Source of the DNA: Sulfuritortus calidifontis
Lineage (GTDB): Bacteria > Pseudomonadota > Gammaproteobacteria > Burkholderiales > Thiobacillaceae
Assembly (NCBI RefSeq): GCF_003967275.1
Contig: NZ_AP018721.1
Location: forward strand, 1,178,001 to 1,242,000
DNA length: 64,000 nt
Reading direction: 5' to 3'
Shown: piece by piece, positions 1 through 64,000 of the stretch
How the letters are laid out: each line of letters begins with the position of its first letter
Position numbering within the stretch: the first letter of the stretch is position 1
The notes under the pieces: generated by a model
The model's input: the letters and a program-made list of their open reading frames with translations, nothing else
Told to the model about the DNA's origin: nothing
The model's database searches: none
Made by a program: the position numbers and the translations under genes

Positions 1-563
1 AGGGCGCGCTCGCTGTCGAGCGGCGCGGTCGGCTCGTCGGCCAGGATCACCGGCGGCTGGTTGGCCAGGGCGCGGGCGATGGCCACCCGCTGCTGCTCGC
101 CGCCGGAGAGTTGCGAGACCTGCGCTTTTGCGCGGTGGGCCACGTCCAGGGCGGTGAGCAGCTCAAGGGCGCGGGCGCGGGCCCCGGCATTGGGCCGGCC
201 GGCCAGCATGGGCAGCAGGGCGACGTTGTCGGTGACGTCGAGGAAGGGGATGAGGTAGGGCGCCTGGAAGACGAAACCGATGCGGTCGCGGCGCAGGGCG
301 CGGATGTCCTTCACCTGCCAGCCGTCGGCATAGACCGGCTCACCGTTGAAATGGATCCGGCCGGAGGTCGGCTCGGTCACCGCACCCAGGCACTTGAGCA
401 GGGTGCTCTTGCCCGAGCCGGACGGGCCGATCAGGCCGACCACTTCGCCGGGGTAGACCGTCATGTCCACACCCTTGAGGGCCTCGACCGCGGTATCGCC
501 GTGGCCGTAGACCTTGCGCAGGTTCTCGATCCGGATCGCCGGTTGGCTCATGTCGTGTGTCAT
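1..563 (-). CDS. ABC transporter ATP-binding protein, partial (MacB/LolD/DevA type)
   Basis: This is the ATPase of an ABC export system; the gene runs off the left edge, so only about 187 N-terminal residues are present. On the minus strand I read a Walker A motif GPSGSGKST, a Q-loop FVFQAP, the signature LSGGEQQR and a Walker B followed by ADEP, all in normal spacing. The start could be the ATG at 563 or the in-frame ATG at 551; neither has a strong Shine-Dalgarno. It is the last visible gene of an operon read leftward from tetR (4029), after the adaptor and the permease. The family (LolD/MacB/DevA) powers mechanotransmission export rather than import. The substrate is unknown. Confidence 0.9.
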
Positions 564-583
564 ATGGGGCCAGGGCGCGGGGG

Positions 584-633
584 GATTTCTATCTCCCCTG
601 CGTTGCCTGAATTCATCGAAAGATTTCTATCTC
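584..633. repeat. 12-bp direct repeat pair upstream of the ABC ATPase gene
   Basis: GATTTCTATCTC occurs at 584-595 and again at 622-633, in the 85-bp gap between the small exported protein gene and the ATPase start. The first copy also lies in a weak GGGGA...TCCCC hairpin. Function unknown; it could be a processing or regulatory site, or chance. Confidence 0.35.
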
Positions 634-648
634 GCTTTCATTGTCGGT

Positions 649-981
649 TCAGCGGCGCCCCCGTCCCATGCCGCCACCCATCTGGCCGCCCCTGGCGCCG
701 CCCTGGCCCATGCCCTGGCCGCCGCTCTGCCGGCTTTGGCGTTCGGCCTGACGCGCTTCGCGCTGGGTTGCGCGTTCTTCACGCTGGGCCTGTTGTTCGG
801 CCTGGCGTGCCTCGCGCTGTTCGGGCGTCAGGGCGCGCTCGCGCACCTGAGCTTCCTCGCGCACCTGTTGGCGCACCTGCTCCCTGATCTGCGCCTGGTT
901 GAGCTGGGCGGCCTCCTCGGCGAGGGCGGTGCCGGCGAGCAGGCTGCCTGCCAGAGCGAGGGTCCATTTCAGATGTTTCAT
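649..981 (-). CDS. small exported protein with Arg/Glu/Gln-rich coil and Met/Gly/Arg-rich tail
   Basis: A 110-residue protein with a clear signal peptide (MKHLKW start, hydrophobic core, cleavage after ALA near residue 21). A highly charged helical stretch of repeated REARQAE-like units (about residues 30-85) follows, then a tail of Gly, Met, Gln and Arg ending GRGRR. The ATG at 981 has AAGGAG eight bases upstream, which fixes the start; a longer frame to 1203 lies antisense inside the permease and has no such site. No family is recognised. It lies between the permease and the ATPase of an efflux operon, so it probably acts in the periplasm with that exporter. A compositionally similar protein is encoded at 41167-41532. 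Confidence 0.7.
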   Translation of the reverse strand: MKHLKWTLALAGSLLAGTALAEEAAQLNQAQIREQVRQQVREEAQVRERALTPEQREARQAEQQAQREERATQREARQAERQSRQSGGQGMGQGGARGGQMGGGMGRGRR

Positions 982-1052
982 TGCATTTCTCCTTGGGTTT
1001 GGCTGGAACAGGAAAGGACGGATGCCGGCCCAGCCAGCCGGCATCGCCTGCA

Positions 1053-2246
1053 TCAACCTCCAATCGCCTCGGCCGGGTCGACCTTGAGCGCCGTGCGGAT
1101 GGCCAGGGTGCTGGCCAGGGCGCAGATCGCCATGACCGCGAAGAAGCCGCGCACGGCGTCGCCCGGCTCCAGCAAGACATATTTGGGAAAGTGCGGCGCC
1201 CACAGGGTGGCCACGGTCTTGCCGACGACGAAGGCGATCAGCCCGAGGCCCAGGGCCTGCTGCAGAATCATGCCGGCGATGGTGCGGTTGCGGGTGCCGA
1301 TCAGTTTCAGCACGGCGATCTCGCGCACCTTGGACAGGGTCATGGTGTAGATGATGAAAGAGACGATGGCCGCGCTGACGATGGCGAGGATGACCAGGAA
1401 CATGCCGATCTGGCGGGCCGAGGTGGCGATCAGTTTGGCCACCAGGATGTCTTCCATGTCGGCCACGGTGTAGGCCTGCAGGTATTTCCAGCGGCGGATG
1501 TTCCCGGCCACCGCCTCGGCCGACCAGCCCGGCGCCACCCGGACCAGCACGGCGTTGACGCTGCGGCTCTCCGTCCGGCTGGCATCGATGGCCTCGAGCA
1601 GGCCGGGCACGCCGGGCCGGTTGAGCGCCGGGTTGGCCGCGGTGCGGGCGCGGTCGTTGCGGATGGCCTCGTTGTCCTTGAGGAACTGCGCTTCCTGCGC
1701 GTCCTTCAGCGGGATGAAGACCATGGGATCGCCGCTGGAGGAGACCATGCGCCGGGTGAGCCCGACCACGGTGTAATCGTGCCGGCGGATGCGGATCTTC
1801 TCGCCCAGGGCGAGGCCGGCTTTCACGTCGGCGATGGCCTCGTAATGGCCGCGGGTGAGGCGGCGTCCGGCCAGGAGATAGGCGGGCTCGCCCGGCTGGC
1901 CCGGCGTGATGCCGACCACCATGACCCGCACATCCTCCTCGCCCCGGCGTACCTGCATGGTGAGATAGGTGGCATTGGCCGCCCGCGCCACGCCGGGCAG
2001 GCCCAAAAGCGATCGGTAGACGTCGTCGTGCAGGCTCGAGGGCTCGGCATAAGGGCCGAGGGTGTCCTTCTGCACCACCCAGATGTCGGCGCCGCTGTTG
2101 CGCAGCAGCACCCGGGCATCGTCGACCATGCCGCGGTAGATGCCGGCCATGGACAGGGTGACGCCGATCAGCAGCCCCAGACCAAGCCCGGTGAAGACGT
2201 ACTTGCCCCAGGCATGGAGGATGTCGCGCCCGGCCAGGCTGATCAT
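1053..2246 (-). CDS. FtsX/DevC-like ABC transporter permease
   Basis: A 397-residue permease of the FtsX/MacB superfamily, closest in layout to DevC. It has one transmembrane helix near residues 15-37, a large periplasmic region (about 40-270) and three C-terminal helices (about 275-300, 320-345, 360-385), ending in the usual KVDPAEAIGG tail. The start ATG overlaps the stop of the upstream HlyD-type gene by 4 bp (ATGA), which indicates translational coupling. With the adaptor upstream and the ATPase downstream it would form a tripartite DevBCA-like exporter spanning the envelope with an outer-membrane channel. No outer-membrane partner is visible in this window. Confidence 0.9.
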   Translation of the reverse strand: MISLAGRDILHAWGKYVFTGLGLGLLIGVTLSMAGIYRGMVDDARVLLRNSGADIWVVQKDTLGPYAEPSSLHDDVYRSLLGLPGVARAANATYLTMQVRRGEEDVRVMVVGITPGQPGEPAYLLAGRRLTRGHYEAIADVKAGLALGEKIRIRRHDYTVVGLTRRMVSSSGDPMVFIPLKDAQEAQFLKDNEAIRNDRARTAANPALNRPGVPGLLEAIDASRTESRSVNAVLVRVAPGWSAEAVAGNIRRWKYLQAYTVADMEDILVAKLIATSARQIGMFLVILAIVSAAIVSFIIYTMTLSKVREIAVLKLIGTRNRTIAGMILQQALGLGLIAFVVGKTVATLWAPHFPKYVLLEPGDAVRGFFAVMAICALASTLAIRTALKVDPAEAIGG

Positions 2247-3433
2247 CGGCCGTTGCCCGCCAGGCGCGCGACGGCCTGGACCCGCTCGCCCTCGCTCAAG
2301 GCCTTCTCGCTGTAGGCCACCACCTGCTCGCCCTGGGCCAGGCCGGTCAGGATCTGCACCCGGCCATCCAGGGTCTGTGCCCCGAGGGTCACCGGGCGGA
2401 AGCGGGCCTCGCCGTCGACCACGCGCCAGACGCCGACCTGCTCGCCCCGGTGCTGGATGGCGGCGTTCGGCAGGCTGAGGGCCTGGGCCACGACGGGCAG
2501 GGCGAGGGTCACCTCGGCCAGTTCGCCCAGGCTGATGTCCTGGGCTTGTTGGTCGAAGGCAACCTGGACCAGGCGTTCTTCGGTGACGCTGTCGCCGGCC
2601 GGTTCCAGCCGGGCCACCCGGCCGGCCAGAGGCGCCTGCGGCCGCGAACGCAAGACGATGCTCGCCGGCATGCCGAGCTTGAGGCCGGCGGCGCGCGCCT
2701 GGTCGATGCGGGTGGTCACCCAGAGGCTGGTCGGATCGACCAGACGGATCACGCCCTGGCCGGCCACCACGGTGGAGCCGGGCTCGGCCTTGCGGGCGGT
2801 GACCACGCCGGCCACCGGGCTGCGCAGCACGCTGTTGGCGCGCTGCTCGCCGACCGCGGCCCGCTCGGCCCGCAACCGGGCCGCGTCCTGACGGGCGGCG
2901 GCGAGGCTGGCCTGGCTCGCCATATGCGCCGCGCCGGCGGCCTGGGCCTCGTGGCGTTTGACCTCCACCGCCTCCTGGCTGACGAAGCCCTGCTGGCGCA
3001 ACTGCTCGAAGCGCTCGGCATTGGCCGTGGCCAGCGCCTTGCGGCTGGCGGCCTCGCTCGCGGCGGCCGCGGCCGAGTCGACGGCGAAGGCGGCTCGGCG
3101 GTAGGCCGATTCGGCCGCGGCCAGTCGCTGGTCGAGGTCGACCGGGTCCATTTCGGCCACGACCTGGCCGGCCTCGACCCGGTCGCCGACATCGACCCGC
3201 ACCCGCAGCACCCGGCTGGCCACGGTGGGGCCGAGGTCAAAGGCATGGCGCGCCTCGACGCTGCCGATGCCGAATATGGCCGGCTTCAGTTCCCGCGTCT
3301 CGACCTTGGCCAGGACGACCCGGGTGGCGGCCAGCGGCCCGGTGCGCAGCACGACGAAGGCGAAGGCCGCAAGCAGGCCGAGCCCGAACAGGATCAGGCC
3401 GAGCCGGCTGCTGAATCGGGCCGGCAGCTTCAT
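2243..3433 (-). CDS. HlyD/DevB-family periplasmic adaptor (membrane fusion protein)
   Basis: A 396-residue adaptor with an N-terminal membrane anchor (about residues 10-30). A split lipoyl/barrel-sandwich half follows near residue 60-105 (GSVEARHAF...VDVGDRVEAGQVVAEMD), then a long Ala-rich coiled-coil hairpin (about 110-200), the second lipoyl half (SPVAGVVTARKAEPGSTVV) and a beta-barrel region. It links the inner-membrane ABC permease to an outer-membrane duct. Its start overlaps the tetR stop by 4 bp and its stop overlaps the permease start by 4 bp. Length is normal for the family. Substrate is not evident. Confidence 0.9.
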   Translation of the reverse strand: MKLPARFSSRLGLILFGLGLLAAFAFVVLRTGPLAATRVVLAKVETRELKPAIFGIGSVEARHAFDLGPTVASRVLRVRVDVGDRVEAGQVVAEMDPVDLDQRLAAAESAYRRAAFAVDSAAAAASEAASRKALATANAERFEQLRQQGFVSQEAVEVKRHEAQAAGAAHMASQASLAAARQDAARLRAERAAVGEQRANSVLRSPVAGVVTARKAEPGSTVVAGQGVIRLVDPTSLWVTTRIDQARAAGLKLGMPASIVLRSRPQAPLAGRVARLEPAGDSVTEERLVQVAFDQQAQDISLGELAEVTLALPVVAQALSLPNAAIQHRGEQVGVWRVVDGEARFRPVTLGAQTLDGRVQILTGLAQGEQVVAYSEKALSEGERVQAVARLAGNGR

Positions 3434-4029
3434 GCCGGTCTCCGGATGCCGTCGAGGTAGATGGCGAACAGACCGCTGGCGATCGGACGCATGGCCTGGG
3501 TCTTGCCCATGAGCATGGTCTGCATGACCAGGCCCTGGATCATGCCGATGAACAGGGTGGCGGCGGCGTCGGTATCCAGCCCGGCCCGGGCCTGGCCGGC
3601 CTGTTTGGCCTCGTTGAGCAGGCCGATCAGGCGGCGGCGATAGGCAGCGAGCAGGGCGCGCACGCTCTTTTTGACCGGGCTGTCGCCGGGTCGCTGCAGT
3701 TCATGGAACAGCAGGCGCGGCACGCCCGGGTGACGCGCCACGAAATCGACATGGGCCTCGAACATGGCCTGCAACCGTTCCAGGGGCAGTGCCTTGGTTT
3801 GGGCGGCGCCGTCGATCGCCGCCAGCAGCGTCCGTTGTACCCAGTCGATGGCGGCCAGCCAGATCGATTGCTTGTTTGGGAAGTGACGGAACACCGCGCC
3901 CTGGCTCAGGCCCACGCTTTTCGCGATATCGCTCGTGGTGATGGTCTCCACGCCCTGCTGCTCGGTCAGCGTCAGCATGGCCTGGACCATCTCGGCCTGG
4001 CGGTGTTCGGTTGGCAGTCGGGCTGACAT
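3430..4029 (-). CDS. TetR/AcrR-family transcriptional regulator
   Basis: A 199-residue regulator with the canonical N-terminal helix-turn-helix (ITTSDIAKSVGLSQGAVFRHFPNKQSIW, split here as residues about 31-58) and a variable C-terminal ligand-binding region. It is the first gene of the efflux operon, with 4-bp overlap into the HlyD-type adaptor, so it most likely represses its own operon and is released by a substrate of the pump. A near-palindromic operator candidate lies just upstream at 4041-4064. Confidence 0.9.
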   Translation of the reverse strand: MSARLPTEHRQAEMVQAMLTLTEQQGVETITTSDIAKSVGLSQGAVFRHFPNKQSIWLAAIDWVQRTLLAAIDGAAQTKALPLERLQAMFEAHVDFVARHPGVPRLLFHELQRPGDSPVKKSVRALLAAYRRRLIGLLNEAKQAGQARAGLDTDAAATLFIGMIQGLVMQTMLMGKTQAMRPIASGLFAIYLDGIRRPA

Positions 4030-4040
4030 GCTCTGCCCCT

Positions 4041-4064
4041 ATGTAAGTATTCAATTGCTAACAT
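4041..4064. promoter_or_regulatory. candidate TetR operator (imperfect palindrome)
   Basis: The 24-bp AT-rich sequence between the tetR start and the end of the next gene reads ATGTAAGTATTC on one half. The reverse complement of the other half is ATGTTAGCAATT, so 8 of 12 positions match, including the outer ATGT and inner AG. Position (12-35 bp before the tetR ATG) and symmetry fit autoregulation; binding is inferred. Confidence 0.45.
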
Positions 4065-4104
4065 AACGTCAGGAACTGGAAATAGCAAGCCCCAAAGACG
4101 CCGA

Positions 4105-4647
4105 TCAAACCGCCTGACAGAAACGTCCCTTACTCTGCCGCCGGGCGCCATCCTCCGCCGCCGAATAGCGGCCGAAGCTCTCGCGGTCTTGGCCGCGGCT
4201 GGCGTATTGCACGTAGTGCCAGGCCAGGCCCTCGCTCAGCAGCTTGAGGTTGATGTCCTCGCCCTTGAGCTTGACCACTCCCACCAGTCGGCCCTTGGGG
4301 TCGCGGTTGACCACGTCCACGCAGACGTCATGACCGCCGATCCACTGGTTGAGCTTGAATTTGGCGATGGGCGAGGCGTTTTGCGGCTGTTCCGGGGCAT
4401 AGGTCCAGGCCAGCCGCACCGGCACGGCCTGGCCGCCAGCATCGCTCATATAGAAGCGGTTGCCGCTGAGCACGGTGTAGACCCGGCCGCAGACAGTATC
4501 GGCCGCGGCGGGAGGCGCGACGGCCAGGGCGAGCAGGCCGGCGAGCAGGGCCGAGGCAAGCCATCCCGCCGGCCGGGCGAAACCGCGCCAAGGCTGGCCG
4601 GCCAAGGGACTTGCGAGAAACGGGTTTGCGGGCATAATGGGTTGCAT
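4105..4647 (-). CDS. exported SNase-like (thermonuclease-fold) protein, probably catalytically degenerate
   Basis: A 180-residue protein with an N-terminal hydrophobic signal region ending AAADT (about residues 28-50) and a staphylococcal-nuclease-like body: GRVYTVLSGNRFYM, VRLAWTYAPE, DPKGRLVGVV and LLSEGLAWHYVQY. The family's VRLxxIDAPE element appears here as YAPE, so the calcium-binding Asp is replaced by Tyr, while the Arg and Glu of that motif and the later Arg (KGRLVG) remain. It may therefore have lost nuclease activity. The start at 4647 could instead be the in-frame ATG at 4635. Its 5' end overlaps the upstream region of the divergent gene at 4676. Confidence 0.75.
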   Translation of the reverse strand: MQPIMPANPFLASPLAGQPWRGFARPAGWLASALLAGLLALAVAPPAAADTVCGRVYTVLSGNRFYMSDAGGQAVPVRLAWTYAPEQPQNASPIAKFKLNQWIGGHDVCVDVVNRDPKGRLVGVVKLKGEDINLKLLSEGLAWHYVQYASRGQDRESFGRYSAAEDGARRQSKGRFCQAV

Positions 4648-4675
4648 GAAGTTATCGAACAGGACTGGTTACGAC

Positions 4676-5077
4676 ATGAACAAAGAAGAACTCAACGCCA
4701 TCCGGGCCGGCATGGCCGAACTGGAAGCCTTCTCCAAGGCCAACCAATACCGCAAAGTGGGCACGATGGAAGGGTTTAGGGTGATATACCACACGCTCGG
4801 CAAGCCGGCGCTCAAGCCCATCGGCAAGATGCTCGGTCGCCTGCTGCTCAAGCTGGCCATGCCCGCCGCGGCCGGCATCGGTATGTGGTACTGGATCGGC
4901 AGCGTGTGGGCCGGCGTCATCGCAGCGGTGGTGATGGTGGTATTCATGGTGGATATGGCCGATAACGCCACTTCTGACGAGCCCGACGAGGAGGACTGGA
5001 AAAATGAATTCATGTCCAAGTCTTTATCTGAGTCGCTTGGCGAAGCGGTTGGCGATCGTTGGTACATGGGCGATTAG
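4676..5077 (+). CDS. small membrane protein of unknown function
   Basis: A 133-residue protein, not recognised. It has a charged N-terminal third (MNKEELNAIRAGMAELEAF), two adjacent hydrophobic segments (about residues 58-95, including GIGMWYWIGSVWAGVIAAVV) and an acidic tail (DEPDEEDW) of about 35 residues. Earlier in-frame starts exist at 4637 and 4646 but would overlap the divergent nuclease-like gene; 4676 is preferred because AGGAC lies about 12 bases upstream. It lies next to a mobile-element relic and may be part of it. No function can be assigned. Confidence 0.6.
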   Translation: MNKEELNAIRAGMAELEAFSKANQYRKVGTMEGFRVIYHTLGKPALKPIGKMLGRLLLKLAMPAAAGIGMWYWIGSVWAGVIAAVVMVVFMVDMADNATSDEPDEEDWKNEFMSKSLSESLGEAVGDRWYMGD

Positions 5078-5086
5078 CCGTGCCCA

Positions 5087-7215
5087 TCAAAATAGCTTCT
5101 TCCCTGCGTCGAAGACGCCGACACCCTCCTTATTGCCCTGGTGGATTTTCTGCATAGCTCTTCGATCTCCCTCGCTAAACGGTTTATGTGATCCAGGTCT
5201 GACGCCGGAAGGTTTGTCCGACTCCTGTTTATAGGCGGCTTGAGCTTTCTGCTCCGGGGTCTGGCCCGAAGCTGGCGGGGGTGCTGGATGAGGGGTGACT
5301 GCAGCTTTGGATGGCTGGAAGTTTCTCGCCCCGTCTGTATGTTGCGCAGCGTCCATGTCGAGCAGTCGGCCGGACAGCATGTCACCACCCACCTTGTTTT
5401 CGATGCCAGCGGCCGTCGCGTCCGGGGCCTTGAGCCCAAGGTTCACGGCATCGACTTTTTCGACAAGCTGGTCCAGCATGGGATTGTGGGTGTTGATCAT
5501 GTGCTGGACGGCGCCGGCGAACAAGCCCATGTTGGTGCCTTGGAACCGCGGCATGTTAGCGAGCTGGGACCGGGCCGCCGCCGCGTTTTCCGGGTTGGAT
5601 AGCCAGGACTGGATGGCCTGCGTCGCGGCGAAGTTGCCGCGCAACTTGTAGGCCAGATCGCCGCTCTTGTAATTGAGTTTGGCGGCGCGCTCTTGATCGA
5701 CACTGCGCAGCCAGGCCAGCTTCTCCGCGGACTCTTCGGCACGCTTCCAGACTTGGCTGTAGCCGTTGCCCAGCTCCCGCGCGAAAGCGTTGCGGATGCT
5801 GGTTTCGGTGCGGCTGCCGTCGCCACGGAATTGGCTTTCCGTATCGCGCCAGGTTTGCCCACTGGTCATGCCCAGCGTTTCGGATACAGCCTTTTCGAAG
5901 GACTCGGATTCCTTCATCGTGGCTCTTTCGATGCTGGCTAACTGCGCATCAGCATTCGCTGCCGCCGAGAGCAGGTTTTTTCCGGCCTTGGCGATTTTGC
6001 TGGCGTCCTTGCTGGCCACCGCGGCGTTGTAGGCGGAGGTTGCTTCGATCAGGCCCATAGCTATGCCGACTCCTACTGCGCCCACCAGCTTACCCTGGGG
6101 CGGCAGTGGCACTCTGACGCCGGCCGCCACTCCAGCCCGCATCCCTTTGATCAGGCCTTTCACGACTTCACGGCCGACACCGCCTTTGCCCATGAATTTG
6201 CGGGCCTGGCGGACTGCGTCATTGATGCTGAGCCCGCCCTGCAGGCCGGCCATGACCCGGGCCTGATATTCCTCAGATTCCTCCGCGCTGAGGACGCCCT
6301 TGTCGACCAAGGAATTGGTCAATCCGCGCACCACCTGAGCTTCCTTGCTGTGGTCGTTCTGCATGCGGCGGCCATACTCTCTGTAGGCCGCCGTGGTGTT
6401 GTCGATGCCGGTTGCCTTCCTTACTGCGGCATCCATGCGTTGCTGGGCTTCATGGCTGTATTTTTCTTGGGTGGCTTGTTCTTGAGCAATCCTGTTATTA
6501 AGACTGGAGCTGTAGCTATAGGAGGATTCCAATTCCGAGCCTTCGTTTGAGGCGCTCGCCACGCCGCCGCCGGCCAGGCCTTTGGCAGTCATGCTACTAG
6601 CCGCATGATAAGTGCGCAGCGAGGAGGTGCCCGGCAGCATGCCGGCCAAGGCAGCGGTACCCTCCATGCCGCCGACATCGCGCGCCGCGTTGTCCTTGGT
6701 CACCGTATCCATGGTCTGGCCCACGCCGCGGGCGACGTGGGTCCAGGCATGCATGGAGCCGGTGATGATGGCCAGGGAGACCAAGGGGATGTAGCCGACC
6801 ATCTCGGCCAGCACGGTATGCACCCGCACGGCGTGGTCGTAGAGGGCATCGATGGTGCCGGTGCCCAGGACGCCCTGGTTGGCGATGAAGACCTGGTGGG
6901 AGAAGCTGTCCAGGTTGCTGTACATGGCGTAGTTGAGGATAGCGGCCATGGGCAGGAAGGTCTGGGTCCAGGCGCCGAACATGACGAACTTCATGAGGAT
7001 GCCGATGCCGGACGGGCCGGCGAAGGCGGCATAGGCGATGGCGATGGGCGCGAAGGCGAAGAAGATGGCCAGACAGATGTTGCCGAAGGTGGTGACGATC
7101 TGCGAGAAGTTGGAGGCCTGCTGGGTGGCCGACGAGGCGGCGTAGTCCCGCGCCGCGGTGGCGCTGGTGACGCATTGCATGTAGTCGACGGTGCCGGCGG
7201 TGGCTTTCGGCCAAA
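5087..7215 (-). pseudogene. TraG-like conjugative transfer protein, 5'-truncated
   Basis: The open frame encodes a mating-pair-formation/entry-exclusion protein of the TraG N-terminal family. Hydrophobic helices lie in the first 180 residues, then a long soluble Ala/Lys/Glu/Gln-rich helical region and a Pro-rich linker near the C-terminus. The frame can start at the ATG at 7180 (697 residues), but coherent coding (WPKATAGTVDYM) continues upstream to about 7215 and then hits an in-frame TAA. The N-terminal half of a normal TraG is missing exactly where the higBA promoter begins. No other transfer genes are nearby, so this is a remnant of an integrative conjugative element or plasmid. Translation from 7180 remains possible. 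Confidence 0.7.
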
Positions 7216-7224
7216 TTTAACCTA

Positions 7225-7252
7225 TTGCGTTTAACGTCTGGCGTTATATAAT
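7225..7252 (+). promoter_or_regulatory. higBA promoter with embedded HigA-type operator
   Basis: TTGCGT (7225-7230) and TATAAT (7247-7252) are separated by 16 bp, and the palindrome TAACG-TCTGG-CGTTA (7232-7246) fills the spacer. The -10 box ends only 6 bases before the higB ATG, so the transcript would be almost leaderless. Autorepression by the HigA antitoxin at such a site is standard for the family; here it is inferred from position and symmetry. Confidence 0.6.
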
Positions 7253-7258
7253 TTCCCC

Positions 7259-7540
7259 ATGACGATTCGCTCATTCCAGTGCGCCGACACCCAAGCACTT
7301 TTCGAAGGGGCAAGCCCAAAGCGGTTTCGGAACATCGAAAGCGTCGCGCAACGCAAGCTGCAAATGCTGGACGATGCGGTGGAGTTGAAGGATTTGCGCT
7401 CACCCCCAGGCAACCGCCTGGAAGCATTATGCGGGGATCGCGCTGACCAATACAGCATCCGCATCAATGACCAGTGGCGTGTGTGCTTCGTTTGGACGGC
7501 GGCCGGCCCGGACTGCGTTGAAATCGTGGATTACCACTGA
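7259..7540 (+). CDS. higB: HigB-family toxin (RelE superfamily mRNA interferase)
   Basis: A 93-residue protein matching the plasmid-maintenance-killer/HigB family: IRSFQCADTQALFEG at the N-terminus, RNIESVAQRKLQMLDDA, LRSPPGNRLEAL, then the core IRINDQWRVCFVW and the C-terminal VEIVDYH. HigB toxins cleave mRNA on the ribosome. The toxin precedes the antitoxin, as is typical for higBA. The pair abuts the truncated traG, consistent with carriage on a mobile element. Confidence 0.93.
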   Translation: MTIRSFQCADTQALFEGASPKRFRNIESVAQRKLQMLDDAVELKDLRSPPGNRLEALCGDRADQYSIRINDQWRVCFVWTAAGPDCVEIVDYH

Positions 7541-7554
7541 AAGAGAGGTACAGT

Positions 7555-7860
7555 ATGGCTACCAACAAGATGCGCCCGATTCACCCCGGTGAAATCCTCC
7601 GGGAGGAATTCCTTGTTCCCCTAGGTATGAGCGCCAACGCGTTGGCGCTGGCCCTGCATGTGCCGGCGCCGAGGATCAATGACATTGTGCGCGAGCGTCG
7701 AGGGGTGACACCGGACACGGCCTTGCGGCTGGCCCGCTTCTTCGACACGACCGCGCAATTCTGGCTCAACCTGCAGACCGCCTTCGACCTGAAACAGGTG
7801 GAAAGGGAAGCTGGCGGGAAGATTGCCGAGGAAGTACGCCCGATGCAAAGGGCTGCGTAA
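7555..7860 (+). CDS. higA: HigA-family antitoxin
   Basis: A 101-residue XRE-type helix-turn-helix antitoxin: RPIHPGEILREEFLVPLGMSA (split across residues 7-27), then an HTH with PAPRINDIVRERRGVTPDTALRLARFF and the conserved FWLNLQTAFDL. It neutralises HigB and represses the operon. It starts 14 bp after higB with GAGAGG as ribosome-binding site. Length and motif order are complete, so the module looks functional. Confidence 0.93.
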   Translation: MATNKMRPIHPGEILREEFLVPLGMSANALALALHVPAPRINDIVRERRGVTPDTALRLARFFDTTAQFWLNLQTAFDLKQVEREAGGKIAEEVRPMQRAA

Positions 7861-7868
7861 AAACTTCA

Positions 7869-8018
7869 CCCGCGGCTTCTGGCCGCTTCGTTACCCGTTT
7901 GCCCAAATCGGTTCATGCCAAGCTGGCCGAGCGCGCCAAGGCCGAGGGGGTCAGCCTGAATGCCTTGGTGCTGGCTTTCATCGCTGAGGGCTTGGGCCGT
8001 AAAGACGCCCATGTGTGA
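7869..8018 (+). pseudogene. HicB-like ribbon-helix-helix antitoxin, C-terminal stub
   Basis: In the frame +1 relative to higA, the sequence encodes SGRFVTRLPKSVHAKLAERA and then EGVSLNALVLAFIAEGLG before a TGA at 8016-8018. This is the C-terminal Arc/MetJ-type DNA-binding segment of HicB antitoxins; the N-terminal pseudo-nuclease part and any HicA toxin are absent. No start codon precedes it, so it is a remnant joined directly behind higA. A second short open piece (about 8027-8083) follows without recognisable identity. Confidence 0.65.
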
Positions 8019-8081
8019 AGCGTGAGTTGAAAAGCTCGGCGAGACGGGGCTGATTATCTCCGAACGGGTGGGCAGGCTGTG

Positions 8082-8822
8082 CTAGCTATGCAAGCCTATT
8101 AGCCCCAGGGCGCTGACGACGACCAGGCCGCCGCCGATCCAGCGCTTGAACAACAGGTCGTTGCGGGTGATGGCCTCATGCGCGCGCAGGCCCATGAAGT
8201 GGCCGATGGCGGCGACCGGGATCAGGCTCAGGGCGGCCAAGAAATGCAGGTCGACCGACAGCGCGACATAGGTGGCCATCTTGATGCTGACCAGGGTGAA
8301 CCAGAGCACGAACAGGGTGTCGCGCAGCTTGGCCTTGTCCACGTTGCGCATGTAGACCGCGACCATCAGCGGGGCGCCGGTGAGCGAGGTGCCGGCGATG
8401 TAGCCACCCAAGACCAACAGGAATTTATCCACCCACTTGGAGCGGCTTTCGATGGCGCGGTTGAGCAGCCAGATGAAGCCGTAGAAGAGCGAGATGGCGT
8501 AGATGGCGAGGTTGAGCCAGGCCGTCGGCAGGGTGACCAGGCCAAACACGCCGACGATGGCGGCCGGCACGATGTAGAGCGAGGAGCGGCCGAGATAGGC
8601 CCAGTCGACGTTGTGCAACCGGGTGCGCAGGGTGAGGCCGGAGAAGAACAAGAGGTGGGTGCCGATGATCGGCAGCCAGAGCAGGGGCTGCGGCTCGACG
8701 AAGAGCAGCAGGGGCAGGCCCAAGGCGGCGCCGCCGAAGCCCAGGCCGGTGCGGACGAATCCGGTCCAGACGAAGAGCAGGGCGACGGTGAGGGTTTGAG
8801 TAAGGTCGAAGTGCAGCAGCAT
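8082..8822 (-). CDS. TSUP (TauE/SafE) family membrane transporter
   Basis: A protein of about 246 residues with eight or so hydrophobic helices and the family's two glycine-rich repeats (FGGAALGLPLLLF near residue 30 and GGYIAGTSLTGAPLMVAVY near 140). TSUP members export sulfite, sulfoacetate or other small organosulfur anions; the substrate here cannot be read from sequence. The ATG at 8822 is preferred; a TTG at 8828 is in frame. It lies downstream of fabI on the same strand but behind a terminator, so it is probably a separate unit. Confidence 0.85.
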   Translation of the reverse strand: MLLHFDLTQTLTVALLFVWTGFVRTGLGFGGAALGLPLLLFVEPQPLLWLPIIGTHLLFFSGLTLRTRLHNVDWAYLGRSSLYIVPAAIVGVFGLVTLPTAWLNLAIYAISLFYGFIWLLNRAIESRSKWVDKFLLVLGGYIAGTSLTGAPLMVAVYMRNVDKAKLRDTLFVLWFTLVSIKMATYVALSVDLHFLAALSLIPVAAIGHFMGLRAHEAITRNDLLFKRWIGGGLVVVSALGLIGLHS

Positions 8823-8830
8823 GTTCAAGT

Positions 8831-8857
8831 AAAAAAGCCGGCACGGGGCCGGCTTTC
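8831..8857 (-). terminator. rho-independent terminator of fabI
   Basis: On the minus strand AAAGCCGGC-loop-GCCGGCTTTTTT forms a GC-rich hairpin followed by six T residues, 20 bp downstream of the fabI stop. It lies immediately before the TSUP gene start. Confidence 0.8.
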
Positions 8858-8877
8858 TTATTTAGCGGGTCAGTGGA

Positions 8878-9666
8878 TCACTCGTCGACCGCCAAACCGG
8901 CGGTACTGTTAAAGCCCGAATCGACGTAGGTGATCTCGCCGGTGATGCCGGAGGCGAGGTCCGACAGCAGGAAGGCGGCGGTGTTGCCGACCTCCTCGAT
9001 GGTGACATTGCGCCGCAGCGGCGAGTTCTTCTCGCCCCAGGCCAGGAGCTTGTTGAAGTCGGAGATGCCGGAGGCGGCCAGGGTCTTGATCGGACCGGCC
9101 GAGATGCCGTTGACCCGGATGCCCTTCGGGCCGAGGCTCGAAGCCAGGTAGTAGACGCTGGTCTCCAGGCTGGCCTTGGCCAGGCCCATGACGTTGTAGT
9201 GCGGCACGTAGCGCACGGCGCCCAGATAGGTCATGGTCAGCAGGGCGGCTTTGCGGCCCTGCATCATGGGCAGGCCGGCCTTGGCCAGGGCGGTGAAGGA
9301 ATAGCTGGAGATGTCGTGGGCGATGCGGAAGTATTCGCGGTTGACGTTTTCCAGATAGTCGCCGGCCAGGGCCTGCTTGGGCACGAAGGCGATGGAGTGG
9401 ACGATGCCGTCCAGACCGTCCCAGCGCTTGGAAAGGCCCGCGAACAGGGCCTCGATCTGTTCGTCGCTTCCGACGTCGCAATCGAAGGTGAGGTCTGAGC
9501 CGAACTCCTTGGCGAATTCGACGACGCGGTCGCGCGCGCGTTCGCCCTGATAGCTGAAGGCCAGCTCGGCGCCTTCGCGGTGGCAGGCCTGGGCCACGCC
9601 ATAGGCGATGGAGCGGTTGCTGATCAGACCGGTAATGAGGATTTTCTTGCCGGCGAGAAAGCCCAT
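8878..9666 (-). CDS. fabI: enoyl-[acyl-carrier-protein] reductase (NADH)
   Basis: FabI reduces trans-2-enoyl-ACP in the last step of each fatty-acid elongation cycle. The 262-residue protein has the FabI-type nucleotide-binding start ([15 protein letters not shown]), the catalytic segment [16 protein letters not shown] with the Tyr-x6-Lys arrangement, and the [13 protein letters not shown] substrate-loop region. Length is normal. AAAGGGAAC precedes the ATG at 9666. A TATAAT-like -10 box lies about 42 bp upstream. It is divergent from the peptide-binding protein gene. Confidence 0.97.
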
Positions 9667-9707
9667 GGTTCTGTTCCCTTTGTTTTGTGTTGACCAAACA
9701 GGGCGGC

Positions 9708-9713
9708 ATTATA
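9708..9713 (-). promoter_or_regulatory. fabI -10 element
   Basis: TATAAT on the minus strand, about 42 bp before the fabI start, in the 84-bp divergent gap between fabI and the peptide-binding protein gene. No convincing -35 hexamer is seen 16-18 bp upstream of it. Confidence 0.4.
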
Positions 9714-9750
9714 CCGTGACGCCGCAATTCTTCTTATTTACACTCGCCAA

Positions 9751-11901
9751 ATGCGTGCCTGGCTTCTCCTGTCCGTCCTGTTGCTCGCCGCCTGCAACGG
9801 CCCGGCCAACAGCCCCTATCCGGCCGGGCAGGCCGGCCGGAACATCCTTTATTCGGCCTTCTCCGAACGGCCCAAGCACCTGGACCCGGCCCGTTCCTAC
9901 AGCGAGAACGAGGTGGTCTTCACCGGCCAGATCTACGAGCCGCCGTTGCAATACCACTATCTCAAACGCCCCTACCAGTTGGAGCCGCTGACCGCGGCCG
10001 CCATGCCCGAGGTCAGCTATTACGCGGCCGATGGCCGCAGGCTGCCGGAATCGGCGCCGAGCGCGGCCATCGCCTACAGCGTGTATGAGATCCGGATCAA
10101 GCCCGGCATCCATTACCAGCCGCATCCGGCCTTTGCCCAAAAGCCGGATGGCACGCCGCGTTACGTGCCGATCGATCCGAGGGAACTGGAACGGATCGAG
10201 CGCTTCGCCGACTTCGTGGAAACCGGCAGCCGCGAACTCGTCGCCGCCGACTACGTCTACCAGATCAAGCGCCTGGCCAACCCCCGCCTGAGTTCGCCCA
10301 TCTTCGGCCTGATGGCCGAATACATCGTCGGTCTCAAGGAGTACGGCGCCACCCTGGCCAAGGTGGTCGCGGGCATGCCGCGCGAGGCCTACCTCGATCT
10401 CGAGCGCTATCCGCTGGCCGGGGTCGAACTGGTGGATCGCTACACCTACCGGGTGAAGATCAAGGGCAAGTATCCCCAGTTCGCCTACTGGCTGGCCATG
10501 CCCTTCTTCGCGCCGGTGCCGGCCGAAGCCGAGCGTTTCTACAATCAGCCCGGCATGCTGGAACGCAACTTCTCGCTCGACTGGCAGCCGGTCGGCACCG
10601 GGCCGTTCTATCTGGCCGAGAACGACCCCAACCGGGTCATGCGCCTCAAGCGCAACCCGCATTACCACGACGACTTCTATCCGGCCGAGGGCGAGCCGGG
10701 CGACCGGGCCGAGGGGCTGCTGATGGATGCCGGCCGGCGGCTGCCCCTGCTCGACGAGGCGGTCTACAGGCTGGAGAAGGAGGACATTCCTTACTGGACC
10801 AAATTCCTCCAGGGCTATTACGACACCTCGGGCATCAGTTCCGACACCTTCGATCAGGCCATCCGCATGGGGCCCGACGGTCAGCCCGATCTCTCGCCCG
10901 AGATGCGCGAGCGCGGCATCGAGCTGTCCACCGCGGTGCGCACCTCGATCTGGTATGTCGGCTTCAACATGCGCGACCCGGTGTTGGGCGGCTTGGGCGA
11001 GTCCGCGCGCAAGCTGCGCCAGGCCATCTCCATCGCCCTCGACTACGAGGAATTCATCTCCATCTTCCTCAACGGTCGCGGCATCCCGGCCCAGGGGCCG
11101 CTGCCGCCGGGCATCTATGGCTACCGCGCGGGCGAGGCGGGGATCAATCCCGTGGTCTATCGCTGGCAGGGCGGCCAGCCGGTTCGCCGCGGCATCGAGG
11201 AGGCCAGACGCCTGCTGGCCGAGGCGGGTTATCCGAACGGGCGCGAGGCGGCGACGGGGCGGCCGCTCACGCTCTACCTCGACACCATGGCCAGCGGGCC
11301 GGAGGCCAAGGCGCGCCTGGACTGGTATCGCAAGCAGTTCGAGAAACTCGGCGTGCAACTGGTGGTGCGCAGTACCGACTACAACCGCTTCCAGGACAAG
11401 ATGCTCAAGGGCAACGCCCAGATCTTCGAATGGGGCTGGAACGCCGATTACCCGGACCCGGAGAACTTCCTGTTCTTGCTCTATGGCCCGAACCGCAAGA
11501 TGGAACTGAACGGCGAGAATGCCGCCAACTATGAAAATCCCGAGTTCGACCGGCTGTTTCTGCAGATGAAGGACATGGCCAACGGTCCGGCGCGGCAGGC
11601 CCTGATCGAGCGCATGGTCGAGATCGTGCGCCACGACGCCCCCTGGGTCTTCGCCTATTTCCCCAAGACCTTCGGCCTGCGCCATGCCTGGGTGAAGAAC
11701 GGCAAGCCCAACCTGATGGCCAACAACACCCTGAAATACCGCCGGGTCGAGCCGGAGCGGCGTGTTGCCTATCAGGCTAAATGGAACCGCGCCGTCTGGT
11801 GGCCGCTGCTGGGCCTGTTCCTGCTGCTGGTCATGGCCGCGCTGCCGGCGCTGCGGGCCTATCGGAGGCGGCAGCAGGCGGCGGCGAATACTTCTTACTG
11901 A
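9751..11901 (+). CDS. yejA: YejA-like peptide ABC transporter substrate-binding lipoprotein with C-terminal membrane anchor
   Basis: A 716-residue SBP_bac_5 family (OppA/DppA/YejA) binding protein. The N-terminus is a lipoprotein signal (LLLAAC lipobox, Cys about residue 15). The body carries family segments such as ALDYEEFISIFLNGRG and WGWNADYPDPENF. Unusually, the C-terminus has a hydrophobic helix (WWPLLGLFLLLVMAALPAL) followed by Arg-rich cytoplasmic-type residues, so the protein may be anchored at both ends. It is divergent from fabI and upstream of yejBEF, from which it is separated by a convergent thioredoxin gene whose stop overlaps its own by 7 bp. Expected role: capture of peptides for import. 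Confidence 0.88.
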   Translation: MRAWLLLSVLLLAACNGPANSPYPAGQAGRNILYSAFSERPKHLDPARSYSENEVVFTGQIYEPPLQYHYLKRPYQLEPLTAAAMPEVSYYAADGRRLPESAPSAAIAYSVYEIRIKPGIHYQPHPAFAQKPDGTPRYVPIDPRELERIERFADFVETGSRELVAADYVYQIKRLANPRLSSPIFGLMAEYIVGLKEYGATLAKVVAGMPREAYLDLERYPLAGVELVDRYTYRVKIKGKYPQFAYWLAMPFFAPVPAEAERFYNQPGMLERNFSLDWQPVGTGPFYLAENDPNRVMRLKRNPHYHDDFYPAEGEPGDRAEGLLMDAGRRLPLLDEAVYRLEKEDIPYWTKFLQGYYDTSGISSDTFDQAIRMGPDGQPDLSPEMRERGIELSTAVRTSIWYVGFNMRDPVLGGLGESARKLRQAISIALDYEEFISIFLNGRGIPAQGPLPPGIYGYRAGEAGINPVVYRWQGGQPVRRGIEEARRLLAEAGYPNGREAATGRPLTLYLDTMASGPEAKARLDWYRKQFEKLGVQLVVRSTDYNRFQDKMLKGNAQIFEWGWNADYPDPENFLFLLYGPNRKMELNGENAANYENPEFDRLFLQMKDMANGPARQALIERMVEIVRHDAPWVFAYFPKTFGLRHAWVKNGKPNLMANNTLKYRRVEPERRVAYQAKWNRAVWWPLLGLFLLLVMAALPALRAYRRRQQAAANTSY

Positions 11902-12884
11902 GCCGCCGCGCCGCCGGCTGCGCGCGCCCGCAGCCAGTCCTGGAAGGAGGCGTGCCGGCGATAGGCGTGGCTGCCGATGAAGGCGAGCAGGTTGGTGAAG
12001 TGCTCCGGAATCAGATGATCTTCATAACGCAGGATTTCCCGGCCGCCGGTATCGAAGAACACCAGGGTCGGCACCTGCCGGATGCCCATGGCTTTGGCGA
12101 GTTCGGCCTCGCTGGTTGCCTGGCCGGAGAAATCCTTGAGTAGCTTGCTGCCGGCCATGTCGATCCGCGCCACCCGAAACTGTTCGTTCAGCAGCCTGAC
12201 CGTGTCGCCGTCCATGAAATTGCGGTCGTGCATGCGCCGGCAGGCCTCGCAGTCGGCCTGCTCGAACAGCAGGGCGAGGACCTTGTCCTCGGCCCCGGCT
12301 TTCTTGATGAGGGCCTGGAGATCGTCGACCCTGGCAAAGAAAGGCTCGTCGATCAGGCCGGCGGGCTTGGCCTTTTGGCCTTGGCGCGAGGCATATTCCC
12401 TGAATCCCATCTTCTGGTAGGCCCCGCTGGCCAGGTAGTCGAGCTCGGCCTTGAACACCGCCGGCTTGTGCAGGCCCGAGATGCGGTAGATTTCCGCGCC
12501 CCGGGCATCGTAGAAGGCGATGGTGGGCGAGAACTGGACCTTGAGCTTGCGCGCCAGCTGCTTCTCGGTCATGGTCTCGCCGCCGAAGTCGGCCACCTCG
12601 CGGCCGCCCCAGATGTCGAGCTGGATCACGTCGAAATGCTTTTTCAGCGCGGCAGTGATGGCCTTGTCCTGGAAATGCACCTGATGCAACTGGGCGCAGT
12701 AGGGGCAGCCCTCCTGCTCGTAGACCACCATCAATAGCCGGCCGGCCTTGGCGGCGTCGGCCAGGTCTTCCTGCAGGTTGAGGAAGGAATCCTTGAAGAA
12801 GGGTTGCGAGCCCAGGGCCCAGGCCGGGCCTTGCGCAATGAGGCCGATCAGCAATAAACGCAAGAACAAGCGCATGGCATGCAT
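11895..12884 (-). CDS. exported tandem thioredoxin-fold protein (SoxW-like)
   Basis: A 329-residue protein with a signal peptide (cleavage after WAL near residue 26) and two thioredoxin-like domains. The first has YEQEGCPYCAQLH and cis-Pro segment KVQFSPTIAFYD; the second has FEQADCEACRRMH and cis-Pro RQVPTLVFFD. It should act as a periplasmic disulfide reductant or isomerase, like SoxW and related proteins. The ATG at 12884 is set by AAGGAG seven bases upstream; the frame continues further upstream without meaning. It is inserted in the opposite direction between yejA and yejB and its stop overlaps the yejA stop. Confidence 0.85.
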   Translation of the reverse strand: MHAMRLFLRLLLIGLIAQGPAWALGSQPFFKDSFLNLQEDLADAAKAGRLLMVVYEQEGCPYCAQLHQVHFQDKAITAALKKHFDVIQLDIWGGREVADFGGETMTEKQLARKLKVQFSPTIAFYDARGAEIYRISGLHKPAVFKAELDYLASGAYQKMGFREYASRQGQKAKPAGLIDEPFFARVDDLQALIKKAGAEDKVLALLFEQADCEACRRMHDRNFMDGDTVRLLNEQFRVARIDMAGSKLLKDFSGQATSEAELAKAMGIRQVPTLVFFDTGGREILRYEDHLIPEHFTNLLAFIGSHAYRRHASFQDWLRARAAGGAAAQ

Positions 12885-13040
12885 GAGGGTCTCCTTGTTG
12901 TTGGTGGCGGGGCGCCTGCGCCCTGTTTCGGTTTGCGCCCAGTCGATTGACCGGATCGTCGCCGGCATGTTCCCGAAAAGCCGGGGTTCGGGCAAGCGGC
13001 CATTGGCGGTCGAGCCGGCTCCGTTGATATGATGCCGGCC

Positions 13041-14018
13041 ATGCTGGCCTACATCGTCCGCCGCGTCCTTTACGCCATCCCGATCCTGATCGGGGTGAAC
13101 CTGATCACCTTCGCCCTCTTCTTCGTGGTCAATACGCCGGATGACATGGCCCGCATCCACCTCGGCGCCAAGCATGTCACGGCCGAGGCGATCGAGCGCT
13201 GGAAAACCGAGCACGGCTACGACAGGCCGCTGTTCTTCAACCCGGCGGCGGAGGGGGCCGGCAAGCTGGGCGACACCCTGTTCGTCGACAAGTCGCTCAA
13301 GCTGTTCGCCTTTTCATTCGGCCAGGCCGACGACGGCCGCGACATCGCGCGCGAGATCACGACGCGCATGTGGCCCAGCCTCGCCATCGCCCTGCCGACT
13401 TTCCTGGTCGGCCTCTTGGCCTACATCAGCTTCGCCTTGGTCATGGTCTTCTTCCGCGCCACCTATCTCGACTTCGCCGGGGTGGTGCTGTGCGTGGTCT
13501 TGATGTCGATCTCGGGGCTGTTCTACATCATCGGTGGCCAGTTCCTGCTGGGCAAGCTCTGGCATCTGGTGCCGGTATCGGGCTACGAGCCGGGCCTGGT
13601 GGGGCTTAAGTTCCTGGTGCTGCCCATCCTGGTCGGGGTGATTTCCGGCCTGGGCGATTCCAGCCGCTTCTACCGCACCCTGTTCCTGGAGGAGATCCAC
13701 AAGGACTATGTGCGCACGGCGCGGGCCAAGGGCCTGTCCGAGCGGGTGGTGCTGTTCCGCCACGTGCTGGGCAACGCCATGATCCCCATCCTCACCGGCG
13801 CGGTGGTGGTGATCCCGCGCCTCTTCCTGGGCAGCCTGATCGTCGAATCCTTCTTCGGCATCCCGGGGCTGGGTAGCTACACCATCGACGCCATCCAGGC
13901 CCAGGACTTCGCCATCGTCCGGGCCATGGTCTTCCTGGGGTCGGTGCTCTACATTCTGGGTCTGTTGCTCACCGACCTGTCGTATACCCTGGTCGATCCG
14001 CGGGTGAGACTGGAATGA
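13041..14018 (+). CDS. yejB: peptide ABC transporter permease, YejB type
   Basis: A 325-residue BPD_transp_1 permease. It begins MLAYIVRRVLYAIPILIGVN, like other YejB/DppB proteins, has six predicted helices and the EAA loop (EEIHKDYVRTARAKGLSERVV) that docks on the ATPase. An ATG at 13029 in the same frame would add four residues; 13041 matches the family start. It overlaps the next gene by 4 bp. It forms the inner-membrane channel with YejE. Confidence 0.92.
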   Translation: MLAYIVRRVLYAIPILIGVNLITFALFFVVNTPDDMARIHLGAKHVTAEAIERWKTEHGYDRPLFFNPAAEGAGKLGDTLFVDKSLKLFAFSFGQADDGRDIAREITTRMWPSLAIALPTFLVGLLAYISFALVMVFFRATYLDFAGVVLCVVLMSISGLFYIIGGQFLLGKLWHLVPVSGYEPGLVGLKFLVLPILVGVISGLGDSSRFYRTLFLEEIHKDYVRTARAKGLSERVVLFRHVLGNAMIPILTGAVVVIPRLFLGSLIVESFFGIPGLGSYTIDAIQAQDFAIVRAMVFLGSVLYILGLLLTDLSYTLVDPRVRLE

Positions 14019-15417
14019 GTTTCCTGATCGATATCCTCTGGAGCGATGCGCTGTTGTTTCTGCTTTTGGCGGCAGTGCTCGGCTTCTTCCTGCACGTGCG
14101 CCGGCACGAGCACCTGCGGGCGCCTTGGGCGCGGGTGGGCCGGAGTCGGCTCGGCGTGGCCACGGCCGTGCTGCTGGCGGCCTATGCCGGCATCGGCGTG
14201 CTCGACTCTCTGCACTACCGGCCAGCCCTGCCGGCCCAGCCGGGCCAGCCAGTGCAATACGGCAACGAAGTGCTCTCCGTGCTCGATGCCCTGGCCGAGC
14301 CGCTGCGCGCGCAGGTGGAGAAGACCTATTCCGCGCCCTTTGCCCTGCATCTTTATGCCAAGGAGAACCTGACCCTGGCCGACGGTCGCCAGCTGCGCGA
14401 CTACCCGCGGCTGAAATACGGCGGCGCCCACTTGTCGCATGAAAGCGAGCGGGCAGGGGACGTCGCCCGCCGGTCGCTGGCCGGTGTGGCCTGGGGTCTG
14501 GCGCTGGCGGCCGCCGTCGTCCTGCTGACGGCAGGTATGCTGTCTCGGCGCTCGGCCGGCTTCGGCGATGCCTTGCGCCGCCTTGCGCGCGCACCCGAGC
14601 TGGCGGCGCTGCGCAGCGGTCTGGTCACCCTCGCGATCCTGCTGCTGCTGGCCGGTGTGATCGTGCAACTGGCGCCGCATTACCACATTCTGGGCACCGA
14701 CAAGGTCGGCCAGGACGTGTTCTACCTCTCGCTCAAGAGCGTGCGTACCGGCTTGTTGATCGGCACCCTGACCACGCTGATCATGCTGCCCCTGGCCCTG
14801 TTCCTCGGCGTGGCGGCCGGCTACTACGGCGGCCGGGTGGACGACGTCATCCAGTACGTCTACACGACCCTGAATTCCATTCCCGGCGTGTTGCTGATCG
14901 CGGCGGCGGTGTTGGTGGCGCAGGTCTACATCGAGACCCACCCGGAATTGTTCGACACCGCCGCCGCTCGCTCCGATCTCAGGCTGGTCTTTCTCTGCGG
15001 CATCCTCGGCGTCACCAGCTGGACCGGGCTGGCCCGGTTGCTGCGCGGCGAGGCGCTCAAGCTGCGAGAGCTGGAATACATCCAGGCGGCGCGGGCCTTC
15101 GGCGTTTCCCATCTGCGCATCCTGTCGCGCCACATCCTGCCCAACGTCGGCCATCTGGTGCTGATCACGGTGGTGATCGATTTCTCCGGCCTGGTGCTGG
15201 CCGAGGCGGTGCTGTCCTACGTCGGGGTCGGCGTCGACCCGGCCATGGCGAGTTGGGGCAACATGATCAACGGCGCCCGGCTGGAGCTGGCGCGCGAGCC
15301 CATCGTCTGGTGGCAGCTGGCCGCCGCCTTCCTGTTCATGTTCGCCCTGGTGCTGGCGGCCAACCTGTTCGCCGACAGCGTGCGCGTCGCCTTCGATCCA
15401 CGTTCGGAGAAGCGCTC

Positions 15418-15421
<4 letters not shown>
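14015..15421 (+). CDS. yejE: peptide ABC transporter permease, YejE type
   Basis: A 468-residue permease, longer than typical DppC. An extra N-terminal helix pair and a periplasmic insert (about residues 70-150, including HLSHESERAGDVARRS) precede the standard BPD_transp_1 core. The core has the EAA-type loop LKLRELEYIQAARAFGVSHL near residue 350. An enlarged N-terminus is a feature of YejE proteins. It is coupled to yejB by ATGA overlap and to yejF by GTGA overlap. Confidence 0.92.
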
Positions 15422-17373
<1,952 letters not shown>

Positions 17374-17376
17374 CCT

Positions 17377-18765
17377 TCAGCCTTCGGAAACGGGGATGGC
17401 GATCTTGTCGCCGGGGCGCAGCTTGTCCGCCAGGGTCTGGTTGTGTTCGCGGATGTCCGAGACCGAGACGTTGTAGCGCCGGGCGAGTTCGCTCAGGGTA
17501 TCCCCCTTGCGCACGGTGTGGGTGTGCAGCTGCGGCTCTTGCACGACTTCGGCCTTTTTCTTCGGCTGCGTGGCGGCCTTGCCCGCCGGTGCCGGCACCA
17601 CCAGGGTCTGGCTGTTGGCGACCTTGCCGCGCCAGAGCTTGAGCGGGTTGTGTTCCTTCAGCCAGGCCAGGGTGACGCCGAACTTGGCGGCGATCTTGCT
17701 GGCGACCTCTCCGCGCTTGGCCCGGTATTCCTGGAGTTGATGTCGGTCACCGATGCGCTGGAGATTGTGGTGGAAGGTCTCCACCTTGTCAGCCGGCAGC
17801 AGCAGCATGCCGGGGGTATCGGTGTGGATCACCTTGCGCTGATAGCCCGGATTGAGCGAAATGAAGTCGTCCAGGTTCATCTCGGCCAGCTTGGCGGCAT
17901 AGCGCGCCTCCATCGGCTGGTTGAGCATGACCTGCATGAAATAGGGCTCGTTGGCGATGCTATCGAGCGTGATCCCGTAACGGGCCGGGTCGCGCACGAT
18001 ATTGCGCACGGCAAGGAGCTTGGGCACATAGTGACGGGTCTCGGTCGGCAGCTTCAGGCTGGCGTAGTCGGTATCCAGTCCCTTCGCCTTGTTGCGGGCG
18101 ATCGCCCGGCCGACGCAGCCTTCGCCGCAGTTGTAGGCGGCCAGGGCCAGCTGCCAGTCGCCGAACATGCCGTAGAGCTGCTGCAGATAGTCGAGGGCGG
18201 CATCGGTCGCGGCCAGCACGTCCTTGCGACCGTCGTACCAGGAATTCTGCTTGAGGCCATAGATACGGCCGGTCGAGGGGATGAACTGCCAGATGCCCGA
18301 GGCCTTTTGCGGTGATACCGCCAAGGGGTTGTAGGCCGACTCGATCATGGGTAGCAGGGCGATTTCCATCGGCATGCCGCGCTTTTCCACTTCCTCTACG
18401 ATATGGAAGAGATAGAGCCGGCTGCGCTCGACGGTACGGTTGAGGTAGGCCGGCCGGTTGGCGAACCAGTCTTCGTGAACTTGAACCAGCTCGGGACTGG
18501 TATCGGCCATGGCCAGGCCATTGCGGATGCGCTGCCAAAGATCGGCCTCGCTGCCAGGCTCGTTCAGGCGCGAGGGATGCGCCAGCGAATAGCTGATCTT
18601 GAGTTCGGAGGCAATCGGAACAGCGGGGCTCTCGGCCGGATGGCCAGGTCGCGGCAGGAGCAACCCGAGGGCCAATGCCAGCCACAAGCCGGCCCCGCGG
18701 GCAAACGCTACTTTTCTGGGCACTTGTTTAAAAATCGGCCTTGGAGGCCCTATCCGCAAATTCAC
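17377..18765 (-). CDS. mltD: membrane-bound lytic murein transglycosylase D
   Basis: A 462-residue exported lytic transglycosylase. It has an N-terminal hydrophobic signal (about residues 25-43), a family-1 SLT domain (about 110-230) with catalytic Glu in MIESAYNPLAVS followed by ASGIWQFIPSTGR and YNCGEG, and a C-terminal LysM domain HTVRKGDTLSELARRYNVS for peptidoglycan binding. A weaker LysM-like stretch lies near residue 340-385. It cleaves glycan strands to anhydro-muropeptides during wall turnover. No lipobox cysteine is evident. Confidence 0.94.
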   Translation of the reverse strand: MNLRIGPPRPIFKQVPRKVAFARGAGLWLALALGLLLPRPGHPAESPAVPIASELKISYSLAHPSRLNEPGSEADLWQRIRNGLAMADTSPELVQVHEDWFANRPAYLNRTVERSRLYLFHIVEEVEKRGMPMEIALLPMIESAYNPLAVSPQKASGIWQFIPSTGRIYGLKQNSWYDGRKDVLAATDAALDYLQQLYGMFGDWQLALAAYNCGEGCVGRAIARNKAKGLDTDYASLKLPTETRHYVPKLLAVRNIVRDPARYGITLDSIANEPYFMQVMLNQPMEARYAAKLAEMNLDDFISLNPGYQRKVIHTDTPGMLLLPADKVETFHHNLQRIGDRHQLQEYRAKRGEVASKIAAKFGVTLAWLKEHNPLKLWRGKVANSQTLVVPAPAGKAATQPKKKAEVVQEPQLHTHTVRKGDTLSELARRYNVSVSDIREHNQTLADKLRPGDKIAIPVSEG

Positions 18766-18854
18766 GATTATCGTTGAATTTTAATGTCCACGACAAACGC
18801 ATGGTTGCATCTGATTTTTAACTCAGTCCAGAAAATGCGGCGCCTAATTGCTTG

Positions 18855-19619
18855 TTAGAAATGGTTTTTCATCTCTCGTACAACACCCAGGACCTCGGCC
18901 TCGGATTTGAGCGGCCGGCCGGCATGGGCCTCGGCCGCCAGCCGCAGGGCAGGGGTGTGGCAGCGCAGGAAGGGATTGGTCGCCAATTCCAGATCCAGGG
19001 TCGAGGGCAGGGTGGGCAGGCCTCGATCGCGCTTGGCCTGCTCGCGCAGCGCGCGTTCGCGCAGGGCGGCATTGTCGGGGTCGACGCTGAGGGCGAAGGA
19101 GATGTTGCTCAGGGTGTATTCGTGAGTGCAGCAGACGCGGGTGTCCCCAGGCAGCCTGGCCAGGCGCTGCAACGAGGCATGCATTTGCGCCGGCGTGCCT
19201 TCGAACAGGCGGCCGCAGCCACAGGCGAACAGGGTGTCGCCGCAGAACAGCAGGCCTTCGCCGAAATAGGCAAGGTGGCCCAGGGTGTGCCCGGGCACTT
19301 CCAGGACCTCGAAACTGGCGTCGATCCCGGCCAGCTCGAGGCGGGCGCCATCGACCAAGGGCTGATCGACACAGGCGATGCGCTCGCGGGCCGGGCCATA
19401 GACCGGCACCGGCGCGTGTTGCAGCAGGCCGGCCACGCCACCGATGTGGTCGCCGTGATGATGGGTGATCAGAATGGCTGCCAGGCGCAGATCACGGGCG
19501 GTCATCCACGATAGAATAGGCGCGGCTTCGCCAGGGTCGACCACGACGCAGTAACGGCCTTTGGCCAGGGCCCAGATGTAGTTGTCCTTCAGAGCCGGAA
19601 TCGCTTCAAGCCTCAGCAT
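18855..19619 (-). CDS. gloB: hydroxyacylglutathione hydrolase (glyoxalase II)
   Basis: A 254-residue metallo-beta-lactamase-fold enzyme that hydrolyses S-lactoylglutathione in methylglyoxal detoxification. The zinc ligands are in THHHGDHIGG, with later GHTLGH, CGDTLF and CTHEYT, and the glutathione-binding C-terminus ends REMKNHF. The start MLRLEAIPALKDNY is at 19619. It is divergent from the methyltransferase-rnhA-dnaQ unit, an arrangement like E. coli gloB/yafS. Confidence 0.96.
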   Translation of the reverse strand: MLRLEAIPALKDNYIWALAKGRYCVVVDPGEAAPILSWMTARDLRLAAILITHHHGDHIGGVAGLLQHAPVPVYGPARERIACVDQPLVDGARLELAGIDASFEVLEVPGHTLGHLAYFGEGLLFCGDTLFACGCGRLFEGTPAQMHASLQRLARLPGDTRVCCTHEYTLSNISFALSVDPDNAALRERALREQAKRDRGLPTLPSTLDLELATNPFLRCHTPALRLAAEAHAGRPLKSEAEVLGVVREMKNHF

Positions 19620-19770
19620 CCGGCCATTGTCGCGAGCGAGCGGGATGGCCGTCAACGGACAGGAAGATCGATGCACTATCAGGCACGACGTGTCATGCTT
19701 CACGACCTTTCTCGACCCTCTGCCGCCCGAACAGGAGGGGGAGTACCTTTTTGCGTTGTTGGCCTTGACC

Positions 19771-20484
19771 ATGCGTGATTGGTTCGAGAGCGAGTTAGGC
19801 AGTTACGTCCTGGCCAAGGAACAGGCCTGGTTCGACCAGACCTGTGTCGACCTCTTCGGCTTCAATGCCATGCAGGCGGGCCAGTGCTGGATCGATCTGC
19901 TGCGGGCCAATCGGATGCCTTACCGTTTTTGCAGCGATCTGGCCGAGGGGCAACTGCATTGCCGGCAGGATGCCTTGCCGGTCGCCGGCCACAGCCTGGA
20001 CTTGCTGGCGCTGCCGCATGTCCTTGAATTCAGCAGCAATCCGCATCAGGTCCTGCGTGAGGCGGAGCGGGCGTTGCGACCGGAGGGGCATCTGCTGATC
20101 AGCGGCTTCAATCCCTTCAGTTTGTGGGGCGCCAGCCGTCTGCTGAGGCAGCGGCGCGGCGACTATCCCTGGCATGGCCGCTTTTTGCACCTGAACCGTT
20201 TGAAGGACTGGCTGGCGCTGCTGGGTTTCGAACTCCAGGCCGGCCGGATGATGTGTTATGCGCCGCCGGTCAACCAGGCGAAATGGCTGCACCGCTTCCG
20301 TTTCCTGGAGGCGGCGGGCGATCGCTGGTGGGCCCTGGGCGGCGGTGTTTATGCAATCCACGCGATCAAGCGCACGCCGGGCATGCGCCTGTTGACCCCG
20401 AAATGGGGCGAGGCCTGGCGGCCCGGCGCGGCGATCGCGCGCTCCCTGCCCAAGACGACCGCGCAGCGGGGTCGCATTGACTGA
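19771..20484 (+). CDS. YafS-like class I SAM-dependent methyltransferase
   Basis: A 237-residue protein of the methyltransferase type found between gloB and rnhA in many proteobacteria (E. coli YafS). Visible segments are the post-I acidic region [20 protein letters not shown] and the motif [20 protein letters not shown]; the glycine-rich motif I is weak, as is common in this subfamily. The ATG at 19771 gives the conserved start [10 protein letters not shown]; the frame is open further upstream to 19582 but there overlaps the gloB promoter region. The substrate is unknown. It is followed by rnhA after 10 bp. Confidence 0.82.
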
Positions 20485-20494
20485 GAGAGAAGAA

Positions 20495-20935
20495 ATGGTG
20501 GTGGATCTGTATACCGACGGGGCCTGCAAGGGCAACCCCGGCCCCGGCGGCTGGGGTGCCTTGCTGCGCTTTGGCGATCACGAGAAGGAACTCTGCGGCG
20601 GCGAGCCGGAGACGACCAACAACCGCATGGAACTGACCGCGGTGATCGAGGGCCTGCGGGCCCTGAAGCGCGCCTGCAAGGTGCGGGTGCACACCGATTC
20701 GCAGTATGTGAAGAAGGGCATCTCGGAATGGCTGGCCAACTGGCGCCGCCGCGGCTGGAAGACCAGCGAGGGCAAGCCGGTGAAGAACCAGGACCTCTGG
20801 CAGGCCCTGGATCGAGCCGTCGCCGAGCACGAGGTCGAGTGGTTCTGGGTCAGGGGCCATGCCGGGCATCCAGAGAACGAGCGCGCGGATGCCTTGGCCA
20901 ATCAGGGCGTGTTGAAAGGGTTGGGGAGGGCGTAA
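20495..20935 (+). CDS. rnhA: ribonuclease HI
   Basis: A 146-residue RNase HI that removes RNA from RNA:DNA hybrids. The four active-site acids are in [27 protein letters not shown] and NERADALAN. The ATG at 20495 follows a GAGAGA purine tract; a TTG at 20477 is unlikely because it overlaps the methyltransferase stop. Its stop overlaps the dnaQ start by one base (TAATG). Confidence 0.97.
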
Positions 20936-21615
20936 TGCGCAAGATCGTGCTGGACACCGAAACCACGGGCCTGGATCCGGCCCAGGGGCACCGCATCATC
21001 GAGATCGGCGCCCTGGAGATCGTCAACCGCCAGGTCACCGGCCGCAATTTCCATGTCTATCTCAATCCGGATCGCGAGATCGACGCCGGCGCCATCGCCG
21101 TGCATGGCCTGACCAACGAGTTTCTTGCCGACAAGCCGCGTTTCCCCGACGTGGTGGCGGATCTACTGGACTTCGTCGGCGGCGCCGAGCTGGTCATTCA
21201 TAACGCCCCGTTCGACATGGGCTTCCTCAATGCCGAGTTGCGTCTGATCGACCGGCCGGCACTGGAGTCGAGCTGCGCCGGCGTCCTGGATACGCTCAAG
21301 TTGGCCAAGGACCTGCACCCGGGCCAGAAGAACAACTTGGATGCACTCTGCCGGCGCTATGACGTGGACAACTCGAACCGGGCCTACCACGGCGCCTTGC
21401 TCGACGCGCAGCTCTTGGCCGAGGTCTATCTGGCGATGACCCGGGGTCAGGAATCGCTTGGCATCGAGAGCGTGGGGGGCAGGGCGGGTTTCGATCGCAC
21501 CCTGAAAGCGGGGGTATCGGTGCGGGTGCTGGCGCCGAGCGCCGAGGAACTGGCGGCGCACACGGCTTACTTGGCCGGGCTGGCCAAGGAAAGCGGTGCG
21601 GCGGTCGAGTGGTGA
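20935..21615 (+). CDS. dnaQ: DNA polymerase III epsilon subunit (proofreading exonuclease)
   Basis: A 226-residue DEDDh 3'-5' exonuclease. ExoI is LDTETTGLDP, ExoII HNAPFDMGFLN and ExoIII YHGALLDAQLLAEVY; a C-terminal stretch probably contacts the alpha subunit. The start overlaps the rnhA stop, so the two replication-repair genes are translationally coupled. In E. coli rnhA and dnaQ are divergent; here they are co-directional. Confidence 0.96.
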   Translation: MRKIVLDTETTGLDPAQGHRIIEIGALEIVNRQVTGRNFHVYLNPDREIDAGAIAVHGLTNEFLADKPRFPDVVADLLDFVGGAELVIHNAPFDMGFLNAELRLIDRPALESSCAGVLDTLKLAKDLHPGQKNNLDALCRRYDVDNSNRAYHGALLDAQLLAEVYLAMTRGQESLGIESVGGRAGFDRTLKAGVSVRVLAPSAEELAAHTAYLAGLAKESGAAVEW

Positions 21616-21642
21616 GGAGTTGGCACGGCCTGAGATAGGGGC

Positions 21643-21858
21643 TTAAGCGACGACCTTGTAGCCACCGTCTTCGATCGCCTGGCGCATGGCGTCGACGTTG
21701 CCGCGGGTGGCGTCGTACTGAATCTCGACCCGGCCGCTGGCCACGTCGATCTCCACGTTCTGTACGCCATCAACGGCGCCGAGCAGGTTCTTCACGCTGT
21801 TCACGCAGCCCATGCAACTCATGCCGCTGACAATCAGGGTGATCGTGTTCATGGTCAT
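21643..21858 (-). CDS. CopZ-like heavy-metal-associated (HMA) domain protein
   Basis: A small HMA ferredoxin-like-fold metallochaperone of 69-71 residues with the metal site GMSCMGCVNSV and the usual beta-alpha-beta pattern ending DGGYKVVA. It would bind Cu(I) in the cytoplasm. The ATG at 21858 overlaps the FlgN-like gene stop (ATGA); a second ATG at 21852 is also possible. It is the last gene of the flgM-flgN unit, an odd place for a copper chaperone, and no copper ATPase is in this window. Confidence 0.88.
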   Translation of the reverse strand: MTMNTITLIVSGMSCMGCVNSVKNLLGAVDGVQNVEIDVASGRVEIQYDATRGNVDAMRQAIEDGGYKVVA

Positions 21859-22313
21859 GCCTTGTCGATGGTCCGGCTGTAGGCCAGCCCGCCATGGGAC
21901 AGGCCGTCCGGGCCGTAGGTCGCGTTCTGCCGCGACATGGTTTGCAGGATGTCGATGGCCTTGTTGGTCTGGCGCAGCTGCTCGCGGATGAGGGCGCCGT
22001 TGCGCTGGTTCAGGTCGCGGGCCCGCTCGCTCAACTGGCCTATGAGTTGGCCATCCTTCAGCGCCGCCTGTTCGCCGCGTGCGGTCAGGGCGGCTTTCAA
22101 GTCGACCGGCAAGGCTTGCTTGAGGCCGAGGCTGCTGCGCAGATTCGACCACTGGTTGCCGAGCAGGCCGGCCAGGCGGTTTTTTTCTTCGATGATGCTG
22201 TTCAGGTCGTCGAGCGCCTTGGCCGTCAGGGCGGCGTGTTCGCGTTCGAGCAGGGTGACGAAAAGGCCGAGATGGGCGGCGAGGTCCTTGACCTGGTTGG
22301 CGATGGCCGACAT
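21855..22313 (-). CDS. flgN: FlgN-like flagellar export chaperone
   Basis: A 152-residue all-helical protein with the FlgN pattern: LLEREHAAL near residue 22 and a second helix with EEKNRLAGLL, then Gln/Arg-rich helices. FlgN escorts the hook-filament junction proteins FlgK and FlgL to the export gate; both are encoded at 32623-35567. The ATG at 22313 overlaps the flgM stop by one base. Assignment rests on position after flgM and helical pattern more than on strong identity. Confidence 0.82.
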   Translation of the reverse strand: MSAIANQVKDLAAHLGLFVTLLEREHAALTAKALDDLNSIIEEKNRLAGLLGNQWSNLRSSLGLKQALPVDLKAALTARGEQAALKDGQLIGQLSERARDLNQRNGALIREQLRQTNKAIDILQTMSRQNATYGPDGLSHGGLAYSRTIDKA

Positions 22314-22624
22314 CACTTGACTTGTTGCTTCAATCCCTCGACTACATTGTTCAGCAGCTTTTCGGCGATAGCATCCTCGTTGACGTCGAACTTGCCGTCG
22401 GCGATGGCCTGGCGGACCGTCTCGACCTTGCCCATGTCGATTTCCGGGATGCTGGCGAGCTGGCTCTCCAGTTGCTGCAAGCGGGTCGAGGTGCGGGTCA
22501 GGTCGATGCTGGCATCGGCCTTGGCGGGTTGGGCTGGGGTGCTGGGTGCGGTTTCCGGGCGACGCGCCTTGTTCTCTTCCGGGCGTAACTGGCCGACTTT
22601 GGCGAGGGTGCTATCGATTTTCAT
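22313..22624 (-). CDS. flgM: anti-sigma-28 factor
   Basis: A 103-residue FlgM. It starts MKIDSTLAKVG, has a disordered Pro/Ala linker, and ends with the sigma-28-binding helices IDMGKVETVRQAIADGKFDV and EKLLNNVVEGL. It holds FliA inactive until the hook is complete and FlgM is exported. The ATG at 22624 follows GGGAG; an earlier frame start at 22651 is not needed. A sigma-28 promoter lies at 22671-22698. Confidence 0.95.
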   Translation of the reverse strand: MKIDSTLAKVGQLRPEENKARRPETAPSTPAQPAKADASIDLTRTSTRLQQLESQLASIPEIDMGKVETVRQAIADGKFDVNEDAIAEKLLNNVVEGLKQQVK

Positions 22625-22670
22625 ATCCGGACTCCCGACTGCTGGACTCATGTACCTTTACTCTACCTCA

Positions 22671-22698
22671 TTATCGGCACAACTGCATGATTGGTTTA
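22671..22698 (-). promoter_or_regulatory. sigma-28 (FliA) promoter for flgM
   Basis: On the minus strand TAAA (22698-22695) and GCCGATAA (22678-22671) are 16 bp apart, against the consensus TAAA-N15-GCCGATAA. The TAA of the -35 box is the flgA stop codon. It lies about 47 bp before the flgM start, so flgM and flgN can be made from a late promoter separately from flgA. Confidence 0.75.
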
Positions 22699-23403
22699 GG
22701 GTTTGATCTGGAGCACACCCGACTCGGTGGCTGTGCCCTGCACGATGCGGCCGCTGGGCACCTTGCAGCGGACCAGGTCGCCGACGTTGGCATTGGATAG
22801 GGCGGTGCATTCCTGGCTGATGCTGAAGTCGGGGTGTTGGACCACGATGCGGACCTTCTGGCCGGCCTTGATGGCCATGGGCTTGGCCAGCAGGGCGTAA
22901 GTCAGGGGCTGGCCGGCCTTGAGCGGCTGCTTGGCCAGCATTCCGACCGCCTGCGGGGGCTGGCGCAGATACTGGCCAGGCGCGACGGCCAGTTCGATCT
23001 CACGGTTTTCCACGTCACGCGCCTTCAGAATCTCCCTCGCCGCGATCGGCCGGGTGGTCACCAGCACCGGGCCCCGGAGGTCGATGCGATAGCCCAGGTA
23101 AAGCGACCAGGCGTAGGGGCTCTCGCAGCGGACACCGAGGCTGCCCCCCCCCTGCAGCTCGGAACCCGGGGCCAGGGCGAACTGCATCTGCGTGCAGGCG
23201 GGAAAGCGCAGCCGGGGATCGGGTTGGCGCACGTTCGCCTTGGCCTTCAGTTCCGGATATTGCCGCTGGATCTCCGTCTCGAGATAACGCACCGCCGCCT
23301 GGGTCATGGCCTCCAGCGACTGGGCCGGCGGCTCGGCCGATGCGGGTGTGGCCAGGCAGCACAGGAGCAGCGCTTGGGTAGACCTACGTAGTAAAACCAC
23401 CAT
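22696..23403 (-). CDS. flgA: flagellar basal body P-ring formation chaperone
   Basis: A 235-residue FlgA with a signal peptide (cleavage after ASA near residue 23). The C-terminal SAF-like domain contains TTRPIAAREILKARDVENRE, LKAGQPLTYALL, IKAGQKVRIVV and the end GDLVRCKVPSGRIVQGTA. It helps assemble FlgI into the periplasmic P ring; flgI is at 30526. The start at 23403 (MVVLLRRS) is preferred over the longer frame to 23481. It is divergent from the GGDEF gene. Confidence 0.95.
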   Translation of the reverse strand: MVVLLRRSTQALLLCCLATPASAEPPAQSLEAMTQAAVRYLETEIQRQYPELKAKANVRQPDPRLRFPACTQMQFALAPGSELQGGGSLGVRCESPYAWSLYLGYRIDLRGPVLVTTRPIAAREILKARDVENREIELAVAPGQYLRQPPQAVGMLAKQPLKAGQPLTYALLAKPMAIKAGQKVRIVVQHPDFSISQECTALSNANVGDLVRCKVPSGRIVQGTATESGVLQIKP

Positions 23404-23459
23404 ATTGGGATCGAATGTATTCGGAATAGAATCAACGCCTCTAGGATACGGTGCCGTCC

Positions 23460-25070
23460 ATGGAACATCCATCCCAACCAACCGACATTGCCCGCGAGGC
23501 GCTGAAATGGCTGTCGCAGCGCAAGCTGCCGCCGACGCCGGACAATTACCGCCGGGCCTATGCCGAGGTCTCGGGCGAGGAGGTGAAAGCCGCGCCCTGG
23601 CCGGAGGCGATCCGTTCCCTGCTTAGCCAGTGGGATATCCGCCATGTCGGGCTGTCGCAAAAGAAAAAGAAGGAGATGGTCGAGCGGGTGCTGATCAATT
23701 TCGGCAACCAGCCGAATGAATTGCACGAGAAGATCACCGCTTTGGTCCGGTCGTGGTCAGAATCGCCGGAGTCGCGCAAGGTATTGGAAGGTGAAGAGGG
23801 TGAGGTCCCGGCCGAGGCTGCCGAGGCGGAGGAGGAGAGGGCCGCTACGACCGAGGTCGCAGCGCCGGCCGGCCGCCCCCTGGCCGAATTGGGTCGCGCC
23901 TTTGCCGATAACGTCGAGCTGTTCATCGGTGGTTGCGAGGTCCTGTGGCCGGATCTCGCCCAGCGTGCCCGCTCGCTCGTGGCCGAGGTCGAGGCGGCGC
24001 AGTGGCAGCTGGCCGAGCGCCATATCGCCGACCTGGGCCATCTCTGGCGCGAGTTCATCGTCCGAGCCGAAGACAATGTCGAACTGCTCGAGGGCCTCAA
24101 ACGCGTGGTCGCCTTGCTTTTCCGCAACGTCGGCGACATGTTCGCCGACGACCCTTGGGTGCAGAACCAGGTCACGGCCATCCACGCCATGGTCGGTGGC
24201 CAGCTCAATTACTACAGCTTGTTCGATGCCGAACGCACCCTGGAAGAGGTGGTCAACCGGCAGAAGGCCCTGCAGGACAACCTGCGAGAGGCGAAATCGC
24301 GCTTGAAGGGCCTGATCTCCACCTTCGTCGACCGGGTCGGCGAGCTGACCGATGCCACCGGCGAGCAGCAGGACCGCATCCAGGGCTATGCCGACCGGAT
24401 CGCCGCCGCCGACGACCTGGCCGAGTTGAACGAGGTCATGGAGGGACTGACTGCCGAGATGGGCCGCATGCGCGACCAGATGCGGCAGACCCACGGCGAG
24501 CTGCTGGATGCCAGGCGGCAGGTGGAGCAGGCGGACGAACGGATACATGAGCTCGAACGGGAATTGCAGGAAGTCGCCAACCTGGTCCGGGAAGACCAGC
24601 TGACCGGCGCCCTCAACCGGCGCGGCATGGAGGAGGCGATGGCGCGGGAACTGGCCCGCGCCGAGCGCATGGCCGCGCCCTTGTCGCTGGCCCTGCTCGA
24701 CATCGACCACTTCAAGAAGATCAACGACAGCTACGGCCACCAGGCCGGCGACCAGGCCCTGGTCCATCTGTCCAAGGTGACCCGGCAGCTGCTGCGGCCG
24801 TCCGACTCGCTGGGCCGCTGGGGCGGCGAGGAATTCCTGATCATGCTGCCCAATACCGACCTGGCCGAGGCGGAGAAGGTGATGCAGCGGCTGCAGCGCG
24901 AGCTGACCAAGACCTTCTTCCTGCATGACAACCAGCGCATCCTGATCACCTTCAGCGCCGGAGTCGCCCAGCGCCAGGCTGGCGAAGAACGCGACCTCTG
25001 GATTCGGCGGGCCGACCAAGCCATGTACCAAGCCAAGGCCAAGGGGCGGAATCGGGTCGAACGCGGTTAG
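23460..25070 (+). CDS. GGDEF diguanylate cyclase
   Basis: A 536-residue cytoplasmic protein. An N-terminal helical domain (LSQRKLPPTPDNYRRAY), a Glu/Ala-rich linker and a long helical/coiled-coil region (about residues 230-370) precede a C-terminal GGDEF domain. That domain has DQLTGALNRRGM, DIDHFKKINDSYGH, the active loop GGEEF and a C-terminal QAMYQAKAKGRNRV. GGEEF is a catalytically competent variant, so it should make cyclic-di-GMP. No inhibitory-site RxxD is obvious just before the loop. The ATG at 23460 is preferred over a GTG at 23451. Its place between flgA and flgB suggests a role in motility or flagellar control. Confidence 0.92.
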   Translation: MEHPSQPTDIAREALKWLSQRKLPPTPDNYRRAYAEVSGEEVKAAPWPEAIRSLLSQWDIRHVGLSQKKKKEMVERVLINFGNQPNELHEKITALVRSWSESPESRKVLEGEEGEVPAEAAEAEEERAATTEVAAPAGRPLAELGRAFADNVELFIGGCEVLWPDLAQRARSLVAEVEAAQWQLAERHIADLGHLWREFIVRAEDNVELLEGLKRVVALLFRNVGDMFADDPWVQNQVTAIHAMVGGQLNYYSLFDAERTLEEVVNRQKALQDNLREAKSRLKGLISTFVDRVGELTDATGEQQDRIQGYADRIAAADDLAELNEVMEGLTAEMGRMRDQMRQTHGELLDARRQVEQADERIHELERELQEVANLVREDQLTGALNRRGMEEAMARELARAERMAAPLSLALLDIDHFKKINDSYGHQAGDQALVHLSKVTRQLLRPSDSLGRWGGEEFLIMLPNTDLAEAEKVMQRLQRELTKTFFLHDNQRILITFSAGVAQRQAGEERDLWIRRADQAMYQAKAKGRNRVERG

Positions 25071-25071
25071 C

Positions 25072-25086
25072 CGGCAAGAATTGCCG
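25072..25086. promoter_or_regulatory. palindromic activator site upstream of flgB
   Basis: CGGCAA-GAA-TTGCCG is a perfect 6+6 palindrome 100 bp upstream of the sigma-54 -24 box of flgB. The identical arms recur at 29673-29687 before the second sigma-54 promoter. The arrangement fits a FleR/FlrC/FlbD-type enhancer-binding protein. A half site TTGCCG recurs at about 25114. Confidence 0.65.
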
Positions 25087-25185
25087 CCGGTGGCCAGCCC
25101 GCTTGCCGCCCCGCGGCCTGTCGGTTAGTCGACAAAAACAGCCGAACCCAATAAATACAAACACATAGGCTGTATTTTTTGTTCT

Positions 25186-25201
25186 TGGCACGAGGTTTGC
25201 T
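25186..25201 (+). promoter_or_regulatory. sigma-54 promoter of flgBCDEFG
   Basis: TGGCACG-N4-TTGCT matches the RpoN consensus exactly, with the -24 GG and -12 GC correctly spaced. It lies 28 bp before the flgB ATG, with AAAGGA as ribosome-binding site between them. Confidence 0.9.
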
Positions 25202-25228
25202 AATTAGAAGCGCGAAAGGAACCGCGCC

Positions 25229-25636
25229 ATGCTTGGAAAACTCGACCGAGAACTTGCCTTTGTACAGAACGCCTTGGACCTGCGGGCCCGGCGGCAGGAG
25301 CTCTTGGCAGCCAACATCGCCAATGCCGATACGCCGAACTACAAGGCACGCGACATCGATTTCCAGTCCGCCTTGCGCTCGGCCATGGGTGCCGCCGGCG
25401 GTCCGCTGGCCCTGAGCCGGACCGCCGCCGGCCATATCGACAAGTCCGCCGGCAGCGTAGGCGGCCTGGCCGAGGCCAAGTACCGCACCGTCCTGCAGCC
25501 CAGCCTCGACGGCAACACGGTGGACACCGACATCGAGCGCGGCCACTTCGCCGAGAACGCCATCCACTACCAGTTCCTGCTGGAACGTGCCCGCGGTACC
25601 TTCCGCACCATTTCCTCCGCGCTGGAGAGCCGCTGA
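25229..25636 (+). CDS. flgB: flagellar basal body rod protein FlgB
   Basis: A 135-residue proximal rod subunit with the flagellar rod N-terminal motif LLAANIANADTPNYKARDIDF and a C-terminal helix ending LERARGTFRTISSALESR. It is exported through the flagellar type III system without cleavage. It is first in the flgBCDEFG operon, directly behind the sigma-54 promoter, and overlaps flgC by one base (TGATG). Confidence 0.97.
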   Translation: MLGKLDRELAFVQNALDLRARRQELLAANIANADTPNYKARDIDFQSALRSAMGAAGGPLALSRTAAGHIDKSAGSVGGLAEAKYRTVLQPSLDGNTVDTDIERGHFAENAIHYQFLLERARGTFRTISSALESR

Positions 25637-26049
25637 TGTCCATGCTGAACGTCTTCCAGATCGCCGCCTCGGCCCTCACTGCCCAGTCCATGCGGCTGAA
25701 CGCCGTGGCCAGCAACCTGGCCAACGTCGATTCCGCCCATTCCTCGACTGGCGAAGGCTACAAGGCCAAGCAGGTCGTATTCGAGGCGGTGCCGGTGGCC
25801 GTCGGTGCCGGCTACGCCCAGGGCGTGCGGGTGAAGGAGGTGGTCGAGGACAAGGCGCCCGCCCGGCAGGTCTACGACCCGACCCATCCCCTGGCCGATG
25901 CCAAGGGCTATGTGTCCTACCCCAATGTCGATGCGGTGGAGGAGATGGTCAACATGATCTCCGCCTCGCGTTCCTACCAGACCAACGCCGAGATGATGTC
26001 CACGGCGAAAGAATTGACCCAGCGCACCTTGGCGCTGCTGCAAAGCTAA
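25636..26049 (+). CDS. flgC: flagellar basal body rod protein FlgC
   Basis: A 137-residue rod protein with the N-terminal motif AVASNLANVDSAHSSTGEGY and the C-terminal NVDAVEEMVNMISASRSYQTNAEM split helix typical of FlgC. It follows flgB with one-base overlap and precedes flgD by 13 bp with a GGGGGA ribosome-binding site. Confidence 0.97.
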   Translation: MSMLNVFQIAASALTAQSMRLNAVASNLANVDSAHSSTGEGYKAKQVVFEAVPVAVGAGYAQGVRVKEVVEDKAPARQVYDPTHPLADAKGYVSYPNVDAVEEMVNMISASRSYQTNAEMMSTAKELTQRTLALLQS

Positions 26050-26062
26050 GGGGGATTGAGCC

Positions 26063-26740
26063 ATGGCTGTGACCAACACCCAGACCAGCTACGCCAGCCT
26101 GATCGATTCGATCAACGGCCAGACCACGAAGAAGGCGACCGCCAATCAGGTCACCGACATGCAGGACAGGTTCCTCAAGCTGCTGACCACGCAGCTGCAG
26201 AACCAGGATCCGATGAACCCCATGGAGAACGCCGAGCTGACCTCGCAGCTGGCGCAGATGTCGACGGTGGAGGGCATCACCAAGCTGAACACCAGCCTGG
26301 ACAGCCTGCTTGCCGGCTACCAGGCCAGCCAGACCATGCAGGCCGCCGCGCTGATCGGCCGCACCGTGCTGACCGAGGGCGACACCATCGACCTCAATGG
26401 CGGCCTGGGGGCCGCCGCCTTCGAACTGAAGTCGGGTGCCGACAAGGTCGTGGTCAAGATCCAGGACAGCAACGGCATCGAGCTGCGCTCCCTGGCGCTG
26501 GGCCAGCAGGATGCGGGCATGGTCAAGTTCGGTTGGGATGGCCTGGACAACAACGGCCAGGCAGTGGCTGACGGCAACTACTGGTTCGTGGTCGAGGCCG
26601 AGCGCGCCGGCAACTTCGTCGACGCCACGCCGCTGGCCCTGACCGGCGTGCGCAGCGTGGTGCTGAGCAACGGCAAGGTCGAGCTGGATACGGCGAGCCT
26701 GGGTATCCGCCAGCTCGACCAAGTACGGCAGATTTTCTAA
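26063..26740 (+). CDS. flgD: flagellar hook assembly (capping) protein FlgD
   Basis: A 225-residue hook scaffolding protein. The FlgD N-terminal domain is clear (RFLKLLTTQLQNQDPMNPM, then ELTSQLAQMSTVEGI), followed by a FLG_N/Ig-like part with the motif FGWDGLDNNGQAVADGNYWF. It caps the growing hook and is discarded on completion. Length is normal. Confidence 0.96.
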   Translation: MAVTNTQTSYASLIDSINGQTTKKATANQVTDMQDRFLKLLTTQLQNQDPMNPMENAELTSQLAQMSTVEGITKLNTSLDSLLAGYQASQTMQAAALIGRTVLTEGDTIDLNGGLGAAAFELKSGADKVVVKIQDSNGIELRSLALGQQDAGMVKFGWDGLDNNGQAVADGNYWFVVEAERAGNFVDATPLALTGVRSVVLSNGKVELDTASLGIRQLDQVRQIF

Positions 26741-26751
26741 GGAGAACGTAG

Positions 26752-28005
26752 ATGAGCTTCCAGCAGGGTTTGAGCGGTCTGGCCGGTGCCACCAAGAACC
26801 TGGATGTGATCGGCAACAATATCGCCAACGTCGCCACGGCCGGCTTCAAGCAGAGCCGGGCCGAGTTCGCCGACGTCTACGCCAGCTCGCTCTACGGTGC
26901 CGGCGGCATCCAGGTCGGTATCGGCACCCAGGTGCTGAACGTCGCCCAGCAGTTCACCCAGGGCAACATCTCGCTCACCAACAACCCGCTCGACGTGGCG
27001 ATCAACGGCGACGGCTTCTTCCGCCTGAACGACCGGGGCGCCGTCACCTACAGCCGCAACGGCCAGTTCCATCTGGACAAGGATGGCTACCTGATCACCA
27101 ACACCGGTCTCAACGTCATGGGCTACACCGACCTGACCCTGGATGTGAACAATAACGTCATCGGCGCTGCCAACCTGGGCAACATCCAGATCGACTTGAA
27201 CGACCTGCAGCCGCAGGCGACCAGCTCCATGGATCTGGTGCTGAACCTGGATGCCGGGGTTTCACTCAAGACCATCGCCGGCTTCGACCCGAATACGGCG
27301 AGCACCTACAACTTCTCCAGTACCTTCACCATCTATGACAGCCTGGGCGTCGATCACCAACTGACCCTTTACTACCTCAACACCGCCGATACGGCGACCA
27401 CCAGCACCTGGTCGGTGTACGCCTATGTCAATGGCAGCCAGCTCGACTTGGGTGCTGCGGGTGCCCCCGTTTATCACGACCTGGTGTTCGACAACACGGG
27501 CACCCTGACGCCGGCTACCGCCACGACCAGCAACCAGCCCTTTGCTGTCGCCCCGGCCCAGGATTTGGCGATTGCCTTCGACTTCACCGGCACCACCCAG
27601 TACGCCGGCGATTCCGGCGTGACCGCGGTGTCGCAGGATGGCTATGCCCGCGGCCGGGTGATCGGTGTCACCATCGACGAGAACGGCATCGTCAACGGCC
27701 GTTACACCAACGGCCTGACCCGGCCGTTGCAGCAACTGGTGCTGGCCAACTTCCGCAACCCCAATGCCCTGGTGCCGCTGGGCAACAACCAGTGGGCGGC
27801 GATCAGCGAGACCGGCAGCGAGGTGCTGAACACCCCGGGTGTGGGTATCGCCGGCGCGGTTCAGGCCGGTGCCACCGAGGATGCCAACGTCGACCTCACC
27901 GGCGAGCTGGTCAACCTTATCGTGGCGCAGCGTCTCTACCAGGCCAACGCCCAGACCATCCGGGCGCAGGACCAGATCCTGCAGACCTTGGTCAACCTGA
28001 GATAA
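26752..28005 (+). CDS. flgE: flagellar hook protein FlgE
   Basis: A 417-residue hook subunit. It has an N-terminal rod motif (NIANVATAGFKQSRAEF), the FlgE D1/D2 region with DVAINGDGFFRL and SRNGQFHLDKDGYL, a Thr/Asp-rich surface-exposed middle, and a C-terminal coiled helix DLTGELVNLIVAQRLYQANA. It is preceded by AAGGAG. Length is in the usual range. Confidence 0.97.
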   Translation: MSFQQGLSGLAGATKNLDVIGNNIANVATAGFKQSRAEFADVYASSLYGAGGIQVGIGTQVLNVAQQFTQGNISLTNNPLDVAINGDGFFRLNDRGAVTYSRNGQFHLDKDGYLITNTGLNVMGYTDLTLDVNNNVIGAANLGNIQIDLNDLQPQATSSMDLVLNLDAGVSLKTIAGFDPNTASTYNFSSTFTIYDSLGVDHQLTLYYLNTADTATTSTWSVYAYVNGSQLDLGAAGAPVYHDLVFDNTGTLTPATATTSNQPFAVAPAQDLAIAFDFTGTTQYAGDSGVTAVSQDGYARGRVIGVTIDENGIVNGRYTNGLTRPLQQLVLANFRNPNALVPLGNNQWAAISETGSEVLNTPGVGIAGAVQAGATEDANVDLTGELVNLIVAQRLYQANAQTIRAQDQILQTLVNLR

Positions 28006-28075
28006 GGCAGCAGTAGACCACCCTTCCGGGTGAAGCGCCGGGCAGAAGCCCGGCATAGGTCGAACAGGAGTGACG

Positions 28076-28813
28076 ATGGACCGAGTGATCTACCTCGCCA
28101 TGACCGGCGCCAAGCAGGTGACCCTGCAGCACGCCGCCACGGCGCACAACCTGGCCAACGTCTCGACCCACGGCTACAAGGCGCAGAGCAACGTGTTCCG
28201 CGCCTTGCCCGTGGTAGGCGAGGGGGAGAAGACCCGCGCCTTCGTCGCGGACACCAGTCCCAGCACCGATTTCAGCGCTGGCGGCATCCAGCAGACCGGC
28301 CGGACGATGGACATCGCCGTGCGCGGCCCCGGCTGGATCGCGGTGCAGGGGCCGGATGGCCAGGAGGCCTACACCCGCGCCGGCCAGCTCGAGCTGAGCC
28401 CCGATGGCGTGCTGCAAACGGCCAGTGGTCTCAATGTGCTGGGCGACGGCGGCCCGATCACGGTGCCGGCCGACCAGGAAATCGCCATCGGCAAGGATGG
28501 CACCATCTCCACCTTTATTCCGGGTCAGGCGGCCGTGGCCGAGGCCGGCAGGATCAAGCTGGTCAACCCGCCGGCAGCAGACCTGTTGCGCGGCGAGGAC
28601 GGTCTGTTCCGCCTGCGCGGGGGCGGCGTGGCACCGGCCGATGCCAATGTCGGCCTCGCCACCGGCGCCCTGGAGATGAGCAACGTCAACCCAAGCAAGG
28701 CGCTGGTCAACATGATCGAGCTGTCGCGCCAGTTCGAGTTGCAAATGCGCGTGCTGCGCACCGCTGAAGATAACGATCGCAGCGCCACCAAACTGCTGAG
28801 CCTGTCTGCCTGA
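28076..28813 (+). CDS. flgF: flagellar basal body rod protein FlgF
   Basis: A 245-residue rod protein with the motif HNLANVSTHGYKAQSNVF, the domain DIAVRGPGWIAVQGPDG and a C-terminal ALVNMIELSRQFELQMRVL helix. AGGAG stands 5 bases before the ATG at 28076; a GTG at 28070 is in frame but too close to that site. The preceding 70-bp gap has no evident promoter. Confidence 0.96.
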   Translation: MDRVIYLAMTGAKQVTLQHAATAHNLANVSTHGYKAQSNVFRALPVVGEGEKTRAFVADTSPSTDFSAGGIQQTGRTMDIAVRGPGWIAVQGPDGQEAYTRAGQLELSPDGVLQTASGLNVLGDGGPITVPADQEIAIGKDGTISTFIPGQAAVAEAGRIKLVNPPAADLLRGEDGLFRLRGGGVAPADANVGLATGALEMSNVNPSKALVNMIELSRQFELQMRVLRTAEDNDRSATKLLSLSA

Positions 28814-28824
28814 GGATCTGAATC

Positions 28825-29607
28825 ATGATGCGTTCCCTCCACATTGCCCGCACCGGCATGGATGCCCAGCAGACACAGCTGGACGTCATCTCCAACAATT
28901 TGGCCAACGTTGCCACCAGCGGTTTCAAGAAGAGCCGCGCCATCTTCGAGGACCTGCTCTACCAGGTCATCCGCCAGCCCGGCGCGCAGTCGACCCAGCA
29001 GACCCAACTGCCCAGCGGCCTGCAAATCGGCCTAGGCGTGCAAACCGTGGCCACCGAACGCCTGTTTGCCCAAGGCAACCTGCAGGCCACCGGCAACCCC
29101 TTCGATATGGCGATCAACGGCAAGGGCTTTTTCCAGGTGCTGATGCCGGACGGCACTACTGCCTACACCCGCGACGGCTCGTTCCAGATCGACAGCCAGG
29201 GCACCTTGGTCACTGCCAGCGGTTATCCGGTGCAGCCCAACATCACCTTCCCGGCCGACATGGTCACCGTCACCATCGGCCGCGACGGCACGGTATCGGT
29301 GGTCCAGGCCGGCAGCAACACCCCGAACAACATCGGTCAGCTGCAACTGGCCAGCTTCATCAACCCGGCCGGCCTGCAGAGCCTGGGCGAGAACCTGTTT
29401 GCCGAAACTGCGGCCTCGGGCGCGCCACAGCCCAACATCCCGGGCACCAACGGCCTCGGACTGCTCAACCAGGCCATGATCGAGACTTCCAACGTCAACG
29501 TGGCGGAGGAACTGGTCAACATGATCGTGTCGCAGCGGGCCTACGAGTTGAACTCGCGGGCGATATCAACCTCGGACCAGATGCTGCAACGGCTGACCCA
29601 GCTGTAA
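28825..29607 (+). CDS. flgG: flagellar distal rod protein FlgG
   Basis: A 260-residue distal rod subunit with [20 protein letters not shown], the FlgG-specific [12 protein letters not shown] segment, [15 protein letters not shown] and the C-terminal [20 protein letters not shown] helix. It is the last gene of the operon; a hairpin follows at 29628. The ATG at 28825 is followed directly by a second ATG. Confidence 0.97.
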
Positions 29608-29627
29608 TCGCACGGCATCACTGTTTT

Positions 29628-29660
29628 CAAGGCCGGGGCGGCCAAGCTGACCCGGCCTTG
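29628..29660 (+). terminator. candidate terminator of flgBCDEFG
   Basis: CAAGGCCGGG (29628-29637) pairs with CCCGGCCTTG (29651-29660), a perfect 10-bp stem with a 13-base loop, 20 bp after the flgG stop. Only a short ATTT follows, so termination efficiency is uncertain. Confidence 0.6.
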
Positions 29661-29672
29661 ATTTCGTGGCAG

Positions 29673-29687
29673 CGGCAAAACTTGCCG
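29673..29687. promoter_or_regulatory. palindromic activator site upstream of flgH
   Basis: CGGCAA-AAC-TTGCCG, with the same perfect arms and 3-bp centre as the site at 25072-25086. It lies 74 bp upstream of the sigma-54 -24 box for flgH. Both sites continue with CC and lie near a CCCCGC run, suggesting a common activator footprint. Confidence 0.65.
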
Positions 29688-29760
29688 CCCCGCCGGCAGC
29701 CTCTGCCATCCCAGACCCCGGTCGCAAGCTAACCCCCCATCTACCAAGCCTTTTCGATAC

Positions 29761-29776
29761 TGGCACGGTCTTTGCT
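29761..29776 (+). promoter_or_regulatory. sigma-54 promoter of flgHIJKL
   Basis: TGGCACG-N4-TTGCT again matches the RpoN consensus exactly. It lies 59 bp before the chosen flgH start and splits the flagellar genes into two sigma-54 transcription units. Confidence 0.9.
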
Positions 29777-29834
29777 CTATCTGGGGCAGGCCTATGTAGT
29801 TCAGTACCTAGAAAGGGAAATGAGGGGCATGAAC

Positions 29835-30515
29835 ATGAAACCTGGCATCCGATCCGCCCTGCTGGCAGCCGCAGCCTTGCTGGCTGGCTGCAACACCGTG
29901 CCCTCGACCAACATCAAGCAGCCCTTGACCGCGCCGCCGCCGGCGAAATCGACGGTGATCGAGAACAACGGCTCCATCTTCCAGCCCGGTCGCGGCCTGG
30001 CCCTGTTCGAGGATCGGCGTGCCCGTCACGTCGGCGACACCCTCACCGTGAACCTGGTGGAAAAAACCTCCGCCACCCGCAAGTCGGAGACCGCCGAAGA
30101 CCGCAGCGCCTCGGCCGACATCAACGTGCCGGTCCCTCGTGTGTTCAACAAGACGCCGCAGGTCCTCGGCGTGGGCGCGACAACCTGGAACCCGAGCTCG
30201 CAGACCAACCAGGCGTTCAAGGACAACGACAGCAACAGCAACAGCTTCAGCGGCGCCATCACCGTCACCGTGATCGAGGTGCTGCCCAATGGCAACCTGC
30301 GCGTTTCGGGCGAGAAGCAGCTCGCGGTCAACAACGACACCGACTACATCCGGCTCACCGGTGTGGTCAATCCGGCCTATCTGAGCTCGACCAACAGCAT
30401 CAACTCGACCCAACTGGCCGATGCCCAGATCGAGTCGAAGAACTCGCAGGGCCTGGATCAGGCGCAGCTGGCCAGCATGTTTGCCCGCTTCTTCCTCACC
30501 CTGGTCCCCTTCTGA
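29835..30515 (+). CDS. flgH: flagellar L-ring lipoprotein FlgH
   Basis: A 226-residue lipoprotein with lipobox LLAGC (Cys about residue 17) and the FlgH body: NNGSIFQPGRGLALFEDRRARHVGD split over residues 44-68, and a C-terminal SQGLDQAQLASMFARFF helix. It forms the outer-membrane bushing of the flagellar rod. Several in-frame ATGs exist (29820, 29829, 29835); 29835 is best spaced from AGGGG and gives a proper signal peptide. Confidence 0.95.
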   Translation: MKPGIRSALLAAAALLAGCNTVPSTNIKQPLTAPPPAKSTVIENNGSIFQPGRGLALFEDRRARHVGDTLTVNLVEKTSATRKSETAEDRSASADINVPVPRVFNKTPQVLGVGATTWNPSSQTNQAFKDNDSNSNSFSGAITVTVIEVLPNGNLRVSGEKQLAVNNDTDYIRLTGVVNPAYLSSTNSINSTQLADAQIESKNSQGLDQAQLASMFARFFLTLVPF

Positions 30516-30525
30516 GGAGCGCATC

Positions 30526-31623
30526 ATGGCCCGAACTCTCCTGCTCGCCCTCGTACTCGGTCTCTTCGCCTCCGGCGTTCAGGCCGAGCGGATCAAGGAC
30601 ATCGCCAGCGTTGCCGGCGTGCGCCAGAACCAGCTGGTCGGCTACGGCCTGGTGGTTGGCCTCGATGGCACCGGTGACCAGACCACCTCGACCCCGTTCA
30701 CCATCCAGAGTCTGATGTCCATGCTCGGCCAACTGGGGGTCAACGTCCCGGCGGGTACCAGCCAGCAGCTGAAGAACGTCGCCGCGGTCATGGTCACCGC
30801 GACCCTGCCACCCTTCGCCAAGCCCGGCCAGACCCTGGACGTCACCGTCTCCTCCATGGGCAACGCCAAGAGCCTGCGCGGCGGTACCCTGTTGATGACC
30901 CCGCTCAAGGGCGCCGACGGCCAGATCTACGCCATCGCCCAGGGCAACATGCTGGTCGGCGGCGCCGGTGCCGCTGCCGGCGGCAGCAGCCAGCAGATCA
31001 ACCACCTCTTGTCCGGCCGCATCCCGGCCGGTGCCACGGTCGAGCGGGCGGTGCAGACCGCGCTGGGCCAGGGCGAGTTCATCACCCTGGAGCTGCGCGA
31101 GACCGATTTCACCACGGCCAGCCGGGTGACCGAGGCCCTGGACCGCGCCTTCGGCCGCGGCAGCGCCCAGGCCCTGGACGGCCGCATGATCCAGGTGCGC
31201 GCCCCGGCCGACATCAACAAGCGGGTCGCCTTCCTGTCGCAGCTGGAGAACATCCAGCTCAACCCGGGCCAGGCCTCGCCCAAGGTCATCATCAACGCCC
31301 GTACCGGCTCGGTGGTGATGAACCAGCTGGTGGCCCTGGAAAAATGTGCGGTGGCCCACGGCAACCTCGCAGTCACCATCACCGCCGAGCCCCAGGTCAG
31401 CCAGCCCGGCGCGCTGTCCGGCGGCCAGACCGTGGTCACCCAGAAGGCCGACATCCAGATCACCAAGGACAAGGGCGAACTGGTGGTGATGCCGGCCGCC
31501 GCCACCCTGGGCGATGTGGTCAAGGCACTCAACGCCGTCGGCGCCACCCCGCAGGACCTGCTCGCCATCCTGCAGGCGATGAAGGCGGCCGGGGCCTTGA
31601 AGGCCGAGCTGGAGATCATCTGA
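30526..31623 (+). CDS. flgI: flagellar P-ring protein FlgI
   Basis: A 365-residue periplasmic ring protein with a signal peptide (cleavage after VQA near residue 19), then ERIKDIASVAGVRQNQLVGY and the highly conserved YGLVVGLDGTGD and later INARTGSVVMNQ and KGELVVMP segments. GAGGAG precedes the ATG at 30526. It ends overlapping flgJ by one base. Its assembly needs FlgA (22696-23403). Confidence 0.97.
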   Translation: MARTLLLALVLGLFASGVQAERIKDIASVAGVRQNQLVGYGLVVGLDGTGDQTTSTPFTIQSLMSMLGQLGVNVPAGTSQQLKNVAAVMVTATLPPFAKPGQTLDVTVSSMGNAKSLRGGTLLMTPLKGADGQIYAIAQGNMLVGGAGAAAGGSSQQINHLLSGRIPAGATVERAVQTALGQGEFITLELRETDFTTASRVTEALDRAFGRGSAQALDGRMIQVRAPADINKRVAFLSQLENIQLNPGQASPKVIINARTGSVVMNQLVALEKCAVAHGNLAVTITAEPQVSQPGALSGGQTVVTQKADIQITKDKGELVVMPAAATLGDVVKALNAVGATPQDLLAILQAMKAAGALKAELEII

Positions 31624-32582
31624 TGCTGCCGACCACGCCCGCGCTCGCCGATCGCCTGGCCGTCGACGTCAACAGCGCCGCCGCCCTGCGAGCCAAGGCG
31701 CGCGCCGGCGACGATGCGGCCTTGCGCGCGGCGACCAAGGAATTCGAGTCGATGATGGTCAACATCATGCTCAAGACCATGCGCGAAACGCGGTTCATCG
31801 ACAAGGATGCCGACCCCTTCGGCAGCCAGACCGTTCAGCTCTACCGCGAGCTGCTCGACCAGCAGTGGGCGCGCAAGATCGGCGACGGCAGGGGTCTGGG
31901 CTTTGCCGACATGATGTACAAGCAGCTCAAGGCGCAGGGAGAGTTGGCCGTGCAGTACGCGAACGGCCAGGCCGTCCAGCCGCCGGCCGGCGGCATCCCG
32001 GTGGCCAATCCAATACCCCTCTCCCTCCGGGAGAGGGGTAGGGGTGAGGGCAGTGGTGCGCAAGAGAGCATGGCAGCCGATTTGCCTGCTGGCCAGGCCA
32101 TTCCCTCGCCCCCGTCCCCTCTCCCGGGAGAGGGGGGAGAAACGGCCCGCCAGGCCTTTCTCGATCGCCTGCACCCCCATGCCGAGGCCGCCGCGGCCAG
32201 GCTCGGCGTGCCGGCCGAATACATCCTGGCCCATGCCGCCCTCGAATCCGGCTGGGGCAAGCGCGAGATCACCCGGCCCGATGGCCGCCCCAGCCACAAC
32301 CTGTTCGGCATCAAGGCCGGTGGCCGCTGGACGGGTGAAGCGGCCGAGGTCACCACCACCGAGTACCGCTACGGCCTGCCGGTCAAGCAGGTCGAGCGCT
32401 TCCGCGCCTACAGCAGCTACGCCGAGGCCTTCGACGACTACGCCGGCCTGATGCAGGGCCGCTATGCCGGCGCTCTGGGCGGCGATGCCAAGGCCTTCGC
32501 CGAGGGGCTGCAGCAGGGGGGCTATGCCACCGACCCCCGCTACGGCGCGAAGCTGCAGCAACTGATTTCGCAACTGGCATAG
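31623..32582 (+). CDS. flgJ: FlgJ: rod-cap and peptidoglycan hydrolase, with repeat-derived linker
   Basis: A 319-residue two-domain protein. Residues 1-105 are the rod-capping domain (EFESMMVNIMLKTMRET; LYRELLDQQWARKIG). Residues about 178-319 are the glucosaminidase domain that opens the wall for the rod (LGVPAEYILAHAALESGWGK with catalytic Glu, and HNLFGIKAG). The linker, residues 132-173, is encoded by an inverted pair of GC-rich REP-like palindromes that keep the frame open, giving PLSLRERGRGEG and PSPPSPLPGEGG. Linkers here vary in the family, so insertion is probably tolerated. It is coupled to flgI by TGATG. Confidence 0.95.
   Translation: MLPTTPALADRLAVDVNSAAALRAKARAGDDAALRAATKEFESMMVNIMLKTMRETRFIDKDADPFGSQTVQLYRELLDQQWARKIGDGRGLGFADMMYKQLKAQGELAVQYANGQAVQPPAGGIPVANPIPLSLRERGRGEGSGAQESMAADLPAGQAIPSPPSPLPGEGGETARQAFLDRLHPHAEAAAARLGVPAEYILAHAALESGWGKREITRPDGRPSHNLFGIKAGGRWTGEAAEVTTTEYRYGLPVKQVERFRAYSSYAEAFDDYAGLMQGRYAGALGGDAKAFAEGLQQGGYATDPRYGAKLQQLISQLA
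32016..32050 (+). repeat. REP-like palindrome, inside flgJ (element 1 of an inverted pair)
   Basis: The core CCCCTCTCCC-TCC-GGGAGAGGGG carries a 3' tail TAGGGGTGAGGG. The reverse complement of the element at 32103-32140 matches it through core and tail. It is translated in frame as part of flgJ. Confidence 0.85.
32103..32140 (-). repeat. REP-like palindrome, inside flgJ (element 2 of an inverted pair)
   Basis: Read on the minus strand it gives CCCCTCTCCCGGGAGAGGGG followed by the tail ACGGGGGCGAGGG, the same type as the element 52 bp to its left but inverted. Together they form a BIME-like pair within the coding sequence. Confidence 0.85.
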
Positions 32583-32622
32583 GTGCCGGATTGAACAACC
32601 ACCGACATGGCAGGGATGACAC

Positions 32623-34560
32623 ATGGCGATAGGCTTGATTAACACTGCACTCACCGCCCTGGACGCGGCCCGCGCCGGCCTGCAGAACGCGCAGAACAAC
32701 ATTGCCAACGTCAACACCGTGGGTTACCACCGTCGCGAGGTGGTCTACGGCACCAACACGCCGGCCTTCAACGGCAGCGGCTTCCTCGGCGCCGGCGTCC
32801 ACGTCGAGACCGTGCGCGGCATCTACAACCAGTTCCTGGAATCGGAGGTGCTGGCCACCCAGTCCCTGGCCGAGCGTTACGGCAACTATGCGATCCATGC
32901 CGGCACGATGGACAAGATGCTGGGCGACACCAACTCCGGCCTGAGCGGCACCATCCAGAACTTCTTCGCCGCGGCGAACGAGGTGGCCAACGCGCCGACC
33001 TCCACCGCCGCCCGGCAGTCGCTGATCTCCGCCGGCAACAGCCTGGTCAACCGGTTCAATGCCGTCGAGGACTACTTGGCTTCGGTGCGGGCCAACATCA
33101 ACGCCGAAGTGAGGGCGACGGTCGAAGAGATCAATCGCCTGGCCGGCCAGATTGCCACGATCAACAAGCAGATCACCGCCTTCCAGGCCTCCAGCCAGCA
33201 GCCGGCAAACGACCTGATGGATACCCGGTCGCGCCTGCTGGAGGACATGAGCAAGCTGATCAACATCACCGTGCTCGATGAGAACGGCCAGAGCAGCGTG
33301 TTCATCGGCAATGGCCAGGCCCTGGTGCTCGGCTCGACCGCCACCACCCTGACCACCACTCCCAATGCGAGCGACCCGGAGAACCTGCTGCCGGCCATCC
33401 AATCGGGCGCGACCACTCTGCCGGGCATGGACACCAGCGTGATCACCGGCGGCGCCCTGGGCGGCCTGCTGGCCTTCCGCGAGGAGGTGCTGAAGCCGAC
33501 CCAGACCGCAGTAGACCGTCTGGCCTATGTCATGGCCACCGAGATCAACGAGATTCACAACGACGGTGCCGACCTCAACGGCAACGTCAACCAGAACTTC
33601 TTCTCGGTGACGCCGACCCAGCAGGCGCTGAATCTCGGCAGCACCGCAGCCAGCATCACCGTGACCATCCCGCCGGCCAATGCCAACCTGCTGACCGACA
33701 GCGACTACATCCTGAGCTATGACGGCGCCAACTATACCCTTACCCGGCTGTCGGACGGCATGAGCGCCACCGGCACCCTGGCCGCGGTGACCACCTTCGG
33801 CAGCACCAGCCAGGGCTTCACCCTGGCCGTCGGTGCCGGCGTGCCGGCCGCGGGCGAGAGCTGGCTGATCCGGCCCACCCACGACAGCGCACGCAGTCTG
33901 GCCATGGCCATCACGCAGCCCAGCCAGGTGGCGGCAGCACAGCCGGCGCCGACCTCGATCGTGGCGATCGGCAACGCCAGCAGCGCTACCGTCAGCGCGC
34001 CTACCTTCGCCGGCCCGCCCTACAACGCGGCCTTGCTGCACAGCGTTCGCATTGTCTTCACCGCGCCGGCCACTTACGACGTGATCGACGACACCACGGG
34101 CACCACCCTGGCTGCCGGCCAGGCCTACGCCTCCGGCAACAACATCAGCTACAACGGCTGGACCGTGCAGATCACCGACGGCGCCACCGCGCCGGCGCCG
34201 CCGCAGGTGGGCGACACCTACAGTGTCAAGTTCCAGGCCACCGGCGACAACACCATCGGCCTGCAGTTGGCCGCGGCCCAGTCGAACAGCGCCAATGTCG
34301 AGGGCGGCTTCACCTTCAGCAGCGCCTACAACAAGCTGGTCAACTATGTGGCCAGCCAGGCCAGCGATGCCAAGCTGTCGTCGGAGACCAACAAGACCCT
34401 GCTCAACGATGTGAAGACCCAGCGCGACAGCATTTCCGGGGTCAATCTGGACGAAGAGGCGGCCAAGCTGATCCAGTTCCAACAGGCCTATCAGGCGGCG
34501 GCGAAGAGCATCCAGACTTCGAACAGCCTGTTTGACGAATTGCTCAATGTCGTGCGCTGA
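32623..34560 (+). CDS. flgK: flagellar hook-associated protein 1
   Basis: A 645-residue HAP1 that joins hook and filament. N-terminal D0 is LINTALTALDAARAGLQNAQ followed by NNIANVNTVGYHRRE; the C-terminal helix is LDEEAAKLIQFQQAYQAAAK ending DELLNVV. The central region (about residues 330-560) is Thr/Ala/Asn-rich and probably surface exposed. It is preceded by AGGGAT, 40 bp after flgJ. Its export chaperone FlgN is at 21855-22313. Confidence 0.97.
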   Translation: MAIGLINTALTALDAARAGLQNAQNNIANVNTVGYHRREVVYGTNTPAFNGSGFLGAGVHVETVRGIYNQFLESEVLATQSLAERYGNYAIHAGTMDKMLGDTNSGLSGTIQNFFAAANEVANAPTSTAARQSLISAGNSLVNRFNAVEDYLASVRANINAEVRATVEEINRLAGQIATINKQITAFQASSQQPANDLMDTRSRLLEDMSKLINITVLDENGQSSVFIGNGQALVLGSTATTLTTTPNASDPENLLPAIQSGATTLPGMDTSVITGGALGGLLAFREEVLKPTQTAVDRLAYVMATEINEIHNDGADLNGNVNQNFFSVTPTQQALNLGSTAASITVTIPPANANLLTDSDYILSYDGANYTLTRLSDGMSATGTLAAVTTFGSTSQGFTLAVGAGVPAAGESWLIRPTHDSARSLAMAITQPSQVAAAQPAPTSIVAIGNASSATVSAPTFAGPPYNAALLHSVRIVFTAPATYDVIDDTTGTTLAAGQAYASGNNISYNGWTVQITDGATAPAPPQVGDTYSVKFQATGDNTIGLQLAAAQSNSANVEGGFTFSSAYNKLVNYVASQASDAKLSSETNKTLLNDVKTQRDSISGVNLDEEAAKLIQFQQAYQAAAKSIQTSNSLFDELLNVVR

Positions 34561-34571
34561 GGAGGTGAATG

Positions 34572-35567
34572 ATGCGTATCGGTAGCCTGTCTTTCTACGA
34601 ATCCAGCATCCTCTCGATGGGGCAGCAGCAGGCGGACATAGCCAAGATCAACCAGAAGATCGCCAGCGGCAAGAAGATGCTGCAACCATCGGATGCCCCT
34701 GTGGCCGCCAGTCAGGCCCTGCGCCTGTCCGACAGCGCGGCGGCGCGCAGCCAGTATGTCGAGAACCAACTCAAGGCCGAACTGGCCCTGAAGTTCGAGA
34801 GCGTCACCGTCGCCGAGATTCGCCGTGCCCTGACCGATGCCCGCGCCACCATCGTGTCGATTGTGGCCAACCAAGACCAGAACCTGCTCTACCAGGCCGC
34901 CGGCCAGCTCAAGGCGGCCTTCGACCGGCTCTATTCCCTGGCCAACACCCAGGACTCCGACGGCAACTACATCTTCGCCGGCGACAACGCCAAGGTGCAG
35001 CCCTATGTCACCGTGGTGCCTACACCGGCCGCTGGTGCCGCGCCGCCGCCGCCGACGCCGTTTCCGGCCAGCTACACCCAGGTGGTGAAGTACCAGGGTG
35101 CCACCTCGGGTGAGAACTTCATCGAGATCGAGCCCGGCCACCAAGTCCAGGTCAGCGACCTGGGGCCCGGCGTGTTCGGCAACATCTTCGAGACCTTGTA
35201 TAACCTCAAGCAGATGGTCGACGTGGCCGGCAGCGACCCGGAGACCGATCCGAACTTTGCCGGCGACGTCGGCGACGCCTTCACCCTGTCGCAGGCCGAT
35301 GTCGATACCGCCCTGGCCAACCTCGACACCGTGCTGAACCAGGTGGGCGTGGTGGAGAACCGGATCGTCGGCGCCCAACTCGACGTCGGCACCGCGCAGA
35401 AGACGACCAAGGCCTATCTCAATCTCGACCTGGACGTGCTGTCCAACCTGAACCAGCTCGACCAGGCCGAGGCCATCGTCGAGCTGCAAAGCCGGCAGAC
35501 CGCGCTGGAGGCAGCGCAGCGGGCCTTCGTTCGTACCACCGGTTCCAATCTGTTCGATTACCTCTAA
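34572..35567 (+). CDS. flgL: flagellar hook-associated protein 3
   Basis: A 331-residue HAP3 of the flagellin family, starting MRIGSLSFYESSILSMGQQQ and containing INQKIASGKKMLQPSDAPVA. The C-terminal helix LDQAEAIVELQSRQTALEAA ends in a phenylalanine-containing NLFDYL. GGAGG is 6 bases before the ATG at 34572; an ATG three bases earlier is less well spaced. It is the last gene of the flgHIJKL unit; a palindrome-rich gap follows. Confidence 0.96.
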   Translation: MRIGSLSFYESSILSMGQQQADIAKINQKIASGKKMLQPSDAPVAASQALRLSDSAAARSQYVENQLKAELALKFESVTVAEIRRALTDARATIVSIVANQDQNLLYQAAGQLKAAFDRLYSLANTQDSDGNYIFAGDNAKVQPYVTVVPTPAAGAAPPPPTPFPASYTQVVKYQGATSGENFIEIEPGHQVQVSDLGPGVFGNIFETLYNLKQMVDVAGSDPETDPNFAGDVGDAFTLSQADVDTALANLDTVLNQVGVVENRIVGAQLDVGTAQKTTKAYLNLDLDVLSNLNQLDQAEAIVELQSRQTALEAAQRAFVRTTGSNLFDYL

Positions 35568-35607
35568 TATTGAGTGGAAATTCAAGAACTTGAATTTCCA
35601 CTCAATA
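35568..35607. repeat. perfect inverted repeat directly after flgL
   Basis: Arms of 19 bp (TATTGAGTGGAAATTCAAG and its exact complement) with a 2-base loop AA begin at the base after the flgL stop. It may act as a 3' stabilising hairpin or terminator of the flg unit, although no T-run follows. It may equally be one end of a small mobile repeat. Confidence 0.75.
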
Positions 35608-35625
35608 ACGCGCCGAGGTTTGATT

Positions 35626-35718
35626 GTTATTGATCCGAAACCTGACGCGGTTTCCGGGCTGATCAGGGTTGATGGCGCTGGATGCCTTTTGCAAGTTCAG
35701 AGGTTTCGGATCAATAAC
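35626..35718. repeat. 18-bp terminal inverted repeats around a 57-bp core
   Basis: GTTATTGATCCGAAACCT (35626-35643) and its exact complement (35701-35718) enclose 57 bp containing no gene. The 93-bp unit has the shape of a miniature inverted-repeat element, but no flanking target duplication is obvious. A separate GAGACCGGTCTC palindrome (about 35726-35737) and an 8-bp hairpin at 35752-35777 follow before the mfd stop. Confidence 0.7.
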
Positions 35719-35770
35719 TAGATCAGAGACCGGTCTCGCTCCGGACCTTGACGCCTGAGTCGTTCGCGGC

Positions 35771-38700
35771 TCAGGCGATTTCTTTTATGAAGCCGCGCAG
35801 CAAGGCCAGGCGCGCTTCCAGCGTGCCGGACGCCTTTTCCAGCCGGATCCGGTCCTGGCCGGCCAGCTTGTATTCGCGCTTGGTCTGGATCAACTTGATC
35901 AGTTTCATCGGGTCGATCGGCGGATCCGGCACGAACTGGATGCTGATTGCCTCCGGCCCGGCGTCGAGCTTGCGGATGCCGTAGGGCAGGGTCTCCAGCC
36001 GCAGCCGGTGGGTTTCCATCAGCGCCTGGGCCGGTTCCGGCAGCAGGCCGAAGCGGTCGATCAGCTCCTCTTGCAGGGTGTCGAGTTCCTCGGCGTTGGC
36101 GCAGTTGGCCAGACGCTTGTACAGCACCAGCCGCTCGTGCACGTCGGCGCAGTAATGCTCGGGCAGCAGGGCGGGGATGTGCAGGTTGATCTCGGCCGTG
36201 GCCGCCAGCGGCGCCGTCATGTCCGGCTCCTTGCCCGATTTCAGCGACTTCACCGCCTGGTTGAGCATGTCGTTGAACAGCGAGAAGCCCACCTCCTGCA
36301 TCTCGCCGCTCTGTTCCTCGCCCAGCACCTCGCCGGCACCGCGGATCTCCAGGTCGTGCATGGCCAGATAAAAACCCGAGCCCAGCTCCTCCATGGACTG
36401 GATCGCCTCCAGCCGCTTGCGCGCGGCCGGCGTGATCGCCGCCTTGTCGCCGGTGCCGCTGCCGGGCGGCGTTAGCAGATAGGCGTAGGCCTGGTGGTGC
36501 GAGCGACCGACCCGGCCGCGCAGCTGGTGCAGCTGGGCCAGGCCGAATTTGTCGGCCCGGTTGATCAAAATGGTGTTGGCGCTCGGCACGTTGATGCCGG
36601 TCTCGATGATGGTGGTGCACAAGAGCAGGTTGAAGCGCTGGTGGTAGAAGTCGCGCATCACGTGCTCCAGCTCGCGCTCCGGCATCTGGCCATGGGCGAT
36701 CTCGATGCGCGCCTCGGGCAGCAGCCTGGCCAGTTTGTCGCGCATGGCGGCGATGGTCTCCACCTCGTTGTGCAGAAAGTAGATCTGGCCGCCGCGCTTG
36801 AGCTCGCGCAGCGCCGCCTCGCGGATCAGGCCGTCGCTAAAGGGCTGCACGAAGGTCTTGATCGCCAGCCGCTTCTGCGGCGCGGTGGCGATGACCGAGA
36901 AGTCGCGGATGCCTTCGAGCGACATGGCCAGGGTACGCGGGATCGGCGTCGCGGTCAGGGTGAGCACGTCCACCTCGGCGCGCAGGGCCTTGAGCCGCTC
37001 CTTCTGGCGCACGCCGAAGCGGTGTTCCTCGTCGATGATGACCAGGCCCAGGTTCTTGAACTTCACCTCCTCCGACAGCAGCTTGTGGGTACCGATCACG
37101 ATGTCGATGCGGCCCGCGGCAAGGCCCGCCAAGGCGGCGTTCACCTCCTTGGCCGAGCGGAAGCGCGACAGCTCGGCCAGCTTCACCGGGAAATCGGCGA
37201 AGCGGTCGGCGAAGGTCTGGAAGTGCTGCTCGGCCAAGAGGGTGGTGGGACAGAGCACCGCGACCTGGGCGCCATCGGCCACGGCGACGAAGGCGGCGCG
37301 CAGCGCGACCTCGGTCTTGCCGAAGCCGACATCGCCGCAGACCAGGCGGTCCATGGGCTTGCCCGAGCGCATGTCCGCGATCACCGCCTCGATGGCGGCC
37401 AGCTGGTCCGGCGTCTCCTCGAAGCCGAAACCCTCGGCGAAGGCGTCGAGGTCGTGGGCCTTGACCTGGAAGGCGCGGCCCTGGCGCGCCGCGCGCTGGG
37501 CATAGAGGTTCAGGAGCTCGGCCGCCGTGTCGCGCGCCTTCTCCATGGCGCGGCGCTTGGCCTTCTCCCACTGGCCGCTGCCCAGCTTGTGCAGCGGCGC
37601 GCTGTCCGGGTCGCCGCCCATGTAGCGCGCGATCAGCTGCAACTGCGCCACCGGCACGTAGAGCTTGTCGCCGCCGGCGTATTCCAGGGTGAGGAACTCG
37701 GTCTCGCCGTCGCCGTAGTCCATGCTGGTCAGGCCCAGATAGCGGCCGATGCCGTGCTCGACATGGACCACCGGGTCGCCGATCTTGAGCTCGGACAGGT
37801 CGCGCAACAGCCCCTCGACCTGGGTCGGCTTGGCCTGACGTTGGCGCCGGGCCACAGGGCTGCGGGCGTAGAGCTCGGTTTCGGTGAGGACGGTGAGCTG
37901 GCGCGGGCCCTCGCTCCAACTCTCCCCCGCTTGTGGGGAAGAGGGACGCGGCTGGTGCTGCGTGCCGTTGAGTTCGACGACGAAGCCGGCGGCGAGCGGG
38001 CCGGTGGTCAGCCAAAAACTCCCCCCCTCCGGTCCCCCCCACTGGGTGGGGGGGAGGTTGCGTGTTCCCTCCCCACTTGTGGGGAGGGTTGGGGTGGGGA
38101 TGAACCAGCCCTCCATCAACTCCGGCTTCAGCCCGTATTCGGTGAGGGCGTTGAGCATGGTCTCGCGCCGACCCAGGCTCTCGGCCACCAGCAGGGTGGC
38201 GCCGCTATAACTGGCCAGATGCGCCTTCAGCCGCTGGAACGGGTCTTCGGCCCGGCGTTCCACCTCCACCGCCGGCGCGGCGGCGTAGGGCAGTACGTGT
38301 TCCGACTCGAAGCGGCCGCCGATCTCCAGCCGCGCGAAAGGGCGCATGGTGCCGAAGAAAACGTCCGGCGCCAGGAACAGCGCCTCGGGCGGCAAGAGCG
38401 GTCGGTGCTTGTCGCCCTGGAGCAGGCGGTGGCGGCTCTGGGTGTCGCGCCAGAAGTTCTCCACCGCGGCCTGGATGTCGCCGTGCAAGACCAACGCGGT
38501 GCCGCCCGGCAGGTAGTCGAACAGGGTGGCGGTGTCGTCGAAGAACAACGGCAGGTAATACTCCACCCCGCCCGGCGCCAGGGCGTTGGAGACGTCCTTG
38601 TAGACCTGGCTCTTGGACGGGTCGCCCTCGAACCGGTCGCGGAAGCTCTGGCGGAAGTGGGTGATGCCGGCCTCGTCCAGCGGAAACTCGCGCGCCGGCA

Positions 38701-39322
38701 GCAGGCGGATCTCGTTCAGCTTGTACAGGGTGCGCTGGCTGTCCGGGTCGAAGGTGCGGATCGACTCCACCTCCTGGTCGAACAGGTCCAGGCGGAAGGG
38801 CAGCTGCGTCCCCATGGGGAAGATGTCGATCAGGCCGCCGCGCACCGCGAACTCGCCCGGCGACAGCACCTGGTTCACGTGGCTGTAGCCCGCCTGGGTC
38901 AGCCTGGCGCGCAGGGCCTCGACGTCCACCTTGTCGCCCTGCTTGAGCAGAAAGGCGTGGGCGGCCAGGAAGGCGGGCGGCGCCAGCCTTTGCGTTGCCG
39001 TCGCCGCCGGGGCGACCAGCACGTCGAGTTTGCCCTCGCTCGCCTGCCACAGCGCGGCCAGGCGTTCCGACACCAGGTCGGGGTGGGGCGAGATCGGGTC
39101 GTAGGGCAGGGTCTCCCAGTCGGGAAACAGGCTTACCGCCAGTTGCGGCGCGAACCAGGCGATCTCCTCGGCCAGGCGGGCGGCGTCCTGCGCGGTCTCG
39201 GTCAGCACCAACAGGCGCGCTTGGCCGGCATAACCGGCCAGCACCAGGGCATCGGCCGAGCCGGGCAGGCGTGGCAGCTTCAGCCTTTGGCCGGCGGGAG
39301 GGAGCGGGGGCAGAGCGGACAT
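35771..39322 (-). CDS. mfd: transcription-repair coupling factor Mfd, with repeat-derived insertions
   Basis: A 1183-residue ATP-dependent translocase that removes stalled RNA polymerase and recruits UvrA. It has the UvrB-like N-terminus, an RNA-polymerase-interacting domain (IGDPVVHVEHGIGRYLGL), helicase motifs (VCGDVGFGKTEVALRAAF, DEEHRFGV, TATPIPRTL, QLRGRVGRSHHQAYAYL) and the C-terminal TRCF domain. It is longer than the roughly 1150 usual. Residues about 407-434 (PTPTLPTSGEG...) and 457-471 (HQPRPSSPQAGESW) are translated from GC-rich REP-like palindromes inserted in frame, on both sides of a normal FWLTTGPLAAGFVV segment in the small D3 region. All helicase motifs are intact. Confidence 0.97.
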   Translation of the reverse strand: MSALPPLPPAGQRLKLPRLPGSADALVLAGYAGQARLLVLTETAQDAARLAEEIAWFAPQLAVSLFPDWETLPYDPISPHPDLVSERLAALWQASEGKLDVLVAPAATATQRLAPPAFLAAHAFLLKQGDKVDVEALRARLTQAGYSHVNQVLSPGEFAVRGGLIDIFPMGTQLPFRLDLFDQEVESIRTFDPDSQRTLYKLNEIRLLPAREFPLDEAGITHFRQSFRDRFEGDPSKSQVYKDVSNALAPGGVEYYLPLFFDDTATLFDYLPGGTALVLHGDIQAAVENFWRDTQSRHRLLQGDKHRPLLPPEALFLAPDVFFGTMRPFARLEIGGRFESEHVLPYAAAPAVEVERRAEDPFQRLKAHLASYSGATLLVAESLGRRETMLNALTEYGLKPELMEGWFIPTPTLPTSGEGTRNLPPTQWGGPEGGSFWLTTGPLAAGFVVELNGTQHQPRPSSPQAGESWSEGPRQLTVLTETELYARSPVARRQRQAKPTQVEGLLRDLSELKIGDPVVHVEHGIGRYLGLTSMDYGDGETEFLTLEYAGGDKLYVPVAQLQLIARYMGGDPDSAPLHKLGSGQWEKAKRRAMEKARDTAAELLNLYAQRAARQGRAFQVKAHDLDAFAEGFGFEETPDQLAAIEAVIADMRSGKPMDRLVCGDVGFGKTEVALRAAFVAVADGAQVAVLCPTTLLAEQHFQTFADRFADFPVKLAELSRFRSAKEVNAALAGLAAGRIDIVIGTHKLLSEEVKFKNLGLVIIDEEHRFGVRQKERLKALRAEVDVLTLTATPIPRTLAMSLEGIRDFSVIATAPQKRLAIKTFVQPFSDGLIREAALRELKRGGQIYFLHNEVETIAAMRDKLARLLPEARIEIAHGQMPERELEHVMRDFYHQRFNLLLCTTIIETGINVPSANTILINRADKFGLAQLHQLRGRVGRSHHQAYAYLLTPPGSGTGDKAAITPAARKRLEAIQSMEELGSGFYLAMHDLEIRGAGEVLGEEQSGEMQEVGFSLFNDMLNQAVKSLKSGKEPDMTAPLAATAEINLHIPALLPEHYCADVHERLVLYKRLANCANAEELDTLQEELIDRFGLLPEPAQALMETHRLRLETLPYGIRKLDAGPEAISIQFVPDPPIDPMKLIKLIQTKREYKLAGQDRIRLEKASGTLEARLALLRGFIKEIA
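37909..37951. repeat. REP-like palindrome inside mfd (element a)
   Basis: The core CTCCCCCGCTTGTGGGGAAGAG with a CCCTCGCTCCAA flank lies in frame within mfd, encoding the PRPSSPQAGESWSEG stretch. It resembles the elements at 38067-38102, 55205-55280 and 60125-60218. Confidence 0.8.
38019..38060 (-). repeat. REP-like palindrome inside mfd (element b1 of an inverted pair)
   Basis: The core CCCCCCCACTGGGTGGGGGGG has its tail to the left (CTCCCCCCCTCCGG). It is inverted relative to the next element only 6 bp away; both are translated as mfd codons. Confidence 0.8.
38067..38102 (+). repeat. REP-like palindrome inside mfd (element b2 of an inverted pair)
   Basis: The core CCCTCCCCACTTGTGGGGAGGG is followed by the tail TTGGGGTGGGGATG. 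On the coding (minus) strand it gives IPTPTLPTSGEG, a peptide signature of this repeat type. Confidence 0.85.
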
Positions 39323-39412
39323 CGAATGTGATTCAGCAAAAGAAAAGCCGCAGCCGAGCGCTAGCGCGGCCGCAACGAAAATTGGGATTATCTCAGATTG
39401 GGGAGGCTGGCC

Positions 39413-40297
39413 CTATGGGCAGAGACTGGAGTGGTGCTCGGCTTCCTCGATCGGCACCAGCGCGGCCAAGGCCGATGCGCTTTCCCAGGCCAGCAGGGCG
39501 CGTTTGCGCACGGCCCCCCAGCGGTAGTTGCCGACGATGCCGGTTTCCCGGATCACCCGATGGCAGGGGATGAGGAAGGCGAGGGGATTCTGCGCGACCG
39601 CGTTGCCTACGCCGCGAGCCGCGCGGGGCTGGCCGATGGCGGCGGCCAGCCGGCCATAACTGATCAGCTTGCCGGGCGGCACCGCCAGCAAGGCGCGCCA
39701 GACTCGAACCTGAAATGCCGTGCCCCGGACGAAAGCCCGCAATGGCGGCAGGGCCGTGCTTGCGGGCGGGCGCAGGAAGATGCTCTCCGCCAGGCGCGTC
39801 GCGGCCAGGTCGTCGCGCTGCAGCCGGGCCCTTGGCCAGCTTGCTTGCAGGCCGGCTAAGGCCGTGGCCCTGTCTTCCGGCTCGACGAAGGCAAAATGGC
39901 AAATGCCGCGCGGGCTCTCGGCCACCAGGCAGCTGCCGAACGGGCTCTCGGCGAAGCCGGCGCGGAGAATCCAGCCCTCGCCGCCGGACTTCAGTTCGCC
40001 CGGGGTGGCGGCCTCGATATTGACGCAGAGGTCATGCAGCCGGCCCGGCCCGGACAGGCCGCAGGCAAGGGCGGCGTCCAGCACGCTGTCGCCCCGACGC
40101 AGCAGGGCCTGGGCATGTTCGAGGGTGAGGCATTGCAGGAAATCCTTGGGCGTGATGCCTGCCCAGGCCCTGAACAGACGGTGGAAATGAAAGGGGCTGA
40201 GGCCGGCGGCTTCGGCCAGTGTGGCCAAGTCCGGCTGTTCGGTCCGGTGCCGATCCAGATAGCGGATGACCCGGGCAACGCGGTCGTAGTCGTTCAT
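39413..40297 (-). CDS. AraC-type helix-turn-helix fused to O6-alkylguanine-DNA alkyltransferase (Ada-like)
   Basis: A 294-residue fusion. Residues 1-95 are an AraC-type DNA-binding domain (LATLAEAAGLSPFHFHRLFR; GITPKDFLQ). Residues about 110-280 are a methylguanine-DNA methyltransferase with acceptor cysteine in IPCHRVIRETG and helix YGRLAAAIGQP. It has the layout of E. coli Ada without the N-terminal zinc/phosphotriester domain, so it can repair O6-alkylguanine, but any transcriptional activation would need another trigger. The ATG at 40297 is chosen at the start of the AraC domain; the frame stays open far upstream without meaning. Confidence 0.92.
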   Translation of the reverse strand: MNDYDRVARVIRYLDRHRTEQPDLATLAEAAGLSPFHFHRLFRAWAGITPKDFLQCLTLEHAQALLRRGDSVLDAALACGLSGPGRLHDLCVNIEAATPGELKSGGEGWILRAGFAESPFGSCLVAESPRGICHFAFVEPEDRATALAGLQASWPRARLQRDDLAATRLAESIFLRPPASTALPPLRAFVRGTAFQVRVWRALLAVPPGKLISYGRLAAAIGQPRAARGVGNAVAQNPLAFLIPCHRVIRETGIVGNYRWGAVRKRALLAWESASALAALVPIEEAEHHSSLCP

Positions 40298-40350
40298 GTG
40301 GCCACTCTGCCATGGCGGCGGGTTTGCACCCACCCGATTCTTGCGCTGGC

Positions 40351-41046
40351 TTAATCGATGGCAGCCATACCGAACAACCAGCCATGGACCTGCAGCAGAA
40401 CCGCATAAGCAGCGAGGCCCAGCGCCGGCCGCCACCAGCCGATGCCGGCCCAGTCGATCCGGGTGCGGCCTTGCAGCACAGCGAGAAAGGGCAGGCGCGA
40501 CGTCCGTCCGGCCAGGGTCTGCCAGGTCGCGCCCAAGGCCACGCTGCGCTTGTGGTCGATGGCGGCCATGCCGCCGAAGGAGAGCACCGCCATGCCGCCG
40601 AACAGGATCAACGAGGCGGCATCGCCATTGGCCAGCAGATGGACCAGAGACCACAGGCCCACCCCCCAGAGAAAGGGGTGGCGGGTGACGGTGACGATGC
40701 CGGCCACTGCCTGTTCCGAGCCGACCAGGCGCTCGCCGCCGACGGCGGTGGGGTTGCGCGAGAGCAGTCCGGCCACCACCAGGATCATGGCCAGCGGCAT
40801 GACCGCCAAGGCCAGATAGCGGCCGAACGGTTCCAGGTCCCACAGCGTCAGGCTGGGCGCCTGACCATAGGCAGTCACCGCCCAGACCAAAAAGGCCAGA
40901 GAGAGGGTCGAATAGATGGCCTGGAACGGTTTCTCGCCCAAGCGCGCGATCAAGGCGCTACGCAGCGGCGGATACGACAGCAGAAAATGCCCGCCGACGA
41001 AGCCGAGCATGGCCAGGGCAAGCGGTAACAGATGGGTCTCCGGCAT
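40351..41046 (-). CDS. NnrU-family membrane protein
   Basis: A 231-residue polytopic protein with about six helices. The conserved start MLGFVGGHFLLSYPPLRSAL, a central VTRHPFLWGVGLWSLVHLLANGD and a C-terminal WLFGMAAID are the pattern of NnrU proteins, which are linked to nitrite/nitric-oxide metabolism in some denitrifiers and related to isoprenylcysteine-methyltransferase-like NnrU/MddA folds. The ATG at 41046 follows GGAGG. No denitrification genes are nearby, so the role is open. Confidence 0.82.
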   Translation of the reverse strand: MPETHLLPLALAMLGFVGGHFLLSYPPLRSALIARLGEKPFQAIYSTLSLAFLVWAVTAYGQAPSLTLWDLEPFGRYLALAVMPLAMILVVAGLLSRNPTAVGGERLVGSEQAVAGIVTVTRHPFLWGVGLWSLVHLLANGDAASLILFGGMAVLSFGGMAAIDHKRSVALGATWQTLAGRTSRLPFLAVLQGRTRIDWAGIGWWRPALGLAAYAVLLQVHGWLFGMAAID

Positions 41047-41166
41047 GAATCCTCCCCCCTTTGTTAATGGTTGAATGCATTTTTTTGATAAAAAACTGCC
41101 CGGATGCAGGCTGAACTGCCATCCGGGCATTGCACACTCGAAGATCACGATCGAGGCCAGGTCGAA

Positions 41167-41532
41167 TCAGCGGCCGCGTTGGCCACCCGGGCCCATACCG
41201 CCACCGCCGGGCCCCATGCCACCACCGCCCGGGCCCATGCCCGGCCCCATGCCGCCACCGGGGCCCATGCCGCCGCCCCGGGCGGGCGGTTCATCCGGCA
41301 GGGTCTTGCCCTGGGCCTTGGCCCGCGCCTTCATGGCCTCGTGGTGCTCGGCGCGAATCTTCTCGCGCTCCTCAACGGTCTTGGCCGCGCGCATCTTGTT
41401 CCGGTATTCCAGCCGCTCCTGCTGGGTCATGAGCTGGCTGCCGTAAATCACTTCCTCGTCGGCCGCCAGGGAGGGGCCGGCGGCCAGCATCAGGCCGAGC
41501 AGCAGGCCGGACAGCATCAATGGTCGTTTCAT
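41167..41532 (-). CDS. small exported protein with Gly-Met-Gly-Pro repeat tail
   Basis: A 121-residue protein with a signal peptide (cleavage near SLA-AD, residue 23). A charged helical middle (QLMTQQERLEYRNKMRAAKT, EEREKIRAEHHEAMKARAKA) precedes a C-terminal tail of repeated GGGMGP units. AAGGAG precedes the ATG at 41532. The Met- and His-containing composition suggests a periplasmic metal-responsive or metal-binding role, but this is only inferred. It resembles the product of 649-981 in overall design: signal, charged coil, then Gly/Met tail. It is followed by the NnrU-like gene in the same direction. Confidence 0.7.
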   Translation of the reverse strand: MKRPLMLSGLLLGLMLAAGPSLAADEEVIYGSQLMTQQERLEYRNKMRAAKTVEEREKIRAEHHEAMKARAKAQGKTLPDEPPARGGGMGPGGGMGPGMGPGGGGMGPGGGGMGPGGQRGR

Positions 41533-41667
41533 GGTGGACTCCTTGAATTGGGGGTTGGATGGAAAGCACCGAAACCACTGCAACCCGTTCAGCGGTTGCG
41601 TCTACTTACTTAATGTAGACCGCAAAACCCTATCGGGAATTCATTCATATAAATGAGAAAAGTAGGG

Positions 41668-42537
41668 TTATTGGCTTTTCAAGGCATCGCCGCGCTCGCT
41701 GCCGGCGAGAAAGTCACGGATGCGCTCGAATCGGGCGCGGTGGATGGCGTAATCCGTGTCCATAAACGGATGGGCATAGTCCGGCTGCAGTTCGATCCGG
41801 CCGCCCCGCGCCCGGGCCAGGTCGATCAGTGCCTGCGACATGCGCAGCGGCACCACGCTGTCGCGGCCGCCGGCCACGAACAGGAAGCGGCGGGCATCCT
41901 GGGGCAGATTCACTATCGGGTCGTAGCGCTCGGGGCAGCCGAAGCTGGAGAGCCGGGCCGGGGTCGAATCGATCACCGCGCGGTCGAAGGCGATGCCGCT
42001 GCCCACCACGTTGAGCAGCACGATGCCGCCGAAGGAAATGCCGTAGAGATGATGCGGGCCGGCGCTGGCGGCGCGGATGCGTTCGGCCAGTTCCCGGTAG
42101 TCGCTGACCATGGCCTTGAGCCGGCGCCGGCCTTCCGACTGGCCATAGCCGCGATAGTCGAAGACATAGACCTCCAGCCCGGCTTGCGCCAGCAGGGCCA
42201 ACTCCGGCAGCACCTGGTCGGCCAGCATGGCATTGCCCTGCGCCACCAGTACCGTGCCGCGGGTCTCGGCCAACAGGGACTTGAGCCGGTAGCCCCGCAG
42301 CAGCCGGCCGTCCTGCGTCTTGTGCTCCAGCGCCTCCGCGTTGGGGATGCGCTTGGCCGCCGCCGGATCCGGCTTGCCGGCCAGCCGGCTCCAGGTCCAG
42401 AAGACGAAGGGCTCCTTGAGCGCGCCGCAGACGGTCTCTTCAAGGGTGTCGGGTTCGGCGGCCATGACATTTCCATGGGGCGTCATGAGAAGGAATGCAG
42501 CGAGTAAAGGGCGATTGAACGGTTTGCCGATTGTCAT
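41668..42537 (-). CDS. exported alpha/beta-hydrolase fold protein
   Basis: A 289-residue serine hydrolase-like protein with an N-terminal signal (cleavage after MAA near residue 27). The strand-turn FDYRGYGQSEG, the nucleophile elbow LYGISFGGI (Gly-x-Ser-x-Gly) and a C-terminal His-containing stretch (DYAHPFMDTDY) give a plausible catalytic triad. AGGAGG stands before the ATG at 42537. The substrate is unknown. Confidence 0.85.
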   Translation of the reverse strand: MTIGKPFNRPLLAAFLLMTPHGNVMAAEPDTLEETVCGALKEPFVFWTWSRLAGKPDPAAAKRIPNAEALEHKTQDGRLLRGYRLKSLLAETRGTVLVAQGNAMLADQVLPELALLAQAGLEVYVFDYRGYGQSEGRRRLKAMVSDYRELAERIRAASAGPHHLYGISFGGIVLLNVVGSGIAFDRAVIDSTPARLSSFGCPERYDPIVNLPQDARRFLFVAGGRDSVVPLRMSQALIDLARARGGRIELQPDYAHPFMDTDYAIHRARFERIRDFLAGSERGDALKSQ

Positions 42538-42562
42538 TCGCCTCCTCCTGGTAGCCAAGCTA

Positions 42563-42910
42563 CTAAGTGGCCTGCAACAGGAATTCCACCTTCACCGCCT
42601 CATAGGGAAAGACGATGCGGCCGTCTTCCGTGCGGTCGAGCAGCCCGGCATTGAGCAGCGCGGTGACATCGCCATGCACGGCCTTCACGTCGCGGCCGGC
42701 GCGGCGGGCCGCTTCGCGAATGGACACCGGCCCGGCCCCGCACAACAGCTTGAGCAGTTGCCAGCGCTTTTCGGTCAGCGCCTTCCAAAGCAGCTCGGGG
42801 CTGGCGAAACTGATACGGGCGGACTTCTGCGGTTTTCCCGTCTTCCAGGCCTGGGCGAAATCCGCCATCGCATCGGCGGGCGCGCGTACATCAAGCGTTA
42901 CGGTTTTCAT
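42563..42910 (-). CDS. tumA: TumA-family antitoxin (winged-helix DNA-binding)
   Basis: A 115-residue HVO_A0114-type DNA-binding protein: an N-terminal MKTVTLDVRAP stretch, a winged helix LTEKRWQLLKLLCGAGPVSI with REAARRAGRDVKAVHGDVTA, then LLNAGLLDRTEDGRIVFPYE. Such proteins are antitoxins of TumE toxins. The ATG at 42910 lies 20 bp inside the end of the upstream tumE frame and has GAGGTGG as ribosome-binding site, so the two are coupled. Confidence 0.85.
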   Translation of the reverse strand: MKTVTLDVRAPADAMADFAQAWKTGKPQKSARISFASPELLWKALTEKRWQLLKLLCGAGPVSIREAARRAGRDVKAVHGDVTALLNAGLLDRTEDGRIVFPYEAVKVEFLLQAT

Positions 42911-43187
42911 GGTTCCACCTCGCGATATCCTGCTGAAAATCGGCAAGCAATTGATCCGGCGTCGTGAACAGGTAAGGGTGTTCCTTGCCCTTGAAGTGCC
43001 GGTGGTCGCCCTTGCCGGCCTCGTTGTCGTAGCGCAGCACGCATTCCCCGTTCACGACGTACGCCAGCCTGTACTTGTAGCCATGCAGCGAGCCCGCCAG
43101 CGGCTTCGGCAGTTGCCACAGCACCAGTTCGGCGAAGGCCGATTCGGCATAGACGATGCGGGTGCGGATCTGATACCAGAGTGATCC
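42891..43187 (-). CDS. tumE: TumE-family toxin lacking a canonical start codon
   Basis: The body of a TumE (DUF6516) toxin is complete from IRTRIVYAESAFAELVLWQL through YKYRLAYVV, LRYDNEAGKGDHRHF and QDIARWNHEN. However, the homologous region begins right after the TAG stop of the upstream YihY-type gene (43190-43188), in the same reading frame, with no ATG, GTG or TTG in the first 20 codons. The first usable start is a GTG at 43124, which would cut off about 21 residues and has no Shine-Dalgarno. Either the toxin is 5'-damaged, or it is made by an unusual start or by readthrough. Toxin-first gene order is normal for the family. Confidence 0.7.
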   Translation of the reverse strand, partial: GSLWYQIRTRIVYAESAFAELVLWQLPKPLAGSLHGYKYRLAYVVNGECVLRYDNEAGKGDHRHFKGKEHPYLFTTPDQLLADFQQDIARWNHENRNA

Positions 43188-44459
43188 CTACTTTGCCTGA
43201 TTCATCACCTTCAACCGCTGACACAAACTGCCGATGATCCGCCGCGAGAACGGCGCCGAGTAGCGCATGAGTTCTTCCAGCAGTTGCGGCGGCAGGGCGA
43301 GGACGGTGATGTCGGTTTCGGCCACCACGGTGGCGCTGCGCGGCTCGCCCAAGAGGTAGGCCATTTCGCCGAACAGCTCGCCCTGTTCGATGTGGCCGAG
43401 CGGGCTGCCGTGGGGACCATCCTTGTACAGCGCGACCCGGCCGCTGTAGAGGTAGTAGCTCAGGTTGCCGGTTTCGCCTTGGTGGATGAGCACGCTGCCG
43501 GCGGGCAGGCTTTGGCCGTATTTGTCGAGCAGGCGGTTGATGCCGCTGAAGGCCAGGTTTTCCAGGCGGTTGGCGCCCTGGCCCTCGCTGCCTAGGAACA
43601 GGCGTTCCAGCGCGGCGACGTCGACCTTGGTCACGGCGTAGAGGCATTGGGCCCAGGCGAAGAAGGTGACGCTGATGAAGTAGATGCCGATCAGCACGAA
43701 CACCACGCCGGCGAGCGCGCCGTAGAGGGCGCGGTATTTCTCGGCGCTAAAGAAGTGGCCGAAGCCGGTGGCCAGGATGACCAGGCTGAGCGCGGCCAGG
43801 GCGCTGACCCAGAGGGTGGCCCGCAGGGGCGGTGGCTTCAAAGGCAGGCGCCAGAAGGCGAAGAAGGTGAGGGCCCAGACGGTGAGCAGGCTGAGCAGGC
43901 TGCTGGCCGCCTCCAGCGCGCCGGCCCGGGCGCTGCCCAGGAGCGAGGGCTGGGCCAGGAATTCGAGCACGCCGCGGGCGGCGACGCCGAGCAGGATGAG
44001 CAGGAAGGCGAGCGGCACGATAAGCAGGGGGATCGCCCAGGACACCACGAAGCGGCGCTTGCTGTCGGCCGGGAAGATCACCCGGAAGGCGCTTTGCAGG
44101 GCGTTGAGCAGCCCGCGCGAGGCCAGCACCAGGGTGAGCAGGCCGACGCCGCCGGCGGCGAGCTTGGTCTTGGCCGGGATGATGCCGAACTGGCGCAGGG
44201 TGTCGAGGTGGAACTGATCGTAGACGGCGGCGAGCAGGATGGTGCCGGGCACCGAGCCTGCGGCCCAGCGCTCCAGCAGGTTGGTGGCGTAGAGGGTGAG
44301 CATGACCAGGGGCGCGGCCGAAAGCAGGAAATAGAGCGAGACCGCCGCCGCGTGGTTGAACAGCTCGTTTTTGCTGAACAAGCGCCAGGTGGTCCAGGCG
44401 GTCTGCATCAGCCAGTCGAGCCGGTTGCGGCGTGGGGTGGGGGTTTTTGCCTCTGCCAT
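43188..44459 (-). CDS. YihY/RNase BN-like membrane protein fused to a cyclic-nucleotide-binding domain
   Basis: A 423-residue protein. The first 285 residues form the six-helix YihY domain (WRLFSKNELFNHAAAVSLYF; EKYRALYGALAGVVFVLIGI). The last 120 form a CAP-family cNMP-binding domain (SVLIHQGETGNLSYYLYSGR, GELFGEMAYLLGEPRSATVV). YihY proteins are not the RNase BN they were once named for. The ATG at 44459 is preferred; the frame runs open to 45902 only because it is antisense to the next gene. Its stop is followed in frame by the TumE body. A CHASE2 nucleotide cyclase at 49690 could supply the ligand. Confidence 0.85.
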   Translation of the reverse strand: MAEAKTPTPRRNRLDWLMQTAWTTWRLFSKNELFNHAAAVSLYFLLSAAPLVMLTLYATNLLERWAAGSVPGTILLAAVYDQFHLDTLRQFGIIPAKTKLAAGGVGLLTLVLASRGLLNALQSAFRVIFPADSKRRFVVSWAIPLLIVPLAFLLILLGVAARGVLEFLAQPSLLGSARAGALEAASSLLSLLTVWALTFFAFWRLPLKPPPLRATLWVSALAALSLVILATGFGHFFSAEKYRALYGALAGVVFVLIGIYFISVTFFAWAQCLYAVTKVDVAALERLFLGSEGQGANRLENLAFSGINRLLDKYGQSLPAGSVLIHQGETGNLSYYLYSGRVALYKDGPHGSPLGHIEQGELFGEMAYLLGEPRSATVVAETDITVLALPPQLLEELMRYSAPFSRRIIGSLCQRLKVMNQAK

Positions 44460-44546
44460 GGGCCTCAAGCTAGCCGAAAGTGGGGGAAATGGGCAAGAAA
44501 GGTAAAATGGCGGTTTTTCGGGCGGTGCCGGGCCGTTGCCTAAAAG

Positions 44547-44620
44547 CTCCCCACCCCCCCCTCCCCGCAAGCGGGGAGGGGCGCGCCTCCCCCATTTATG
44601 GGGGAGGTTGGGAGGGGGAG
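44547..44620. repeat. inverted pair of REP-like palindromes, intergenic
   Basis: Element 44547-44580 (tail left, core CCCTCCCCGC-AAGCGGGGAGGG type) and element 44587-44620 (core CTCCCCCATTTATGGGGGAG with tail GTTGGGAGGGGGAG) lie 6 bp apart in opposite orientation. They occupy the divergent gap between the YihY-type gene and the DUF1015 gene. Confidence 0.85.
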
Positions 44621-44675
44621 TTGCAGCACGGGTTTCAGCCACACCCGATTTCGTCGAACAACCTAGGAAGCTTCT

Positions 44676-45911
44676 ATGTCGCTGATTCGCCCCTTTCCCG
44701 CCCTGCGTCCCGCCCCCGGCCGCGCCCAGGATGTGATCGCCCCGCCCTACGATGTGCTCAACACCGAGGAGGCGCGCCTGTTGGCCGAGGGCCGGCCCTG
44801 GAGCTTCCTGCACATCTCCAAGCCCGAGATCGATCTGCCGCCCGAGACCGATCCCTATGCGCCGGCGGTCTACGCCAAGGCGGCGGAGAACCTGAAGAAG
44901 ATGCTGGACGCCGGCGTGCTCAAGCAGGACGACCAGGCCTGCTACTACGCCTATCGCATCATCATGAAGGATCACGTGCAGACCGGCCTGGTCGCCGCCG
45001 CCAGCGTGGCCGACTACGACACCAATCGCATCCGCAAACACGAGTTCACCCGGCCGGACAAGGAAGACGACCGCGTGCGTCAGATCGAGGCGCTCAATGC
45101 CCAGACCGGCCCGGTGCTGCTGGCCTACCCGAGCCAGCCCGAGGTCGACAGCATCATCGCCGCCGCCACCCAGGGCCACCCCGAGGCCGACGCCATGTCC
45201 GAGGCCGGCGTGCGCCACACCCTGTGGGTGATCCGCGAGGCCAAGGCGATTGCCCGGCTGACCGAGCTGTTCGATGCCATGCCAGCTCTCTACATCGCCG
45301 ACGGCCACCACCGCTCGGCCGCGGCATCCCGCGTCTGCGCCGCGCGCAGGGCCGCCAACCCCAAGCACACCGGAGAGGAACCCTACAACTATTTCCTGTC
45401 GGTGATCTTCCCCCATCACCAGATGAAGATCCTGGACTACAACCGGGTGATCAAGGACCTGAACGGTCTGTCCGAGGCCGACTTCCTGGCCAGGGTGGCG
45501 GCGGGCTTCAGGGTCGAGGACGCCGCCGCGGCGGTGAAGCCGGTCCGGCCGGGTGAGTTCGGCCTGTATCTGGCCGGCAAGTGGCGCCGGCTCACGATCA
45601 AGTCCGAGCTGATCCCGGCCGACCCGGTGGGCCGCCTGGACGTGAGCCTGCTGCAGAACAACCTGATCGCGCCCATCCTCGGCATTGCCGACCCGCGCCG
45701 CGACAAGCGCATCGACTTCGTCGGCGGCATCCGCGGCCTGGCCGAGCTGGAGAAGCGGGTGGATTCGGGCGAGATGGCCCTGGCCTTTTCGCTCCACCCC
45801 ACCGGCATGGAAGATTTGATGGCCGTGGCCGACGCGGGCGAGGTGATGCCGCCGAAATCGACCTGGTTCGAGCCCAAGCTGGCCGACGGCATGGCCTCGC
45901 ACATGCTCTAA
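44676..45911 (+). CDS. DUF1015 family protein
   Basis: A 411-residue cytoplasmic protein with the DUF1015 hallmarks: the start LIRPFPALRPAPG with VIAPPYDVLN, the internal LYIADGHHRSAAASRV and a C-terminal GMEDLMAVADAGEVMPPKST with FEPKLADG. The family is widespread, often near serA/serC, and its biochemical role is not established. Ribosome-binding and promoter signals are not evident; an inverted REP pair lies 56 bp upstream. A terminator-like hairpin follows. Confidence 0.92.
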   Translation: MSLIRPFPALRPAPGRAQDVIAPPYDVLNTEEARLLAEGRPWSFLHISKPEIDLPPETDPYAPAVYAKAAENLKKMLDAGVLKQDDQACYYAYRIIMKDHVQTGLVAAASVADYDTNRIRKHEFTRPDKEDDRVRQIEALNAQTGPVLLAYPSQPEVDSIIAAATQGHPEADAMSEAGVRHTLWVIREAKAIARLTELFDAMPALYIADGHHRSAAASRVCAARRAANPKHTGEEPYNYFLSVIFPHHQMKILDYNRVIKDLNGLSEADFLARVAAGFRVEDAAAAVKPVRPGEFGLYLAGKWRRLTIKSELIPADPVGRLDVSLLQNNLIAPILGIADPRRDKRIDFVGGIRGLAELEKRVDSGEMALAFSLHPTGMEDLMAVADAGEVMPPKSTWFEPKLADGMASHML

Positions 45912-45934
45912 TCGAGTGGTCTTGAAGGCAAGGC

Positions 45935-45961
45935 AAAGGGCTGCCGATGGCTAGCCCTTTT
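45935..45961. terminator. bidirectional terminator between convergent genes
   Basis: AAAGGGCT (45935-45942) pairs with AGCCCTTT (45953-45960) across a 10-base loop, followed by T on the plus strand. It lies in the 52-bp gap between the DUF1015 gene and the glycosyltransferase gene. Confidence 0.65.
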
Positions 45962-45963
45962 GC

Positions 45964-47373
45964 TCATTGATTGTTCTGCCACCTGGCGCTGCGCTGCATC
46001 TCGCCCCAATGCCCCTTGGTGCCGATCAGCCAGCGCCACAGGCCAAGCAGGCGCCACCAGCTGTTGAGCTGACGAAAACCGACGTTCTCGCCCAGCATGG
46101 CGAGGTAGAGCCGGGCGACTTGAGCTGGGCGGGGATAGACATGGAAGGTGATCTCCTCCAGCAGCAGCGCGCTCGAAGTGAGCAACAGGCCGACGCCGAC
46201 GGCCAGCAACAGGAAAACACCGAAGGCAGGCCAGGAGATGGCGCCCGTCAGCGTGGCCAGGGTCAAGATCAAGAAGCCGCCCAGTTCGATCAGCGGCCCC
46301 AGGCCCTCGAAGAAGAGGGCGAAGGGGAAGGCCAGCCAGCCGACCAGGCCGCCATTGCGGTGGAACATCAGCGAGCGGTTGAACCACAGGCTTTCCATCA
46401 ACCCGCGCTGCCAGCGCACGCGCTGGTTTTTCAGGGTGCGCAGATCTTCCGGGGCCTCGGTCCAGCAGATCGGATCGGTGACGAAGACGACACGGTAAGG
46501 CTTCTTGTTTTGCCGATACAGGCGATGCAGGCGCACCACCAATTCCATGTCCTCACCCACGGTGTCGGTGCGGTAGCCGCCGGCGGCGATGACCGCCTCC
46601 TTGCGGAACAGGCCGAAGGCGCCGGAGATGATGAGCATGGCGTTGATCGGCGACCAGCCCATGCGGCCGAACAGGAAGGCGCGCAGGTATTCGACGATCT
46701 GGAACAGCGCCAGGGGGCTGCTGGGTAGGCCGATATCTTTCAGGAAGCCGCGGGCGACGGTACAGCCGTTGGCGATGCGCACGGTGCCGCCGGCGGCGAT
46801 GACGCGCGGATCGGCCAGAAAAGGTCGCACCACGCGCTGCAGGCTATCGCGTTGCAGGATGGAATCGGCATCGACCGCGCAGAACAGCGGATAGCGGCTG
46901 GCATTGATGCCGGCGTTGAGCGAGTCGGCCTTGCCGCCGTTTTCCTTGTCGATCACCCTCAAGTTTGGGTAGAGCGTCGAGTGGTAGATGGCGCGCACGG
47001 GTTGGGTCTTCAGGCGCACCCGATAGGCCTCGGGGAAGACCTGTAGCGAAAATTCCTGCTTGAGCACTTTCAGGGTGTCGTCGCGGGAGCCATCGTTGAT
47101 TACGACAATCTCGAACTCGGGATAGGCCAGTTGCAGCATGGAGCGGACCGAGCCGGCGATGGTGCTGGCCTCGTTGTAGGCCGGAACCAGCAGACTGATC
47201 GGCGGCTCCAGGCCGGAATAAAGGCGCGGCAGGGCGTCCAGCGAACGCGATGCGCTGGTGCGGGCGACTGCATAGAGGGCGATCAGGTTGAGGCCGGTAT
47301 AGACCAAGCTCAGGCCAGAGAAATAGAGGAGGAAGAGCCATTGGGTGGCATACACGATATCTTGCAACATCAT
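45964..47373 (-). CDS. membrane family-2 glycosyltransferase (PgaC/BcsA-like)
   Basis: A 469-residue processive-type GT2. One N-terminal helix (about 10-35) precedes the catalytic domain (about 55-290) with PAYNEASTIAGS, the FCAVDADS metal-binding DxD-like site, GEDMELVVRL and the QRVRWQRG motif. Several C-terminal helices (about 320-410) may form a translocation channel. It probably polymerises and exports a polysaccharide. It is the last gene of a four-gene operon with a response regulator, a YaiO-like barrel and a HEAT-repeat protein; its start overlaps the HEAT gene stop by 4 bp. Confidence 0.9.
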   Translation of the reverse strand: MMLQDIVYATQWLFLLYFSGLSLVYTGLNLIALYAVARTSASRSLDALPRLYSGLEPPISLLVPAYNEASTIAGSVRSMLQLAYPEFEIVVINDGSRDDTLKVLKQEFSLQVFPEAYRVRLKTQPVRAIYHSTLYPNLRVIDKENGGKADSLNAGINASRYPLFCAVDADSILQRDSLQRVVRPFLADPRVIAAGGTVRIANGCTVARGFLKDIGLPSSPLALFQIVEYLRAFLFGRMGWSPINAMLIISGAFGLFRKEAVIAAGGYRTDTVGEDMELVVRLHRLYRQNKKPYRVVFVTDPICWTEAPEDLRTLKNQRVRWQRGLMESLWFNRSLMFHRNGGLVGWLAFPFALFFEGLGPLIELGGFLILTLATLTGAISWPAFGVFLLLAVGVGLLLTSSALLLEEITFHVYPRPAQVARLYLAMLGENVGFRQLNSWWRLLGLWRWLIGTKGHWGEMQRSARWQNNQ

Positions 47374-48425
47374 GTAGCTCCCTGCTCGGCGATGACGTGT
47401 TCAAGGATGTCGCGGGCGAAGTGGTCGGTCAGCGTGGCCTGTAGCCGGCGCAGGGCAGCGATGTCCATGCCCGGCAAGCCGAGCAGGGCCTGGGCTGCGC
47501 GGTAACGAACCCACCATTCGCGGTCTGACAGCATGCCGGTCAGAACGGCCTTGTCTTCCTTCATGCCGATCCGGCCCAGGGCAGCGGCGGCCTGAACCCG
47601 TACCACCCAGTCGGGATAACTGGTGAGGCTGCGTACGGCGGGCACGGCGAGCGGATCCTGCACTGCTTTGAGGCAGCCAATCAGGGTTTGGGGATTATGT
47701 TCCGTTTCCAGCCAGTAATAGAGCAGTGGCTCCAATTCGGTTTCGTATACGGTGTACAGGAAAGGCAGAATATGGGGAATCTGTTCGCTCGGAAGACGCA
47801 TGGCGAATTCGATGAAGGGCGCCGTCACCAGGTCGGGCCCGGCCTCTTCCAGGATATTGGCGATGCGGATCGGCGCCCAGTCGCGGCGGCGGACAAGCTG
47901 CGGCAGGATCAGAGGGATCGCCTCCTGTGGACGGATATGGGTCAGGCCGCGGGCGGCGATCTGCGACAGCAGCGGGTTCTCGTCGGTCAGCTGTTCGAGC
48001 ATGAGTTCCCAGTCCTGCTCTTGGGCCATGTGGGCCAGGGCCAGCAGTCCCAGCACCCGGTCGGTCACGCTGGACTTGCGGGTGAGCTTGCGTGCGGCCT
48101 GGTCGATGCCACAGGCGAGGGCAAGGTCGGTCAGGTTCCTGGTGCCCTCGCCGCGCAGCAACTCCATGATGTGAATCCACAAGTGTAGAAACTGGCGAAC
48201 CGAGGCAAAGGGGACGGCCGGTGGCCTGTCGGGCAAGGTGAACAGGGCTTGGGCCATGATCGGCCGCCAGATTTCACTGAACTGCTGCTCCCGCCGCTGG
48301 CTCAGGATCAGGTGCAGCCGGGTCAGCATGATCTGTACGACCAGCAAGATGGTGAGCAGCATGGCAGCGCTGCCGCCCCAGAGGGCCAGTTTCAGCAGCA
48401 GGTCAGAATGCGCGACGGAGCCCAA
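47370..48425 (-). CDS. membrane-anchored HEAT-repeat protein
   Basis: A 351-residue protein with an N-terminal transmembrane helix (about residues 12-34) and a cytoplasmic array of HEAT-like helical pairs (for example NPLLSQIAARGLTHIRPQEA, DWVVRVQAAAALGRIGMKED, DREWWVRYRAAQALLGLPGM). The start is a TTG at 48425 overlapping the YaiO-like gene end by 23 bp; GGGAT precedes it. It is likely a scaffold linking the signalling and glycosyltransferase parts of the operon. A similar HEAT/YaiO/GT arrangement occurs in other proteobacteria to my knowledge, but its product is not known to me. Confidence 0.8.
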   Translation of the reverse strand: MGSVAHSDLLLKLALWGGSAAMLLTILLVVQIMLTRLHLILSQRREQQFSEIWRPIMAQALFTLPDRPPAVPFASVRQFLHLWIHIMELLRGEGTRNLTDLALACGIDQAARKLTRKSSVTDRVLGLLALAHMAQEQDWELMLEQLTDENPLLSQIAARGLTHIRPQEAIPLILPQLVRRRDWAPIRIANILEEAGPDLVTAPFIEFAMRLPSEQIPHILPFLYTVYETELEPLLYYWLETEHNPQTLIGCLKAVQDPLAVPAVRSLTSYPDWVVRVQAAAALGRIGMKEDKAVLTGMLSDREWWVRYRAAQALLGLPGMDIAALRRLQATLTDHFARDILEHVIAEQGAT

Positions 48426-49146
48426 GTTTTATCCCGTTGCGGGTGTAGAGGTCACCTTGGCGTTGGCTGGACAGCTCATAGATGATGGCCCAGTCGGGGT
48501 TCAGCCAGTGACGGCCGACCAACCCAAGGCTGTAGACATCGCTCGCCAGCACGGTCGTACCCTGGTTCTCCAGCTCGCGGCCGGTCGCGGCGTATAGCCC
48601 GACCCGGCTGTGCTCGCCATAGTAGTAATCGAATTGCAGGCGATGGGCCGACGAGGAGCCGCTGCCTTCGAGATAGCTGGAATAGAAGGTGTAGCCGGCG
48701 CGGTAATTCGACCAGTAGCGTTCCAGGGTGAGATTGGCGGTGCTGGTGGTGTCATGGGTGTATTCGGTGCGGCGCAGGCCGAGATGCGCTCCCCAGCCAT
48801 CGGGCAGGGTCCGCTGCACCTGGGCGAAGGCGGACCACTTGGCCAGTACTTCATGCGTCGGACTGAAATTGCCCTCCAGCACCAGGGTCCAGTCAGGGCC
48901 AAGTGGGTGGTAATAACCGGCGAGCAGTTCGCTGTCGCGTTGGGCAAAGCGCTCGGTTTGCCGCACCATGCCGTAGACCGACTGCCGTTTGTCGATCTGG
49001 TAGCCGGCCTCAAGGTAGCGGCTTTCCCAGTCGGCATAGCCCTTGTCCAGGTTCTCCATGCTGGCGCCGATTTCCGCTTCCAGACGGCCGGCCCAGGCTG
49101 GCGTGCAGAGCAGGGCAGTTGCCGTCAAACAGGCCAGGGTTCTCAT
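48403..49146 (-). CDS. YaiO-family outer-membrane beta-barrel protein
   Basis: A 247-residue protein with a signal peptide (cleavage after AWA near residue 19) and alternating aromatic strands throughout (for example YGMVRQTERFAQRDSELLAG, AHLGLRRTEYTHDTTSTANL, ending IKLGLRRAF). The C-terminal Phe is typical of BAM substrates. YaiO proteins are outer-membrane barrels often encoded with glycosyltransferases. It may be the export pore or an anchor for the polymer made by the GT2 at 45964. It overlaps the response regulator stop by 4 bp. Confidence 0.85.
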   Translation of the reverse strand: MRTLACLTATALLCTPAWAGRLEAEIGASMENLDKGYADWESRYLEAGYQIDKRQSVYGMVRQTERFAQRDSELLAGYYHPLGPDWTLVLEGNFSPTHEVLAKWSAFAQVQRTLPDGWGAHLGLRRTEYTHDTTSTANLTLERYWSNYRAGYTFYSSYLEGSGSSSAHRLQFDYYYGEHSRVGLYAATGRELENQGTTVLASDVYSLGLVGRHWLNPDWAIIYELSSQRQGDLYTRNGIKLGLRRAF

Positions 49147-49550
49147 GTTTTTACCTTCAGAAAACGTCGAATTCGCGCCAGCAGTTCGTTCGGCTGGAAA
49201 GGCTTGAGGATGTAATCATCCGCCCCGCTGTCCAGGGCGCGCACGATATCCTGTTCCTGGGATTTGACGGTGAGCATCACAATCGGCACGGATTGCCATT
49301 GGCTATTGCCACGAATGGCGTGGATTAATTGGAAGCCGTCGCTGTATGGCAGCATCACATCGAGCAGCACCAGGGAGGGTGCGGCCATGGTCTGGATCAG
49401 GTCGATCGCCTCGCGGCCATCCTTGGCGCGCACGGCCTCGTAGCCCTCACGCTTGAGGATGAATTCGAGCAGGTAGGCAATGACTTCGTCGTCTTCCACC
49501 ACGACGACTTTCTGGCTGTTCACGCGGAAATCACTTTCTTTGTATGGCAT
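49143..49550 (-). CDS. single-domain response regulator (CheY-like receiver)
   Basis: A receiver domain of about 135 residues with no output domain. The acidic pocket is VVVEDDE, the phosphorylation site LLDVMLPYSDG, then MLTVKS and the conserved Lys in DYILKPFQPNE. The start may be the ATG at 49550 (MPYKES), an ATG at 49565 or a GTG at 49523. As first gene of the operon with the barrel, HEAT and GT2 genes, it probably controls polysaccharide output by protein contact. No histidine kinase is adjacent. Confidence 0.88.
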   Translation of the reverse strand: MPYKESDFRVNSQKVVVVEDDEVIAYLLEFILKREGYEAVRAKDGREAIDLIQTMAAPSLVLLDVMLPYSDGFQLIHAIRGNSQWQSVPIVMLTVKSQEQDIVRALDSGADDYILKPFQPNELLARIRRFLKVKT

Positions 49551-49689
49551 GCTGGCCAAGCCCAAGGCCTGGACTGACTCGATTCTATGAAAATTAGCCG
49601 GGCAATTGTTCGGTGAAGAGACTTAGGGTGGCTACGGAGAGCGATTCAGTCAAACAACTGTCGCATTCACACCATGCGCAGCGGGATAT

Positions 49690-51927
49690 CTATTTGGTCT
49701 TGAACACGAACACACCGTCCCAGCCTTCGCCGGGCGGCTCGGCGCGGGAGTGTGCGATGCGTTCGAGGTAGAGCTGGTAGAGCTTGGCCTCCGGATGCTG
49801 TCCGGCCAGGGCCTTCAGCCCGGTCTCGGCGGCGTCCCAGCGCTGCGCACGGTAGTCGGCCAAGGCCTGTTCAAAGCGGGCGACTTCCGCCTTCACCTCC
49901 TCGGCAACCTTGTCTTGGAGGCCGAGCGGCTCGTAGATCGCCACCGGCTTGTCCTTGCCCTTCACCCGCACCCGGTCGAGTTCGCGGAAGACGAAATCGG
50001 GCAGGGCATCGCGGGTGTGTTCGCCGACCAGGATCTCGACGCCGTATTCCTTGGTCAGGCCCTCCAGGCGCGAGGCCAGGTTCACCGCATCCCCCATGAC
50101 GGTATAGGAGCGGCGGAACTCGGAGCCCATGTTGCCGACGTTCATCACCCCGGTGTTGAGGCCGACGCCGATGCGCATGGCCGGCCAGCCCCGCTTGGGA
50201 AATTCCTCGCGCAGTTCCTTCATCTTCGCCTGCATGGCCAGTGCGGCCGCGAGGCCGTGGCGGGCGTGGTCGGGATCGGCCAGGGGCGCGCCCCAGAAGG
50301 CCATGATGGCGTCGCCGATGTATTTGTCGATGGTGCCCCGATGCTCGTGGATCACGCGGGTCATGGTGGTGAGGTAGGCGTTCATCAGCCGGGTGAGTTC
50401 GATCGGGGTCAGCCCCTCGGACAGATTGGTGAAGTTGCGCACGTCGCTGAACAGCACGGTCATCTCCCGGCTGTCGCCTTCCATGCTGGCCTGCTCGGGA
50501 TGCTCCGACAGCTCCTCGACCAGCTCCGGCGGCACATACTGGCCGAACAGCCCGGCCACCCGGCGCTTGGTGCGTGCCTCGAAGAAGAAGCCGTAGACCA
50601 TGTTGATGGCGAACAGGCCGAGGATGAGCACGGTGACCGAGGCGATGGGATAGACCAGATTGATGTTCTGCCAGGCCCAGAGATTGAAGCCGACGTTGGC
50701 GCCGAGCACGGCCAGGGTGAACAGCAGGCTGGTGACCGGCCCCAGCAGGGCGAGGACCAGGACGATGGCGATGCCGTTGAAGAGGAGCAGGGCCAGTTCC
50801 AGGCCCAGCACGTAGGCGGGACGCTCCTTGATGTTGTTGTCGAGGATACCGGAGATCAGATTGGCATGGACCTCCACCCCTGGATAGACGGTGCCGACCG
50901 GCACGGTGCGCAGATCCATGAGCCCGGGCGCGGTGGTGCCGATCAGGATGATGCGGCCGGCGAGCATGGCCGGGTCGACCTTCTTGTGCAGCACGTCGGT
51001 GGCCGAGATGTAGGGGAAGCTGCCCTGGCCGCCGCGGTAGGGCACCAGGGTGGCGAATTCCTTGTCGACCGGGATGCGGATGTCGCCCAGCTTGACCCAT
51101 TCGATGGCGGTGTAGCCGGCGGCCATCGCCTCCTCGTCCGGGAAGCCGAGCTCGACGAAGTCGACGCCGAGGAAGTGGCGCGCCATGAGCAGGGCGAGGC
51201 TCTCGTAATAGCCGCCCTGGTATTCCAGCAGCAGCGGTACCCGGCGGTTGACCCCGTCCGGGTCGTGCAGCGGGTTGAAGTGGCCACTGTCGAGGGCGGC
51301 CGCCTGCAGGGCGGGCAGGTTCGCGCCGTAGCCGTCCATCGACCGCGCCTGCAGCCGGATGTCGCCCAGGGCGCCGGGCGGGAAGATGGGCTCGGGCAGG
51401 ACGCCGGAGACCTGGGCCTGCTGCTGGCCGCTGCGGCTGGTGAAGTAATAGCCGAGGATGACCGGCCGGCCCCGGATGTGTTGGGCGAACAGGGCATCGC
51501 GGTCGAGCTGGGGTGCCAGTTCGCGCATGGCAGACTGGTATTCCGGGATGCCTTTGAGCCGGCTTTGCGCCAGGCCCTGCAGCACCTTGAGCCCGGAGCT
51601 CTCGTCCGGCTCGGCGAACACCACGTCGAAGCCGACGATGGCCACGCCATAGTCGTCGAACAGGCGGTCGACCAGCCGGGCCACCTTGTCGCGCCCCCAG
51701 GGCCAGCGCCCTTCGGCCTTGAGGCTCTTTTCGTCGAGGTCGATGATGACGATGCGGGGGTCCACCGTGTTCGGCATCAGAAACCGCAGGCGGGTGTCGT
51801 AGGCGATTTCTTCCAGGCGGTCGAGCAGGGGGATATGGTAGACGCCGGCGGTGTTGAGCAGCAGGCCGATCAGCAGCAGCAGGCCGGTGAGCATGCGCCA
51901 GGTGTGGCGCTTGAAGGTGCTGAACAT
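49690..51927 (-). CDS. CHASE2-domain adenylate/guanylate cyclase
   Basis: A 745-residue membrane sensor cyclase. It has an N-terminal helix (about 12-30), a periplasmic CHASE2 domain (about 40-330; includes VAIVGFDVVFAEPDESS and GRIILIGTTAPGLMDLRTVP), three transmembrane helices (about 345-440) and a class III nucleotide cyclase domain (about 480-650). The latter carries metal-binding aspartates in VLFSDVRNFTNLSEG and KYIGDAIMAFWGAP, then VGNMGSEFRRSYTVMGDAVN. A C-terminal TPR-like helical tail follows. It should turn an envelope signal into cAMP or cGMP. The nearby YihY-CNB fusion (43188-44459) has a cNMP-binding domain. Confidence 0.94.
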   Translation of the reverse strand: MFSTFKRHTWRMLTGLLLLIGLLLNTAGVYHIPLLDRLEEIAYDTRLRFLMPNTVDPRIVIIDLDEKSLKAEGRWPWGRDKVARLVDRLFDDYGVAIVGFDVVFAEPDESSGLKVLQGLAQSRLKGIPEYQSAMRELAPQLDRDALFAQHIRGRPVILGYYFTSRSGQQQAQVSGVLPEPIFPPGALGDIRLQARSMDGYGANLPALQAAALDSGHFNPLHDPDGVNRRVPLLLEYQGGYYESLALLMARHFLGVDFVELGFPDEEAMAAGYTAIEWVKLGDIRIPVDKEFATLVPYRGGQGSFPYISATDVLHKKVDPAMLAGRIILIGTTAPGLMDLRTVPVGTVYPGVEVHANLISGILDNNIKERPAYVLGLELALLLFNGIAIVLVLALLGPVTSLLFTLAVLGANVGFNLWAWQNINLVYPIASVTVLILGLFAINMVYGFFFEARTKRRVAGLFGQYVPPELVEELSEHPEQASMEGDSREMTVLFSDVRNFTNLSEGLTPIELTRLMNAYLTTMTRVIHEHRGTIDKYIGDAIMAFWGAPLADPDHARHGLAAALAMQAKMKELREEFPKRGWPAMRIGVGLNTGVMNVGNMGSEFRRSYTVMGDAVNLASRLEGLTKEYGVEILVGEHTRDALPDFVFRELDRVRVKGKDKPVAIYEPLGLQDKVAEEVKAEVARFEQALADYRAQRWDAAETGLKALAGQHPEAKLYQLYLERIAHSRAEPPGEGWDGVFVFKTK

Positions 51928-52000
51928 GTGGCGGCGGTCCCCTTGGCTTTATTGTCGGCTAAGGCCAAGGGGATGGTAGCACAGGGCCACCAGCCCGATT

Positions 52001-53089
52001 TCAGGCGGCGAGGTGCATGGCCACCGGGATGCGGCGCGCGCCGAAGGGGCGTTCGAATTTTTGGAAGCGGCCGGCGAGGGCGGTGCCGCACTTCGGGCAA
52101 TGGCCGTCGTCGGTGACGTGGTATTCGGGAATCTCGTACCAGTCGCGCACGATCAGCGGCGTTCTGCACGAGGGGCAGTAGGTGGTGCCACCCTCGCGGT
52201 CGTGCACGTTGCCGGTGTAGACATAGTGCAGCCCGGCCTGCAGGGCGATCTGGCGGGCGCGGCTCAAGGTCTCGCCCGGCGTCGGCGGCAGGTGCATCAG
52301 CTTGTAGTCGGGGTGGAAGGCGGTGAAGTGCAGCGGCACGTCCGGGCCCAGTTCCTTCAGCACCCAGTCCGACAGGCGCTTGATCTCGTCGTCGGAGTCG
52401 TTCAGGGTGGGGATGAGCAGGGTGGTGATCTCGAACCAGACCTGGGTCTCGCGCTTGAGATAGACCAGGGTGTCGAGCACGGCCTGCAGGTGGCCGCCGC
52501 AATAGTTCACGTAGAAATCCTCGGTGAACCCCTTCAGATCGACGTTGGCGGCGTCCATCTTGGCGTAGAACTCGCGCCGGGGCGCATCGTGGATGTAGCC
52601 GGCGGTCACCGCCACGCTCTGGATGCCCAGCTTGTGGCAGGCGTCCGCGGTATCCATGGCATATTCGGCGAAGGGCACCGGGTCGTTGTAGGTGTAGGCC
52701 ACGCTCTTGCAGCCCAGCTTCTGCGCGGTCCTGGCGATCTCATCGGGACTGGCGGCGTCGGCCAGGCGGTCGAAATCGCGCGATTTGGAGATGTCCCAGT
52801 TCTGGCAGAACTTGCAGGCCAGATTGCAACCGGCGGTGCCGAAAGAGAAGACCGAGGTGCCAGGGTAGAAGTGGTTGAGCGGCTTCTTCTCGATCGGGTC
52901 GACGCAGAAGCCGGAGCTGCGGCCGTAGGTGGTCAGGATCATCCGGCCGCCTTCCATGCGCCGCACGAAGCAGGCGCCGCGCTGGCCCTCGTGCAGCTTG
53001 CAGTCGCGCGGGCAAAGATCGCACTGAATGCGGCCATCCTCCAGCGGGTGCCACCAGCGGCCAGGGTAATTCGATTCGGCGACGGTCAT
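52001..53089 (-). CDS. amrS: AmmeMemoRadiSam system radical SAM enzyme
   Basis: A 362-residue radical SAM protein with the cluster motif CNLACKFCQNWD near residue 85-96, an N-terminal Cys set CDLCPRDC, and a C-terminal zinc-ribbon-like CPSCRTP...CPKCGTAL. It is PflA-like and part of the AMMECR1-Memo-RadicalSAM trio, whose reaction is not established to my knowledge. The ATG at 53089 overlaps the amrA stop by 4 bp (ATGA). Confidence 0.92.
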   Translation of the reverse strand: MTVAESNYPGRWWHPLEDGRIQCDLCPRDCKLHEGQRGACFVRRMEGGRMILTTYGRSSGFCVDPIEKKPLNHFYPGTSVFSFGTAGCNLACKFCQNWDISKSRDFDRLADAASPDEIARTAQKLGCKSVAYTYNDPVPFAEYAMDTADACHKLGIQSVAVTAGYIHDAPRREFYAKMDAANVDLKGFTEDFYVNYCGGHLQAVLDTLVYLKRETQVWFEITTLLIPTLNDSDDEIKRLSDWVLKELGPDVPLHFTAFHPDYKLMHLPPTPGETLSRARQIALQAGLHYVYTGNVHDREGGTTYCPSCRTPLIVRDWYEIPEYHVTDDGHCPKCGTALAGRFQKFERPFGARRIPVAMHLAA

Positions 53090-53649
53090 GGTGTGTCCTC
53101 TTTGAATTTTTCCACGGTGTAACGGTAGAGCTTCAGGTCGTCGGCCCAGAAGTATCCGGGCAGGCCGGCCTTGAGCTTGAGATGGCTCATGAACTGGGCA
53201 GGCTCCGGCAGCTGGTCCCAGACCTGGGGCAGGAAAGTGGCACGGTGGTGGCCGTATTCGAGGATGACGCCGTCGATGCCCGGCCGCAGTTGCCTGAGCG
53301 CGTCTTCCTGGCTGGAAAAGTGGATGGGTTCGGGTGGGGACAGGATGGAGACCTCGATCCGGGTGTCGGGCAGCTCGGTGCGGCTCAAGGGCGGGAAGCG
53401 CGGGTCGCGGAAGGCGGCGGCCTGGGCGTTCTCCTCCAGGTCCTCGGCCAGCGGCCGGTGCGCCTCCAGGCTGCCGATGCAGCCGCGCAACTGGCCGTGC
53501 TGGGTGAGGGTGACGAAGACGGCGCCGGGCTGCCGCAGCCAATCGGGAAGGGGACCGGCTTCGCCCGCCGCCACTTCGCCCAGCCGGCGGGCGATGGCGG
53601 CGCGGGCCAGACGGGTGAGCAGGCGGCCCTTCTCGTTATTAATGGACAT
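53086..53649 (-). CDS. amrA: AmmeMemoRadiSam system protein A (AMMECR1 domain)
   Basis: A 187-residue AMMECR1-fold protein. It has the signature LRGCIGSLEAHRPLAEDL with the conserved RGCIG, then NAQAAAFRDPRFPPLSRTEL, ISILSPPEPI-like VSILSPPEPI and the C-terminal ATFLPQVWDQLPEPAQFM. It is encoded between the Memo-type and radical SAM genes, overlapping both (11 bp and 4 bp), so the three are surely co-translated. Confidence 0.93.
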   Translation of the reverse strand: MSINNEKGRLLTRLARAAIARRLGEVAAGEAGPLPDWLRQPGAVFVTLTQHGQLRGCIGSLEAHRPLAEDLEENAQAAAFRDPRFPPLSRTELPDTRIEVSILSPPEPIHFSSQEDALRQLRPGIDGVILEYGHHRATFLPQVWDQLPEPAQFMSHLKLKAGLPGYFWADDLKLYRYTVEKFKEDTP

Positions 53650-54439
53650 GGCCAGCCTCGGTGAGGGCGATGGCGGCGTAGCCCACCACCTGGTGCTTGT
53701 CGCCGGCGGTGTCGCCGGAATTGCGTAGGTCGAGCAGCTGTGCCCGCAGGCCGTGGCGGCGGGCGGCAAGCAGCAGGCCATTGAGCGGATGGGCGCCGCA
53801 GGCCTGCTCGCCCAGCAGGTGGGCGTCGAGGCTGAGGATGTGGCGCACGGTGTCCCGGTCGGTCTGCTGCGCGGTGACATAGGGCAGGTAATGCGACAGA
53901 TCGGAACTGATCACGATCAGGGTCTCGTCGCCGCCCCAGAGCATCTCCAGCACCTCGGCCACCTCCTGTGGTGTGGCGCCGCCGACCACCAGGGGCACCA
54001 GGGCAAAGTCCTCCAGCACCGTCTGCAGGAAGGGCAACTGCACCTCGAGCGAATGCTCCATGGCATGGGCCGTGGCATTGACCTCGACCTGGGGCAGGTC
54101 ACGGATGGCGACCACCGCCTCGTGATCGATCGGCACCCGGCCCAGCGGGGTCTCGAAGCTTTCGGCCTCGGGCAGGGCCAGCCCCTGCACCCAGACCCGG
54201 TGCACCGGGCCGAGCAGAACCACTCGGCGGATGGTCTGGCTCAGGGGCTTGAGCAGGGCATAGGCCGAGGCGGCGATGGGGCCGGAGTAGATGTAGCCGG
54301 CATGTGGCGCGACGATGGCCTTGGGCCTGAGCGGCGTGGGCTCGGCCTGTGCCAGCATTTGCTGGACATCGCGTGCCAGGGTGGCGGCGTCACCCGGATA
54401 GAACATGCCGGCCACGGCGGCCGGACGGACCAGATTCAT
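53639..54439 (-). CDS. amrB: AmmeMemoRadiSam system protein B (Memo-like)
   Basis: A 266-residue Memo family protein with the active-site-like histidines in IVAPHAGYIYSGPIAASAY, LGPVHRVWVQG, AHAMEHSLEVQLPFL and VISSDLSHYLPY. Human Memo is structurally related to extradiol dioxygenases. It heads the operon amrB-amrA-amrS. The 72-bp gap to the divergent ispD contains AT-rich sequence likely to hold both promoters. Confidence 0.93.
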   Translation of the reverse strand: MNLVRPAAVAGMFYPGDAATLARDVQQMLAQAEPTPLRPKAIVAPHAGYIYSGPIAASAYALLKPLSQTIRRVVLLGPVHRVWVQGLALPEAESFETPLGRVPIDHEAVVAIRDLPQVEVNATAHAMEHSLEVQLPFLQTVLEDFALVPLVVGGATPQEVAEVLEMLWGGDETLIVISSDLSHYLPYVTAQQTDRDTVRHILSLDAHLLGEQACGAHPLNGLLLAARRHGLRAQLLDLRNSGDTAGDKHQVVGYAAIALTEAGHVH

Positions 54440-54511
54440 ATGACAACCCCCACGCTAATTCCCTACATTACTCATTTAAAATTAGGGCAGATTCCCAACA
54501 ATACCAATCAC

Positions 54512-55201
54512 ATGTCACGCCACTTCGCCTTGCTGCCCGCCGCCGGGGTTGGTGCCCGGATGGGCGCCGATTTCCCCAAGCAATATCTGGAACTCGCCGG
54601 CCGGCCGATGATCTGGCATGCCTTGCGCGCCTTCGAGACGCACGCTGCCATCAGCCGGATTTATGTCGTGCTCTCGGCGGCGGACGGATACTGGGAGGGG
54701 TATGACTGGAGCGGCTTTGCCAAGCTGAGCGTGCTGCGCTGCGGCGGCGAGACCCGGGCGCAGAGCGTGCTCAACGGCCTGGAGGCGATCGCCGACGAGG
54801 TGGCCGAGCAGGATTGGATGCTGGTGCACGACGCCGCGCGCCCCTGTCTCTCGCGCGCCCTGCTCGACAAGCTGCTGGAGGCGGTGCGCGACGATGCGGT
54901 GGGCGGTATCCTCGCCGCCCCGGTGGCCGACACCTTAAAGCGCGAAGGCCACGGCCAGCGCATCCGCGAGACCGTGCCGCGCCAGGGACTGTGGGGGGCG
55001 CAGACGCCGCAGATGTTCCGCTACGGCCTTCTGCGCGAGGCGCTGCGTCGGGCCGGCGCCGAGGTGACCGACGAGGCCTCGGCCATCGAGCACCTGGGCC
55101 TGTCGCCGCTGCTGGTGGAAAGCGATGCCAGCAACCTGAAAGTGACCTTTCCGCACGACCTGGAGGTGGCGGGCTGGTGGCTTGATCGCTGTTCCAAGTG
55201 A
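54512..55201 (+). CDS. ispD: 2-C-methyl-D-erythritol 4-phosphate cytidylyltransferase
   Basis: A 229-residue MEP-pathway enzyme that couples CTP to methylerythritol phosphate. The nucleotide-binding start LLPAAGVGARMGADFPKQYL, VHDAARPCLS, the QTPQMF segment and the C-terminal EASAIEHLG are all present. The start ATG at 54512 has no clear Shine-Dalgarno; the upstream open frame is antisense to amrB. ispF, often adjacent, is not here: a REP pair and relA follow. Confidence 0.96.
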   Translation: MSRHFALLPAAGVGARMGADFPKQYLELAGRPMIWHALRAFETHAAISRIYVVLSAADGYWEGYDWSGFAKLSVLRCGGETRAQSVLNGLEAIADEVAEQDWMLVHDAARPCLSRALLDKLLEAVRDDAVGGILAAPVADTLKREGHGQRIRETVPRQGLWGAQTPQMFRYGLLREALRRAGAEVTDEASAIEHLGLSPLLVESDASNLKVTFPHDLEVAGWWLDRCSK

Positions 55202-55204
55202 TTT

Positions 55205-55280
55205 CTCCACCCCAACCCTCCTCACAAGTGGGGAGGGCGCATGCTCCTCCCCCACTTGTGGGGGAGGTCGGGAGGGGGAG
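55205..55280. repeat. inverted pair of REP-like palindromes, intergenic
   Basis: Element 55205-55237 (core CCCTCCTCACAAGTGGGGAGGG, tail to the left) and element 55245-55280 (core CCTCCCCCACTTGTGGGGGAGG, tail TCGGGAGGGGGAG to the right) are 7 bp apart and inverted. They lie between the convergent ispD and relA genes. Confidence 0.85.
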
Positions 55281-55297
55281 GAATTTCGATATTCTAA

Positions 55298-55349
55298 GAG
55301 CCTGTCGGACTTAACATCTCGCGCATGGGGGATTAAGTCCGACAGGCTC
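55298..55349. repeat. 17-bp perfect inverted repeat between ispD and relA
   Basis: GAGCCTGTCGGACTTAA (55298-55314) and its exact complement (55333-55349) surround an 18-base loop, 9 bp from the relA stop. No T-run follows in either direction. It may be a transcript-end hairpin or a second dispersed repeat family. Confidence 0.75.
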
Positions 55350-55358
55350 CCAGGTGGC

Positions 55359-57533
55359 TTACTTCCTTCTAGCCTGATACACCCCGCGGACATGGGCGAC
55401 CCGGCCCAGGAAGCGGGAGAGCTGGCCGATGTCGCGCACCTCGCAGGTGAATTCCATGCGTGCCTCGCCGTCGTGGGATAGGGTGTTCACCCGTACCACG
55501 TTGAGCTTTTCCTGGGCGAAGATCTCGGTGATGTCTTTCAGCAGCCCGGCGCGGTCCTGCGCCAGCACCACCACGTCGACCTCGAACACCTGCTTGTCGG
55601 CCTTGCCCCATTCGGCGTGCAGCAGGCGGGCGCGGCGGATCTCGGGCAGTCGCTTGACCACCGGGCAGTCGGCCCGGTGGATGGTGACGCCGCGACCCTG
55701 GGTGGTATAGCCGACGATGGCATCGGGCGGCGCCGGTTTGCAGCAGCCGGCGATGGCGGTGAGCATGTTGGCCTCGCCCTCGACGATGACGCCGGAGGGC
55801 GTTTCCTTGCTGCGGCGGCGGCCGATCAGGGGCTTTTCCGGCGGCGGCTGGAATTCGTCCTGCAGCGCGCGGCCCAGGTTGCCGGGGCCGAGGTCGCCGC
55901 GGCCGACGGCGGCGAACAGCTCTTCCAGCTTGCTGAATTTCAGCCGGGCAGCGAGTTTTTCCAGGTTGATGTTGATCAGGCCGAGGCGCTGGATCTCCCG
56001 TTCCACCGTCTCCCGGCCTTCCTGGATATGGGTGTCGAGGTCCTGCTGGCGGAACCACTGGCGTACCTTGGACCGGGCGCGCGAGGTCTTGAGAAAGCCC
56101 AGCGCGGGGTTGAGCCAGTCGCGGCTGGGCGCGCCTTCCTTGACCGTGAGAATCTCCACCCGCTGGCCGGTCTTGAGCGCGGTGTCCAGCGGCACCAGCA
56201 CGCCGTCGACCTTGGCGCCGCGGCAGCGGTGGCCCAGGTTGGTGTGCACGGCATAGGCGAAGTCGAGCGGGGTGGCGCCGGCGGCCAGGGCCACAACCCG
56301 GCCCTGCGGGGTGAGGGCGTAGACCTCGTCGTGGACCAGCTCGGTCTTGAACTGCTCGGCCAGTTCTGCGCTGTCGGCCAGCTCGCTCTTCCAGGCCAGC
56401 AGCTGGCGCAGCCAGGCGATCTTCTCCTGCAGCTTCTCGCCGCCGCCACCCTCCTTGTAGCGCCAGTGGGCGGCCATGCCCAGTTCCGCCTCCTGATGCA
56501 TCTCGAAGGTGCGGATCTGGACCTCCAGCGCCTTGTCCTCGGGGCCGATCACCGCCGTGTGCAGGGAGCGGTAGCCATTGCCCTTGGGCCGCGAGATGTA
56601 ATCGTCGAACTGGCCGGGGATCGGTTGCCACAGGTGATGGACCAGGCCGAGCACCTGGTAGCAGTCCTTCACGTCCTGCACCAGCACGCGCACGGCGCGC
56701 ACGTCGTAGACCTCGTCGAAGGACAGGCGCTTCTTGCGCATCTTGGCCAGGATGCTGGCGATGTGCTTGGGCCGGCCGGAGATGGCATAGCCCTTGAGGC
56801 CGTCCCGGGCCAGCTCGCTGTCGAGCAGATGGATGACCTGCTCGATGTAGTCCTCGCGCTCGATCCGGCGCTCGTCGAGCTGCTTGGCGATTTGTTTGTA
56901 GGTGTCGGGTTCGAGGTAGCGGCAGGCGAGGTCCTCCAGCTCCCACTTGAGCTGCCAGACGCCCAGACGGTTGGCCAGGGGGGCGTAGAGCTCGCGGGTG
57001 TCGAGCGCGACCTTGTGCCTATGGGCCTCGTCGCCCCCGTCCTGTTTAGTCGGGGCGAGTTCGCGCAGGGCGCAGGCGCGGTCAGCCAGCTTGATCAGCA
57101 CCACCCGGATGTCGTCGGTCATGGCCAGCAGCATCTGGCGCAGGGCCTCGCTCTGGCCACCCTCGACCGGGCTGTCGGAGAGCAGGCTGTCCATCCGCGC
57201 CAGGTGCTGGGTGCCCTGCACCAGGCGGCTCAAACCATCGCCGAACAGGGGCGCGAGCTTCTCGGGCTTGAGCGCAGCCTCGGGCAGGCCGTTGAGCAGG
57301 GCGGCGGCCACGGTATCGGCATCGAAGCCCATGGCGGCCAGCTGCATGGCGCTGGCCAGGGCATGTTCGGTCAAGGGCACGCCGCTGTCGGCGGCCAGCT
57401 CGGAGCCGTGTTCGAGCAGATAGGCGAAGGCGCTACGAATGCGCGCGGTCTGATCCGGCCCGTAGCGCCCGGCGATCTGTCCGAACCAGTCTTCCGCGCT
57501 GCGGGCGGTGTGGCTCAGGGCATGGGTGACCAT
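55359..57533 (-). CDS. relA: RelA-type (p)ppGpp synthetase
   Basis: A 724-residue long RSH protein. The N-terminal HD domain is degenerate (ALASAMQLAAMGFDADTVAA, with no His-Asp pair), so hydrolysis is unlikely and RelA rather than SpoT is called. The synthetase region is SGRPKHIASILAKMRKKRLS, FDEVYDVRAVRVLV and GNGYRSLHTAV, followed by a TGS domain (VYALTPQGRVVALAAGATPL), a Cys-containing CCKPAPPD element and a C-terminal ACT domain. It makes (p)ppGpp on ribosomes during amino-acid starvation. Length is normal. Confidence 0.93.
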   Translation of the reverse strand: MVTHALSHTARSAEDWFGQIAGRYGPDQTARIRSAFAYLLEHGSELAADSGVPLTEHALASAMQLAAMGFDADTVAAALLNGLPEAALKPEKLAPLFGDGLSRLVQGTQHLARMDSLLSDSPVEGGQSEALRQMLLAMTDDIRVVLIKLADRACALRELAPTKQDGGDEAHRHKVALDTRELYAPLANRLGVWQLKWELEDLACRYLEPDTYKQIAKQLDERRIEREDYIEQVIHLLDSELARDGLKGYAISGRPKHIASILAKMRKKRLSFDEVYDVRAVRVLVQDVKDCYQVLGLVHHLWQPIPGQFDDYISRPKGNGYRSLHTAVIGPEDKALEVQIRTFEMHQEAELGMAAHWRYKEGGGGEKLQEKIAWLRQLLAWKSELADSAELAEQFKTELVHDEVYALTPQGRVVALAAGATPLDFAYAVHTNLGHRCRGAKVDGVLVPLDTALKTGQRVEILTVKEGAPSRDWLNPALGFLKTSRARSKVRQWFRQQDLDTHIQEGRETVEREIQRLGLININLEKLAARLKFSKLEELFAAVGRGDLGPGNLGRALQDEFQPPPEKPLIGRRRSKETPSGVIVEGEANMLTAIAGCCKPAPPDAIVGYTTQGRGVTIHRADCPVVKRLPEIRRARLLHAEWGKADKQVFEVDVVVLAQDRAGLLKDITEIFAQEKLNVVRVNTLSHDGEARMEFTCEVRDIGQLSRFLGRVAHVRGVYQARRK

Positions 57534-57550
57534 GACGGCAACAAGTCGTC

Positions 57551-57621
57551 AGTTGGCAGTCGTCAGTTCGCAGCATCCACAACTCAAGCCGCTGACGACC
57601 GCCAACTGAAAACTGCCAACT
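57551..57621. repeat. inverted GTCAGTTGGCAGT-type repeat between bamD and relA
   Basis: AGTTGGCAGT (57551-57560) and ACTGCCAACT (57612-57621) are exact complements within a gap built from variants of CGTCAGT and GCCAACTG. The pattern looks like a low-complexity dispersed intergenic repeat. It fills almost the whole 92-bp gap. Confidence 0.55.
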
Positions 57622-57625
57622 TGGA

Positions 57626-58414
57626 CTACCAGAACTTCCACCATGCCTTTTCTTGGTTGACGGGCTTGCCGCCAAGATAGGGGCTGTTGGGGAAATTGTG
57701 CTTGAGCACGCGCAGGGCGTCGTCGCGCAGGTCGTTGAGGTTCATCGCCTCGTAGCTCTTGGCCATGAGGTAGAGCGCCTCTTCCAGGGCCGGGGCGTTG
57801 GGATAGGTCTCCAGCACGGCCTTGGCCCGGCTGGCCGCCGCGACATAGGCGCCGCGCTGATAGTAGTAGCGGGAGACGTGCACCTCGTGCGAGGCCAGGG
57901 CGTTGACCAGGTACTTCATGCGAGCGGTGGCGTCGGCCGCATATTTGCTCTCGGGGAAGCGCTGCACCAGTTCCTTGAAGGCCTCGAACGACTCGCGGGC
58001 GGCGCGCGGGTCGCGCTCGCTCATGTCCTGCTTGCCCACGCTGGCGAACAGGCTGCTGTCCTCGATGAAGTTGGCCAGGCCCTTGAGGTAATAGGCGTAA
58101 TCGACGTGCGGATGGTTCGGGTGCAGCTTGATGAAGCGGTCGCAGGCGGCGATGGCGGAAACCGGCTCGTTGTCCTTGTAATAGGCGTAGGCCACTTCGA
58201 GCTGGGCCTGCTGGGCATAGGGGCCGTAGGGATAGCGCGCCTCGAGCTTCTCGAACAGCTCGATCGCCTTGGTGAAGTTGTCCTCGGCCAACTCCTCCTT
58301 GGCGACGTTGTACAGCTTGGAGGCGGACCAGCCCTTGGTTTCGTCGATCTGCTCCGGCAGCAGGCTGCAACCGGCGAGGAGGGTAAGCAGTAATGCGGCT
58401 AAAATCCGGTTCAT
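57626..58414 (-). CDS. bamD: outer membrane assembly lipoprotein BamD
   Basis: A 262-residue lipoprotein with lipobox LLAGC (Cys about residue 16) and TPR-like repeats (LYNVAKEELAEDNFTKAIEL; LEVAYAYYKDNEPVSAIAAC; AARESFEAFKELVQRFPESK). BamD is the essential partner of BamA in folding outer-membrane proteins, including the YaiO-like barrel and FlgH neighbours here. It is divergent from rluD, a conserved betaproteobacterial arrangement. Confidence 0.96.
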   Translation of the reverse strand: MNRILAALLLTLLAGCSLLPEQIDETKGWSASKLYNVAKEELAEDNFTKAIELFEKLEARYPYGPYAQQAQLEVAYAYYKDNEPVSAIAACDRFIKLHPNHPHVDYAYYLKGLANFIEDSSLFASVGKQDMSERDPRAARESFEAFKELVQRFPESKYAADATARMKYLVNALASHEVHVSRYYYQRGAYVAAASRAKAVLETYPNAPALEEALYLMAKSYEAMNLNDLRDDALRVLKHNFPNSPYLGGKPVNQEKAWWKFW

Positions 58415-58459
58415 TGCGATTCATCCTGACGAGTTCGCCGGATTATAACCGGGCCGGCC

Positions 58460-59374
58460 ATGAGCCAAACCCTGACTTTCATCATTCCTGTCGAGCATGC
58501 CGGCCGCCGCCTGGACCAGAGCCTGGCCGAACTGCTGCCCGATTATTCGCGCAGCCGGATCCAGGCCTGGTGCGACGAGGGACTGGTGCGGGTCGACGGC
58601 AAGCCGGCTAGCCGCAAGCACAAACTCTGGGGCGGCGAGGCGATCGAGGTTCAGCCACAGGTCCATCCCTCCGAGCAGCCGCACCAGGCCGAGGCCATTG
58701 CCCTGGACATCGTTTACGAGGATGCCGACGTGCTGGTGCTGAACAAGCCGGCCGGCCTGGTCACCCACCCCGGTGCCGGCAATTGGGCGGGCACCCTGCT
58801 CAATGCCCTGCTGCATCACGCCCCGCAATTGGCCGAGGTGCCCAGGGCCGGCATCGTCCATCGCCTGGACAAGGAGACCTCGGGCCTGATGGTGGTGGCC
58901 AAGACCCTGACGGCCCAGACCCGGCTGGTGCGCGAACTGCAGGCCCGCACGGTGAGGCGCACCTACTGGGCGGTGGCCATGGGCGAGTTGGCCCGGGATG
59001 CCGGCGAGATCGAGGCGCCCATCGGCCGCCACCCGACCCAGCGCACCCGGATGGCGGTGGTCGATTCGGGCAAGCCCGCCCTGACCCGCTATAAAGTGCT
59101 CAAGCGCTATCCCGGCGCGACCTGGGTCGAGTGTCAACTAGCCACCGGCCGCACCCACCAGATCCGGGTGCATCTGGCCTATCTTGGCCATCCCCTGGTC
59201 GGCGACCCGGTCTATCTTGGCCATCGCAAGGGCCGCTGGGACTTCCATCGCCAGGCCCTGCATGCGCTGCGCCTGGGCTTCGAGCATCCGGTGAGCGGCG
59301 AGCCGCTCGCCTTCGAGGCGCCGCCGCCGGCGGATTTCAAACAGTTATTGGAGGCCCTGGATGCTGCCGAATGA
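58460..59374 (+). CDS. rluD: 23S rRNA pseudouridine synthase RluD
   Basis: A 304-residue enzyme that makes pseudouridines 1911, 1915 and 1917 in helix 69. It has an N-terminal S4 RNA-binding domain (LAELLPDYSRSRIQAWCDEG), the catalytic Asp in HRLDKETSGLMVVAK, and GRTHQIRVHLAYLGHPLVGD. It overlaps the next gene by 14 bp. Confidence 0.96.
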   Translation: MSQTLTFIIPVEHAGRRLDQSLAELLPDYSRSRIQAWCDEGLVRVDGKPASRKHKLWGGEAIEVQPQVHPSEQPHQAEAIALDIVYEDADVLVLNKPAGLVTHPGAGNWAGTLLNALLHHAPQLAEVPRAGIVHRLDKETSGLMVVAKTLTAQTRLVRELQARTVRRTYWAVAMGELARDAGEIEAPIGRHPTQRTRMAVVDSGKPALTRYKVLKRYPGATWVECQLATGRTHQIRVHLAYLGHPLVGDPVYLGHRKGRWDFHRQALHALRLGFEHPVSGEPLAFEAPPPADFKQLLEALDAAE

Positions 59375-60113
59375 ATGGCTCAAGCCCGACTGGCCGGCCC
59401 CGCCCAATGTGCGCGGCTGCATGACCACGCGCGCAGGCGGGGTGAGCCAGCCGCCCTACGACAGCCTGAACCCGGCCAGCCACGTGGGCGACGATCCCTT
59501 GAGCGTGGCCGAGAACCGGGCCATCCTGCGCCGCTTTCTGCCGGCCGAGCCGCTGTGGCTCAAGCAGGTGCATGGCGACCGGGTGGCCGAGGCCGGGGTC
59601 GATGCCGAAGGCACCGAGGCCGACGCCGCGGTGGCGCGCGCGCCAAACCGGGTCTGCGCGGTGCTCACCGCCGACTGCCTGCCGGTGCTGTTCTGCGATG
59701 CCGCCGGCACGGTGGTGGCGGCGGCCCACGCCGGCTGGCGTGGGCTGGCCGGTGGGGTGCTGGAGCGCACGGTCGAGGCCATGCGGGTGCCGCCGGAAAC
59801 CATCATGGCCTGGCTGGGCGCGGCCATCGGGCCGGACAGCTTCGAGGTGGGGCCCGAGGTGCGTGAGGTCTTCATGGCACACGATCCGCTGGCCGCCACG
59901 GCCTTCCGCCCGGCCTGGCCCGGCACCTTGGATGCGGCGCCGCACAAGTGGCTGGCCGACATCTACGCCCTGGCCCGGTTGCGGCTTGCCCGCCTCGGCG
60001 TAAGCCGGGTCTATGGCGGCGGCCTCTGCACCCTGCGCGATGCCGAACGCTTCTATTCCTTCCGCCGTGAGCCAAAGACCGGCCGCATGGCCAGCCTGGT
60101 CTGGCTGGCGTAA
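59361..60113 (+). CDS. pgeF: PgeF/YfiH-type peptidoglycan editing factor (LACC1 family)
   Basis: A 250-residue multicopper-polyphenol-oxidase-like (LACC1/YfiH) protein: the start NEWLKPDWPAPPNVRGCMTT, SHVGDDPLSVAENRA, the metal ligands in LTADCLPVLF and AAAHAGWRGLAGGVLE, and the end GLCTLRD...SFRREPKTGRM. Family members act on purine nucleosides or edit muropeptide precursors. The start lies 14 bp inside rluD, so coupling is likely. Confidence 0.94.
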   Translation: MLPNEWLKPDWPAPPNVRGCMTTRAGGVSQPPYDSLNPASHVGDDPLSVAENRAILRRFLPAEPLWLKQVHGDRVAEAGVDAEGTEADAAVARAPNRVCAVLTADCLPVLFCDAAGTVVAAAHAGWRGLAGGVLERTVEAMRVPPETIMAWLGAAIGPDSFEVGPEVREVFMAHDPLAATAFRPAWPGTLDAAPHKWLADIYALARLRLARLGVSRVYGGGLCTLRDAERFYSFRREPKTGRMASLVWLA

Positions 60114-60124
60114 TGACACAGCCG

Positions 60125-60218
60125 CCTCCCCCATCTATGGGAGAGGTTGGGAGGGGGAGCGGGGCGCCAATTGCTGGTAATCAGTCCCCGCCCCAGCCCT
60201 CCCCACAAGTGGGGAGGG
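60125..60218. repeat. inverted pair of REP-like palindromes, intergenic
   Basis: Element 60125-60160 (core CCTCCCCCATCTATGGGAGAGG with tail TTGGGAGGGGGAG) and element 60185-60218 (core CCCTCCCCACAAGTGGGGAGGG with its tail to the left) are inverted relative to each other, 24 bp apart. They lie between pgeF and the ZIP transporter gene. Here the tails face each other, the reverse of the mfd and ispD pairs. Confidence 0.85.
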
Positions 60219-60281
60219 AGCAAGTCTAAATACTTCGGTAGAATTCGCTCCTTTGGCCCAGCCCAAACCCAGATAAGTTCG

Positions 60282-61097
60282 ATGACAACCCTAGCTTGGA
60301 TACTGATCGCCGGTCTTGCTGGCGGCGTGCTCTCCGTCCTGTTCGCCACCATTGCCCTGAAGGCCAGGGTGGAATGGGTGCCGGTGATGGTGAGTTACGC
60401 CATCGGCGCCCTGCTCGGCGCGGCCTTCCTGGAAGTGCTGCCGCATGCCCTGGAATTGACGGGCGATTTCCAGCGCATCGGCGTGACCGTGCTCGGCGGC
60501 ATCCTGCTCTTCTTCCTGCTGGAAAAACTGGTGCTCTGGCGGCACTGCCACGTCGAGGCCTGCGAGGCGCACGGCGCCCATGCCCCGGCCCACGACCACG
60601 GCCGCTCCGGGCTGATGATCACCATCGGCGACACCATGCACAACTTCGTCGACGGCGTGATCATCGCCGCGGCCTTCCTGGTCGACATGAAGCTGGGCGT
60701 GGTGACCACGGTGGCCATCGTCGCCCACGAGATTCCACAGGAGATGGGCGACTTTTTGATTTTGCTGCATTCCGGCTACAGTCGGGGCAGGGCGCTCATG
60801 CTCAACCTGGTCAGCAGCCTGGCCACCCTGGTCGGCGGCGTCCTCGGCTATTACGCCCTGGCCCCGGTGCAGCAGGCCATGCCCTACATGCTGGCCCTGG
60901 CCGCCTCGGGCATGATCTATGTGGCGGTGGCGGACCTCATCCCCGGCCTGCACAAGCGGGTGGAGCTGTCACACACCGGGGCGCAGATCGTCTTGATCCT
61001 GGCCGGCGTGCTCACGGTCTGGCTGGTCGGCGGACTGGCGGAGGAGTGGTTTGGCGCGGCGGCGGAGCAGCTTGGCCATGAGGTACATGGGCACTAG
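60282..61097 (+). CDS. ZIP-family divalent metal transporter
   Basis: A 271-residue ZIP transporter with eight predicted helices. A His-rich loop (HCHVEACEAHGAHAPAHDHG, about residues 87-106) lies between helices III and IV, and the metal-binding motifs HNFVDGVIIA and AHEIPQEMGD lie in helices IV and V. It imports zinc or related metals. The ATG at 60282 is the first start after the REP pair. Its 3' end overlaps a small gene on the other strand. Confidence 0.94.
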   Translation: MTTLAWILIAGLAGGVLSVLFATIALKARVEWVPVMVSYAIGALLGAAFLEVLPHALELTGDFQRIGVTVLGGILLFFLLEKLVLWRHCHVEACEAHGAHAPAHDHGRSGLMITIGDTMHNFVDGVIIAAAFLVDMKLGVVTTVAIVAHEIPQEMGDFLILLHSGYSRGRALMLNLVSSLATLVGGVLGYYALAPVQQAMPYMLALAASGMIYVAVADLIPGLHKRVELSHTGAQIVLILAGVLTVWLVGGLAEEWFGAAAEQLGHEVHGH

Positions 61098-61202
61098 CCC
61101 GAGGCCGACGAACACGGCCAGACCCGACCAAAGGCTCTCCGCGCTGATGGTCATCATCAGGATGATGTAGCCGTAGCCGATGGCGATGATGGGTACGAAC
61201 AT
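60969..61202 (-). CDS. small hydrophobic protein, antisense-overlapping the ZIP gene
   Basis: A 77-residue open frame with two hydrophobic segments (MFVPIIAIGYGYIILMMTIS and LAVFVGLGLVPMYLMAK) and a basic LLRRRAKP turn. Short proteins with this MFVPIIAIGW-type start are common in betaproteobacteria, so at least the N-terminal 50 residues are probably real. The last 43 codons are antisense to the ZIP C-terminus. Function unknown. Confidence 0.5.
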   Translation of the reverse strand: MFVPIIAIGYGYIILMMTISAESLWSGLAVFVGLGLVPMYLMAKLLRRRAKPLLRQSADQPDREHAGQDQDDLRPGV

Positions 61203-61301
61203 GGGCTGCCTCAGAAATTACGGCGCGAAATGTAGCCGTTTTTCCAGACGAATGAACTTTCCGGCGGGGGCGGGCTCGCTGCCGTTCCCGAAAATGACCG
61301 A

Positions 61302-62621
61302 ATGACCATGCAGACTCTCCCCAAAATCGGCTTCGTTTCCCTCGGCTGCCCGAAGAACACCTTCGATTCCGAGCGCATCCTGACCCAGCTTCGGGCCGAG
61401 GGCTATCTCATCGTGCCGACCTACGACGATGCCGACCTGGTGGTGGTCAATACCTGCGGTTTCATCGACTCGGCGGTGGAGGAGAGCCTGGACGCCATCG
61501 GCGAGGCCCTGCGCGAGAACGGCAAGGTCATCGTCACCGGCTGCCTGGGCGCGCGCGAGGGTGTGGTCGAGAGCGCCCACCCCCAGGTGCTGGCGGTGAC
61601 CGGCCCGCACGCGACCGAGGCGGTGATGGCGGCGGTGCACGCCCACCTGCCCAAGCCGCACGACCCCTACACCGACCTGATCCCGCCCGGCGGGCTGAAG
61701 CTGACGCCGCGGCATTACGCCTATCTGAAGATCTCGGAGGGCTGCAACCACCGCTGCACCTTCTGCATCATCCCGTCCCTGCGCGGCGACCTGGTCAGCC
61801 GGCCGGTGGGCGAGGTGCTGCAGGAGGCCGAGGCCCTGGCCAAGGCCGGGGTGAAGGAACTCTTGATCGTGTCGCAGGACACCTCGGCCTACGGCGTGGA
61901 CCTGAAATACCGCACCGGCTTCTGGGGCGGCCGGCCGGTGAAGACGCGCCTGCTGGAACTGGCCCAGGCCCTGGGCGAGCTGGGTATCTGGGTGCGGCTG
62001 CATTACGTTTATCCATACCCCAGCGTCGACGACATCGTGCCGCTGATGGCGGAGGGCAAGATCCTGCCCTATCTCGACATCCCCTTCCAGCACGCCAGTC
62101 CGCGCCTCCTCAAGGCGATGAAGCGGCCGGCGGCGGCGGAGAATACCCTGCGCCGGATCGAGAAGTGGCGCGAGATATGCCCGGAGCTGGTCATCCGCAG
62201 CACCTTCATCGTCGGCTTTCCCGGCGAGACCGAGGACGATTTCGATGCCTTGCTCGACTTCCTGCAGGCGGCCCGGCTCGACCGCGTCGGCGCCTTCACC
62301 TATTCGCCGGTGGCAGGCGCGGCGGCCAACGCCTTGCCCGACCCGGTGGACGAGGACGTGAAGATGGACCGCCTGGCCCGGCTGATGGACGTGCAGGCCG
62401 ACATCAGCGCCGAGAAGCTGCGCCGCCGGCGCGGCCAGGTGCTGACCGTACTGATCGACGCGGTGGCCGGCGGCCGCGCCGTGGGCCGCAGTTATGCCGA
62501 TGCGCCCGAGATCGACGGCGTCGTCCACATCGCCCAGGGCGCCGGGCTCAAGGTGGGCGACTTCGTGCGGGTGAAGGTCACCCGCAGCGACGATTACGAT
62601 CTGTGGGGCAAGCCGCTGTGA
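61302..62621 (+). CDS. rimO: ribosomal protein S12 methylthiotransferase RimO
   Basis: A 439-residue radical SAM methylthiotransferase that modifies an Asp of ribosomal protein S12. The N-terminal UPF0004 domain has [19 protein letters not shown] and TGCLGAR cysteines; the radical SAM cluster is [18 protein letters not shown]; a C-terminal TRAM domain ends the protein. The [10 protein letters not shown] start has a second ATG two codons in. Its stop overlaps the next gene (GTGA). Confidence 0.97.
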
Positions 62622-63076
62622 GCGAAACCATCTGGAAGCCGCATGTGGTGGTGGCCGCCATCGTCGAGCGCGACGGCCGCTTTCTGCTGGTCGAGGAAGA
62701 GACCGACGAGGGCGTGCGCTTCAACCAGCCGGCCGGCCATCTGGAGGAGGGCGAGACCCTGCTTGATGCGGTGCGGCGCGAGGTGCTGGAGGAGACCGCC
62801 CATCGTTTCGAGCCCGAGGCCCTGCTCGGCGTCTATCGCTGGCGCCACCCGAGCAAGGGTCGCACCTATCTGCGCTTCGCCTTCACCGGGAAGGTGCACA
62901 GCCATGAGCCGGAGCGCGCCTTGGATACCGGCATCCTGCGCGCGGTCTGGCTGACCCCGGCCGAGATCGAGGCGGTGCGCGCGCGTCACCGCAGCCCGCT
63001 GATCCTGCGCTGCATCGAGGACTACCGGCGCGGCCAGCGCTTTCCCCTGGACCTGATCAGCGAGTTGCTCGAATGA
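62618..63076 (+). CDS. Nudix hydrolase (NudJ-like)
   Basis: A 152-residue Nudix protein with the complete Nudix box [20 protein letters not shown], preceded by VRFNQPA and followed by [17 protein letters not shown], the layout of NudJ-type HMP-PP/nucleotide phosphatases. The GTG at 62618 overlaps the rimO stop. NudJ is commonly encoded beside mnmA, as here. Confidence 0.92.
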
Positions 63077-63110
63077 GGATTTTCCCTCGTTCCTCACGCC
63101 TCCCAGCAAC

Positions 63111-63131
63111 ATGAGCCGCATCGTGCCATGA
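63111..63131 (+). other. six-codon upstream mini-ORF (MSRIVP) overlapping the mnmA start
   Basis: ATG AGC CGC ATC GTG CCA TGA ends in an ATGA overlap with the mnmA ATG at 63128. The same first five residues, MSRIV, are encoded again by mnmA itself with different codons, so this looks like a partial duplication of the gene start. It could couple or attenuate mnmA translation. Confidence 0.45.
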
Positions 63132-64000
63132 GTAGGATTGTCGTGGGCCTCTCCGGCGGCGTCGATTCCGCCGTCACCGCCTGGCTCCTGAAGCAGCAGG
63201 GGCACGAGGTGGTCGGCGTGTTCATGAAGAACTGGGAGGCCGACGACCTGGAGGACGACTGCCCGATCGAGCAGGACTTCAAGGACGTGCTGGCGGTGGG
63301 CGAGGTGCTCGGCATCGAGATCGAGCTGGTGAATTTCAGCCGCGAATACCAGGACCGGGTGTTCGCCTATTTCCTCCAGGAATACCAGGCCGGGCGCACG
63401 CCCAACCCGGACGTGCTGTGCAATGCCGAGATCAAGTTCAAGGCCTTTCTCGACCATGCGCTGACCCTGAAGGCGGACTTCATCGCCACCGGCCACTATG
63501 CGCGGCTGGAGGGCGAGGCGCCGAATCGGAAACTCCTGAAGGCGGTCGATCTCAACAAGGACCAGAGCTACTTTCTCTATCGCCTGCAGCAGCACCAGAT
63601 CGCCCGTGCCCTGTTTCCGCTGGGCGGCCTGCCCAAGCCCGAGGTGCGCGCCCTGGCCCAAAAGGCCGGCCTGCCCAATTACGCCAAGAAGGACAGCACC
63701 GGCATCTGCTTCATCGGCGAGCGGCCGTTCCGTGAATTCCTCCGGCGCTTCCTGCCGACCCGGCCGGGCGTGATGCGCACGCCCGAGGGCCGGGTCATCG
63801 GCGAGCACCTGGGCCTGATGTATTACACCCTGGGCCAGCGTCAGGGCCTGGGCATCGGCGGGGTGAAGGGGGCTAAGGAGGGCGTGCCCTGGTTCGTCGC
63901 CGGCAAGGACATGGCGAAGAACGAGCTCATCGTGGTCCAGGGCCACGACCACCCGCTGCTATTGAGCTCGGAATTGCAGGCGCACGATTTGAGCTGGGTC
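63128..64000 (+). CDS. mnmA: tRNA-specific 2-thiouridylase MnmA, partial
   Basis: The first 291 residues of MnmA, which thiolates U34 of tRNA-Lys, -Glu and -Gln. The PP-loop is [11 protein letters not shown], the first catalytic Cys is in [12 protein letters not shown] and the second in [12 protein letters not shown], with [11 protein letters not shown] near residue 240. The gene runs off the right edge. The start at 63128 matches the conserved N-terminus. Confidence 0.97.

Follow-up and report, generated by a model that had tools for sequence, protein, structure and literature searches.

Gene organization of the locus

The window analysed here is a stretch of 64,000 nucleotides of Sulfuritortus calidifontis DNA. 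On its minus strand, positions 45964-49550 carry, in this order, genes for a response regulator (RR), a YaiO-family outer-membrane β-barrel, a membrane-anchored HEAT-repeat protein and a GT2 glycosyltransferase. RR (49143..49550) is a lone receiver without output domain, starting at an ATG (49550) or at an in-frame TTG at 49565. The YaiO gene (48403..49146) encodes a barrel with no TPR domain. The HEAT gene (47370..48425) has a TTG start and its product an N-terminal transmembrane (TM) helix, and the last gene (45964..47373) encodes a processive-type GT2 with membrane helices at both the N- and C-terminus. An earlier note on this DNA had described four genes overlapping by 4, 23 and 4 bp; our ORF reading of the window recovered all of them on the minus strand with the same overlaps (RR/YaiO, YaiO/HEAT and HEAT/GT2, respectively). 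Short overlaps are common in dense operons and were for this reason rejected as evidence by themselves; the argument for a four-gene unit is based on conservation.

The identities that the note had given to the products were confirmed by Pfam and NCBIfam scores, each above the family cut-off. RR scored 102.1 bits against Response_reg (cut-off 30.2), the barrel 78.2 bits against PF19413 (23.9) and 138.5 against TIGR04390 (32), the HEAT protein 64.2 bits against HEAT_2 (27.7) and GT2, which matches Pfam GT2 models, 88.1 bits against Glyco_tranf_2_3 (27).

Upstream, on the same strand, lies a CHASE2-adenylate/guanylate cyclase gene (49690..51927; Pfam CHASE2, Guanylate_cyc), and a DUF1015 gene converges on GT2 from the other side. 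Both were considered as cassette members and rejected, as they adjoin each other without the cassette in a relative from the genus (G005). Between the convergent genes, an inverted repeat (AAAGGGCT/AGCCCTTT) forms a hairpin (45934..45959), probably a terminator common to GT2 and DUF1015; support from the predicted RNA fold of 45925-45966 (-18.3 kcal/mol, z -1.8) is modest.

Conservation and distribution of the cassette

A profile search of genome contigs showed that the gene set recurs in other genomes. The 80 named loci are the best 80 of 570 confirmed stretches; they favour close relatives of the window GT2 and are no census. Twelve with less than 3 kb upstream were left out and 68 were counted. 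HEAT lies directly upstream of GT2 in 58 of these 68 loci from the best 80, a receiver lies upstream in 48 of the 58, and the full RR-YaiO-HEAT-GT2 order was found in 27. The remaining 10 of the 68, without HEAT directly upstream, are all labelled Nitrospira, Nitrospiraceae or Nitrosospira, and in eight of them HEAT was matched at another place within the locus. The RR model also matches unrelated receivers, and a floor of 40 bits was applied. Plasmid records were examined for 11 of 13 cases, one of the 11, unannotated, being left out. In a class sample, GT2 was present in 17 of 369 genomes and HEAT adjoins it in 17/17 (window included). Members of the genus to which the window belongs either have the cassette as a complete block or lack it altogether, the latter being the case in four relatives.

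Only two HEAT_2 matches exist in the whole genome, yet the same neighbours are met in distant genomes, so that the neighbouring of the four genes exceeds chance. The set recurs across phyla; a strain-specific accident, which the note had named as refuting its view, was therefore rejected. We found no published description of the cassette in the open-access literature.

Not all components are equally constant. No receiver was found upstream in 10 of the 58 HEAT-GT2 loci from the best 80 (Stenotrophomonas, several MAGs) and in 8 of the 17 GT2-bearing genomes of the class sample; the receiver is thus not universal. RR-HEAT-GT2 occurs without recognised barrel in Clostridium/Halolactibacillus and in three haloarchaea, and no YaiO was recognised near the cassette in four Massilia loci among those listed. 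Because the core is found without recognised barrel in organisms not expected to have a bacterial outer membrane (Clostridium, haloarchaea), the barrel is an optional addition and the recurrent core is receiver-HEAT-GT2.

Distance-matrix correlations (GT2-HEAT r 0.93, GT2-RR 0.86, HEAT-RR 0.83; partial HEAT-RR given GT2, 0.20) were calculated for 40 of the 48 receiver loci, those with a lone receiver below 170 aa. They ignore kinship, having no species-tree control, and show co-inheritance, to which we give little weight.

The receiver and its phosphorelay partners

Window RR has both the phospho-acceptor D69 and K121, which are kept in 38/39 and 39/39 aligned receivers; E24 (38/39), D25 (37/39) and T99 (32/39) are also kept, in an alignment of RR and 38 receivers chosen by HMM score and length and hence pre-selected for likeness. 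No HisKA or Hpt match was detected within the 64-kb window. Elsewhere in the genome there are 29 HisKA and 11 Hpt matches, among which no single partner kinase stood out. At related loci, a hybrid kinase is linked to the cassette (Stutzerimonas, Luteimonas and others), and hybrid-kinase ORFs overlapping the receiver gene were seen. In Mesorhizobium, an Hpt gene and one for an ATP-binding protein adjoin the cassette, an Hpt gene is linked to it in Devosia, and Rec-X-Rec proteins are present at further loci. These linked phosphorelay parts count for two-component control of the synthase.

A different control was also considered, in which the receiver and its Rec-GGDEF relatives would set a local c-di-GMP level sensed by HEAT or GT2. 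A Rec-GGDEF-Rec protein is encoded directly upstream of HEAT-GT2 in L098, L104, L115 and L116, and upstream in L106 with a small receiver gene in between, and in L113 and L119 a similarly sized and positioned ORF has a GGEEF motif; L106, L113, L115 and L119 all keep the motif intact. In L078, L086, L088, L095 and L099, the hybrid-kinase ORF is preceded by a receiver ORF with a GGEEF motif. However, a GGDEF-type motif was looked for and not found in L098, L104, L110, L116 and L117, and in L117 and L118 the protein has a pair of receiver domains and matches no GGDEF model. Moreover, the receiver is bare in the window and in most proteobacterial loci, and the four window proteins match no known c-di-GMP-binding domain (Pfam/NCBIfam). 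We consider c-di-GMP control unlikely and favour control by the phosphorylated receiver.

The HEAT protein and the GT2 synthase

In 60 of 65 HEAT family members, K/R residues are in excess in the part following the TM helix, and the HEAT domain is predicted from sequence to be cytoplasmic. The C-terminal segment WWVRYRAAQAL is conserved.

Processive GT2 enzymes of the hyaluronan, chitin and cellulose synthase type share the motifs DxD, GED/TED and QxxRW. The corresponding residues of window GT2 (D168/D170, GED 273-275 and Q317-R318-R320-W321) are invariant in 35 aligned GT2 sequences. An AF2 model of GT2 (pLDDT 86.6) was compared with the PDB by Foldseek; the best match by E-value, Chlorella virus hyaluronan synthase, covers nearly the full length, membrane helices included. 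The superposition of this predicted model is loose (rmsd 8.6 Å, 16% identity, TMq 0.66), and the fold is predicted to be hyaluronan-synthase-like.

Many GT2-family members are non-processive membrane enzymes. It might thus be proposed that GT2 decorates a lipid or envelope carrier with one sugar or a few, the barrel being a small porin of the usual kind; many PDB sequence matches of GT2 reach the N-terminal GT-A core only, and the barrel resembles general saccharide porins. Against this stand the invariant QRxRW and GED motifs, both tied to processivity, the near whole-length, though loose, match to hyaluronan synthase and the barrel-TPR fusion in relatives. They make a non-polymerase role rather improbable, and we retain GT2 as a candidate polymerase.

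The YaiO barrel

By eye, the N-terminus of window YaiO looks like a signal peptide, and its last residue is Phe. Its AF2 model (pLDDT 93) has 14 strands and resembles OmpG/CymA. In relatives, the barrel often carries an N-terminal TPR domain, and the same domain order, TPR then barrel, is described for PgaA and BcsC in the part of PMC9384988 available to us. Judged from sequence, the window barrel is a TPR-less version of the PgaA-type design. The earlier note had spoken of a machine without BcsB-, PgaA- or PgaB-like parts; this holds for BcsB, which matches none of the four proteins, and for PgaB, which is absent from the cassette and the two flanking genes scanned, and fails for the barrel. 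With 14 strands, YaiO would be narrower than the PgaA and BcsC porins, given as 16-stranded in the same part of that source; export of a polymer chain through it is plausible. No role for the YaiO family was found in titles or abstract openings of open-access literature naming YaiO.

A proposed two-component-gated polysaccharide synthase

The reading that we prefer, with a probability of roughly 0.6, is that the cassette is a two-component-gated, synthase-dependent polysaccharide machine. The lone receiver would be phosphorylated by a histidine kinase, encoded away from the cassette in the window's genome and, as a hybrid kinase, close to it in Stutzerimonas, Luteimonas and further relatives. 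The phospho-receiver would act on HEAT, anchored in the membrane and predicted to face the cytoplasm; HEAT in turn would dock on or beside GT2 and switch or stabilise it. GT2 would then build a polymer from a nucleotide sugar, a UDP-N-acetylhexosamine type being the likeliest, and thread the chain across the membrane by a channel of its own, from where the 14-stranded barrel would release it across the outer membrane. Phospho-receiver and HEAT adaptor may in this way fill the place held elsewhere by c-di-GMP or PgaD. As to the minimal, signal-controlled synthesis and export machine suggested in the note, gene content and wide recurrence fit it, except that the barrel is an optional addition to the core.

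The product is likely to be an amino-sugar polymer. At one of the three archaeal loci (Halosolutus), GlmS and a GlmU-like gene lie downstream of the core, and distant HEAT-GT2 locus L036 has an adjoining nucleotide-sugar dehydrogenase, for which TviB is the best model, below the TviB cut-off. This sugar clue stems from Halosolutus and distant loci, not from the window.

More tentatively, and at somewhat less than even odds, the loci may form a family of two-component-gated polysaccharide synthases across Bacteria and Archaea, where a phospho-receiver, via a HEAT adaptor, directly switches a hyaluronan-synthase-like polymerase and the YaiO barrel is added in double-membrane bacteria. The regulator-plus-enzyme core does recur in distant bacteria and even in salt-loving archaea. 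In synthase-type exopolysaccharide systems, as far as the consulted portion of PMC7112194 describes them, the regulatory or co-polymerase part binds a cyclic dinucleotide signal. If our reading is true, a widespread module of synthase, bare receiver and HEAT adaptor would bring the making of matrix polymers under direct two-component control, a post-translational route parallel to c-di-GMP/PilZ. Environmental bacteria, clostridia and haloarchaea would then be expected to make polymers not yet characterised, and the YaiO barrel family would gain a possible role.

Comparison with known systems

Like E. coli pgaABCD, the cassette combines a GT2 of predicted channel type, related in sequence to PgaC, with an outer-membrane barrel that has a TPR in many cassette relatives. 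A reduced PNAG pathway, with GT2 making poly-beta-1,6-GlcNAc and HEAT merely standing in for PgaD, could be drawn from these likenesses: PgaC_IcaA is the best NCBIfam model of GT2, PgaC is the closest of three E. coli enzymes compared (PgaC, YaiP, NfrB; 25.7% over 315 aa), and the TPR often joined to the barrel recalls PgaA, as partly described in PMC9384988. But GT2 reaches only 136.2 bits against TIGR03937, far under the cut-off of 422.3, and receiver and HEAT are found as partners instead: pgaB, the deacetylase gene, and pgaD are absent among the four cassette genes and two flanking genes scanned. The modelled barrel has 14 strands against the 16 of PgaA in the portion of PMC9384988 seen. 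In L024, a locus of its own resembling PgaC/PgaD, with scores slightly short of the cut-off for either model, adjoins the cassette, and L025 looks similar, so that the two systems are distinct there. The second, PgaC-like GT2s of L024 and L025 also entered the GT2 seed set (score >100 bits), which inflates the GT2 scores of PgaC and leaves HEAT, RR and YaiO counts untouched. As a control, 12 PgaC-type loci of the class sample, three of them below the PgaC cut-off, were searched over about 1.5 kb on each side, and neither HEAT nor receiver nor YaiO was matched there; the span is fair for HEAT and narrow for receiver and barrel. One of the 12, L139 (genome G229), is the PgaC-like gene less than 2 kb from a cassette, which lies just beyond the stretch searched. 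A reduced PNAG pathway is decidedly improbable, and we keep the receiver-gated synthase as the preferred reading.

By its predicted fold, cassette GT2 is of the same processive class as BcsA of BcsA/BcsB, but gave 58.3 bits against TIGR03030 (cut-off 699.1), and neither BcsB nor PilZ matched any of the four cassette proteins (Pfam/NCBIfam). E. coli NfrA/NfrB, annotated as activated by c-di-GMP, pairs a GT2 under regulation with a partner in the outer membrane, as is proposed for the cassette; the alignment of NfrB to window GT2 extends over only 71 aa (E 0.002) rather than full length, and the nfrA/nfrB region examined has no HEAT gene and cusS/cusR as sole two-component genes. Membership of PNAG, cellulose or NfrAB systems was thus rejected on profile and alignment scores. 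In the E. coli yaiO-yaiX-yaiP-yaiS cluster, a YaiO barrel is likewise encoded near a GT2 (YaiP, 24.5% over 261 aa with window GT2), but genes annotated as deacetylase and acyltransferase occur where the cassette has HEAT and receiver, and E. coli YaiO scores only 15 bits against the cassette YaiO model; we know of no product for this cluster. Chlorella virus hyaluronan synthase, the best structural match of the GT2 model by E-value, differs by its low identity and loose superposition and, to our knowledge, has no HEAT or receiver partner and no barrel. The cassette is best read as a variant of a known synthase type, itself unnamed in the open-access literature searched. Its gene content fits the description of synthase-dependent exopolysaccharide systems in the available part of PMC7112194: a membrane synthase, a regulatory or co-polymerase part and an outer-membrane pore, encoded in one operon.

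Gene set and flanks of the cassette

Four minus-strand genes of the window were identified by ORF reading combined with curated domain models. They encode a lone receiver (49143-49550), the YaiO barrel (48403-49146), the HEAT-repeat protein (47370-48425) and, last, the GT2 (45964-47373). In this order, successive ORFs overlap by 4, 23 and 4 bp. The top-scoring equivalog for the GT2 is PgaC_IcaA, at 136.2 bits far under its cut-off of 422.3. The upstream neighbour, in the same orientation, is a CHASE2-cyclase gene; downstream, a DUF1015 gene is convergent with the cassette and separated from it by a hairpin.

Pfam assigns the upstream gene (49690-51927) as a CHASE2-adenylate/guanylate cyclase. 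A few kb away, a YihY/BrkB-like membrane protein (about 43200-44470, minus strand) carries an apparent C-terminal cyclic-nucleotide-binding domain, read by eye in the translation, and the two are possibly a cyclase-effector pair. In addition, a short repeat occurs at two window sites, about 44548-44620 and 55204-55280 (83% over 77 bp).

Within the genus, the cassette is present or absent as one block. The GT2 was found in 2 of 6 genomes, the window's and G001, and the HEAT gene in the same two. G001 carries the four genes in window order, flanked by the cyclase and DUF1015, the latter being present in all six genomes. In G005, which has no cassette, about 140 bp separate the cyclase end from the DUF1015 end. 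In G004, both cyclase and cassette are absent and DUF1015 adjoins the gene found upstream of the cyclase in the window. In G002 and G003, other DNA follows DUF1015, with no cassette in the 1.5 kb examined. The cassette-free junction of G005 is filled by a GGGAGAGGG-type inverted repeat. No HEAT match at E 1e-5 was obtained among 55 relatives outside the genus (2/61 overall) by a single-sequence search that can miss divergent HEAT proteins; those of other loci are indeed divergent (15-30% identity).

HEAT-GT2 pairing across genomes

The conservation of this gene set was observed directly in two samples. In the class sample, a GT2 at E 1e-40 or better was present in 17 of 369 genomes, and a HEAT gene adjoins it in all 17. 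HEAT was called by direct reading in the window, by BLAST in 15 fetched loci and by Pfam in L033; BLAST matches were weak in the most distant loci and, in L035, limited to a 91-aa piece. L028 departs from the upstream arrangement, its HEAT and GT2 genes being convergent. Counting the window, 12 of the 17 have a recognised YaiO barrel and 9 a receiver.

The second sample consists of organism-labelled loci, the best 80 of 570 confirmed stretches, favouring close relatives of the window GT2. In 67 of these 80, a HEAT gene directly precedes the GT2 in the same orientation. Order counts were restricted to the 68 loci having 3 kb of upstream DNA: HEAT is directly upstream in 58, and 48 of those have a receiver upstream. 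A YaiO match lies near in 41 HEAT-GT2 loci of the set, and the complete receiver-YaiO-HEAT-GT2 order was found in 27. All ten loci lacking HEAT directly upstream are labelled Nitrospira, Nitrospiraceae or Nitrosospira. Clustering of neighbour ORFs in the same best 80 gave HEAT in 74 loci, receivers in 71 and YaiO-like proteins in 59; the remaining large clusters resemble shadow ORFs of these.

The Nitrospira-type exceptions (L048-L052, L057, L062, L064, L069, L085) have GT2s of 58-64% identity; in eight of them HEAT is matched at another place in the locus, five times on the opposite strand. A protein of about 396 aa recurs near HEAT-GT2 in loci of non-proteobacterial clades or MAGs (L119:9940-11130, L104, L112, L113, L116), on the same strand in four of the five. 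It has an N-terminal membrane helix by eye; a Pfam scan of the L119 copy gave no match.

As control, we used PgaC-type genes, present at E 1e-80 in 12 of 229 class genomes (9 over the curated cut-off). None of the 12 loci had a HEAT, receiver or YaiO match within about 1.5 kb either side, a stretch fair for HEAT and narrow for receiver and barrel; one control locus, L139, has a cassette of its own genome less than 2 kb away. A separate PgaC/PgaD-like locus is convergent with the cassette at L024:2951-7145 (equivalent in L025). In L024, the locus scanned, a TPR protein matches the PgaA barrel weakly, and another protein is weakly PEP-CTERM-like.

Constant and accessory parts

What stays constant is the HEAT-GT2 pair, in most cases accompanied by a receiver, and the barrel is an accessory of double-membrane cells. 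Receiver-HEAT-GT2 occurs in three species that lack an outer membrane, Clostridium folliculivorans, C. caldaquaticum and Halolactibacillus alkaliphilus; HEAT was called by Pfam in L115, L118 and L120, with receivers matched in the same three loci. Four Massilia loci also carry receiver-HEAT-GT2, YaiO not being recognised nearby. Of 13 plasmid records with the GT2, 11 were examined and 10 of these are annotated: HEAT is annotated beside GT2 in 9/10 (the GT2 neighbour on the Emticicia plasmid reaches 25.0 bits, the HEAT_2 cut-off being 27.7) and an upstream receiver in 8/10, the exceptions being Deinococcus and Bacteroides. Three of the ten are haloarchaeal, with the order receiver, HEAT, GT2, in one of them interrupted by an additional small ORF. 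On two Mesorhizobium plasmids the set is exactly receiver, YaiO (with TPR), HEAT and GT2; beside it lie a second receiver gene and genes for Hpt and an ATP-binding protein.

Upstream of the receiver, two Clostridium species encode a 707-719 aa protein (L118:2835-4958, L120:3083-5242), a candidate extracellular processing partner; a Pfam scan of the L118 copy gave no match.

Putative control

An alignment of 39 receivers, chosen beforehand on score and length, shows K121 in all 39, D69 and E24 in 38 each, D25 in 37 and T99 in 32. In L078 (Stutzerimonas) and L083 (Luteimonas), the two loci to which the H-box reading applies, the receiver gene is overlapped by an ORF for a hybrid kinase carrying this motif; six more loci, labelled Pseudomonas or Stutzerimonas, have an overlapping ORF of similar size that matches a receiver. 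Elsewhere in the window's genome there are 29 HisKA and 11 Hpt matches; inside the 64-kb window there are none.

Rec-GGDEF-Rec proteins lie upstream of HEAT-GT2 in L098, L104, L106, L115 and L116, with Hpt over cut-off in L106 and just under in L115 and L116. L106, L113, L115 and L119 carry a GGEEF or GGDEF motif, which leaves room for c-di-GMP in control; the motif was looked for and absent in L098, L104, L110, L116 and L117. This patchiness suggests that the receiver, rather than a cyclase, is the constant element.

Predicted structure, product and export

A single membrane helix lies at the N-terminus of the HEAT protein, and in 60 of 65 members K and R are in excess on the side of the helix that faces the C-terminus. 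The HEAT domain is therefore predicted from sequence to be cytoplasmic, sharing that compartment with the GT2 active site and the receiver. Conservation in the HEAT protein peaks in the C-terminal WWVRYRAAQAL region.

The top match by E-value of the GT2 model (pLDDT 86.6) is hyaluronan synthase (TMq 0.66, 16% identity, rmsd 8.6 A); chitin synthase and cellulose synthase rank lower. In Halosolutus, the same strand continues downstream with an archaeal gene resembling GlmU (259 bits, slightly short of the 292.1 cut-off) and with GlmS (705.4 bits, over cut-off); neither gene occurs at the two remaining haloarchaeal loci. Among distant loci, L036 (TPR-YaiO/HEAT/GT2) has on its flanks SDR genes of epimerase/dehydratase type, a type that L037 and L038 have as well, and a nucleotide-sugar dehydrogenase, which scores 351.2 bits against a cut-off of 189.8 and has TviB as its best model, at 387.9 bits against a cut-off of 592. 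Together with the GT2 fold, these neighbours favour an N-acetylhexosamine-based polymer, which for the window is a lead.

The putative export barrel is predicted with 14 strands (pLDDT 93). Its model matches OmpG (TMq 0.73), with CymA, OmpG and FadL-family channels tied at Z near 20, and TPR domains precede the barrel in relatives of the window YaiO.

We file the cassette as a new variety of synthase-dependent polysaccharide system, in which receiver and HEAT adaptor would occupy the regulatory place. It differs from the PgaA and BcsC systems in its modelled barrel of 14 strands, whereas PMC9384988 gives 16 for both porins.
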